Virus record (IMG/VR): IMGVR_UViG_3300025769_000055
Span: 1-31,889 of that record
Reading direction: 5' to 3' (one strand)
Length of the DNA stretch: 31,889 nucleotides
DNA from: a virus
Within the stretch, counting starts at the first letter, position 1. Every line of letters begins with the position of its first letter. The notes beneath the pieces were generated by a model. It saw nothing but the letters and a program-made list of their open reading frames with translations. It was not told the DNA's origin and did no database searches. The position numbers and the translations under genes are program-made. Below are positions 1-31,889 of the stretch, in pieces.

Positions 1-105
1 AATAGTAAAGATGAAATGACTTTTTGTAAAAACAACAAGAAGCTAACAACACTAAACAAAAAAGGAAAGTTGTTAGATATTCATACGAACAAGGAGAGAG
101 CATAA
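1..105 (+). CDS. 3' fragment of small early protein (full copy at 31649-31867)
   Basis: This is the tail end of the 72-residue protein whose complete frame is at 31649-31867. It is partial only because the circular genome was cut here. It ends in NKERA, and the codons for KERA (AAG GAG AGA GCA) double as the ribosome-binding site of the next gene, whose ATG at 105 overlaps the TAA stop by one base. Function unknown. Confidence 0.85.
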   Translation, partial: NSKDEMTFCKNNKKLTTLNKKGKLLDIHTNKERA

Positions 106-127
106 TGAAAATAAAATCATATGATGA
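1..127. repeat. 127-base direct repeat, left copy (contig circular overlap)
   Basis: Bases 1-127 are identical to 31763-31889, the last 127 bases of the window. The repeat cuts through two genes (the end of the gene starting at 31649 and the start of the gene at 105), and both become whole when the ends are joined. The length equals the largest k-mer commonly used by short-read assemblers, so this is most simply the overlap of a circularly assembled genome, either circularly permuted or a circular intermediate. Confidence 0.95.
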
Positions 128-419
128 AATGATTTGGATTAATGGGCAACAAGAAAGAGTTGCCCAAACATCTTATATTTTTTCTAATGGTTATATAATT
201 AGAAAATGTATAGCTGGTGTATATAAAGATTTAACACCTGTTCGTTTAGAAAAAAAAGTTAAAATGCGTTTATCTCAAAAATTAGATAATCATATTTCAT
301 TGATAGCTGATTTTAAAACTGTTGATGATGCTTTGTCATATTTAAAAGATAAACTTAATATTAATTTAAAAAAAGATATAATTAATAAAATAATTAAAAA
401 GGAGAGAGCAAATGCCTAA
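105..419 (+). CDS. hypothetical early protein, 104 aa
   Basis: I do not recognise this family. The start is set by the AAGGAGAGAGCATA ribosome site ending one base before the ATG, in a TAATG junction with the preceding gene. The N-terminal half contains a possible beta-rich segment (IWINGQQERVAQTSYIFSNG, residues 10-29) and the C-terminal half is Lys/Ile/Asn-rich and probably helical. The protein ends in KKERANA, the in-frame translation of the next gene's ribosome site. It is the first of a chain of tiny early genes of unknown role, perhaps involved in host takeover. Confidence 0.8.
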   Translation: MKIKSYDEMIWINGQQERVAQTSYIFSNGYIIRKCIAGVYKDLTPVRLEKKVKMRLSQKLDNHISLIADFKTVDDALSYLKDKLNINLKKDIINKIIKKERANA

Positions 420-597
420 TACTTGTTATGAATATAAAATAACTACTTGTGGATTTAGTGGTAGTTATACAGTTAGTTTATACAAAGATCACAGTACACA
501 TTGGGAACTTATCAAAAAAACTGACTTTAAAACTAAAACACTTAATCAAGCTTTTAATAATTTTATAAAGCAAAATAACTTAAAGGAGAGAGCATAA
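412..597 (+). CDS. hypothetical early protein, 61 aa
   Basis: No known family is recognised. The start at 412 follows AAGGAGAGAGCAA and lies inside the end of the previous gene, with an eight-base overlap, which implies translational coupling. The protein is short, with aromatic and polar residues and an N-terminal stretch that could form a small beta-hairpin (residues 5-23). It again ends in KERA because the following ribosome site is read in frame. Its TAA overlaps the next ATG (TAATG at 597). Confidence 0.78.
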   Translation: MPNTCYEYKITTCGFSGSYTVSLYKDHSTHWELIKKTDFKTKTLNQAFNNFIKQNNLKERA

Positions 598-1118
598 TGA
601 TTAAACTACCAAAAATTAGATTAAGATTATCTAAATCAAGAAGTAAAACAAAACATACATTAGAACAAATGAAAGTTTGTTATGATGCTATTGCAAGTCA
701 ATCAGGTCTTGAAATTGATAGTTATGAGAAATCATTAAAATCAATCAAAGAAAAAAACAAAAATTTTCCTGACACTTATATAATCCAATGCACAGGTTAT
801 TCTTGGGATAGCTATGTTGCTGGAGATTATGAAAGAGCAAATGAGTTATGGTACAATTCAGGAGAACTACCATTTGTAAATAATGCTTTTGATTTGAGAA
901 CTGCAATACTTGATAATTATGTTTCTATGTTTGTTGCTGTCAGAGATTTTGGTTTTGTTTTAAAAAAAGACGATGCTAATTATTCTGAATTAGTACAAGA
1001 CTATGATTATGCAAAATATTTATTGAGTCTTACAAAAGAACAAAGACAAAGTTTTTTTGATTTTAAATATGACTTTGATAATGCAGTAAGAGAGGAGAGA
1101 GCAAATGACATGGGCTAG
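597..1118 (+). CDS. hypothetical early protein, 173 aa
   Basis: This is the largest protein of the early chain. Residues 1-20 are strongly basic (many Lys and Arg), and the rest is mixed acidic and aromatic with a YIIQCTGYSWDSY segment near residue 62. No catalytic motif is visible. It starts at the TAATG junction after AAGGAGAGAGCATA and ends in EERANDMG, where the EERA codons are the ribosome site of the gene at 1105; the two overlap by 14 bases. Function unknown; the basic N-terminus would allow nucleic-acid binding, which is a guess. Confidence 0.8.
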   Translation: MIKLPKIRLRLSKSRSKTKHTLEQMKVCYDAIASQSGLEIDSYEKSLKSIKEKNKNFPDTYIIQCTGYSWDSYVAGDYERANELWYNSGELPFVNNAFDLRTAILDNYVSMFVAVRDFGFVLKKDDANYSELVQDYDYAKYLLSLTKEQRQSFFDFKYDFDNAVREERANDMG

Positions 1119-1377
1119 AAATGTATCAAGAGGTTTTAACAAGTTCAATTTAGAACAACTTGATAAAGATTTAAAAACTAAAAGAGTTTTCAAATCAAAG
1201 TTAAAAGTGTTTTTACAATATTTAAAAATAGCAAATGCTTGTAAAAGAATGTTTAAAAGAGGTTTGAAAAGGTCTGATTATCCTGACAATTTAGAATATT
1301 CTAAATTAATAAATATGAGGATTGTTTTAGCCAAAAAAATCATAAATAAATATAAAAAGGAGAGAATAAATGCCTAA
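1105..1377 (+). CDS. hypothetical basic early protein, 90 aa
   Basis: A strongly basic, probably helical protein rich in Lys, Arg, Phe and Leu throughout. No known family is recognised. The start at 1105 follows GAGGAGAGAGCAA inside the previous gene. It ends in KKERINA, a variant of the ERA tail produced by the AAGGAGAGAATAA ribosome site of the next gene at 1370, with which it overlaps by eight bases. The charge suggests a nucleic-acid-binding or host-factor-binding early protein, but nothing in the sequence proves it. Confidence 0.75.
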   Translation: MTWARNVSRGFNKFNLEQLDKDLKTKRVFKSKLKVFLQYLKIANACKRMFKRGLKRSDYPDNLEYSKLINMRIVLAKKIINKYKKERINA

Positions 1378-1684
1378 ATTAATCTTATCAATTAAGACTA
1401 GAAATAAGTCATTTAATTTGCTAGAAAAGGTGTATAAAGATTTTGGGGTGGTATTCCATCCCAATTCTACTGTTGTTTCAGTAGAGAACTTTATAAAGGA
1501 GAAAGCTAATGGAAAAAGCACTTCCGAAGCTTCAAGCCAAGTACGACAAGGCAATAGTGAGAGAAAAGGACTTGTTGGAAAAGCTAAAGAAGATAAGGAA
1601 CAACAAAAAGTCATTAGCTTGGAAGATACATCAGACAAAGTATCATCCAGCTATGATCTAAAGAGAGAGGACAAACAGTTATGA
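1370..1684 (+). CDS. hypothetical early protein, 104 aa, overlapped by a second frame
   Basis: The start follows AAGGAGAGAATAA and overlaps the previous gene by eight bases. Residues 1-46 look like an ordinary folded protein (LILSIKTRN, VYKDFGVVFHP). Residues 47-104 are low-complexity, rich in Ser, Gln, Glu and Lys, as often seen when a frame runs through a second gene. A good alternative gene in another frame begins at 1509 inside it. Its stop (TGA 1682-1684) overlaps the next ATG at 1681 as ATGA, which supports translation to the end. Function unknown. Confidence 0.6.
   Translation: MPKLILSIKTRNKSFNLLEKVYKDFGVVFHPNSTVVSVENFIKEKANGKSTSEASSQVRQGNSERKGLVGKAKEDKEQQKVISLEDTSDKVSSSYDLKREDKQL
1443..1464 (+). 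other. 9-bp RNA hairpin inside early gene
   Basis: TTGGGGTGG pairs with CCATCCCAA (one G-U pair) around a four-base TATT loop. This is a strong hairpin for such AT-rich DNA. It has no following T-run, so it looks more like a processing or translational control element than an intrinsic terminator. It lies 45 bases before the nested start at 1509. It could also be a by-product of the coded Gly-Val-Val-Phe-His-Pro stretch. Confidence 0.45.
1509..1661 (+). CDS. nested small coiled-coil protein, 50 aa (alternative frame)
   Basis: This frame is embedded in the 1370-1684 gene. It starts with an ATG eight bases after AAAGGAG (AAAGGAGAAAGCTA), the same ribosome-site design used by the other early genes. 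The 50-residue product starts MEKALPKLQAKYDKAIV and has regularly spaced Leu, Ile and Val between Lys, Arg and Glu, typical of a helical coiled coil, with a Trp near the end. Either this frame or the outer one may be the main product, or both may be made. Function unknown. Confidence 0.5.
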   Translation: MEKALPKLQAKYDKAIVREKDLLEKLKKIRNNKKSLAWKIHQTKYHPAMI

Positions 1685-1959
1685 AAAAAATGTACTTAAT
1701 GACAATGATCGTATGCACTCTTTTAAATGGATGTGCCAAATACGACCCAATCATAGACACAAAAGGAAAATCAAAGTTTGAAACATCAAATGCAAGTGAG
1801 ATTTCAAATGATAAAATTTTGTGTGAGAAACTTGCAAAAAATAATACGACATTTTTTGGTAATATAAATTTTTGGATATTGTCTCCTAAAGCTGAGACTC
1901 AATATACTGATATTTATAGAAAATGCCTTTTAGGTCGTAATCATCAGGTGTTGAACTAA
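1681..1959 (+). CDS. phage-encoded lipoprotein, 92 aa
   Basis: The N-terminus is a lipoprotein signal: MKKM, a hydrophobic core (YLMTMIVCTLL), then LNGC with Cys18 as the lipidation site. The mature part begins AKYDPIIDTKG and ends YRKCLLGRNHQVLN, with Cys48 and Cys83 that could pair. This layout is like small outer-membrane lipoproteins of SAR11-type bacteria, so the gene may have been taken from a host. Possible roles are superinfection exclusion or an envelope function in lysis; neither is shown. It starts at an ATGA junction with the previous gene and its TAA overlaps the next start (TAATG). Confidence 0.8.
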   Translation: MKKMYLMTMIVCTLLNGCAKYDPIIDTKGKSKFETSNASEISNDKILCEKLAKNNTTFFGNINFWILSPKAETQYTDIYRKCLLGRNHQVLN

Positions 1960-2177
1960 TGCCAAGACCATCAACACAAATAAAAAAATTAGCTTTCATC
2001 TGTGCTAAATGTTTCAATACTAAAGTTGATAAATTAGCATGGTTTGTAGGAAGCACCCTTTTTAACGAGTCATTACTCTGTCGGACTTGTTGGCAAGGGC
2101 AATTTGAAAAACTAGATGACAGAGAGAGAAAGGAATGGGGTTTTTATGATAATAAAAAACCAAGAACAGATAAGTGA
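1959..2177 (+). CDS. small zinc-ribbon protein, 72 aa
   Basis: Two CxxC pairs, CAKC (residues 15-18) and CRTC (41-44), separated by 22 residues, are the layout of a zinc ribbon or treble-clef knuckle. The rest is mixed charged and aromatic, ending in a basic tail. Such small phage zinc proteins usually bind nucleic acid or a host protein. The start is the TAATG junction with the lipoprotein gene, and the end overlaps the Xre regulator gene. The exact role is unknown. Confidence 0.75.
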   Translation: MPRPSTQIKKLAFICAKCFNTKVDKLAWFVGSTLFNESLLCRTCWQGQFEKLDDRERKEWGFYDNKKPRTDK

Positions 2178-2505
2178 ACTAACATATCTTATGCCACCTG
2201 TACTCAATATGTTTGGAGTATCGGAAGATCAAAACGAAATAGTTTTGAAAAAGGTATTTGGTTTGCAGTTAAAGAAGATGAGACTAATGCGAGGTTATAC
2301 TCAGACAAGAGTAGCCAAAGCTATAAACGTGACGTTCCAGCAGATTCAAAAATACGAGAAAGGTAAAAATGCTGTGAGTGTTCATAATGAACTTAAATTA
2401 GCCGAGTTCTTAAAATGTGATAGGAATTACTTTATTCAGCCTATTACAGAAAATGGCTATAAATTTTTAACAAAGAGAGGGAATGGACATGATAATCAAG
2501 AGTAA
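2146..2505 (+). CDS. Xre-family helix-turn-helix regulator
   Basis: Residues 37-93 form a Xre/Cro-type helix-turn-helix: LQLKKMRLMRGYTQ, then VAKAINVTFQQIQKYEKG. The TFQQIQKYEKG recognition-helix region is characteristic of a regulator group abundant in alphaproteobacteria, one of the clues to the host. It is likely a DNA-binding repressor or switch protein; the inverted repeats upstream of the early operon are candidate sites. I prefer the start at 2146, preceded by AAAGGA 11 bases upstream, over an in-frame ATG at 2116. It overlaps the zinc-ribbon gene before it and the nuclease gene after it. Confidence 0.85.
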   Translation: MIIKNQEQISELTYLMPPVLNMFGVSEDQNEIVLKKVFGLQLKKMRLMRGYTQTRVAKAINVTFQQIQKYEKGKNAVSVHNELKLAEFLKCDRNYFIQPITENGYKFLTKRGNGHDNQE

Positions 2506-3259
2506 AGATAAAGATGGCAGAGAAATCTGTTTTAATCCTAAAGGTAGAGGAGCAAGATATACTGTTGATGGGATTAAAAAAAAAGGAGTCACAACTGTTA
2601 TAGGAGAACGATTTGGTAAATCGGCTCTTATGTGGTGGGCTGAAAATTGTGTTTATGAAGCTTTTGGTCAGCAAATGAAACACGAAAAAAAACCTGTTGA
2701 TGTTATTCAGCAAACTATGGATGAACTTAAATACAGGGTAAAACAAATAAAAGAAAATGCTATGCACATTGGTACTAATATGCACACTTTGGCTGAAGAT
2801 TACATTACAGGTAAAGAAGTTATTAGCCCAAACTCAGAGCCACTTAAAACTATGTTTGAAAAGTTTAAGAAGTTTTGGGATAGCAAAAAAATCAAAGTAA
2901 TTGAGACAGAAAAAACCTACTATTCAAAAGAACTTGATATTTGTGGGACTCTTGATTGCCTTGTTAAGTATAAAGGTAAGATTGGAATATTAGATTTTAA
3001 AACATCTAAGGATTTTTACCCTGATATGCCAATCCAAATTCATACTTATAAAAAATTAGTAGAAGATTCTACTGATTTAAAAGTTGAGTTCTTAGCAGTT
3101 ATTAATATTCCAAAAGAGCCTGTTAAGGATGTGGAGATGAGGATATTTCAAATTAAGCCTAAGTATCTAAAAGGTTTTAAAGCTTGTAAATATCTGAATA
3201 GCTTAGAAGAAGATTTTAAGCAAAGAAACTTGGAATATAATAAACAGAGGAGCAACTAA
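2483..3259 (+). CDS. PD-(D/E)XK nuclease, RecB/Cas4-like phage exonuclease
   Basis: The motifs follow the RecB-type nuclease order: HTLAEDYI at residues 101-108 (His101), an ETEKTYYS strand at 141-148, GTLDCLV at 155-161 with Asp158, ILDFKTSK at 169-176 with Asp171 and Lys173 as the core D-x-K, and QIHTYKKL at 185-192 in the place of the family's QxxxY helix. It probably digests DNA ends in phage recombination or packaging-linked repair. It sits with an SSB-like protein and a Ref nuclease. The start overlaps the Xre gene by 23 bases after an AGAGAGGGA ribosome site; its stop overlaps the next ATG (TAATG). Confidence 0.88.
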   Translation: MDMIIKSKDKDGREICFNPKGRGARYTVDGIKKKGVTTVIGERFGKSALMWWAENCVYEAFGQQMKHEKKPVDVIQQTMDELKYRVKQIKENAMHIGTNMHTLAEDYITGKEVISPNSEPLKTMFEKFKKFWDSKKIKVIETEKTYYSKELDICGTLDCLVKYKGKIGILDFKTSKDFYPDMPIQIHTYKKLVEDSTDLKVEFLAVINIPKEPVKDVEMRIFQIKPKYLKGFKACKYLNSLEEDFKQRNLEYNKQRSN

Positions 3260-3486
3260 TGACAATAACAGTAAGAGTACAAACAAGTCAAAAACAAGAA
3301 GTGAATGACTTAGTTGGAACTTTTAACACTTTAGAAACGCATCAATTATCACATTTAATAGATGTTTTAAAAACTCAAAGTGTTAAAGGAAATATTATTA
3401 CAGGAGATTTATTTTTTAATGTATCAGAAATAAATCATGTAGATAATAAGTCTTTTTTTGATTTAGTTAAGAAAGGAGACAACTAA
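3259..3486 (+). CDS. hypothetical protein, 75 aa
   Basis: Not recognised. The start is in a TAATG junction preceded by GAGGAGCAAC. It is a compact, soluble protein with alternating hydrophobic and polar residues at the N-terminus (MTITVRVQTS), suggesting a beta strand, followed by a helix around residues 26-40. It lies between the recombination nuclease and the SSB-like gene, so a helper role in DNA recombination is possible but unproven. It ends with a TAATG junction after AAAGGAGACAAC. Confidence 0.75.
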   Translation: MTITVRVQTSQKQEVNDLVGTFNTLETHQLSHLIDVLKTQSVKGNIITGDLFFNVSEINHVDNKSFFDLVKKGDN

Positions 3487-3905
3487 TGTACCAACAACAA
3501 CAAAAAACACCTTTTTGTGCTTTAACAATGTATCTCAGACCCACAGGAAATAAATCTCCTAAGTTTGAATACAAAGCTGATGCCAAAAGTTTATTTACTT
3601 GTAGCTTAACAAAGAAAAAATATAAGCTATCGCAAATAGACGAGTGGTATCATACAGAGGGAGTACAAAACTTTGTAAGACAAGGTTATACAGGAAAATG
3701 GTATGCTAAGACTCAGGACATTGAGACACCTAATAAATACGATCAAGGTACGACTCAAATGGTTTTAAGTTTTATTATGACTAAGCCTTATAAACCTCAA
3801 CCTAATGTGGATGGTATGAAACCTATCGCACAAGCAATTCCACAGCCAATGCAACAAGTCGCAAAAGCTGAAGAATCTTTTGATGATGATTTACCACCAT
3901 TTTAA
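3486..3905 (+). CDS. putative single-stranded DNA-binding protein (SSB-like acidic tail)
   Basis: The protein ends SFDDDLPPF, very close to the DDDIPF tip by which bacterial SSB recruits its partners. As in SSB, a folded N-terminal part (residues 1-105, rich in aromatic residues, with KWYAKTQ and TQMVLSFIMT strands) is followed by a Pro/Gln linker (about 106-128) and the acidic tip. It lies directly after a recombination nuclease and a small unknown gene. I cannot confirm an OB fold by eye, so it may be an unrelated protein that uses the same tip. The start follows AAAGGAGACAAC in a TAATG junction. Confidence 0.6.
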   Translation: MYQQQQKTPFCALTMYLRPTGNKSPKFEYKADAKSLFTCSLTKKKYKLSQIDEWYHTEGVQNFVRQGYTGKWYAKTQDIETPNKYDQGTTQMVLSFIMTKPYKPQPNVDGMKPIAQAIPQPMQQVAKAEESFDDDLPPF

Positions 3906-4002
3906 TAAACTAAAAGAAAAGCTAAGTGTGTGGTCACTATATAACCGAGAATATATAGTTGGCTTCATACTTGGTTTTATTATAGGAGCAATATTGTTAT
4001 GA
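3883..4002 (+). CDS. small single-span membrane protein, 39 aa
   Basis: This frame overlaps the end of the SSB-like gene by 23 bases and joins the next gene by ATGA at 3999. The first 22 residues are basic and polar (MMIYHHFNKLKEKL, then SLYNRE) and the rest is one membrane helix with small-residue spacing (YIVGFILGFIIGAILL). No strong ribosome site precedes it. The coupling at the 3' end and the clean transmembrane pattern support it as a real membrane microprotein of unknown role. Confidence 0.55.
   Translation: MMIYHHFNKLKEKLSVWSLYNREYIVGFILGFIIGAILL
3936..3959. other. 8-bp perfect inverted repeat
   Basis: ACTATATA and TATATAGT are perfect inverted copies around an eight-base loop (ACCGAGAA). 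The hairpin is 31 bases after the SSB-like gene and 40 before the gene at 3999. It lies within the 39-residue membrane frame. It could be an operator, a message-processing hairpin or chance in AT-rich DNA. Confidence 0.4.
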
Positions 4003-4238
4003 AACTTAATCAAAAAAAAGAAGCATTATTGAAAGAACTGCGTGAAGTAAATAGAGAAGTTTTTGTCAAAGTTCATGATGGAGAGTGTTTTCATGATATT
4101 ACAGGTAATGACATTGATCATTTTTGGGAAGCTATGAGATATGTACCAAATCATGTAATTAAGAAATGGATTAAAAATTGTAAAACTGAAGTTAAACAAC
4201 ATAAGGAGAGAAAAAATGAAAATCCAACTAGAACTTGA
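3999..4238 (+). CDS. hypothetical protein, 79 aa
   Basis: Not recognised. It begins with a charged helix (KLNQKKEALLKELREVNREV) followed by a segment with HDGECFHDITGNDIDHFW, containing several His and Asp that could bind metal, and ends with a basic tail. The start is at an ATGA junction with the membrane microprotein. The KER residues near its C-terminus (AAG GAG AGA) again serve as the ribosome site of the next gene at 4216, as in the early operon. The overlap is 23 bases. Confidence 0.75.
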   Translation: MKLNQKKEALLKELREVNREVFVKVHDGECFHDITGNDIDHFWEAMRYVPNHVIKKWIKNCKTEVKQHKERKNENPTRT

Positions 4239-4509
4239 TTATAATGCTCACAATTATACAGATACAAGTAAATCAGCTTGGGCTAATAAAAAAGATAAAC
4301 TGACAAAAAGAGAACAAGTTTATGAGTATGTTAAGACTCAGGCTTCAACAAATTATGAAATATCTGATGAGTTGGAAATGCCATTATCAAGTGTTTGTGC
4401 AAGATGCAGAGAATTACAGCTTCTTGGATTGATAGAAGATAGTGGAAGAAGAAAAGAAACACCTTATGGTAAAACTGCGATAGTATGGCAAAAAAAAGAC
4501 CAACAGTAG
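4216..4509 (+). CDS. winged-helix DNA-binding protein, 97 aa
   Basis: Residues 29-92 have the pattern of a winged helix: LTKREQVYEYVKTQASTNYEISDELEMPLSSVCARCRELQLLGLIED, then a wing ending PYGKTAIVWQ. This is a recognition helix after a short turn, then a beta wing. Such proteins in phage replication blocks act as regulators or as accessory replication factors. The first 28 residues are probably flexible. The ribosome site is AAGGAGAGAAAAA. It overlaps the Ref gene at the 3' end by 25 bases. Confidence 0.78.
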   Translation: MKIQLELDYNAHNYTDTSKSAWANKKDKLTKREQVYEYVKTQASTNYEISDELEMPLSSVCARCRELQLLGLIEDSGRRKETPYGKTAIVWQKKDQQ

Positions 4510-4802
4510 CAGAGAGAAAGTGGATGCAACAAGTAGCTGATTATGGATGTATAGCTTGTGAGATAGATGGTAAAGTTTCTGTTCCTAGCGAGATACATCA
4601 CATCAGAAAGCATACAGGAATGGGTCTGAGACCCTCACATTTTAACATTTTGCCTTTATGTGCTTCACACCATAGGACAGGTAAAATATCGGTGCATTTA
4701 GGCAAAAAAGCTTTTGAGTCTAAATATGGAACAGAAGAACAATTACAAAAACAACTGAGAGAGAGGATAGAGGAATGGAACGCAATAGCGGATATTTTTT
4801 AG
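4485..4802 (+). CDS. ref: Ref-type RecA-dependent nuclease (HNH-like), 105 aa
   Basis: The protein matches the Ref family of phage P1: GCIAC (Cys22, Cys25), SEIHHI with His38-His39, LPLCASHHR (Cys59, His62, His63) and HLGKKAFESKYGTEEQL. These form a zinc-bound HNH-type nuclease. Ref of P1 cuts DNA at RecA displacement loops, so this gene fits the recombination block. At 105 residues it is a minimal version lacking the long N-terminal basic region of P1 Ref. It overlaps both neighbours. Confidence 0.82.
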   Translation: MAKKRPTVAERKWMQQVADYGCIACEIDGKVSVPSEIHHIRKHTGMGLRPSHFNILPLCASHHRTGKISVHLGKKAFESKYGTEEQLQKQLRERIEEWNAIADIF

Positions 4803-5353
4803 TTTGGAGAAAGATATGGAAATCTCCTGTATTTAAAAACCTAAAACAATGTGCAATATGGATATATATGATTAGTCAAGCAACACATCAGGATAAGACT
4901 CTTAACTTTTTAGACAATAAGATATTTGTTAAAAAAGCTGAGTTAATATTTCCATTAAGAAAAAATGCTGAGATATGGGGAATTACATATTCAGAAATGA
5001 GGACTTTTATCAAAAGGCTTAAAAATAGGAAGATGATTAATGTCCGAATGCACCACCTTTTGCCCACTAGCAACCACCCTAGTCGTAAAATATCTATTAT
5101 TGAGTGCTTAAACTACGACAAATATCAATACCTAGAGGATGTACAACCACCTCAACACCAGCTATCGCCTTATACTAATACACTATCTACTAAAGAAACT
5201 ATTAGTATAGGGTCAAGCAAGGATGTGAATAATGGTTATAAGTCTGTTGGCGATTGGGGTCATTACACAATACTAGAAAAAGATGGCAAAAAATACAAAA
5301 AGCATAAATGGAAAGATGAGCCTATAAAGGACTATGATGAGAGCAATACTTAG
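4775..5353 (+). CDS. phage replisome organizer-like replication protein, 192 aa
   Basis: The N-terminus (YFLVWRKIWKSPVFKNLKQ, then IWIYMISQATHQ) is typical of phage replisome organizer or DnaD-like N-terminal domains, which are winged helices binding the origin; a second helix-turn-helix-like part covers residues 55-95 (AEIWGITYSEMRTFIKRLKN). Residues 110-192 are polar and probably disordered, with a basic end. It likely recognises the phage origin and loads host replication proteins, since no phage helicase or polymerase is present. An inverted repeat at 5171-5209 lies inside the gene and is a candidate origin element. Confidence 0.65.
   Translation: MERNSGYFLVWRKIWKSPVFKNLKQCAIWIYMISQATHQDKTLNFLDNKIFVKKAELIFPLRKNAEIWGITYSEMRTFIKRLKNRKMINVRMHHLLPTSNHPSRKISIIECLNYDKYQYLEDVQPPQHQLSPYTNTLSTKETISIGSSKDVNNGYKSVGDWGHYTILEKDGKKYKKHKWKDEPIKDYDESNT
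5171..5209. repeat. 9-bp perfect inverted repeat in replication gene (candidate origin element)
   Basis: TATACTAAT at 5171-5179 is matched by ATTAGTATA at 5201-5209, and the 21-base gap carries further ACTAT/ACTAA words (ACACTATC, TACTAAAG, ACTATTAG). Several phages hold their replication origin inside the initiator gene, as lambda does in O. The repeat is direct sequence evidence; the origin role is inference. Confidence 0.35.
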
Positions 5354-5471
5354 AATATTCCGATATGCTAGAAAAAGATTGATAAAGTTGTCATTAGAAA
5401 ATAAAATGCTTAAAACCCAGCTTGAATATTACAGAGCAATAGTTGAGTCCAATAACAATAGAAAACATTAG
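5337..5471 (+). CDS. small basic coiled-coil protein, 44 aa
   Basis: A short gene that fills the gap after the replication gene exactly: its ATG follows AAAGGA by eight bases, it overlaps the previous gene by 17 bases, and its TAG ends immediately before the next ATG. The product starts with a basic amphipathic part (MRAILRIFRYARKRLIK) and continues as a helix with a Leu/Met heptad (LSLENKMLKTQLEYYRAIV), typical of a short coiled coil. Function unknown, possibly an accessory to the replication protein. Confidence 0.65.
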   Translation: MRAILRIFRYARKRLIKLSLENKMLKTQLEYYRAIVESNNNRKH

Positions 5472-5750
5472 ATGGTTAAAAAAAAGTCAAAGTTTAGACA
5501 CATTTCAATAGGTAAGAAAAAATATTATTTCTACAAAATTGTTTGGTACGATATTTTAGCCGATGGGTCTCATGCTTCTGCAACTGAATTTGATAATATG
5601 AAACCAGCACTAATGACCACAATGGGTTATATATATAAAAAAAATAAAAAATGTGTTTGGTCATTTGCTAGTTATGATGATGAAACTTTTAGTGATAGAA
5701 ATGTCTTTCCGATAGGATGTATTAAGGAACTTAAAAAGATTGAAATTTGA
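5472..5750 (+). CDS. conserved marine-phage protein of unknown function, 92 aa
   Basis: The start abuts the stop of the previous small gene. The protein has a basic N-terminus and a WYDILADGSHAS segment, then a C-terminal part with VWSFASYDDETFSDRN and NVFPIGCIKELK. It has the look of a small single-domain alpha/beta protein seen in uncultured marine phages near methyltransferase genes. No catalytic motif is clear. Its stop overlaps the TTG start of the methyltransferase (TTGA), so the two are translationally coupled and may work together. Confidence 0.72.
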   Translation: MVKKKSKFRHISIGKKKYYFYKIVWYDILADGSHASATEFDNMKPALMTTMGYIYKKNKKCVWSFASYDDETFSDRNVFPIGCIKELKKIEI

Positions 5751-6286
5751 TACCATTTCCTAAAAAAAAATATAATATTATTTATTGTGACCCAGCTTGG
5801 TACTTTAAAACATACTCTGATAAAGGTAATAAACGATCTGCTTTACAGCATTATAATTGCCTTAATATTAACGATATTTATAATTTACCTGTTGATACAA
5901 TTTCTAATAATGATTGTATCTTACTTATATGGGTTATTGACCCAATGCTACCTGAAGCTATGGAAGTTATTAAAAGATGGGGTTTCAAATATAAAACAGT
6001 AGCTTTTACATGGGTTAAAGAAAATAAAAAATCAGATGGATATTTTACAGGTTTAGGATATTGGACAAGAGCAAATCCTGAGATGTGTTTATTAGCAACT
6101 AAAGGAAAACCAAAAAGACTCTCTAAAGCTGTAAAACAATTAATTATTAGTAAAAGACAAGAGCATAGTAAAAAACCTGATGAGATTAGAGATAGAATAA
6201 TACAGCTATGTGGAGATTTACCTAGAATAGAATTGTTTGCTAGACAGAAAGTTAAGGGTTGGGATTATTGGGGAGATCAGGTATAA
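5747..6286 (+). CDS. MT-A70 family adenine N6-methyltransferase
   Basis: YCDPAWYF at residues 13-20 is the catalytic DPPW-type motif in the variant form DPAW, and the rest follows the MT-A70 fold: LLIWVIDPM, FKYKTVAFTWVKE, GLGYWTRANPEMCLLATKG (the S-adenosylmethionine-binding end), KKPDEIRDRI, and IELFARQKVKGWDYWGDQV. It would methylate adenine in phage DNA, probably for protection from host restriction or for packaging or timing signals. No partner endonuclease is seen. The start is TTG at 5747, the only start consistent with the N-terminal strand, overlapping the previous stop. Confidence 0.9.
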   Translation: MIPFPKKKYNIIYCDPAWYFKTYSDKGNKRSALQHYNCLNINDIYNLPVDTISNNDCILLIWVIDPMLPEAMEVIKRWGFKYKTVAFTWVKENKKSDGYFTGLGYWTRANPEMCLLATKGKPKRLSKAVKQLIISKRQEHSKKPDEIRDRIIQLCGDLPRIELFARQKVKGWDYWGDQV

Positions 6287-6295
6287 GAATCAAAT

Positions 6296-6682
6296 ATGAA
6301 ATCCGACATAAATAAGGCAGAGAAAAAAAAACAATTAGGCAGACCACAAAAGTCTATTGATGAAAAAGTATTAGCAAATTTAAGTCAAATAGGATGCACA
6401 CAAGAAGAAATAGGTAGTATTGTAGGAATATCTGCAAGAACATTACAAAGAAGATTTGCCGATTTATTAGAGGTTAATAAAAATAAAGGTAAAGCTAGTT
6501 TAAGAAAGAAAATGTATGAGAAAGCTATGAAAGGTAATGATAAACTTCTCGTGTGGCTGAGTAAAAATTACCTTAACATGGTTGATAAGGTACACACAAC
6601 ATCAACAACAGAGCCTTTACCATTAATCATAGAAGCTAAAGCTGAAGAAGTAAAAGATTTGAATGGCAAAGAAAAAAGGTAA
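6296..6682 (+). CDS. terS: small terminase subunit-like protein with helix-turn-helix, 128 aa
   Basis: A GRP motif (residues 15-17) precedes a helix-turn-helix (LSQIGCTQEEIGSIVGIS, ARTLQRRFADLL), followed by a helical part (SLRKKMYEKAMKGNDKLLVWLSKNYLNM) that in related phage proteins forms the oligomer region. This is the usual make-up of small terminase subunits that recognise the packaging site, and it lies upstream of the large terminase gene with a block of small genes between them. A transcription regulator is the main alternative. It overlaps the next small basic gene at 6663. Confidence 0.7.
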   Translation: MKSDINKAEKKKQLGRPQKSIDEKVLANLSQIGCTQEEIGSIVGISARTLQRRFADLLEVNKNKGKASLRKKMYEKAMKGNDKLLVWLSKNYLNMVDKVHTTSTTEPLPLIIEAKAEEVKDLNGKEKR

Positions 6683-6812
6683 TGTATATGGACAAGTAGT
6701 TGTCTATGAAAAAACTTACAAAGGCACTTCTATTGGGAGACGACCCAACACTTCAACAATGAATAAGAACAAACGAAGAAGTTATAAAAAATACAGAGGA
6801 CAGGGCAGATGA
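6663..6812 (+). CDS. small basic protein, 49 aa
   Basis: This gene links the small terminase to the Cys-rich protein: it starts 20 bases before the terS stop and ends in an ATGA junction with the gene at 6809. The product starts MAKKKGNVYGQVVVYEKTYK, then has SIGRRPNTSTMNKNKRRSY and a basic C-terminus. The GRRPNTS and KRRSYKKYRGQGR features recur in small basic proteins of marine phages. It may bind nucleic acid, but the function is unknown. Confidence 0.7.
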   Translation: MAKKKGNVYGQVVVYEKTYKGTSIGRRPNTSTMNKNKRRSYKKYRGQGR

Positions 6813-7015
6813 GTAAAAGGTCAATGTTTTATCCTAATGGAGAGTTTATTCCATACCAAATGCCACAGGATTATAGACCATCAACAGGTAGAGGTAGCTG
6901 TGGGAACTGTGGTTTATTTTCACAAAAGCATATGTTTTGTGGTGTTTATAGAACTAAAGGAGTTAGAGATACTTATGTTTGCAATAAATGGAGACCAAGA
7001 AGATTTAAAAGATAA
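6809..7015 (+). CDS. small Cys-rich protein, 68 aa
   Basis: Four cysteines lie at CGNC (residues 31-34), CGVY (Cys44) and VCNKW (Cys58), in a Gly/Arg/aromatic-rich chain ending WRPRRFKR. The set could bind zinc or an iron-sulfur cluster, and the order (CxxC, then single Cys, then single Cys) is not that of a classical zinc ribbon. I recognise the pattern in marine phages but know no function. The start is an ATGA junction and the stop joins the next gene as TAATG. Confidence 0.75.
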   Translation: MSKRSMFYPNGEFIPYQMPQDYRPSTGRGSCGNCGLFSQKHMFCGVYRTKGVRDTYVCNKWRPRRFKR

Positions 7016-7257
7016 TGGAACAACCTGTCCACTATTTAGTATTATTACTTTTATCATTTGATGGTCAGATGATTAAAGAAGTCTTAGAGTTTGCTAGACC
7101 AATGACATTAATGGAATGTGGAGACTTTGCTGATGGACACAGAGAAGCTATTGCAACATTTAGCTGGGATGACCCAAGAGGTTCAGCTTGGTTTTTAAAT
7201 GATGGTAGAGGAACTTGGCAAGGACATATTTGTATTCAAGACCCAAATAAAATGTGA
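7015..7257 (+). CDS. hypothetical protein, 80 aa
   Basis: The first 14 residues are hydrophobic (HYLVLLLLSF) but without the charge pattern of a signal peptide; the rest is folded-looking, with MECGDFADGHREAIATF and a GSAWFLNDGRGTWQGHICIQDP end. Similar small genes often sit before large terminase genes in marine phages. A membrane role is uncertain. The start is a TAATG junction. The stop overlaps a hairpin at 7254-7271. Confidence 0.7.
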   Translation: MEQPVHYLVLLLLSFDGQMIKEVLEFARPMTLMECGDFADGHREAIATFSWDDPRGSAWFLNDGRGTWQGHICIQDPNKM

Positions 7258-7271
7258 TATAGAAATATCAC
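7254..7271 (+). other. 7-bp perfect hairpin in ribosome-site position
   Basis: GTGATAT and ATATCAC pair perfectly around an AGAA loop. It fills the gap between the stop at 7257 and the ATG at 7273, where the ribosome site would be, and no GGAG-like sequence is present. It may be a processing site, a binding site for a regulator, or a structure that controls translation of the gene at 7273. Confidence 0.5.
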
Positions 7272-7272
7272 T

Positions 7273-7545
7273 ATGGCAAAATATAAAGGTAGAACTGTAA
7301 AATTAAATAAACCCTCTCGTGGAGATGTAAAAAAATTCAAAGTATTTGTAAGAGATAATAAGTCAGGTAGAGTCAAAAAGATTAATTTTGGTTCAAAGAC
7401 AATGAGTATAAAAAAGAATATACCAGCTAGGCAGAGAAGTTTCTTTGCGAGATTCCGACCCATCTTGGCTAATGTAAAAGGACAGAAAAGTTTATCTCCT
7501 GTATATTGGGCTATGAGAAGCTGGAGAAAAGGATTTAAGATATGA
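7273..7545 (+). CDS. conserved basic phage protein, 90 aa
   Basis: The chain is strongly basic. The pattern MSIKKNIPARQRSFFARF, then a Lys/Ser-rich stretch, then PVYWAMRSWRKG matches a widespread phage family whose members read MxIKxxxPARRKSFRARH and end in a YWSCKxW motif; here the central Cys and the second Cys are replaced, so a metal-binding site, if the family has one, is missing. No function is established. Its start follows the hairpin at 7254-7271. The end overlaps the next gene by ATGA. Confidence 0.72.
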   Translation: MAKYKGRTVKLNKPSRGDVKKFKVFVRDNKSGRVKKINFGSKTMSIKKNIPARQRSFFARFRPILANVKGQKSLSPVYWAMRSWRKGFKI

Positions 7546-7916
7546 AATTAAGTGAGAACACATCTGTTGCTATGCCAATTAAAAATATGTTGGCTATTAT
7601 AGGTGGGGTTATAATTGGTGTACTAGCTTGGTCAGATTTAACTGCTAGGCTTACCTCACTCGAAACGAGTCGTGAGTTAATGAACGCAGATTTGTTAAAA
7701 GCATCTGAACAAACAACAGTAGATAAAGAACAGTTTTTATTATTAGAAGATTTATACGAAACAATAGAAAAGCACCAAGAGTTGTTAGATAAAAACATAC
7801 ACAATCAGGTAATGCTTACTCATATCGAAAAACAATTAGAAAAAGCATTAAACGATATTGAGGAATTAAAAGATTCAAATAGAGAGATGAAATATACTAA
7901 TGGGAGTTCTCACTAA
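7542..7916 (+). CDS. membrane-anchored coiled-coil protein, 124 aa
   Basis: One membrane helix (MLAIIGGVIIGVLAW, residues 15-29) follows a short polar N-terminus. Residues 33-115 are a long coiled coil with regular Leu (LTSLETSRELMNADLL, LEDLYETIEKHQELL, IEKQLEKALNDIEEL). The ordering resembles an inner-membrane spanin-like or anchoring protein, and I recognise similar small proteins in uncultured marine phages. It lies far from the endolysin, so a lysis role is only one option. The start is an ATGA junction and the stop joins the next gene by TAATG. Confidence 0.78.
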   Translation: MKLSENTSVAMPIKNMLAIIGGVIIGVLAWSDLTARLTSLETSRELMNADLLKASEQTTVDKEQFLLLEDLYETIEKHQELLDKNIHNQVMLTHIEKQLEKALNDIEELKDSNREMKYTNGSSH

Positions 7917-8152
7917 TGATTGAAACAGTTGTAGCTTTATTAATGATAGTAAATAATGAGATTAAAGAACATAGAATACAAATAGACCCTAAAACAAATA
8001 AATACTCTATGAAAATGTGTTTAAAAGGTAAGAGATATGCTGAGAGAACTGAAACAGGTTCTAACATAGAACATCAATGTATTAAATCAAAAGCAGAAGT
8101 AGAGTTAAATATTGATGGAAGTAAAACAATAAAAAAATTAATTTTAGAATAA
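7916..8152 (+). CDS. hypothetical protein with N-terminal hydrophobic segment, 78 aa
   Basis: It begins with a short hydrophobic segment (ETVVALLMIV) followed by a basic Lys-rich domain with two cysteines (MCLKGKR and QCIKSKAEVELN). It is coupled to the coiled-coil membrane protein through TAATG, and pairs like this recur in marine phages, suggesting they act together. If the first segment is a signal, the Cys-containing part would be in the periplasm. Function unknown. Confidence 0.75.
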   Translation: MIETVVALLMIVNNEIKEHRIQIDPKTNKYSMKMCLKGKRYAERTETGSNIEHQCIKSKAEVELNIDGSKTIKKLILE

Positions 8153-8153
8153 T

Positions 8154-8345
8154 ATGATTGACGAAGACAGGACATACGAGAACGAAGTGAGATTTAACAA
8201 TGATAGATTGGTTGGTAGAAAAAATAGGCAAGATAGCAAGGTCAATATTTCATTGGTCTTGGAGAGTACAAATGCACAAAAGGATGAAAAAGAAAAAATA
8301 GATGAAATGGATTCTACTGTATCAAATATGTTCACTAGCCAATAG
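8154..8345 (+). CDS. possible small acidic protein, 63 aa (weak call)
   Basis: This frame starts two bases after the previous stop and is rich in Asp, Glu, Lys, Asn and Arg, with no hydrophobic core. It overlaps the gene at 8302 by 44 bases and a better-looking 33-residue frame at 8200. It may be a shadow. I list it because no stop interrupts it and its start is well placed. Confidence 0.3.
   Translation: MIDEDRTYENEVRFNNDRLVGRKNRQDSKVNISLVLESTNAQKDEKEKIDEMDSTVSNMFTSQ
8200..8301 (+). CDS. small basic amphipathic protein, 33 aa
   Basis: The product begins MIDWLVEKIGKIARSIFHWSW and ends in a Lys/Arg tail. Three Trp and an amphipathic helix pattern point to a peripheral membrane peptide. It ends at TAG exactly before the ATG of the gene at 8302, the same tight spacing as at 5471. 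This makes it more likely than the overlapping 63-residue frame in the same region. Function unknown. Confidence 0.5.
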   Translation: MIDWLVEKIGKIARSIFHWSWRVQMHKRMKKKK

Positions 8346-8541
8346 TTTCTGCTATCCACCACTTACAGATAGAGAAGCTTTAAGTTATTCAGAGTGTGTT
8401 TCAAAAGGTGCTGAAAAAACAATAGAGTTAGTTAGTAAAGCACCTAAAGAATTTGACGAACAAAAATATATAGTTAAATATTGGTGTCTAAGTGAAGATT
8501 ACATTAACAAAACCCCAGCATCTTATAAGTCAATCAAGTAA
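8302..8541 (+). CDS. small exported-looking protein, 79 aa
   Basis: The N-terminus (MKWILLYQICSLANSFCYPP) looks like a short signal segment, followed by a soluble part with two further Cys (SECVSKGAEKT, VKYWCLSED), which could form a disulfide outside the cytoplasm. It lies directly upstream of, and overlaps by 50 bases, the large terminase gene. Comparable small Cys proteins precede terminase in other marine phages. Function unknown. Confidence 0.72.
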   Translation: MKWILLYQICSLANSFCYPPLTDREALSYSECVSKGAEKTIELVSKAPKEFDEQKYIVKYWCLSEDYINKTPASYKSIK

Positions 8542-9727
8542 GAGATTTAGAGTATTAATATCAGGTAGAAGATTTGGTAAAACATATCTTGCTATAACTG
8601 AGATGATGAAATACGCATCAAAACCTAATCAAAAGATATGGTATGTAGCACCAACACTAAAGATGGCAAAAGACATTTGCTGGAGTCAATTAAAAGAAGT
8701 TCTTAATCAATTTAATTGGATAGAAGATATAAACGAAACTACACTTACAATAACTATAAGAAAAACAAATAGTACAATATCATTAAAGTCTGCTGATTTA
8801 CCTGACACACTTAGAGGTACAGGTTTAAACTTTCTTATATTAGATGAGTTTGCAGATATAGATAAGAGAGCATGGTTTGAAGTATTAAGAGCATCAGTAT
8901 CAGATACACTTGGTCATGTTATGATGTGTGGTACTCCAAAAGGTTATGGTAATTGGAGTTATGAGATGTACTTAAAAGGTAAGCAAGACCCTGAGTGGGA
9001 TAGCTTTCAATTTACTACTTTACAAGGTGGTATGGTATCTGAGAAAGAACTTAATCAAGCTAGACAAGACTTAGACCAAAGAACATTTAGACAAGAGTTT
9101 GAGGGTACTTTCGAGAATTATGCTGGAGCAATATATTATAATTTTCATCCTGTTGATTCTGTTATTGAAAAACATATAGATTATGCAAAGCCTTTACATA
9201 TTGGCATGGACTTCAATGTTAATCCGATGTCATGTTGCGTAGCACAAATAGAAAAAGATAAGATATACATAGTTGATGAGATAGTCATTTATTCAAGTAA
9301 TACTGATGAAATGGTACAGGAAATAAGAGATAGATATGGAACTAAGATGCACATAACTATTTACCCTGACCCAGCTTCAAGACAAAGAAAAACAAGTGCT
9401 GGTGGGAGAACTGATTTATCAATATTACAGAATGGTGGCTTCCATGTTAAAGTAAAAAATAGACATCCAGCAGTAAGAGATAGAATCAATGCTGTAAATT
9501 CTAAACTCAAAGATACTAATGGAAATCGTCATATTTTTGTTTCCAAATCTTGCAAAACATTGATAAAAGGATTACAAAGACAAACATACAAGGAAGATAC
9601 AAATATTCCTAACAAAGAGGATGGATTTGACCATATGAATGATGCTTTGGGTTATATGATTGATTACATAAAACCTTTAGTAGTTCAGATGCCAAGTTCA
9701 AGACCTACTAGATGGACAATGAAATAG
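8492..9727 (+). CDS. terL: terminase large subunit, 411 aa
   Basis: The packaging motor. The ATPase half has Walker A SGRRFGKT (residues 24-31), Walker B FLILDEF (114-120, Asp118 and Glu119) and the CGTPKG coupling motif (146-151). The nuclease half has the three acidic centres: GMDFNVNP with Asp240, IVDEIV (Asp262, Glu263) and FDHMNDALGY (Asp380, Asp384). The length is normal for a compact terminase. The start is GTG at 8492, chosen because the KITLTKPQHLI segment before the Walker A is conserved in such terminases. It lies inside the end of the previous gene. Confidence 0.93.
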   Translation: MKITLTKPQHLISQSSKRFRVLISGRRFGKTYLAITEMMKYASKPNQKIWYVAPTLKMAKDICWSQLKEVLNQFNWIEDINETTLTITIRKTNSTISLKSADLPDTLRGTGLNFLILDEFADIDKRAWFEVLRASVSDTLGHVMMCGTPKGYGNWSYEMYLKGKQDPEWDSFQFTTLQGGMVSEKELNQARQDLDQRTFRQEFEGTFENYAGAIYYNFHPVDSVIEKHIDYAKPLHIGMDFNVNPMSCCVAQIEKDKIYIVDEIVIYSSNTDEMVQEIRDRYGTKMHITIYPDPASRQRKTSAGGRTDLSILQNGGFHVKVKNRHPAVRDRINAVNSKLKDTNGNRHIFVSKSCKTLIKGLQRQTYKEDTNIPNKEDGFDHMNDALGYMIDYIKPLVVQMPSSRPTRWTMK

Positions 9728-9730
9728 ATT

Positions 9731-11140
9731 ATGGCATATTCACGAGACGAAGCATTTGAGACCCACAAAGACTACAAAGAAAATGTTAATCAATGGGAAT
9801 ATTACATAAGATCATTTAATGGTGGTTATGATTATACATTGGGTCAATACCTTAACAGATATAATTTAGAATTAGACAACGAGTACAATCAAAGACTTGG
9901 TAATACTCCATGTGATAACCATTGTAAAAACATTATACAAATCTATTCATCATTTTTATTTAGAGTTAAAGCATCAAGAGATTTTGGTGCTATGGCTGAT
10001 GAGCCTAGTTTAGAATTATTCTTAAAAGACTCTGACTTAGATGGAAACCATTTTGACTCTGTAATGAAACAGGCTCAAAACTATGCTTCTATTTATGGAC
10101 ATTGTTTTTTAGTTTTAGATAAACCAAAAGTCACAACAAATACAAGAGCAGAAGAACTAGACCAAGACATAAGACCATATATGTCAATACTAACACCTGA
10201 GAATGTTTTAGATTGGAATTTCAAAAGAGAAATAAATGGAAAATACACATTAGATTATCTGAAAGTAAGAGAGGAAGTAGATAAGGATGGTGGCACTTAC
10301 TTTAGATTATGGTATCTTGATCGGATTGAAACTGTCTATGCAAAAACAGACAGAGACGAGCCGACAATAATAGATACTGCCGATAATCTGATTGGCAAGA
10401 TACCAGCAGTTATCTTATACAATTCCAAATCGCACAAAAAGGGAATTGGTCAATCAGACCTTACTGACATAGCTGATTTACAAAAAGCTATCTACAATGA
10501 GTTGTCAGAAGTAGAACAACTTATTAGATTAACAAATCATCCTAGTTTAGTTAAGACTCCATCGGTTAATGCGTCTGCTGGTGCTGGTGCTGTAATAGAA
10601 ATGCCTGAAGAATTAGAGCCTAATTTAAAACCATATCTACTTCAACCATCAGGGCAAAATTTACAGGCAATAATGGATTCTATAAATGGCAAAGTAAATG
10701 CTATTAATAGAATAGCACATACAGGAGCAGTAAGAACAACTAAACAAGCAGTATCTTCAGGAATAGCTTTACAAACAGAATTTGAATTACTTAATGCAAG
10801 ACTATCAGAAAAAGCAGACAATCTACAAATAGCAGAAGAACAAATATTTAGATTATATGCACTATTTCAAAATGCTACATTTGATGGAGAAATAAATTAT
10901 CCTGATTCATTTAACATAAGAGATTATGCTACTGATCTTATTTACTATCAACAAGCTAAGTCTATTGGTATTGGCTCTCCTACATTTATGAAAGAAGTAG
11001 ATAAAGAGATTGCAAGAGCAGTAGTAGATGATAACGAAAAACTTAATGAGATATTTGATGAAATAGACTCAGCTTCAGAAGTTGGTCAATTTACACAAGA
11101 CGAAGTTCAACAAGAAACAGTAGAAGAAGAAGAAGTTTAA
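9731..11140 (+). CDS. portal protein, 469 aa
   Basis: Length and position right after the large terminase fit a portal of the SPP1 gp6 or related type. Visible features are the N-terminal NGGYDYTLGQYLNRYNLE, the central clip and stem region around LYNSKSHKKGIGQSDLTDIADLQKAIYNELSEVEQ, and the acidic Glu-rich C-terminus (EEEEV). The twelve-part ring forms the DNA gate at one vertex of the head and carries the terminase. It is followed closely by the MuF-type gene, the standard order. Confidence 0.9.
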   Translation: MAYSRDEAFETHKDYKENVNQWEYYIRSFNGGYDYTLGQYLNRYNLELDNEYNQRLGNTPCDNHCKNIIQIYSSFLFRVKASRDFGAMADEPSLELFLKDSDLDGNHFDSVMKQAQNYASIYGHCFLVLDKPKVTTNTRAEELDQDIRPYMSILTPENVLDWNFKREINGKYTLDYLKVREEVDKDGGTYFRLWYLDRIETVYAKTDRDEPTIIDTADNLIGKIPAVILYNSKSHKKGIGQSDLTDIADLQKAIYNELSEVEQLIRLTNHPSLVKTPSVNASAGAGAVIEMPEELEPNLKPYLLQPSGQNLQAIMDSINGKVNAINRIAHTGAVRTTKQAVSSGIALQTEFELLNARLSEKADNLQIAEEQIFRLYALFQNATFDGEINYPDSFNIRDYATDLIYYQQAKSIGIGSPTFMKEVDKEIARAVVDDNEKLNEIFDEIDSASEVGQFTQDEVQQETVEEEEV

Positions 11141-11143
11141 TGA

Positions 11144-13228
11144 ATGTCAGATATAGTAAAAGACTTAACAGAATACAGAATCAGAGGTATTGAAAAAGCC
11201 GAAGTTGAATTTTACGAATCACTTACAAGAACACTAGATAAAATAGAAGATGAGATAGTAGCATTAGCTGATACTAATTTACCAAGACAGGCTGGTAAGC
11301 TTATTGAACTACAAAGTGCAGTAGCAATAAGACCAAAGATAAAAGCAATACTTGATAAAGAATATTTACCATTTGCAGATAGAGTTGTTAGAAAAGGTTT
11401 TGGAGAACAAGCTAAAAGAGTTGAGAGACAATTTAAAACAATAGGATTAATACCACCTGAATTTCAAGAACTTACAAAGGGAGATTTAGCTTTAGTAAAA
11501 AATTTAAAGCAACAATATTACACACAGTTTAAAGATGTATCAAACAATTTTACAAGAATACTATCAGATAAAGTATATCAAAACACATTAGTTGGAACTG
11601 AATTTACAGTATTAGAAAAAGAATTAAGAGAATCTATTAATGGTATTTATGCAAGTTCAAGAGACCCAGCAGTAAATAGATTAGTAAGTTATGTAAAAAG
11701 AAACAGAGATAATCCAAGATTAAAAGGTAGAGTAGATTCAGCTATTAAACAATTACAAAGTAAATATGCAAGAACTAGAACAGGCGAGAATATGAAAAGA
11801 TATGCTGGTCAAATACTTAATGATTCTTTACGAGACTTTGATGCTACATTAAACTTTAATAAATCAAAAGATGCTGGACTTACATTTGTTAAATATTATG
11901 GAGATGTAATACCTACAACAAGAGATTTATGTAGAAGAATGGTAGGTGGACAGCTTAACAAAAGAAAGAATGGTTTATTTACCATAGCAGAGATACAAGA
12001 CATTTGGGCTAGTAGAAGTTGGTCAGGTAAAAAGGGTGGTAATCCAATGGTAGTCAGAGGTGGATATAATTGCAGACATCAGTTTAGTTATGTAAATCCT
12101 GATTGGTATGAAGATGATGGAGAAGATTCATCTACACTTTTAAAAGATTCTAAACAAGATACAAAACCAACAACTTCAATATTTGGAGATATATCAGATG
12201 AAGAAAGAAAATATTTACCATTAGCATTTGGTACAGTTGCAACAAACTTTACTAGAACTATTAGTAAAATACCTAAATCTCCTAAGATGCCACAGTTAAG
12301 AGGAGATAATGCTTTTTATAGACCTACAACAGACGAAATAAATTTAAGTGATTTTAATATAGAAAATAATTTAAGAGCAAGACGAATATATGCACATGAA
12401 TTTGGACATAAGATTGATCACAATATTGGAAACATAATGTTAGAAAAAAAAGATATAGCAAAAAAAATTATACCAAATTCTGATAGGGTAGTTTATTCAA
12501 CAACATCTTTTAGAAAAACATTATTTGACGATGTTGTAGATGAAAGAAAAGGTAAGTATTCAGTTCAATTAAGTAATTCTGCACAAATAGAAATGATGGC
12601 AGATAGAGTTAATTTAAAAGATAATATCAAGGTAGGCTTAACAAGTTATACAGATGACTTAAACTCTTTAGCAATAAAAATACAAGGTAAAACATTTGAT
12701 GAAAGATTAGCAATTAGAACAAAATATCTTGACGATATTATAAAAGAAAAATCATTTCCATTAGATAAAAACGAAATAAGAATATTATTAAGAGAAAAAG
12801 GTATTACTTATGACCCAATGAAAACAGAAACAATAGATTTTGTGACTTCAATAAAACACAAATTAGTTTTTTCAAGATATGGAAAATCTTTAAAATTAAA
12901 GTTAAAAAATGGAGAGTCATTTACAGCTTCTACTAGAGATGCTGGTAAATATTTTGACCCAATGTTTGCAGATTATGTTGGAGCAATAACAAACAACGCA
13001 ATCGGTTTTGGACATAAGCTAGGATATTATGAAAAATTTTTTGCTACTGAAACAATTAAAAAAGGTTATGGAAAAATTACTTATGGTCATAGTACAGAAG
13101 CTTTTGCTAACTTTACTGCATTATCAAACACAGACAATAAAGAAATTTACATAAAACTTATGAACTATTATGCACCACAAACAACAAGAACATTTGGCGA
13201 ATTATATGAAAGGAGTAATTTATTATAA
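11144..13228 (+). CDS. MuF-type head morphogenesis protein with C-terminal zincin-like domain, 694 aa
   Basis: Residues 1-330 form the helical MuF region ending in its signature: YYGDVIPTTRDLCRRMVGG (251-269) and RGGYNCRHQF (305-314). After a linker (330-385), residues 386-694 form a second domain with a strand (AFYRPTTDEINLS), the metal motif HEFGH (His418, Glu419, His422) and a downstream STEAFANF helix (Glu652) as candidate third ligand. This is a zincin metalloprotease layout. MuF proteins enter the head, so the domain may be injected into the host as a polymorphic-toxin-like effector, or may be the capsid maturation protease, since none is otherwise seen. The TAA overlaps the next ATG. 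Confidence 0.8.
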   Translation: MSDIVKDLTEYRIRGIEKAEVEFYESLTRTLDKIEDEIVALADTNLPRQAGKLIELQSAVAIRPKIKAILDKEYLPFADRVVRKGFGEQAKRVERQFKTIGLIPPEFQELTKGDLALVKNLKQQYYTQFKDVSNNFTRILSDKVYQNTLVGTEFTVLEKELRESINGIYASSRDPAVNRLVSYVKRNRDNPRLKGRVDSAIKQLQSKYARTRTGENMKRYAGQILNDSLRDFDATLNFNKSKDAGLTFVKYYGDVIPTTRDLCRRMVGGQLNKRKNGLFTIAEIQDIWASRSWSGKKGGNPMVVRGGYNCRHQFSYVNPDWYEDDGEDSSTLLKDSKQDTKPTTSIFGDISDEERKYLPLAFGTVATNFTRTISKIPKSPKMPQLRGDNAFYRPTTDEINLSDFNIENNLRARRIYAHEFGHKIDHNIGNIMLEKKDIAKKIIPNSDRVVYSTTSFRKTLFDDVVDERKGKYSVQLSNSAQIEMMADRVNLKDNIKVGLTSYTDDLNSLAIKIQGKTFDERLAIRTKYLDDIIKEKSFPLDKNEIRILLREKGITYDPMKTETIDFVTSIKHKLVFSRYGKSLKLKLKNGESFTASTRDAGKYFDPMFADYVGAITNNAIGFGHKLGYYEKFFATETIKKGYGKITYGHSTEAFANFTALSNTDNKEIYIKLMNYYAPQTTRTFGELYERSNLL

Positions 13229-13431
13229 TGGATTTACATGAATTATTAGGCATTTATGTTGATAAATTTGGAGAGGAATACGATATAGATACTGTCACTT
13301 TAACAGAAGATGGAGAAGAAACACTTATAGATTTAGTTAAAAAGGCTATATCAAACAATGAGCCTATCTCTAAAAAACAAATAATAGACTTATTTGGATA
13401 TGACCCAAATGAGACAGGCATATTGATTTAA
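13228..13431 (+). CDS. small acidic protein, 67 aa, candidate immunity or inhibitor protein
   Basis: It is coupled to the MuF-zincin gene by a TAATG overlap, after an AAAGGAG ribosome site. It has 16 acidic and 5 basic residues and no transmembrane segment. No family is recognised. Immunity proteins of phage and bacterial toxins are often small, acidic and placed directly after the toxin gene, so this is the natural candidate for a protein that holds the zincin domain in check. It could instead be a minor head protein. The 46 bases after it are non-coding. Confidence 0.6.
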   Translation: MDLHELLGIYVDKFGEEYDIDTVTLTEDGEETLIDLVKKAISNNEPISKKQIIDLFGYDPNETGILI

Positions 13432-13477
13432 TTAAAAAGTAGTGATACATCAACAATATAAACAATAGGAGAAAACA

Positions 13478-14185
13478 ATGTCAGATGACACACAGGTTAA
13501 TCAACCGAAAAATGATGTTCAGGAAGCTGAAGTTAAACAAACTCAAACTGACGAGAAACCAACACCAACATTTAATCAAGAAGATGTAGATAGAATTGTC
13601 AAGCAAAGATTAGAAGCTGAGAAGTCTAAGCATCAAAGAATGTTAGACGAAGCTAAGAAACAAGAAGAAGAAATACTTAAAGAAAAGCAAATACAGGAAG
13701 CAAAGACTAAAGCTGATCTTGAAAATCTTATGAAGCAAAGAATAGCTGAGAAAGATAAAGAGTTAGCTGATTGGAAGTCTAAAGTTAAAACGATAAATGT
13801 AGATAACTCTATAATGTCATTAGCTTCTAAGAACAATGCTATTGCTCCTGACCAAGTAGTATCTTTGCTAAAGAATGAAGTTAATTATAATGATGATGGT
13901 CGAGTAGAAATACTTGATAACAATAAGAATATTCGTTATAACCCAAAAGGGGAACTATTAACGATAGAAGATAGAGTTAAAGAGTTTTTAGATGCTAACC
14001 CACATTTCCGAAAAGGGTCATTGTCAGGCACAGGTAGTCAGAGTAGCATCGAGGGTAAAACTGTAAAACCATTTAATATTCAGGATTTAGATATGAGTAA
14101 GGCAGAAGATCGTCAGAAGTATGCAGAGTATCGTAAAATTCGAGATTCAAAACCTACTCAGATTAATTTAACAAATAACAAATAA
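13478..14185 (+). CDS. capsid scaffold protein, 235 aa
   Basis: It has the usual composition of a scaffold: a long charged coiled coil (residues 33-100, rich in Glu, Lys and Gln), a structured stretch (about 100-165), and a C-terminal tail rich in Gly and Ser, then Asp, Lys and Arg, that would contact the capsid protein. It lies immediately upstream of the major capsid gene. A protease domain is absent. The ribosome site is TAGGAGAAAAC. Confidence 0.82.
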   Translation: MSDDTQVNQPKNDVQEAEVKQTQTDEKPTPTFNQEDVDRIVKQRLEAEKSKHQRMLDEAKKQEEEILKEKQIQEAKTKADLENLMKQRIAEKDKELADWKSKVKTINVDNSIMSLASKNNAIAPDQVVSLLKNEVNYNDDGRVEILDNNKNIRYNPKGELLTIEDRVKEFLDANPHFRKGSLSGTGSQSSIEGKTVKPFNIQDLDMSKAEDRQKYAEYRKIRDSKPTQINLTNNK

Positions 14186-14196
14186 AGGTAAATAAA

Positions 14197-15042
14197 ATGG
14201 CAAACGAAAGCACAAGTTCTACACTCTCGGAATTATATACTGAGATCGTAGCAGAGGCATTATTCGTAGCAAGTGAACAATCAATTATGAGACCACTTGT
14301 AAAGAATTATGCAATACAAGGTGGTGGAAAGTCAGTTGAAGTTCCTATCTATGGAGTAGTTTCTGCTTCAGCAGTATCAGAAGCAACTGATTTATCTAAC
14401 ACAGCAATCAATCCAACTTCTGTGACTATCACAGCATCAGAAAATGGAATTATGACAACTCTTACAGATTTAGCAAGAAACTCAGCACCAAGAAATGTTG
14501 CTGGAGATATTGGTAGATTATTTGGAGAAGCGATTGCAAAAAAAATAGATAAAGACTTAACAGCATTATTCGATGGCTTTAGTACAGCAGTTGGTGGCGA
14601 TTCAACAGCTTTAACTTCAGCTATTATATTTCAAGCGATTGCAAATGTAAGAAATGCTGGAGTATCTATGGATGGTGTTTCAACTGTAATTCATCCAATG
14701 GTAGCTTATGACTTAAAAGCTAATTTGACTAATACTTTTGCAAATGCAAATGGTAATGATGTATCAAATGAAGCTTTAAGAAATGGCTTTGTTGGAAGAT
14801 TAGGTGGAGTTCCAATCTATGAAACAACTAACATTGATCACACAGGTACAGGTGGAGACTACAAACAAGGTGTATTCCACAGAGACGCATTAGCATTAGC
14901 TATGATGCAAGACCTTAAAATCGAAACTCAAAGAGATGCTTCTCTTAGAGCAGATGAGATTGTTGCAACAGCAGTATATGGTGTCGGAGAACTTAACGAT
15001 ACTTATGGTGTTGAAGTACACTCTGATTCTTCAATCCAATAA
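14197..15042 (+). CDS. major capsid protein, 281 aa
   Basis: An HK97-fold-sized protein with an N-terminal helix, extended strands (GGKSVEVPIYGVVSASAVSEATDL) and a central helix-rich domain (DIGRLFGEAIAKKIDKDLTALFDGF). The FVGRLGGVPIYETTNI segment is characteristic of phage capsid proteins of this kind. It is Ala/Ser/Thr-rich as usual for an abundant shell protein. It lies between the scaffold and the head completion genes. A hairpin at 15057-15080 directly follows the gene. No pro-region typical of a cleaved delta domain is evident in the first 30 residues. Confidence 0.9.
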   Translation: MANESTSSTLSELYTEIVAEALFVASEQSIMRPLVKNYAIQGGGKSVEVPIYGVVSASAVSEATDLSNTAINPTSVTITASENGIMTTLTDLARNSAPRNVAGDIGRLFGEAIAKKIDKDLTALFDGFSTAVGGDSTALTSAIIFQAIANVRNAGVSMDGVSTVIHPMVAYDLKANLTNTFANANGNDVSNEALRNGFVGRLGGVPIYETTNIDHTGTGGDYKQGVFHRDALALAMMQDLKIETQRDASLRADEIVATAVYGVGELNDTYGVEVHSDSSIQ

Positions 15043-15056
15043 TAATTGGATACTTT

Positions 15057-15080
15057 GTGAGGGTGGGCAACTGCCCTCAC
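15057..15080 (+). terminator. hairpin after capsid gene (terminator or message stabiliser)
   Basis: GTGAGGG pairs with CCCTCAC (seven pairs, ten-base loop); an alternative inner GGGC-AACT-GCCC stem is also possible. There is no T-run, so full intrinsic termination is doubtful. It may act as a partial terminator or as a 3' end that stabilises the capsid message, which must be abundant. Confidence 0.55.
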
Positions 15081-15099
15081 ATCTAAATTAGGAGATTTT

Positions 15100-15315
15100 A
15101 TGAATATAGAATTAACAAATGGAAAAAAAACAATAACAAGACCAAAAGATCAATACGAAGCAAATAAAAAACATTTTGAAATGAGAGGTTTTGCTCCTGT
15201 TGATGCAGTAAAAAAAGAAATTAAAAAAGCGACAGTAAAAGACATTTCTGATAAAGTAGTTCAACTTAAACCAAAGAGAAAAAAAAATGCTAAAAAAACT
15301 AAAAAAAAAAATTAA
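15100..15315 (+). CDS. lysine-rich small protein, 71 aa
   Basis: An N-terminal folded part (residues 1-36, with PKDQYEANKKHFEMRGFAPV) is followed by a very Lys-rich tail. The N-terminal part is like small head-associated or terminator-type proteins placed after capsid genes. The tail could contact packaged DNA. The ribosome site is TTAGGAGATTTT, close to the ATG. Another short frame (15287-15349) overlaps its end. Confidence 0.72.
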   Translation: MNIELTNGKKTITRPKDQYEANKKHFEMRGFAPVDAVKKEIKKATVKDISDKVVQLKPKRKKNAKKTKKKN

Positions 15316-15349
15316 AAAAATAATTAATTGGATTATGGGTGTTAGATAA
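15287..15349 (+). CDS. candidate 20-residue cationic amphipathic peptide
   Basis: A tiny frame overlapping the Lys-rich gene and coupled to the next gene by TAATG at 15349. It starts MLKKLKKKIKKIINWIMG, which on a helical wheel gives one hydrophobic and one Lys face, like membrane-active peptides. It could serve only as a ribosome delivery frame for the next gene, since no ribosome site precedes the downstream ATG. It may also be chance in an A-rich stretch. Listed with low confidence. Confidence 0.35.
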   Translation: MLKKLKKKIKKIINWIMGVR

Positions 15350-15834
15350 TGGCTAACTACACAGGTGCAAATGTTATAACTGCTGATGATGTCACTAAGT
15401 ATCAACCTGATGCTTTTGGTTTTGGCATAGCTTCAACTGATACAGAAGCAGTAAATTTCTTTGCACAAACAACAAATGATATTCTTAGACAGCTAAGAGT
15501 AGAGTGGTGGCAGACTTACAAAACAAATGTATTTACAGATATTACAGTATTAAATACTGCTGAGATGGTAGATACAAAAGTAAATTTAGATCAGTTTGAG
15601 AGGGCTGGTGTATATTTATTTTTGGGTAGATTTCTTTGTCCAGCATTAACTAAGTTTAGACCTGAAACAGAAAAAGACAGATTTGAAAGAATGGGCGAGT
15701 TTTATATGTCAGAGTACAATAAAGAATGGAGAACAATCTTAGAAGATGGTGTTGAGTATGATGAGACAGGAGATGGCACTATACAAGTTTCTGAAAGAGA
15801 GCCTTTACATGGATTTAGAAGATTGACTAGATAA
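15349..15834 (+). CDS. head completion or head-tail connector protein, 161 aa
   Basis: Position between the capsid block and the tail genes, and an acidic chain with FGFGIASTDTEAVNFFAQTTNDILRQLRVEWW, are those of head-tail adaptor proteins that bind below the portal (HK97 gp6-like group). The helical N-terminal half and the C-terminal helix bundle fit. I do not see a specific signature, so the exact connector type is uncertain. The stop joins the next gene by TAATG. Confidence 0.7.
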   Translation: MANYTGANVITADDVTKYQPDAFGFGIASTDTEAVNFFAQTTNDILRQLRVEWWQTYKTNVFTDITVLNTAEMVDTKVNLDQFERAGVYLFLGRFLCPALTKFRPETEKDRFERMGEFYMSEYNKEWRTILEDGVEYDETGDGTIQVSEREPLHGFRRLTR

Positions 15835-16301
15835 TGGCTGTTGATCTAAAAATTAAATCTAACGAAAAAGAAATAATTAATAAATTTAAAAAATTACAAT
15901 TTAAACTTCCAAGATTTATTGACAAAGGTGTTAAACAAGCTGGTTTTCAATTATTAGACATAATTAGAACTAAAACAGCAAAAGGTATAGATGCAAGAGA
16001 TGTACCATTTGCACAATATTCAGATTCTTATAGAAAACAATTACAGAGAGAGGGTAAGCCACTTAAAGTAGATTTGTTTTATTCAGGCAGAATGTTAGGA
16101 AGTTTAACAAGTAGAAAAACAGGTAAGCATAAAGTATCTTTAGGTTTTTCAAATTCGCAAATGAGACAAAGAGCATTATTTAACCAAGTTTTAAATGAGC
16201 CTAAAAGAGAATTTTTTGGCTTTAATGATAGAACAGAAAAGATTATAAGTAAGCAATTCAACAGATTTATTGAAAAACAATTAAAGATGACTAGACTATG
16301 A
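15834..16301 (+). CDS. tail completion protein, HK97 gp10 or Mu gpG-like, 155 aa
   Basis: The N-terminal strand-helix (MAVDLKIKSNEKEIINKFKKLQFKLPRFIDKGVKQAGFQLLDIIR) is the common beginning of the virion morphogenesis and minor tail families related to HK97 gp10 and Mu gpG. The middle part contains a GIDARDVPFAQYSDSYRKQLQ stretch typical of this family. It acts at the head-tail joint. The start is at TAATG and the end overlaps the tail terminator gene by ATGA. Confidence 0.8.
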   Translation: MAVDLKIKSNEKEIINKFKKLQFKLPRFIDKGVKQAGFQLLDIIRTKTAKGIDARDVPFAQYSDSYRKQLQREGKPLKVDLFYSGRMLGSLTSRKTGKHKVSLGFSNSQMRQRALFNQVLNEPKREFFGFNDRTEKIISKQFNRFIEKQLKMTRL

Positions 16302-16735
16302 GTATAAGAGAAAATATTGCATCAAACCTTTTATCAACCATATCAGGTATAAGTAGCCCATCAATTAAGAAAGCTACAAGACAACCTTTTCAATTAGACG
16401 AGTTATCAGATAAACAATATCCAGCAGTAATAGTTCAAACATCTGAAGAAACTAGAGAAGATGCTGAAATAGGTAGTGGTGCAAAGACTAGATTAGGCAC
16501 TATTGATTTTGTTATACTTGGTTTTGTTAAAGGTGCTGAAGTTAATATTGATACTAAAAGAAATCAATTAATCACAGCTATTGAAACAGAGTTAGAATCT
16601 GATATTACAAGAAGTGGCAACGCACTTGATACAGAAGTCACAAGTGTTGAAACAGACGAGGGTACATTGTTTCCTATTGGTGGTATAAGAATGGTTGTTA
16701 GATGTACTTATGAGTTCCAAGCTGGAACACCATAA
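16298..16735 (+). CDS. tail terminator protein-like, 145 aa
   Basis: Size, place before the tail tube gene and the pattern of an alpha/beta fold (SIRENIASNLLSTI, YPAVIVQTSEETRE, IDFVILGFVKG, an amphipathic helix TKRNQLITAIETEL, IGGIRMVVRCTYEFQAG) agree with tail terminators that stop tube growth and join the head. The match is by fold pattern, not by a strict motif. Confidence 0.72.
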   Translation: MSIRENIASNLLSTISGISSPSIKKATRQPFQLDELSDKQYPAVIVQTSEETREDAEIGSGAKTRLGTIDFVILGFVKGAEVNIDTKRNQLITAIETELESDITRSGNALDTEVTSVETDEGTLFPIGGIRMVVRCTYEFQAGTP

Positions 16736-16748
16736 ACAAGGAGAATAG

Positions 16749-16964
16749 ATGGCAAATAGAGATAAAATTATTGATAAGATAGAAAAGAAAATAGACAGCA
16801 TTGAAAAATTGCACGACAAAGAATCAATGATGTGCGAAGAAGTTAAAGACTTACTTGCTGATTTGAGAGACCAAGAAGAAGATGAGAAATGGGAAGATGA
16901 CTCAGAAGAAGATTTTGACGAAGATAATGATGATGAAGATATTGACGATGAAGAAGAAAACTAA
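16749..16964 (+). CDS. acidic coiled-coil protein, 71 aa
   Basis: The first 40 residues form a charged helix (KIIDKIEKKIDSIEKL), and the rest is almost all Asp and Glu (final 30 residues). Such polyacidic tails are seen in nucleic-acid mimics and chaperones. It lies between the tail terminator and the tube gene, so it may be a tail assembly factor. The ribosome site is CAAGGAGAATAG. No family is recognised. Confidence 0.7.
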   Translation: MANRDKIIDKIEKKIDSIEKLHDKESMMCEEVKDLLADLRDQEEDEKWEDDSEEDFDEDNDDEDIDDEEEN

Positions 16965-16993
16965 TATAAACAAATTAATTATAGGAGAATAAA

Positions 16994-17380
16994 ATGGCAG
17001 TACATCATGGAAAAGAGGGCGAAGTAGCAGTAGGTGGAACAGCAGTTGGCGAACTTACATCTTTTACTCTTGAAACAACAGGAGATGTTGTTGAATCTAC
17101 ACAAATGTCAGATGGTGCTAAAAGTTTCATAGCTGGTAGAACATCATTTTCAGGTACATTAGAAATGCACTTTGACGAAACAGATAGTGGTCAAACATCA
17201 CTAACTGCTGGTGCAAGTGTGACTTTTAAATTATTACCTGAGGGAAGTTCATCAGGAGACAGAAAATTTGAGGGTGCTGGTATAGTGACAGGCATGTCTG
17301 TATCACAACCTTTAGATGGGATTGTTTCAAGAACTGTGACTTTTCAAGGAACTGATGCTTTGACAATAGGAACTGAATAA
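16994..17380 (+). CDS. major tail tube protein, 128 aa
   Basis: The chain has the features of a tube protein: a beta-rich fold with GEVAVGGTAVGELTSFTLE, many Thr, Ser and Gly, and a loop around GSSSGDR. It lies before the tail assembly chaperones and the tape measure, the standard order. Length is on the short side of the family. It forms stacked rings around the tape measure protein. The ribosome site is ATAGGAGAATAA. Confidence 0.85.
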   Translation: MAVHHGKEGEVAVGGTAVGELTSFTLETTGDVVESTQMSDGAKSFIAGRTSFSGTLEMHFDETDSGQTSLTAGASVTFKLLPEGSSSGDRKFEGAGIVTGMSVSQPLDGIVSRTVTFQGTDALTIGTE

Positions 17381-17386
17381 TAATTT

Positions 17387-17740
17387 ATGTCAGTAATAGA
17401 TAGAGTTAAGTCTCACTTTGAGACTCTGCAAACTTTAATTATTGAAGTTCCTGAATGGAAAGATGAAGCTGGTAATCCATCAGTATTTTATTCTGAGCCT
17501 TTAACACTTGAAGAAAAAAACATTATCTTTAAAAAATCAAATAACTTTCAAGACTTAAATGTTCTTGTTGATTTGATTGTTATGAAGCTTAAAGTTAAAG
17601 ATGAAAAAGGCGAACTTAAAAAAGCTTTTAAATTAGAAGATAAATTTGAATTAAGAAGAAATGCTGATTCAAATGTTATTGCTACAATATCAAATAAAAT
17701 ATTAGCAGATTCATCATTAGAGGAAGCTGAAAAAAAGTAA
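17387..17740 (+). CDS. tail assembly chaperone G-type, 117 aa
   Basis: Short zero-frame product. The helical domain (residues 1-110, with LTLEEKNIIFKKSNNFQDLNVLVDLIVMKLKVKD) matches the G-type tail chaperone, which coats the tape measure during tail assembly. It ends in a Lys-Lys-stop directly behind a slippery AAAAAAG, and a longer product arises by frameshifting (see the next entries). Confidence 0.85.
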   Translation: MSVIDRVKSHFETLQTLIIEVPEWKDEAGNPSVFYSEPLTLEEKNIIFKKSNNFQDLNVLVDLIVMKLKVKDEKGELKKAFKLEDKFELRRNADSNVIATISNKILADSSLEEAEKK

Positions 17741-17901
17741 ATAGCGACCCTGACACTCGGAATATGTTAGTGGTTGCTGACAGACTCAAACTTCCTATCC
17801 AAAAAGTCTTAGATATGCCAATGAGCCATTTTAATCTATGGATAGCTTACTTGAAAAAAGAGCAAGATGAGTATAAAAACCAACAAAGGTATAATAGGTA
17901 A
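17387..17901 (+). CDS. tail assembly chaperone GT fusion made by -1 frameshift, 171 aa
   Basis: A -1 shift at 17731-17737 replaces the TAA with 54 further residues, read from 17737 to the TAA at 17899-17901 as join(17387..17737,17737..17901). The extension reads VNSDPDTRNMLVVADRLKLP and then a MPMSHFNLWIAYLKKEQDEY helix, the T-type chaperone domain of phages of this kind. Fusion and short form are both needed for tail assembly in lambda-type phages. No stop codon interrupts the extension and it fills the gap before the tape measure gene. Confidence 0.88.
17731..17778 (+). promoter_or_regulatory. programmed -1 frameshift signal (slippery site plus hairpin)
   Basis: The heptamer A AAA AAG (17731-17737) is in frame and is the same as that of E. 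coli dnaX. Five bases later a hairpin can form: AGCGACC (17743-17749) with GGTTGCT (17772-17778), and inside it CTGAC (17750-17754) with GTTAG (17766-17770), with one bulged base at 17771. This is the expected stimulating structure. Confidence 0.85.
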
Positions 17902-17914
17902 GTAAATATAAATA

Positions 17915-19780
17915 ATGGCAAATCAAAAATTAAACATAGACATAATAGCACGAGATAAAACGAAACAAGCCTTAGGTGGTTTGCAAAAAGGTTTGGCAAA
18001 AGTAAGAAGTGCTGTATTTAATGTAAGAAATGCTTTTATTGGTTTAGGTGCTGGTCTTGTAGTAAGAAATTTAGTTAATACAGGTAAAGAATTAGAAAAC
18101 CTTAGAGTAAGATTAAGATTCTTGTTAAAAGATACCAATGAGGGTGCAAAAGCTTTTGACAATATGGTCAAGTTTGCATCTAAAGTTCCTTTCTCTCTTG
18201 AAGAAATACAATCAGGTTCAGGTATATTAGCAACTGTCACAGATAACGCAGAAGATTTACAGAAAATGTTAGAGATAACAGGTAATGTTGCTTCTGTCAC
18301 AGGATTAGATTTTAGAACAACAGCAGAACAAATACAAAGATCATTTAGTGCTGGTATAGGTTCAGCAGATTTATTTAGAGAAAAAGGTGTAAGAAATATG
18401 CTTGGCTTTCAAGCTGGAGCAACAGTTTCAATAGAACAAACAGTACAAGCTTTTGAAAAAGTATTTGGTAAAGGTGGTAGATTTGGACAAGCAACAGATG
18501 ATTTAGCAAATACCTTTACAGGTACTTTGTCAATGATTGGCGATAAAATATTTAGCTTTAAGAAAACTATTTTAGAAGCTGGATTTTTTGAGGGATTAAA
18601 AACACAGTTTGGAGAGTTAGATAAATTTTTAGAAAAAAATGCAGAGAACATAGATAATGTTGGAAGAAAGATAGGAATTGTATTAGCAGTATCAGTAGAG
18701 AAATTAGGTAAAGCTGTAATAATTGTAAAAGACAATTTTACTTTATTGTTAAATATTATTAAAGGTTTGATAGCACTTAAAGTAGTTTTATTTTTTACTA
18801 GAGTGGCTGTTGCATTGATGAATGTTGCAAAATCAACAATGGCTATTGGTGTTGGAACATCAGTTATTAAAGGTGGATTTTTAGCAATAGCAAAATTACT
18901 TGCAACAGGTGGTGCAGTATTTTTAGCATTTAAAGGTATTGATGAAATGTTTGAGGGATTTCTTGAAGATGTAGATTCTTTAGAACATAAAATGAATAAT
19001 ATTTTACCACCAGCAAGAGATTTACATAAAACTATGATTCAAGTTAGAGAAGAATTTAACAATGCTAATATTATTGCACATGAATTTGAACATGAGTTAT
19101 CAGTTGCTATTCCATCAGCTACACAAACAATGATAGAAAAATTTAGAGAATTAAACAAAGGCTCATTAGAAGAATTTAAAAAGAAAATGGAAAATATTAG
19201 AGAAACAATAGCAGAATCAATAAATGAGGGAATTTCAAAAGTTTCTAATAGTATGGGTAGAGCAGTAGTTATGGGAGAAAAGCTTGGAGACTCTTTAAAA
19301 AAAATAGCACAAGAGTTTATGGTAAGATTAGTAAGTATGGCTATTGAGATTACTTTAAGATTGGCGATTGAATTAGTAATGCAAAAAGCAAAAGAATTTA
19401 TTTTAGCAAAACAACTAAAAAAAGAACAAGAAAAAACTAATGAAATGAAAAAACAAACATCTGAAATGAAAAAACAAGCTGTTTTAAGTTTTTTTACAGG
19501 TGGTTCAGGAAGTATGGGTAGCTTTGCACAGGGTGGAGCAGTAAGTAAAGGTCAGCCTGTTATTGTTGGAGAAAGAGGTGCTGAGGTATTTGTTCCAAAT
19601 AGTACAGGTCAAATAGTTCAAAACGCAAGAGGTCAAGGTAGTAGTGGAGTAAATGTAAATTTTACAATCAACACAATAGATTCAAGAGGATTTAGCGATG
19701 CTTTACAAGAAAACAGAGGCACAATAACAGGAATAATTAATAATGCTTTGGCAGAAAAAGGAAGAAGTGAGTTAGTATAA
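17915..19780 (+). CDS. tape measure protein, 621 aa
   Basis: The long, mostly helical protein has an N-terminal amphipathic part (LNIDIIARDKTKQALGGLQ), a hydrophobic middle (residues 265-345, FTLLLNIIKGLIALKVVLFF) and a Gly-rich C-terminal end with FAQGGAVSKGQPVIVGERGAE and VFVPN, common in tape measures of lambda-type tails. It sets tail length; by the usual rule of about 1.5 angstroms per residue the tail would be roughly 90 nm. No peptidase domain is seen. The ribosome site is weak. The stop overlaps the next start. Confidence 0.88.
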   Translation: MANQKLNIDIIARDKTKQALGGLQKGLAKVRSAVFNVRNAFIGLGAGLVVRNLVNTGKELENLRVRLRFLLKDTNEGAKAFDNMVKFASKVPFSLEEIQSGSGILATVTDNAEDLQKMLEITGNVASVTGLDFRTTAEQIQRSFSAGIGSADLFREKGVRNMLGFQAGATVSIEQTVQAFEKVFGKGGRFGQATDDLANTFTGTLSMIGDKIFSFKKTILEAGFFEGLKTQFGELDKFLEKNAENIDNVGRKIGIVLAVSVEKLGKAVIIVKDNFTLLLNIIKGLIALKVVLFFTRVAVALMNVAKSTMAIGVGTSVIKGGFLAIAKLLATGGAVFLAFKGIDEMFEGFLEDVDSLEHKMNNILPPARDLHKTMIQVREEFNNANIIAHEFEHELSVAIPSATQTMIEKFRELNKGSLEEFKKKMENIRETIAESINEGISKVSNSMGRAVVMGEKLGDSLKKIAQEFMVRLVSMAIEITLRLAIELVMQKAKEFILAKQLKKEQEKTNEMKKQTSEMKKQAVLSFFTGGSGSMGSFAQGGAVSKGQPVIVGERGAEVFVPNSTGQIVQNARGQGSSGVNVNFTINTIDSRGFSDALQENRGTITGIINNALAEKGRSELV

Positions 19781-20391
19781 TGAGTGGTGCATTTCCAATA
19801 TCAACATCTAAATTTCAAACACTTGGCATCAAGTCAATTCAAAATACAATTATATCAAAATCAATCTCAGGTAAAAAACTTGCAAGACAAGTAGATAATC
19901 AAAGATTTGGTTTTACAGCTAGAATTATTACAGCAAAAAGGTCAGATGTTTATGGAGAACTTATGGCTTTTATAATTAAACAAAGATCAGGAAAAGAAAA
20001 TTTTACAATAATCCCACCTGAAATAGAAGATGCTAGAGGTAATGTAAGTGGTACTGTTCTTGTAAATGGTGTTCACGCAGTTGGAGATACAACAATAGAT
20101 ATTGATGGTATGACAGGAACATTGAAAGCTGGAGACTTTGTTAAATTCGCATCACATAATAAAGTTTATATGGTAGTTGCTGATGCAACAGCCGATGGTT
20201 CAAACGAAGCAACAATTACAATAGAGCCACCTCTTATAACAGCACTAACAAATGATTCTGCTGTCACTTACGACAATGTACCTTTTACTGTGCATTTAAT
20301 AAATGATATTCAAGAATTTGGTACAGTAGGTGCTGATAAAGATGGTAATGTTTTATATCAATTTGAGTTAGATGTTGAAGAAACTCTTTAA
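19780..20391 (+). CDS. distal tail protein-like, 203 aa
   Basis: The first 65 residues (AFPISTSKFQTLGIKSIQNT, KKLARQVDNQRFGFTARI) and the last 20 (GNVLYQFELDVEETL) match the ends of a baseplate protein of the Dit/DUF2460 class, with an inserted beta-rich domain between (residues 80-165, SGTVLVNGVHAVGDTTID and GDFVKFASHNKVYMVVAD). That domain has the look of a small beta-barrel that could bind sugars. It follows the tape measure, at the base of the tail. The family assignment is approximate. Confidence 0.65.
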   Translation: MSGAFPISTSKFQTLGIKSIQNTIISKSISGKKLARQVDNQRFGFTARIITAKRSDVYGELMAFIIKQRSGKENFTIIPPEIEDARGNVSGTVLVNGVHAVGDTTIDIDGMTGTLKAGDFVKFASHNKVYMVVADATADGSNEATITIEPPLITALTNDSAVTYDNVPFTVHLINDIQEFGTVGADKDGNVLYQFELDVEETL

Positions 20392-20627
20392 TGAAAAAAT
20401 ACAAAATTACACACTTAGTAAGTGCTGAATTTGAAGCTACTGCTATTGTAAATGAAGATGAGATTGACGAGAAAACAAACGATTTAAAAGCTTACAAAAA
20501 ACCTGATAGCAAATTTAATTTTACCATGTTAAAAGGTACAGAAGCTATAACTAGAACATATTACGAGGAACATGGCACGAACACTAACGACAGCAGTAAA
20601 AAACGAGTTATTAACAGGTCAGATTAG
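20391..20627 (+). CDS. hypothetical tail-region protein, 78 aa
   Basis: A short alpha/beta protein with a basic N-terminal strand (KKYKITHLVSAEFEATAIV) and an acidic middle. It overlaps the following tail gene by 56 bases and is coupled to the preceding one (TAATG). No family is recognised; a baseplate accessory role is likely from position only. Confidence 0.7.
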   Translation: MKKYKITHLVSAEFEATAIVNEDEIDEKTNDLKAYKKPDSKFNFTMLKGTEAITRTYYEEHGTNTNDSSKKRVINRSD

Positions 20628-21138
20628 ACCCATACATCTAATTGAGATAGGATTTTCAACACCTGTATATTTAACTGATAATGGCTTTGATTTAACTTCT
20701 TCAATATCAGGTACAAGTAGAACTTACACAGCTTCTGCATTTTTAGTTGGTGGCTCATCATTTGAAGAACAAACAGATATTACAAAAACTACACTAAGCT
20801 TATCTTTATCAGGTGCAGACCAAACATTTATATCAACAGTTTTAAATGAAAATGTTGTTAATGATACTGTTGAAATATACAGAGGATTATTAGATTCAAA
20901 CAATTCAATTATAGCTGACCCAATATTATTATACTCAGGAAACATAGATACATTTGAAATAGCCGAAACAGAAACTCAATCAAATGTTAAATTAATTATT
21001 GTTTCTCATTGGGCAGACTTTGATAAGAAGTCAGGTAGAAAAACAAACAATGCTTCTCAGCAAAGATTTTTTAGTACAGATGTTGGAATGGATTATTCAA
21101 GTGAAACAGTTTTAGATATTAAGTGGGGTAGAGAATGA
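20572..21138 (+). CDS. tail tip or baseplate protein of DUF2163 type, 188 aa
   Basis: The N-terminus, MARTLTTAVKNELLTGQIRP, then HLIEIGFSTPVYLTDNGFDL, is the typical beginning of DUF2163-type tail hub proteins (the group found beside gene transfer agent gp13). The body is beta-rich. In such tails it lies between the distal tail protein and the peptidase and tail tip genes, and the order here is the same, except that a HlyC-like acyltransferase takes the peptidase place. It ends in an ATGA junction. Confidence 0.75.
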   Translation: MARTLTTAVKNELLTGQIRPIHLIEIGFSTPVYLTDNGFDLTSSISGTSRTYTASAFLVGGSSFEEQTDITKTTLSLSLSGADQTFISTVLNENVVNDTVEIYRGLLDSNNSIIADPILLYSGNIDTFEIAETETQSNVKLIIVSHWADFDKKSGRKTNNASQQRFFSTDVGMDYSSETVLDIKWGRE

Positions 21139-21548
21139 CAACTTTTGATGAGATTATTAACCTGTACTATAAGTTTGATAAATATAAAAAAAATACCTAT
21201 CCTGAATTATATTATCATATTTCACCATCAATAAATCTCAATCAGTACAAAGTATTTAAGGATGAACAAGGAATATTTGGTTTTGTTAATTGGGCATATT
21301 TAAGTGAAGAAATAGAAAAAGATTACATAAGAACTTCTAAAATTTATAAAAATGAATGGAAAAGTGGAGATTATTTGTGGTTATATGATATTGTTATACT
21401 TAGAAAGAGTAAAGAGGTTATGTCATGGGTTTATAACTATTTTAAAAAATTATTAAAAACAAACGAATCTATATCTTGGTTGCGTTTAGATAAAAACGAC
21501 AAAGTATATAGAGTAGCAAAAAAATATAAAAGGGAGTTTCATAACTAA
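21135..21548 (+). CDS. HlyC-like toxin-activating lysine acyltransferase, 137 aa
   Basis: The pattern matches the HlyC family: a His in YYHISPSI (His28), then GIFGFVNWAYLSEEIEKDYI, then EWKSGDYLWLYDIVI with Asp85, the conserved His-Asp pair of the acyltransferase fold, and a helix with WVYNYFKKLL. HlyC attaches fatty acids to lysines of RTX toxins before export. In a phage the target is not known: a tail protein beside it is the natural candidate. It is coupled at both ends (ATGA and TAATG) with tail genes, in the place where many tails of this kind encode a NlpC/P60 peptidase. Confidence 0.8.
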   Translation: MTTFDEIINLYYKFDKYKKNTYPELYYHISPSINLNQYKVFKDEQGIFGFVNWAYLSEEIEKDYIRTSKIYKNEWKSGDYLWLYDIVILRKSKEVMSWVYNYFKKLLKTNESISWLRLDKNDKVYRVAKKYKREFHN

Positions 21549-23692
21549 TGGGTGGCTCGGTAAAAAAAATAATTCAGCCTGTTGTATCAGCATTTAATAT
21601 GTTTAGTGGTGGGTTTAATCCATTTGTTGCATTAGGTGTAATGGCTATTGGCTGGTTGTTTATGAGATCAATGAAACCTGATGTACCTGACTTTGGTACA
21701 AACGATTTTGAAGAAACTGAGAGAGGTATTTTAGTAAATAAACAATCTAATAATGCCTGTGTTCCTGTTATTTATGGAGAAAGATTAGTTGGTGGTACAA
21801 GAGTTTTTATTGAAACTTCAGGAACAGATAATACTTATTTATATGTTGCTTTAGTTCTTTCAGAGGGAGAGGTAAATTCAATAGAACAAATAAGAGTAGA
21901 TGACAAAGTAGTCACATTTGATGGTGCATTAACTCATGGCACAGTAAGAGAAGTAGCAAGTAGTGATAGTAATTTTTACAAAGACTCAACGAGCCATATT
22001 CAAATACAAGCATTTATGGGAACAGACGACCAAGTAGCATCAAGTGTTTTAACACCTTTATCATCATGGGGAAGCAATCATAGATTAAGAGGTATTTGTT
22101 ATTTAGCTTTAAGGTTTAAATGGAATCAAGATGTATTTGGTGGAATACCTGTTGTTCAAGCTAAAGTAAAAGGTAAAAAGATTGTCACATTAGCATCTGA
22201 TTTATCAGAACAAACTGCATCTTTTTCAACTAATCCAGCTTTTTGTTTATTAGATTATTTAAGAAATGAAAGATATGGAAAAGGTATTGCTACATCAAGT
22301 TTAAATTTACAAAGTTTTTATGATGCTTCACAAGTTTGCGTCACACAGGTCACACCATTTTCAGGTGGTAGCGATATTAATTTATTTGATTGTAATGCTG
22401 TTGTAGATACATCTAAAAAAGTTATAGACAATGTAAGAGATATAATAAAAGGCATGAGAGGTTATCTTCCTTATGTTCAAGGTAAATATAAATTAGTTAT
22501 TGAAACAACAGGTACAGCCTCAGTATCTTTAACAGAAGATGATATTATAGGTGGCTATGCCTTAGCTTCTCCTACTAAAAATAATAAATTTAATAGAGTA
22601 ATTGTTTCATTTATAAATCCTGACAGAAATTTCCAAGTAGATGAAATTCAATTTCCACCGATTGATGATTCAGGATTAGCAAGTGCAGACCAACACGCAA
22701 CAATGAAAACAGCAGATGGTGGATTTTTATTAGAACATAGGGCAGATTTTCGTACTATCACTTCTCCATATCAAGCTGAAGAAATGGCTGAGATTATTTT
22801 AAGAAGAAGTAGAGAATCTTTGGGTCTAAGTATTAACTGTGGATTTAAAGCTTATGAATTACATATAGGTGATATTGTAAATGTCACTTTATCTAGTCTA
22901 GGTTTTTCAAGTAAAGCATTTAGAGTTTTATCTATGACATTTAGAGAAGATTATACTATTGATCTAAACTTAGTAGAATATCAAGCATCTCATTATACAT
23001 TTGCAACTAAAGGACAGGTATCAAGTACACCATCAACTACTTTACCAAATCCATTTAATATTCAAGCACCAGCATCACTTACACTTACTGATGAACTTAT
23101 AGAGTATGCTGATGGAGTTGTTTTAACAAGATTAAATATATTAGTTGGTGCAAGTACAGACCAATTTGTTCAGTATTATCAAGTAGAAGCCAAGAAATCT
23201 ACTGAGTCAGATTTTAAAATAATATCAAGTGGTACACAGTTAAACCACGAATTTATAAATGTTGTTGATGATATTACTTACGATGTAAGAGTAAAAGCTA
23301 TCAATAGTTTTGGAGTTTCTTCTAGTTATACATCAGCTTCAAGAAAAATAGTTGGAGCAACAGAAATACCAAGCGATGTAGATGATTTGTCAGTATCTAT
23401 GGTTGGTTCAAACCAAATGGAATTATCTTGGACACCTGTAACAGATTTAGATATATCTTGGTATGAAATAAGGTTTCAAAATGTTACAAGTGGTGCTACT
23501 TGGAATGAAAGCACACCAATAGCAAAAGTTGTTAGAAGAAAATCAAATGCAGTAACATTAAATTCACAAGTGGGCAGTTATTGTATAAAAGCAGTAGATA
23601 AATTAGGCAATAGTTCTGCAAACGCATCTATTGTATCAACCAATATTTCTGGATTGCAAAATTTTACAAATGTTTTAACTTTGAGTGAATAA
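21548..23692 (+). CDS. tail tip protein J-like with fibronectin domains, 714 aa
   Basis: The N-terminus has a hydrophobic segment (NPFVALGVMAIGWLF, residues 24-38) and then FEETERGILVNKQSNNACV and PVIYGERLVGGT, the beginning of tail tip J proteins. The central part (about 60-490) is a hub region with ALRFKWNQDVFGGIPVVQAKVKGKK and LVIETTGTASVSLTEDDI. The last 200 residues carry two fibronectin type III-like domains (YYQVEAKKSTESDF, ISWYEIRFQNVTSGATW). It contacts the host cell. It is joined by TAATG to the acyltransferase gene and to the next tail gene. Confidence 0.87.
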   Translation: MGGSVKKIIQPVVSAFNMFSGGFNPFVALGVMAIGWLFMRSMKPDVPDFGTNDFEETERGILVNKQSNNACVPVIYGERLVGGTRVFIETSGTDNTYLYVALVLSEGEVNSIEQIRVDDKVVTFDGALTHGTVREVASSDSNFYKDSTSHIQIQAFMGTDDQVASSVLTPLSSWGSNHRLRGICYLALRFKWNQDVFGGIPVVQAKVKGKKIVTLASDLSEQTASFSTNPAFCLLDYLRNERYGKGIATSSLNLQSFYDASQVCVTQVTPFSGGSDINLFDCNAVVDTSKKVIDNVRDIIKGMRGYLPYVQGKYKLVIETTGTASVSLTEDDIIGGYALASPTKNNKFNRVIVSFINPDRNFQVDEIQFPPIDDSGLASADQHATMKTADGGFLLEHRADFRTITSPYQAEEMAEIILRRSRESLGLSINCGFKAYELHIGDIVNVTLSSLGFSSKAFRVLSMTFREDYTIDLNLVEYQASHYTFATKGQVSSTPSTTLPNPFNIQAPASLTLTDELIEYADGVVLTRLNILVGASTDQFVQYYQVEAKKSTESDFKIISSGTQLNHEFINVVDDITYDVRVKAINSFGVSSSYTSASRKIVGATEIPSDVDDLSVSMVGSNQMELSWTPVTDLDISWYEIRFQNVTSGATWNESTPIAKVVRRKSNAVTLNSQVGSYCIKAVDKLGNSSANASIVSTNISGLQNFTNVLTLSE

Positions 23693-24492
23693 TGGCAGAT
23701 TTTAATGGAACAAGAGATAGTGGTGTTGCAATTTCAACAGATAATGCTGGAAGAAAAGTTTTGATATTAGATACAATAACTCAGGTAGATAGTTTAGTCG
23801 GTAATATAGATTCTGCTGAGGGAAATTTTGATTTGGGTGGCACAGATTCTACATCAAATCCTACTAATTTTGGTGCAAATGTTAAATCATCAGGATTTTA
23901 CACATTTTCTAATACACTTAGTCTTGATGGAATTTATGACACAAATTTAGGTGCTGTGATTGGCATGAGTTCAGAAGATGAATATGATTTGTTTGACTCA
24001 GGTAGAGGTGCAACATTATTTGAAGATGCTAAAGCACCATTTGATGGTTCTCCTGAAATACAATGTGGAGCAGAAGTTCAGGTTGGATTTGATAATACAA
24101 GTTTAGACAATATTACAAGTTTTCAAAAGATTGCACAACAAAGTACAATAAAAGGAAGATTTTTTAAATTCAAATGTAAGATTACAAGCGATGATAATAA
24201 GGTTAGAGCAAAAGTTCATACTTTAGAATCTAAAGTAAATATGGAAAAAAGAACTGAAGCTGGACAAGATGTGGTTTCAGATGCTTCAGGAACAACAATA
24301 ACTTTTGTTAATTCTTTTTACGCAACTCCGAGTATAGGGATTTCAGCACAAGGATTAGCAACAGGAGACTATTATCAAATTACAAGCAAGTCAAAAACTG
24401 CCTTTACAATAAGGTTTTATAATAGTAGTAATGTTGGGATAAGCAGAACATTTGATTATCAAGTTGTAGGACATGGCTTGAAATCAATATAA
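23692..24492 (+). CDS. tail protein, 266 aa, probable receptor-contact module
   Basis: A Gly/Ser/Asp-rich beta protein. The start (MADFNGTRDSGVAISTDNAG) and the middle (KFKCKITSDDNKVRAKVHTLES) look like the C-terminal side chains of J-type tail tips, here encoded as a separate gene. The end (YYQITSKSKTAFTIRFYNSSN, then GISRTFDYQVVGHG) resembles a small host-binding beta domain found at the end of many phage tail proteins. The start is TAATG-coupled to the J-like gene. Confidence 0.72.
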   Translation: MADFNGTRDSGVAISTDNAGRKVLILDTITQVDSLVGNIDSAEGNFDLGGTDSTSNPTNFGANVKSSGFYTFSNTLSLDGIYDTNLGAVIGMSSEDEYDLFDSGRGATLFEDAKAPFDGSPEIQCGAEVQVGFDNTSLDNITSFQKIAQQSTIKGRFFKFKCKITSDDNKVRAKVHTLESKVNMEKRTEAGQDVVSDASGTTITFVNSFYATPSIGISAQGLATGDYYQITSKSKTAFTIRFYNSSNVGISRTFDYQVVGHGLKSI

Positions 24493-24514
24493 TTTTTTAA
24501 TATAAGGATTAAAT

Positions 24515-26263
24515 ATGGCACAAGTTAGCGATTTCGTCTTAGATAATCAAGGTTTCAGTTCTTTTCGTACTGAACTTAATAATATTTTATCAGCACAAAA
24601 TTCAAACAACTCAGGTACTTCAAGACCATCTTCAGCAACCACAGGCACAATTTGGTTAGATACAACTAACTCAGGCTCAAATAGTTTAACACTTAAATTT
24701 TTTGATGGGAGTGATGACATAAGTTTAGCAACAATAGACACATCAGCAAATACAGTTAATTGGTTAGATAGTACAGTTTCAGCAGATTTAGTGAATGATA
24801 CAACTCCACAATTAGGTGGAAATTTAGATACTAACTCGCACAATATAGCTTTTGATGATGCACATGGAATTATTGACGAAAATGGAAACGAACAAATAAC
24901 ATTTCAAACAACATCATCAGCAGTTAATCAAATTGATGTCACAAACTCTGCCACAGGAAACGCACCTGAAATATCGGCAACAGGTGGAGACACAAACATA
25001 GATTTAAAATTAACACCTAAAGGTTCAGGTAAATTAAATTTAGATGGTATTAAATTTCCAAATGCAGATGGATCAGCAGATCAAGTATTAAAAACTGATG
25101 GTTCAGGAAACTTATCTTTTGCAAATGCTTCTGGTGGTGGAGTAAGTTGGCAATCAGTAAAAACTGCTAGTTTTACAGCAGTAGCTGGTGAGGGATATTT
25201 TGTAAATACTACAAGTGGTGCTATTACTATGACATTACCATCTTCGCCAAGTTTAGGTGACACAGTAATTGTTACAGATTACACGAGAACTTTTCAAACA
25301 AATAAATTAACAATAAATACTAATTCTTCAAAATTTCAAAGTCTTACCACTTCCACAGTTGATTATGAAATTGAGGGTTTAACTCTTGAATTAGTTTATT
25401 CAGATGCAAACGAGGGTTGGATTCCTACTCTTGATGACGATTCGGTAAGTAAAGATACTTATGGACTTGAATATTTAATAGTAGCTGGTGGTGGAAGTGG
25501 AAGTAGAAATAAAGGTGCTGGTGGTGGTGCTGGTGGACTTTTAACAAATTATGATGGCACTCCTTTACAAGTAACTGCTGGAATTACTTTGACTTGTACT
25601 GTTGGTGCTGGTGGCTCTGGTGGAACTTCAGCCTCAGGAAATGATGGAACTGACAGCACAGTTTCTGGAACAGGCTTTACAACTTTAACTGCTATTAAAG
25701 GTGGTGCTGGAAATTCTGGCGGTGGTGCTGGACTAGGAAATGATGGTGGTTCTGGGGGTGGAACAGGCGGTGAGGGAAACGGCGGTGCTGGTGGCTCAGG
25801 AACTTCTGGTCAAGGAAATGATGGTGGCTCAGGACAAGGGGGTGCTGTAGCTTGTGGCGGTGGCGGTGGCGGTGCTGGAAATGCTGGTGTCAATGGCTCA
25901 GGAAATGCTGGTGGAAATGGTGGAAATGGTGCGTCTAATGAAATTACAGCATCGTCAGTAGTGTATGCTGGTGGTGGTGGAGGAGTAACAGAAAGTAACT
26001 CTCCAACTCAAGGTTCAGGTGGAAATGGTGGTGGAGGTGGTGCTAGTAAAAGTTCTGATGCTGGTGATGGCTCTGCAAATCTTGGTGCTGGTGGTGGTTC
26101 TTCTCATAGTGCTGGAAATTCTGGGGATGGTGGAAGTGGAGTTATTATTTTAAGAATGCTTACTGCAAATTATTCTGGCACAGTAACAGGCTCACCTACT
26201 GTGACTACATCTGGTTCAGAAACAATAGTTAAATTTACAGGCGATGGAACAATAGTTACATAG
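24515..26263 (+). CDS. tail fibre with glycine-rich adhesin domain, 582 aa
   Basis: Residues 1-320 are a fibre shaft and connector region with QVLKTDGSGNLSF (190-202), a phrase frequent in phage fibres, and a TTSGAITMTLPSSPSLGD module. From EYLIVAGGG (319-327) to about residue 545 the chain is a Gly-rich domain with strings of Gly-Gly-Ala, Gly-Asn and Gly-Ser, as in adhesins with bundles of polyglycine-II helices (for example gp38 of T2-type phages). It ends with GSGVIILRMLTANYSGT, a beta cap. It probably recognises the host surface. Base composition in the Gly block is richer in G than its neighbours. Confidence 0.85.
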   Translation: MAQVSDFVLDNQGFSSFRTELNNILSAQNSNNSGTSRPSSATTGTIWLDTTNSGSNSLTLKFFDGSDDISLATIDTSANTVNWLDSTVSADLVNDTTPQLGGNLDTNSHNIAFDDAHGIIDENGNEQITFQTTSSAVNQIDVTNSATGNAPEISATGGDTNIDLKLTPKGSGKLNLDGIKFPNADGSADQVLKTDGSGNLSFANASGGGVSWQSVKTASFTAVAGEGYFVNTTSGAITMTLPSSPSLGDTVIVTDYTRTFQTNKLTINTNSSKFQSLTTSTVDYEIEGLTLELVYSDANEGWIPTLDDDSVSKDTYGLEYLIVAGGGSGSRNKGAGGGAGGLLTNYDGTPLQVTAGITLTCTVGAGGSGGTSASGNDGTDSTVSGTGFTTLTAIKGGAGNSGGGAGLGNDGGSGGGTGGEGNGGAGGSGTSGQGNDGGSGQGGAVACGGGGGGAGNAGVNGSGNAGGNGGNGASNEITASSVVYAGGGGGVTESNSPTQGSGGNGGGGGASKSSDAGDGSANLGAGGGSSHSAGNSGDGGSGVIILRMLTANYSGTVTGSPTVTTSGSETIVKFTGDGTIVT

Positions 26264-26272
26264 GAAAATATT

Positions 26273-26686
26273 ATGGCACATTTTGCAAAATTAGGAATAG
26301 GAAATAAAGTTATAGCAGTTCATGTTGTTAATAATGAAGTTATTACTGATGATAATGGACAAGAACAAGAACAATTAGGTGTAGATTTTTTAAATAAAAT
26401 TCATAATACTAATGCTGTATGGAAACAAACCTCATATAATAGTCGTAGAGGTATTCATAAATTAGGTGGAACACCTTTTAGAAAAAATTATGCTGGTATA
26501 GGTTTTAAGTATGATGAAAAAAGAGATGCTTTTATTCCACCTCAGCCATTTAATAGTTGGACATTAGATGAAGATACTTGTACTTGGAACTCACCAATTC
26601 CTCACCCAAACGATGGTAAATTTTATGTATGGAATGAAACAGCTTACAACGAAGATAATACTCAAGGTTGGGATTTAGATAATTAA
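26273..26686 (+). CDS. conserved phage protein of cyanophage-like type, 137 aa
   Basis: MAHFAKLGIGNKVIAVHVV, then LGVDFLNKIHNT and WKQTSYNS, then FRKNYAGIGFKYDEKRDAFIPPQPFNSWTLDEDT follow a family common in cyanophages and other marine phages next to tail fibre genes. It has a compact fold rich in aromatic residues. Its job is not established; a fibre-linked or fibre-assembly role fits the position. Confidence 0.75.
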   Translation: MAHFAKLGIGNKVIAVHVVNNEVITDDNGQEQEQLGVDFLNKIHNTNAVWKQTSYNSRRGIHKLGGTPFRKNYAGIGFKYDEKRDAFIPPQPFNSWTLDEDTCTWNSPIPHPNDGKFYVWNETAYNEDNTQGWDLDN

Positions 26687-26692
26687 ATCTAA

Positions 26693-27289
26693 ATGCAAGA
26701 ATATAAAACCAATAATCAAATAGAATTTTTACAAGGATATTATTTATTAGATAATTCTGTATGTGATGATTTAATTAATATGTTTAAAAAAGCAGAAGAT
26801 AAAAAATCTCCACATTTAGTTGAGGGTGAAACTAGCACAGGAGTTAATAAATTAAAAAAAGATAGTTTAGATTTACAATTACAAGCACATCATATAGATA
26901 AAAACCCACCTTTAAAATTTTATTTTATGCAACTATCTAAAATGATTGATGTATATAAACAAAAATATAAATTTTGTGATACTTATGTAAATAAATGGGG
27001 TCTTGAGCCATCATTTAATATTCAAAAATATAAACCCTCACAAGCATATCATAGATGGCATACTGAAAGAGGTTGTAAAGATTCTGACAGACATTTAGCC
27101 TATATGACATATCTTAATGATGTTAAAGAGGGTGGTGAAACAGAATTTTTTTATCAAAAATATAAATTTAAACCTGAAAAAGGTTTAACTTTAATATGGG
27201 GTACTGATTGGACTTTTACTCATAAAGGACATACAACAAAAAATGAAGATAAATATATAATGACAGGCTGGTACGAGTTCAAAGAATGA
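26693..27289 (+). CDS. 2OG-Fe(II) oxygenase, prolyl hydroxylase-like, 198 aa
   Basis: The iron ligands are in the expected order: HTE at 123-125 (His123, Glu125 in place of the usual Asp) and FTHKG with His177, followed by Lys187 (EDKYIMTGWYEF), the expected 2-oxoglutarate anchor. The barrel strands are visible (AYMTYLND, GGETEFFYQ, GLTLIWG). Such enzymes are common in cyanophages and marine phages and hydroxylate protein prolines or other targets. The substrate here is unknown. A tail fibre is one possibility, given the neighbours. Confidence 0.82.
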   Translation: MQEYKTNNQIEFLQGYYLLDNSVCDDLINMFKKAEDKKSPHLVEGETSTGVNKLKKDSLDLQLQAHHIDKNPPLKFYFMQLSKMIDVYKQKYKFCDTYVNKWGLEPSFNIQKYKPSQAYHRWHTERGCKDSDRHLAYMTYLNDVKEGGETEFFYQKYKFKPEKGLTLIWGTDWTFTHKGHTTKNEDKYIMTGWYEFKE

Positions 27290-27319
27290 TATATAATTTA
27301 ATTTAACGAGGATATAATT

Positions 27320-27808
27320 ATGCAATTATCTAAACATTTTACATTAGGGGAAATGGAAAAATCCCAAACAGCTACAAGAAAAGGTATAACTAATAAAGCT
27401 GGGTCAGGAGAGATTAAAAACTTAACTGATTTATGCTATGAAGTATTAGAGCCTGTACGAGCAAAGTTTGATAAACCAATTATTATTACTTCAGGTTTTA
27501 GAAGCCCTGAATTATGTGAAGCAATAGGAAGTAAAGCAACATCACAACACGCAAAAGGACAAGCAGTAGATTTTGAAATAGCTGGTGTATCTAATTTGCA
27601 AGTAGCTTTATGGATTCAAAATAATTGTGATTTTGACCAATTAATTTTAGAGTTTTGGAAAGAAGAAGATAAAGACCCAAATTCAGGATGGGTTCATTGT
27701 TCTTATGTAGATGGCTCTAATAGAAAACAAGTTTTGACTTATACAGGTAAGGAATATAAAAATGGACTTCCTGATGCTAAATGGTCAGGTGGTCAATTTG
27801 CTAACTAA
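27320..27808 (+). CDS. endolysin, M15 peptidase (D-Ala-D-Ala carboxypeptidase-like), 162 aa
   Basis: The zinc site of M15 peptidases is present: SQHAKGQAVDFEI with His77 and Asp84 and WVHCSY with His126; Glu111 (LILEFW) is the probable catalytic residue. The N-terminal part (residues 1-35) is a typical beginning of this group (LSKHFTLGEMEKSQTA, then SGFRSPELC). It cuts the peptide cross-links of peptidoglycan in lysis. No signal peptide is seen, so a holin is needed; a 3TM holin-like gene is at 29863. The ribosome site is ACGAGGATA. Confidence 0.9.
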   Translation: MQLSKHFTLGEMEKSQTATRKGITNKAGSGEIKNLTDLCYEVLEPVRAKFDKPIIITSGFRSPELCEAIGSKATSQHAKGQAVDFEIAGVSNLQVALWIQNNCDFDQLILEFWKEEDKDPNSGWVHCSYVDGSNRKQVLTYTGKEYKNGLPDAKWSGGQFAN

Positions 27809-27817
27809 GGAGAAACA

Positions 27818-27913
27818 ATGCTAACAAAGAAACAAAAAAAACTACCAATGGCTTTACAAAAAGCTATTATGAAAAAACAAAAGAAAACTAAAAAAGCTAA
27901 AAGGAGAAAATAA
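27818..27913 (+). CDS. very basic microprotein, 31 aa
   Basis: The start is preceded by TAAGGAGAAACA. The product starts MLTKKQKKLPMALQKAIMK and ends in Lys and Arg; 15 of 31 residues are Lys or Arg. It is the first of six basic small proteins in a row. The KLPxALQKAI core, which I believe recurs in marine phages, suggests a real short helix with a charged tail. A DNA- or RNA-binding role is possible but not shown. Confidence 0.65.
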   Translation: MLTKKQKKLPMALQKAIMKKQKKTKKAKRRK

Positions 27914-27914
27914 T

Positions 27915-28007
27915 ATGCCTTATCATTATGGACATGGAAAAGATAAAAAAAGAAAGAATAAGCCTAAGAAATCTAAGATGATGTCTAAAAGAAGAAAAAG
28001 AAAGTAA
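27915..28007 (+). CDS. very basic microprotein, 30 aa
   Basis: It starts MPYHYGHGKDKK and 15 of 30 residues are Lys or Arg. The ribosome site is AAAGGAGAAAATAAT, placed over the stop codon of the preceding microprotein. It ends in TAATG. Two Tyr and two His lie close together at the N-terminus (YHYGH). Function unknown. Confidence 0.6.
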   Translation: MPYHYGHGKDKKRKNKPKKSKMMSKRRKRK

Positions 28008-28108
28008 TGGCTAAGAAAAGAAAAAAAGCACCAAGAGGTTATCATTATATGCCTGATGGCAAATTAATGAAAAACTCTGCACATAAAAAGAAAAAGAAAA
28101 AACGATGA
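28007..28108 (+). CDS. very basic microprotein, 33 aa
   Basis: It starts MAKKRKKAPRGYHYMPDGKL and ends in six Lys and an Arg; 15 of 33 residues are Lys or Arg. It shares the YHY/MPxG pattern with the preceding microprotein, so the two may be distant copies. It is coupled on both sides (TAATG at the start and ATGA at the end). Function unknown. Confidence 0.6.
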   Translation: MAKKRKKAPRGYHYMPDGKLMKNSAHKKKKKKR

Positions 28109-28218
28109 GTGGATTTACTACAACATCTACATTGGCTGAGATGATAAACAAAAGACCAATGAGGAAAAGAAGAAGAAATGTCAAAAAAAAGAAAAAGAAG
28201 AAAAGTACCAAAAGATAA
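28105..28218 (+). CDS. very basic microprotein, 37 aa
   Basis: The first 15 residues are a polar, weakly hydrophobic segment (MSGFTTTSTLAEMIN), followed by an almost pure Lys/Arg tail; 16 of 37 residues are basic. It starts at an ATGA junction and overlaps the next gene by 41 bases. Function unknown. The bipartite form suggests a docking segment plus a nucleic-acid or polyanion-binding tail. Confidence 0.55.
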   Translation: MSGFTTTSTLAEMINKRPMRKRRRNVKKKKKKKSTKR

Positions 28219-28363
28219 AGATAGTGGTTTGCCTAAAAAATATCTTTCAGGTTTGAAAGGTAGTAAAAGATCAGCTAGAGCAAGTCTTATTAAGTCAGTT
28301 TCTTCTATCTATAAATCAGGTGGTTTTATACCTAGAGGATTACTTAAAAGGAGATCAAGATAA
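28178..28363 (+). CDS. basic conserved phage protein, 61 aa
   Basis: A basic N-terminus (SKKRKRRKVPKDKDSG) is followed by LPKKYLSGLKGSKRSARASL and IYKSGGFIPRGLL, a pattern that I know from marine phages and large DNA viruses in the form YLxGLxxxxR, then YKxGxxxPR. The family has no established role. It starts after AGAAGAAAT and joins the next gene by TAATG. Confidence 0.68.
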   Translation: MSKKRKRRKVPKDKDSGLPKKYLSGLKGSKRSARASLIKSVSSIYKSGGFIPRGLLKRRSR

Positions 28364-28629
28364 TGGCTAAAAAATATAGAAAACCTTTATCTAGTTCAGT
28401 AGTTAAAACATTAAAAGCAAAAGCAAAAAAATCTAAATTATTTACCTATTCTGATTTAAAAGCTTCATTTAATAGAGGAAAAGGTGCTTTTCTTTCCTCA
28501 GGCTCTCGTAGAGGAATGACGATGAATAGCTGGGCATTTGCTAGGGTCAATAAATTAATTCGTAGAGGTAGGTCTAGCACTTATGATAAAGATTTGGTAA
28601 GACGAGCAATAAAAAGAAAAAGAAAATAA
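28363..28629 (+). CDS. basic conserved phage protein, 88 aa
   Basis: KKYRKPLSSSVVKTLKAKAK, then SDLKASFNRGKGAFLSSGSR, then MNSWAFARVNKLI resembles a family found in many marine phages whose members read LKxVYRRGxGAFLSSGSRPG and W-A-x-x-R-V-N. The chain is basic throughout. It is found beside the previous gene in several marine genomes that I recall. A structural or DNA-linked role is possible. Confidence 0.72.
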   Translation: MAKKYRKPLSSSVVKTLKAKAKKSKLFTYSDLKASFNRGKGAFLSSGSRRGMTMNSWAFARVNKLIRRGRSSTYDKDLVRRAIKRKRK

Positions 28630-28630
28630 A

Positions 28631-28816
28631 ATGAAAACTAATAAAGAAAAATTTGTAGAGATAGATGGAAGAATCAAATTAGTAAATCAAAAGATTGATT
28701 TGATAATTAAAAACCATCTTCATCACATGAAAAAAGACATTGATAGAATTTTATATTCTCTTGGTGCAATCGGTTTATTGGTTTTAGGTCAATTACTTTA
28801 CTTACTCACGAAATAG
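28631..28816 (+). CDS. small membrane protein, 61 aa (holin candidate)
   Basis: The first 37 residues form a charged helix (FVEIDGRIKLVNQKIDLIIKN), and the C-terminus is one membrane helix (ILYSLGAIGLLVLGQLLYLLTK, starting near residue 40). N-terminal cytoplasmic coiled helix plus C-terminal anchor is also the form of small phage membrane proteins that are not holins. The place between endolysin and 3TM holin-like genes makes it a lysis accessory candidate. Confidence 0.7.
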   Translation: MKTNKEKFVEIDGRIKLVNQKIDLIIKNHLHHMKKDIDRILYSLGAIGLLVLGQLLYLLTK

Positions 28817-28834
28817 TTGTATAGATTGACTTGT

Positions 28835-29536
28835 ATGATTTACAAGTCTGTTTTAATTATCAGCGATACACATATTCCTTATCATGTTCCTGAACTCATG
28901 GAATTTCTAAAATTACTTAAAAAAAAATACAAGCCTGATAGAGTCATCCATATTGGAGACGAAGTAGATAAACACGCAATGTCATTTCACGATAGCGACC
29001 CTGATTTACCTAGTGCTGGAGATGAATTAAAATTATCAATACCTGTCATACAAGAATTAGAAAAAATGTTTCCTAAGATGGATTTATTGGACTCTAATCA
29101 TGGTAGCTTAATTTATAGACGAGCATTGAAGCATGGAATACCAAAAGCTTATTTAAGAGATTACAATGAATTTTTACAAGTTGGTAAGGGTTGGAAATGG
29201 CATGATGATTTAACAATAGATACACCACTTGGTAAAGTTTATTTCTGTCATGGTAAAACAGCAGATGTTTTAAAATTAGCACAATCTATGGGTATGTCAT
29301 GTGTTCAAGGTCATTATCATAGTTCTATGGGTGTAAGGTATTATGGAAACAGTTTAGGTCTTTATTTTGGACTCCAAGTTGGGTGCAGTATAGATAGCAA
29401 AAGTTTAGCCTTTAGATATAACAAAGTACAGAAAGCTAGACCAATTATAGGGTGTTCGGTCATATATAATGGATTACCCATAATTGAGCCTTTTTTAAAA
29501 GATAAGACAGGAAAATGGGTCGGAAAGCTACTTTAA
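28835..29536 (+). CDS. metallophosphoesterase, 233 aa
   Basis: The calcineurin-like motif chain is complete: SDTH (Asp11, His13), IGDE (Asp42), SNHG (Asn88, His89), FCHG (His139), GHYH (His160, His162). It would hydrolyse phosphoester bonds with two metals; the target may be nucleic acid, nucleotides or protein. An in-frame TTG at 28817 directly after the previous stop is an alternative start that adds six residues. The ribosome site is poor for both. Confidence 0.87.
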   Translation: MIYKSVLIISDTHIPYHVPELMEFLKLLKKKYKPDRVIHIGDEVDKHAMSFHDSDPDLPSAGDELKLSIPVIQELEKMFPKMDLLDSNHGSLIYRRALKHGIPKAYLRDYNEFLQVGKGWKWHDDLTIDTPLGKVYFCHGKTADVLKLAQSMGMSCVQGHYHSSMGVRYYGNSLGLYFGLQVGCSIDSKSLAFRYNKVQKARPIIGCSVIYNGLPIIEPFLKDKTGKWVGKLL

Positions 29537-29766
29537 AGCCACAGAGAAGCACAGAGAGGGCTACTAAAAGACAAATAGGTGGCAACCATTACAAGCTTCC
29601 AATAAGCCCTTTAAAATTCATATTAGCCAATAAGCTTAACTTTGTAGATGGCAATATAGTCAAATATGCTGTCAGAAATAAAGATGGAGAAACCTTAGAG
29701 CAAAAGTACAATAAGATAATTCATTATGCTGAACTTGGTAAAGAATTGTTGAAAAATAAAAAATAA
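29515..29766 (+). CDS. DUF3310 family protein, 83 aa
   Basis: QIGGNHYKLPISPLKFI (residues 20-36), then NFVDGNIVKYAVR and EQKYNKIIHYAELGKELL are the DUF3310 signature (sometimes annotated as a nucleotide kinase, without firm evidence). The family is widely found in phages. The first 19 residues are basic. It overlaps the metallophosphoesterase by 22 bases. Confidence 0.88.
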   Translation: MGRKATLKPQRSTERATKRQIGGNHYKLPISPLKFILANKLNFVDGNIVKYAVRNKDGETLEQKYNKIIHYAELGKELLKNKK

Positions 29767-29782
29767 GGAATATTAGGAATGA

Positions 29783-29866
29783 ATGAAACTAGCATATTTA
29801 ATTTATTCAATTCTTGTAGTATATTGGACAACATTATTAATTTTAACAGGTAATACTTATTTATGA
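29783..29866 (+). CDS. small membrane peptide, 27 aa
   Basis: One membrane helix (MKLAYLIYSILVVYWTTLLI) with a short polar tail. The start lies behind AGGAATGA. The stop overlaps the ATG of the next gene as ATGA at 29863, so it is coupled to the holin-like gene. It is too short for a domain; a regulator of the holin (antiholin-like) is a possible role, by position only. Confidence 0.55.
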   Translation: MKLAYLIYSILVVYWTTLLILTGNTYL

Positions 29867-30228
29867 TATTTAGTATATTAAAAAATCCTTTAACAAAAAT
29901 CGTTTTAAACAAAGCTACTGAACATTTTAAGCACAAAGCTGAAAAGGTTAAAACTATTAGACAAGCAGAAATAGAAGCTTGTAAAGATGTTGATATAACA
30001 AGAATTAAAAGCCAAGACAAAAGCTGGAAAGATGAGATATTAATGGTATGGTTAATTGCTATGCTATCAACAGGTTGGTTTGAAGATACTAGAGATAACT
30101 TTGAGGAATGGGTAAGAATAATAAACGATTTACCTGACTCAGTATGGTATTTAGTTATTATTGTATTTACAGCAACATTTTCTACCAAGATGACAGATAA
30201 GGTTTTAAACCGAAACAAAAAGAAGTAA
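29863..30228 (+). CDS. 3TM-type holin-like protein, 121 aa
   Basis: An N-terminal charged helix (residues 1-50) is followed by SQDKSWKDEILMVWLIAMLS, with the SWKDE signature of the 3TM holin group found beside gene transfer agents, and by a second hydrophobic helix (WYLVIIVFTATF). Helix one of the group corresponds to the N-terminal segment here. It would form the membrane lesion that lets the M15 endolysin out. Coupled to the short membrane peptide before it. Confidence 0.75.
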   Translation: MIFSILKNPLTKIVLNKATEHFKHKAEKVKTIRQAEIEACKDVDITRIKSQDKSWKDEILMVWLIAMLSTGWFEDTRDNFEEWVRIINDLPDSVWYLVIIVFTATFSTKMTDKVLNRNKKK

Positions 30229-30237
30229 TATGTCCGA

Positions 30238-30474
30238 ATGGACATTGATGCAGTAATTATAGAAGTAGAATTTCAGTTGGAATCAGATTATCAACCTTTT
30301 GGTCATTTTGTTTGTTTAAGATTTATAGATCAAACACCACATCATATTAAGCTTAACAAATTAGTTAGAGATATGGGTCAGTACCCTGATGTAAAATTAA
30401 TTAATTATGATTTTATTGTTAAACCAATTACACACGAAACAGATATTACAGGATTAGAAGTCACTAAGCATTAA
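30238..30474 (+). CDS. hypothetical protein, 78 aa
   Basis: Last plus-strand gene. It contains an acidic beta-rich chain (MDIDAVIIEVEFQLESDYQ, then FGHFVCLRFIDQTP) and a basic middle with HHIKLNKLVRD. No family is recognised. There is no clear ribosome site. A hairpin terminator directly follows. Confidence 0.65.
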   Translation: MDIDAVIIEVEFQLESDYQPFGHFVCLRFIDQTPHHIKLNKLVRDMGQYPDVKLINYDFIVKPITHETDITGLEVTKH

Positions 30475-30476
30475 GC

Positions 30477-30502
30477 GACCCACCAAGTCTCCCTGATGGG
30501 TC
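30477..30502. terminator. hairpin terminator between converging operons
   Basis: GACCCA (30477-30482) pairs with TGGGTC (30497-30502), extended inward by two more pairs across a mismatch. A TATCTTTA stretch follows on the plus strand. It starts three bases after the last plus-strand stop and lies before the stop of the last minus-strand gene at 30559, so it may serve both. The intergenic part 30503-30558 shows nothing else clear. Confidence 0.65.
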
Positions 30503-30558
30503 TATCTTTATGTAATCTAATTAAACCTAAGGGAGCAATATCAACATAAAGAATTTTG

Positions 30559-30900
30559 TTAGCCATCTTGTTTTCCAGCAAGTGTTAAATCTCTTTTTAC
30601 TTCTGTTTGTCTAACAGACAAGTATCTATCAAGATTGTTATACATAAGCTTTGCTTTTATTAATTGGCTTTCAGCATACGCATAACTTTCAACTATTTTT
30701 TTATATTCAGGGTCAGTTCTAGCTTTATGTTCAGCTTCAATAACTGTTTTAGTATCAATTTTATATTTTAAAAATAATTTACTAAACATAGCTTTTCTTG
30801 ATTCATCAAGCACAATAGATTTTTCAGCCCACTCTGACCAATCATTAGAAGCTTCTGTCATTTTTTTATAAGCTTCTTTACTATTTAAGTTCATTGTCAT
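30559..30900 (-). CDS. helical protein, 113 aa, last gene of the minus-strand operon
   Basis: Charged, helical throughout (KEAYKKMTEASNDWSEWAEKS, then EAEHKARTDPEYKKIVESYAYAESQLIKAKLMYNNLDRYLSVRQTE). The AEHKARTDPEY and WxxxR-type ending are like a family found near recombination genes in siphophages, so a recombination accessory role is plausible. Its ribosome site is AAAAAGGAAATAA. It overlaps the end of the lipoprotein frame upstream by 20 bases. Confidence 0.75.
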   Translation of the reverse strand: MTMNLNSKEAYKKMTEASNDWSEWAEKSIVLDESRKAMFSKLFLKYKIDTKTVIEAEHKARTDPEYKKIVESYAYAESQLIKAKLMYNNLDRYLSVRQTEVKRDLTLAGKQDG

Positions 30901-31057
30901 TTATTTCCTTTTTAAAAACATATTTTATAGCTGTTGTTTTTGGGTCAAAATATATCCTGTCTGAACAAGACATTAACAACAAAGAAAAAAATAAAACACA
31001 AATTATAATTATATATTTGTGATATTTTCTATGTATAGATTTTCCAAATATTATCAT
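30881..31057 (-). CDS. small lipoprotein, 58 aa
   Basis: This frame begins with an ATGA overlap with the upstream minus-strand gene and ends inside the downstream one. The N-terminus (MIIFGKSIHRKYHKY) is basic, followed by the hydrophobic core IIIICVLFFSLLLMS and Cys31, a clear lipobox (LLMSC). The mature part is 28 residues, with YFDPKTTAIKYVFKK. It could be an Rz1-like outer-membrane spanin or an exclusion factor. No classical i-spanin partner is next to it. Confidence 0.65.
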   Translation of the reverse strand: MIIFGKSIHRKYHKYIIIICVLFFSLLLMSCSDRIYFDPKTTAIKYVFKKEINDNELK

Positions 31058-31332
31058 GGGTAAGCCAACATTTCTTTAGCTTCTATTTCTAAATCTTCTA
31101 CTTGTTTTGCTAATTTTTTATTATCAGCTTTTACCTGATCTAATTCTTTTCTTAGTTCTCCATTTAATTCTCTATGACTATTATTAGCATTTACCATAGC
31201 TGTCATTTCAGCTTCTTTACTATCAATAATATTTTTTAAATTATTAACAATATTATTAAGTGTTTCTATTTCTTTATCTTTGATTTCTATTTGCTTGGTT
31301 AAGTCTTGATCTCCTCTATCATCTTTTTTCAT
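31054..31332 (-). CDS. coiled-coil protein, 92 aa, first gene of the minus-strand operon
   Basis: The whole chain is a charged coiled coil (IEIKDKEIETLNNIVNNLKNI, then LNGELRKELDQVKADNKKLAKQ) with regular Leu and Ile. No transmembrane part is seen. On the minus strand the ribosome site is TAGGGAGACAAT. It is coupled by ATGA to the lipoprotein frame. Its role is unknown; an oligomerising regulator or scaffold-like partner of the lipoprotein is possible. Confidence 0.75.
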   Translation of the reverse strand: MKKDDRGDQDLTKQIEIKDKEIETLNNIVNNLKNIIDSKEAEMTAMVNANNSHRELNGELRKELDQVKADNKKLAKQVEDLEIEAKEMLAYP

Positions 31333-31347
31333 ATTGTCTCCCTAAAG

Positions 31348-31383
31348 GTGCTGAGCAGTAGAGAGAGAGAAACCACTCAGCAC
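31348..31383. promoter_or_regulatory. 8-bp perfect inverted repeat (GTGCTGAG/CTCAGCAC)
   Basis: GTGCTGAG (31348-31355) and CTCAGCAC (31376-31383) flank a 20-base spacer holding an (AG)n run. It lies in the 5' leader of the minus-strand operon, just before the ribosome site of the first gene. It may form a hairpin in that leader or be a binding site for a regulator. Confidence 0.55.
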
Positions 31384-31420
31384 ATAACCTAAAAGTATAT
31401 GTTATGAAAATATTATACTT
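31383..31420. promoter_or_regulatory. two interleaved inverted repeats, candidate operator
   Basis: CATAAC (31383-31388) pairs with GTTATG (31401-31406), and AAGTATA (31393-31399) with TATACTT (31414-31420). The pairs interleave, as in regulator or initiator binding regions. They are in the divergent control region between the minus-strand operon and the early operon. A minus-strand TATAAT at 31417-31412 lies inside, so binding could control the minus operon. Confidence 0.5.
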
Positions 31421-31501
31421 AAACTGCTTACGCATTAAATTCTCTCTATCATAAAAGTTTTAAAAATCATAACGAATCATTTGTATCTGATTTGCTTTGA
31501 T

Positions 31502-31530
31502 TTGAAAAACATAAAATATTCTCTTATAAA
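31502..31530 (+). promoter_or_regulatory. sigma70-like promoter of the early operon
   Basis: TTGAAA (31502-31507) and TATAAA (31525-31530) are separated by exactly 17 bases, each one base from the sigma70 consensus. Transcription would start near 31537 and read through the circular junction into the early genes. The leader to the first ATG at 31649 is about 110 bases and contains the hairpin at 31577-31591. Confidence 0.65.
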
Positions 31531-31576
31531 TTGTATTAAATGTTAAATAAGCTAGGTTTTAAGCCATTATTTTAGG

Positions 31577-31591
31577 GGTTGTAATTCAACC
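31577..31591 (+). other. 5-bp hairpin in early leader
   Basis: GGTTG pairs with CAACC around a TAATT loop, within the leader of the early operon. It is short, so it may be chance. In a leader it could act as a protective 5' structure. The rest of 31421-31648 shows no open reading frame with a ribosome site. Confidence 0.35.
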
Positions 31592-31648
31592 GAAAGTATG
31601 AACAAGATAACGAATATGAAAAAAACAAATAACCTAAAAGGAGAGAGT

Positions 31649-31867
31649 ATGAAAACAATACCTACATTTACATTATCAATAAATGATATTTGTAAAACAG
31701 AAAAACAAAAAGCTAAGTTTAGAGCATTACTAAAATCTCAGGGTGCAAACTCTATGATTGTAAATAGTAAAGATGAAATGACTTTTTGTAAAAACAACAA
31801 GAAGCTAACAACACTAAACAAAAAAGGAAAGTTGTTAGATATTCATACGAACAAGGAGAGAGCATAA
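31649..31867 (+). CDS. hypothetical early protein, 72 aa, spans the contig junction
   Basis: This is the complete version of the gene cut at base 1. I choose the ATG at 31649, right after AAAAGGAGAGAGT, over an in-frame ATG at 31598 that has no ribosome site. The protein has MKTIPTFTLSINDICKTEKQ and a basic C-terminal half with EMTFCKNNKKL, ending NKERA, whose codons form the next ribosome site. Function unknown; it is the first gene of the early operon. Confidence 0.8.
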   Translation: MKTIPTFTLSINDICKTEKQKAKFRALLKSQGANSMIVNSKDEMTFCKNNKKLTTLNKKGKLLDIHTNKERA

Positions 31868-31889
31868 TGAAAATAAAATCATATGATGA
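31763..31889. repeat. 127-base direct repeat, right copy (contig circular overlap)
   Basis: This is the exact second copy of bases 1-127. Removing one copy leaves 31,762 unique bases. It contains the last 105 bases of the gene that starts at 31649 and the first 23 bases of the gene that starts at 105. Confidence 0.95.

Follow-up and report, generated by a model that had tools for sequence, protein, structure and literature searches.

Disruptins, with phiKT gp28 as the type case, are short cationic lysis peptides of phages that lack spanins. Small basic virion proteins are also already known as a kind. T4 encodes the small internal proteins IPI, IPII, and IPIII, which are present in ~360-370 copies each per head and many of which are ejected with the DNA (PMC9026906). 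In the chlorella virus PBCV-1, basic DNA-binding virion proteins have been proposed to neutralise the packaged DNA, and the same 2012 paper states that evidence is lacking for any large share of basic proteins in the neutralisation of phage DNA (PMC3281028). Two domains that occur or have weak likeness in the virus described here, DUF5824 and DUF5754/Tlr6F, are named but have no established function. Tlr6F has been described from polinton-like viruses as well as giant viruses and phages (PMC12220804). We found no paper naming DUF5824 in the open-access literature searched. Domains of this type are carried by T4-like phages and by phages of Salinibacter, Roseobacter, and actinobacteria, mostly as one part of larger proteins, whereas here it is a free-standing protein of 88 aa and net charge +25 in an operon of micro-proteins.

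The locus lies in a 31,889-bp virus record, the whole of which is called the window below, from a pelagiphage near HTVC026P. SAR11 are the ocean's commonest bacteria, and their phages are among the most abundant marine viruses. The closest named relatives by terminase identity are HTVC026P (91%; GenBank MN698240), HTVC202P (81%; MN698248), HTVC111P (79%; MN698245), and HTVC112P (77%; MN698246), and PHROGs identifies the terminase, portal, scaffold, and major head protein in the window. An earlier note, made from the letters alone, had described six consecutive very basic ORFs (A to F, 27818-28629) between an endolysin and a membrane gene. Their place, lengths (31, 30, 33, 37, 61, and 88 aa), and counts of basic residues all match, and the flanks are an M15 endolysin upstream and a protein with a hydrophobic C-terminal stretch downstream:

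M15 endolysin: 27320..27808, + strand; Peptidase_M15_3 67.6 bits; PHROG 894 endolysin, E=5.9e-49
Gene A: 27818..27913, + strand; 31 aa, 15 K+R, net +15; LTKKQKKLP(M/L/I)ALQKAI and a lysine tail
Gene B: 27915..28007, + strand; 30 aa, 15 K+R, net +14; MPYH(Y/T)GxG and a lysine tail
Gene C: 28007..28108, + strand; 33 aa, 15 K+R, net +14; GYHYMPDGKLMKNSAH motif
Gene D: 28105..28218, + strand; 37 aa, 16 K+R, net +15; SGFTTTxTLxEMINK and a K/R tail
Gene E: 28178..28363, + strand; 61 aa, 22 K+R, net +20; PKKYLSGLKGSKRSARA family
Gene F: 28363..28629, + strand; 88 aa, 28 K+R, net +25; DUF5824 domain
61-aa membrane protein: 28631..28816, + strand; coiled-coil-like N-terminus and C-terminal hydrophobic stretch
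Gene H, elsewhere in the window: 7273..7545, + strand; 90 aa, net +25; PHROG 7595, E=1.6e-16

Genes A to F cover 98.7% of 27809-28630, their products have pI values of 11.0-12.0, and acidic residues are nearly absent from A to F and H (30-90 aa, net +14 to +25). Gene F belongs to Pfam DUF5824 (PF19141; 29.7-30.9 bits against a cut-off of 25, E=3.3e-7), and E matches PHROG 38321 (function unknown; E=7.3e-9). We found no convincing match for A, B, or D in Pfam or PHROG. H lies upstream of the terminase and is weakly like DUF5754/Tlr6F (PF19058), but at 14.8 bits it falls under the cut-off of 27.4 and is not assigned as a member. A further basic gene, G, which carries a KHMRSM motif, is absent from the window. 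Directly upstream of the endolysin, 26693-27289 matches cyanophage 2OG-Fe(II) oxygenase/prolyl 4-hydroxylase genes.

The region is A-rich and its lysine codons are AAA and AAG, both of which favour a chance reading of A-rich DNA over genes; we nevertheless put the probability of such a reading close to nil. In 2,000 dinucleotide-preserving shuffles, in which we counted ORFs starting with ATG that reached 28 aa and 30% K+R, there were on average 0.3 such ORFs and the longest chain was two, against six observed; a chain of three or more occurred in 0 of the 2,000. Selection was estimated as pooled pN/pS on codon alignments of 101 distinct regions, each running from the endolysin to F, that came from public viral contigs and isolates. 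The ratio was 0.16 for A and 0.24 for C (in both, pN is lowered because some loci were fetched by protein-level patterns of A or C), 0.35 for B, 0.31 for D, 0.49 for E, 0.32 for F, and 0.24 for G. Loci fetched only via E or F held 22 variants of A, with the core unchanged. All six genes of the window are well under the neutral simulations (mean pN/pS 0.62-0.78); the two shifted forward frames gave 0.76-2.56 and had stops in 61-100% of sequences, and the frames of A to F themselves remain open in relatives. Shuffles, selection (0.16-0.49), and conserved junctions together refute a chance reading, as the earlier note had maintained, and the tests of selection and of stop codons that it had proposed both came out in favour of the frames. 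A to F are real genes under purifying selection.

For these alignments, genes were sorted by their N-terminal motifs; automatic clustering had merged A to D through their lysine tails, and the single A-D family that resulted is false. Nor does the "YHY motif" said to be shared by B and C look homologous. Relatives of B have MPYHT or MPYHY and those of C a conserved GYHYMP(D/N)G(K/R)LMK(N/D)SAH, and homology between B and C by way of this motif was dropped since the motifs differ in relatives.

The good ribosome sites and the TAATG or ATGA junctions reported from the single sequence turn out to be near-invariant among relatives. In the window, A is preceded by AAGGAGAAACA, a good Shine-Dalgarno, C starts within a TAATG junction with B, the C-D junction is ATGA, E overlaps D by 41 nt, and the E-F junction is again TAATG. 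Across the relatives, the offset is -1 nt at B-G (53/54), B-C (25/25), and E-F (51/51) and -4 nt at G-D (36/36) and C-D (12/14), and the 41-nt overlap of D and E is found in 31 of 32. An SD-like motif precedes 84 of 88 copies of A and 82 of 86 copies of B; none was found before C in 25 copies, and C would depend on coupling for its translation. Such near-fixed junctions are the signature of translational coupling, and A to F are one translationally coupled operon. A programmed frameshift fusing D and E in an A-rich stretch was considered and rejected; it would need to be +1, and nothing speaks in its favour.

The families are widespread in viruses. When viral contigs were scanned with sequence patterns for A, C, and D, each pattern matched more than 119 viral stretches, and confirmed viral relatives number 159 for F and at least 548 for E. 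A non-exhaustive scan for F with two short patterns in one genome per species of 84,980 bacterial and archaeal species confirmed an F-like sequence in only six loci, five of them on contigs of less than 20 kb and five labelled MAG, which we read as viral sequence. A, B, C/G, D, E, F, and H are a virus-specific set that is reshuffled among marine phages.

The four named isolates have the same locus after the lysis enzyme but differ from the window in member genes and order: A,B,C,E,F in HTVC026P, B,D,C,E,F in HTVC202P, B,G,E,F in HTVC111P, and C with a 65-aa basic gene in HTVC112P. Several of these conserved, selected genes are missing from the GenBank records (A, B, and C of HTVC026P, B and C of HTVC202P, B of HTVC111P, and C of HTVC112P) because they are only 22-36 codons long. 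HTVC010P, of another pelagiphage family, carries several short ORFs rich in K/R close to its M15 gene (2397-2629 and 3650-3931), with no detectable relation to A to F.

The 101 regions share a conserved order, typically A-B-(C or G)-D-E-F, from which some depart. F follows E in 254 of 265 loci (counted per locus, so that the same contig may recur). Two architectures were distinguished. The first, that of the window, reads endolysin, A, B, C/G, D, E, F, membrane gene, phosphodiesterase, and DUF3310. The second, that of sister phages, reads terminase, portal, E, F, sometimes A, H, the next head gene, scaffold, and major head protein. F and H are linked in 115 loci, and in near-complete contigs of the second architecture E-F-H follow the portal in 7/7. 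Five of these seven contigs have B and/or G (D in one) after a lysozyme or M15 gene and a holin of GTA type. In a tree of 155 F proteins (88 columns; architecture labels taken from locus content and checked), supported branches force at least three changes between the architectures. E-F have therefore moved repeatedly, and neither site is obligatory.

Domains of the set also occur within larger proteins of other phages, where we scored them with profile models built here and with shuffled sequences as a control. The F-type domain scores 75 bits in HTVC008M, where it sits on a cytidylyltransferase-like protein, 66 in Melnitz, 55 in DSL-LC01, 51 and 50 in two phage sequences labelled L299 and L297, 40 in a Salinibacter phage, and 39 in the Roseobacter phage CRP-821 (best shuffle 7.5). 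The C-type motif reaches 40-55 bits in L297, L299, and two further sequences, L323 and L328 (best shuffle 4.9), and the H-type domain 76-103 bits in HTVC008M, L297, Melnitz, and HTVC106P (best shuffle 7.1). Several proteins combine them: C and F in L299, F, C, and H in L297, and F and H in Melnitz. We do not claim the E-type motif of the HTVC008M fusion, since it scored 13.3 bits and the best shuffle 11.2. The F-type domain comes directly after the portal in L299 and two genes past the portal's neighbour in DSL-LC01; in CRP-821, the ORF directly after the portal carries it ahead of Peptidase_S78 and Phage_capsid (38.8 bits with our model; 19.4 bits with Pfam DUF5824, under the cut-off of 25). 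The protein with the C motif lies downstream of the major head protein in L323, and the order in L328 is terminase, portal, a Dps-like ferritin protein, and the C-motif protein. Fusions and gene neighbourhoods thus link C, F, and H with one another and with the portal, protease, and capsid region in unrelated phages. The Dps-like ferritin protein of L328 (2035-2490) would be a second DNA-binding gene at the same head position.

AlphaFold2 predicted four helices for F (pLDDT 86, pTM 0.76) and a partly helical structure for E (pLDDT 87, pTM 0.63); A to D are expected to be largely disordered, given their K/R tails. F had no significant match among solved structures, where sigma-factor regions came out best (E 1.5), and a likeness to sigma factors was set aside as not significant. 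In a viral structure library, the hits of F were DUF5824 proteins and, at a weak level, an entry for a prohead protease. A resemblance of H to designed "Pizza" propellers in the PDB was taken as a repeat-like coincidence.

We hold it to be an even chance that A to F, with H, are late, head-associated, nucleic-acid-binding accessory proteins rather than lysis peptides. This reading draws on the charge, the late-gene neighbours, the alternation with the head module, and the fusions with head proteins. The earlier note had guessed at packaging, ribosomes, the host nucleoid, or membranes as the target; of these guesses, an association with the head and DNA is favoured by the E-F(-A)-H block after the portal and by the fusions of F, C, and H. 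The operon would be made as one coupled unit, and its neighbouring genes suggest that it is expressed late. The proteins, whose charge points to DNA binding, would then bind phage DNA during or after packaging and would be present in the virion, where F, E, and H may act as folded pieces attaching to the head or assembly core and A to D as lysine-tailed micro-proteins that coat or partly neutralise the DNA. For B, D, and G, which stay beside lysis genes in both architectures, the link to the head is weaker than for C, E, F, and H.

That same position gives some weight to lysis, in which the short cationic A to D would disrupt the outer membrane once the endolysin had done its work, much as disruptins, also short cationic peptides beside lysis genes, do. 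A to D follow the endolysin in the window, phages of the other architecture have B, G, and D after their endolysin and a GTA-type holin, and a relative of the downstream membrane gene adjoins a lysozyme gene, lying just upstream of it in other contigs. We still consider this role improbable. Unlike disruptins, part of the A-F/H set is also found in head modules, with fusions near head genes: A moves with E-F into the site between portal and scaffold, and the C motif is found within larger proteins near portal and head genes. Strong hydrophilicity (mean Eisenberg -0.66 to -0.86) moreover sets B, C, and D apart from the amphipathic peptides that typically act on membranes; in A, one stretch is moderately amphipathic (moment 0.56). 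The window also has a possible Rz-like protein of its own, a weak match (E=0.0078) of the 124-aa product of 7542-7916, which has an N-terminal hydrophobic stretch and may be an inner-membrane spanin. A relative of this protein adjoins the endolysin region of HTVC010P. Two short ORFs, 30881-31057 (-) and 1681-1959 (+), have the lipoprotein-like N-termini LMSC and LNGC, and their products are possible outer-membrane components for lysis.

Nucleic-acid binding is common among small basic proteins, and those of the set might bind the host nucleoid, RNA polymerase, or ribosomes during host takeover without being packaged, with which the sigma-factor look-alikes of F, weak and non-significant as they are, would agree. 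The neighbours are late genes for head and lysis in both architectures, however, and the fusions are with head proteins, so we think such a role unlikely. About as doubtful as lysis is a role as assembly factors, in which E, F, and H, as scaffold-, protease-, or delivery-like domains, would aid prohead or portal assembly, with the charge serving protein contacts and A to D as partners. This role would agree with the site between portal and scaffold and, in CRP-821, with an F-type domain that precedes Peptidase_S78 and Phage_capsid. Net charges of +14 to +25 on products of 30-90 aa, nearly free of acidic residues, nevertheless suit nucleic acid better than a protein partner, and the set includes near-pure lysine tails. 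The large gene between portal and scaffold in the window (11144-13228) has a weak Zn_peptidase_2 match in its C-terminal part (E=0.021) and no family in Pfam or PHROG; the name "MuF", suggested by sequence motifs, found no support in either.

Within the head-associated, DNA-binding reading, we tentatively propose a bolder version, which we think possible but less than probable: that the genome is packaged with, and partly neutralised by, protamine-like micro-proteins from a dedicated, relocating operon, a form of DNA compaction by proteins in a small tailed phage. By arithmetic, one copy each of A to F and H adds up to a net charge of +128, and ~50 such sets would be enough to counter 10% of the 63,778 phosphates in the 31,889-bp genome. 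The T4 proteins IPI, IPII, and IPIII offer a likeness in role, as small internal proteins encoded by the phage, and A to F and H are likewise small, basic, and phage-coded (31-90 aa, with B at 30 aa; +14 to +25). We detected no homology between A to F and the T4 internal head proteins, and whereas the latter share an N-terminal targeting propeptide, the N-termini of A to F have no common sequence. The PBCV-1 proteins are mostly larger, belong to a giant virus, and were seen by mass spectrometry, whereas the phage here is a small tailed one. T4-GC190, the cyanophage homologue of the DUF5824-carrying HTVC008M protein, was found in purified S-SM1 virions (PMC3037559). The S-SM1 protein itself is without the DUF5824 module, and T4-GC190 was dropped as proof of DUF5824 in a virion; for a head role it is a hint only.

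The operon, its coupling, its relocation, and families A, B, and D appear to be undescribed, within the open-access literature. Should the products be part of the virion, they would speak against the idea that the charge of phage DNA is countered essentially by cations and polyamines, and would give DUF5824 and its partner families a first testable role; if they are absent from it, they are still lysine-rich micro-proteins under selection, for which clear assays and cultured hosts exist. Upstream in the window, 24515-26263 encodes a long protein with an extremely glycine-rich C-terminal half, which is probably tail fibre-like.
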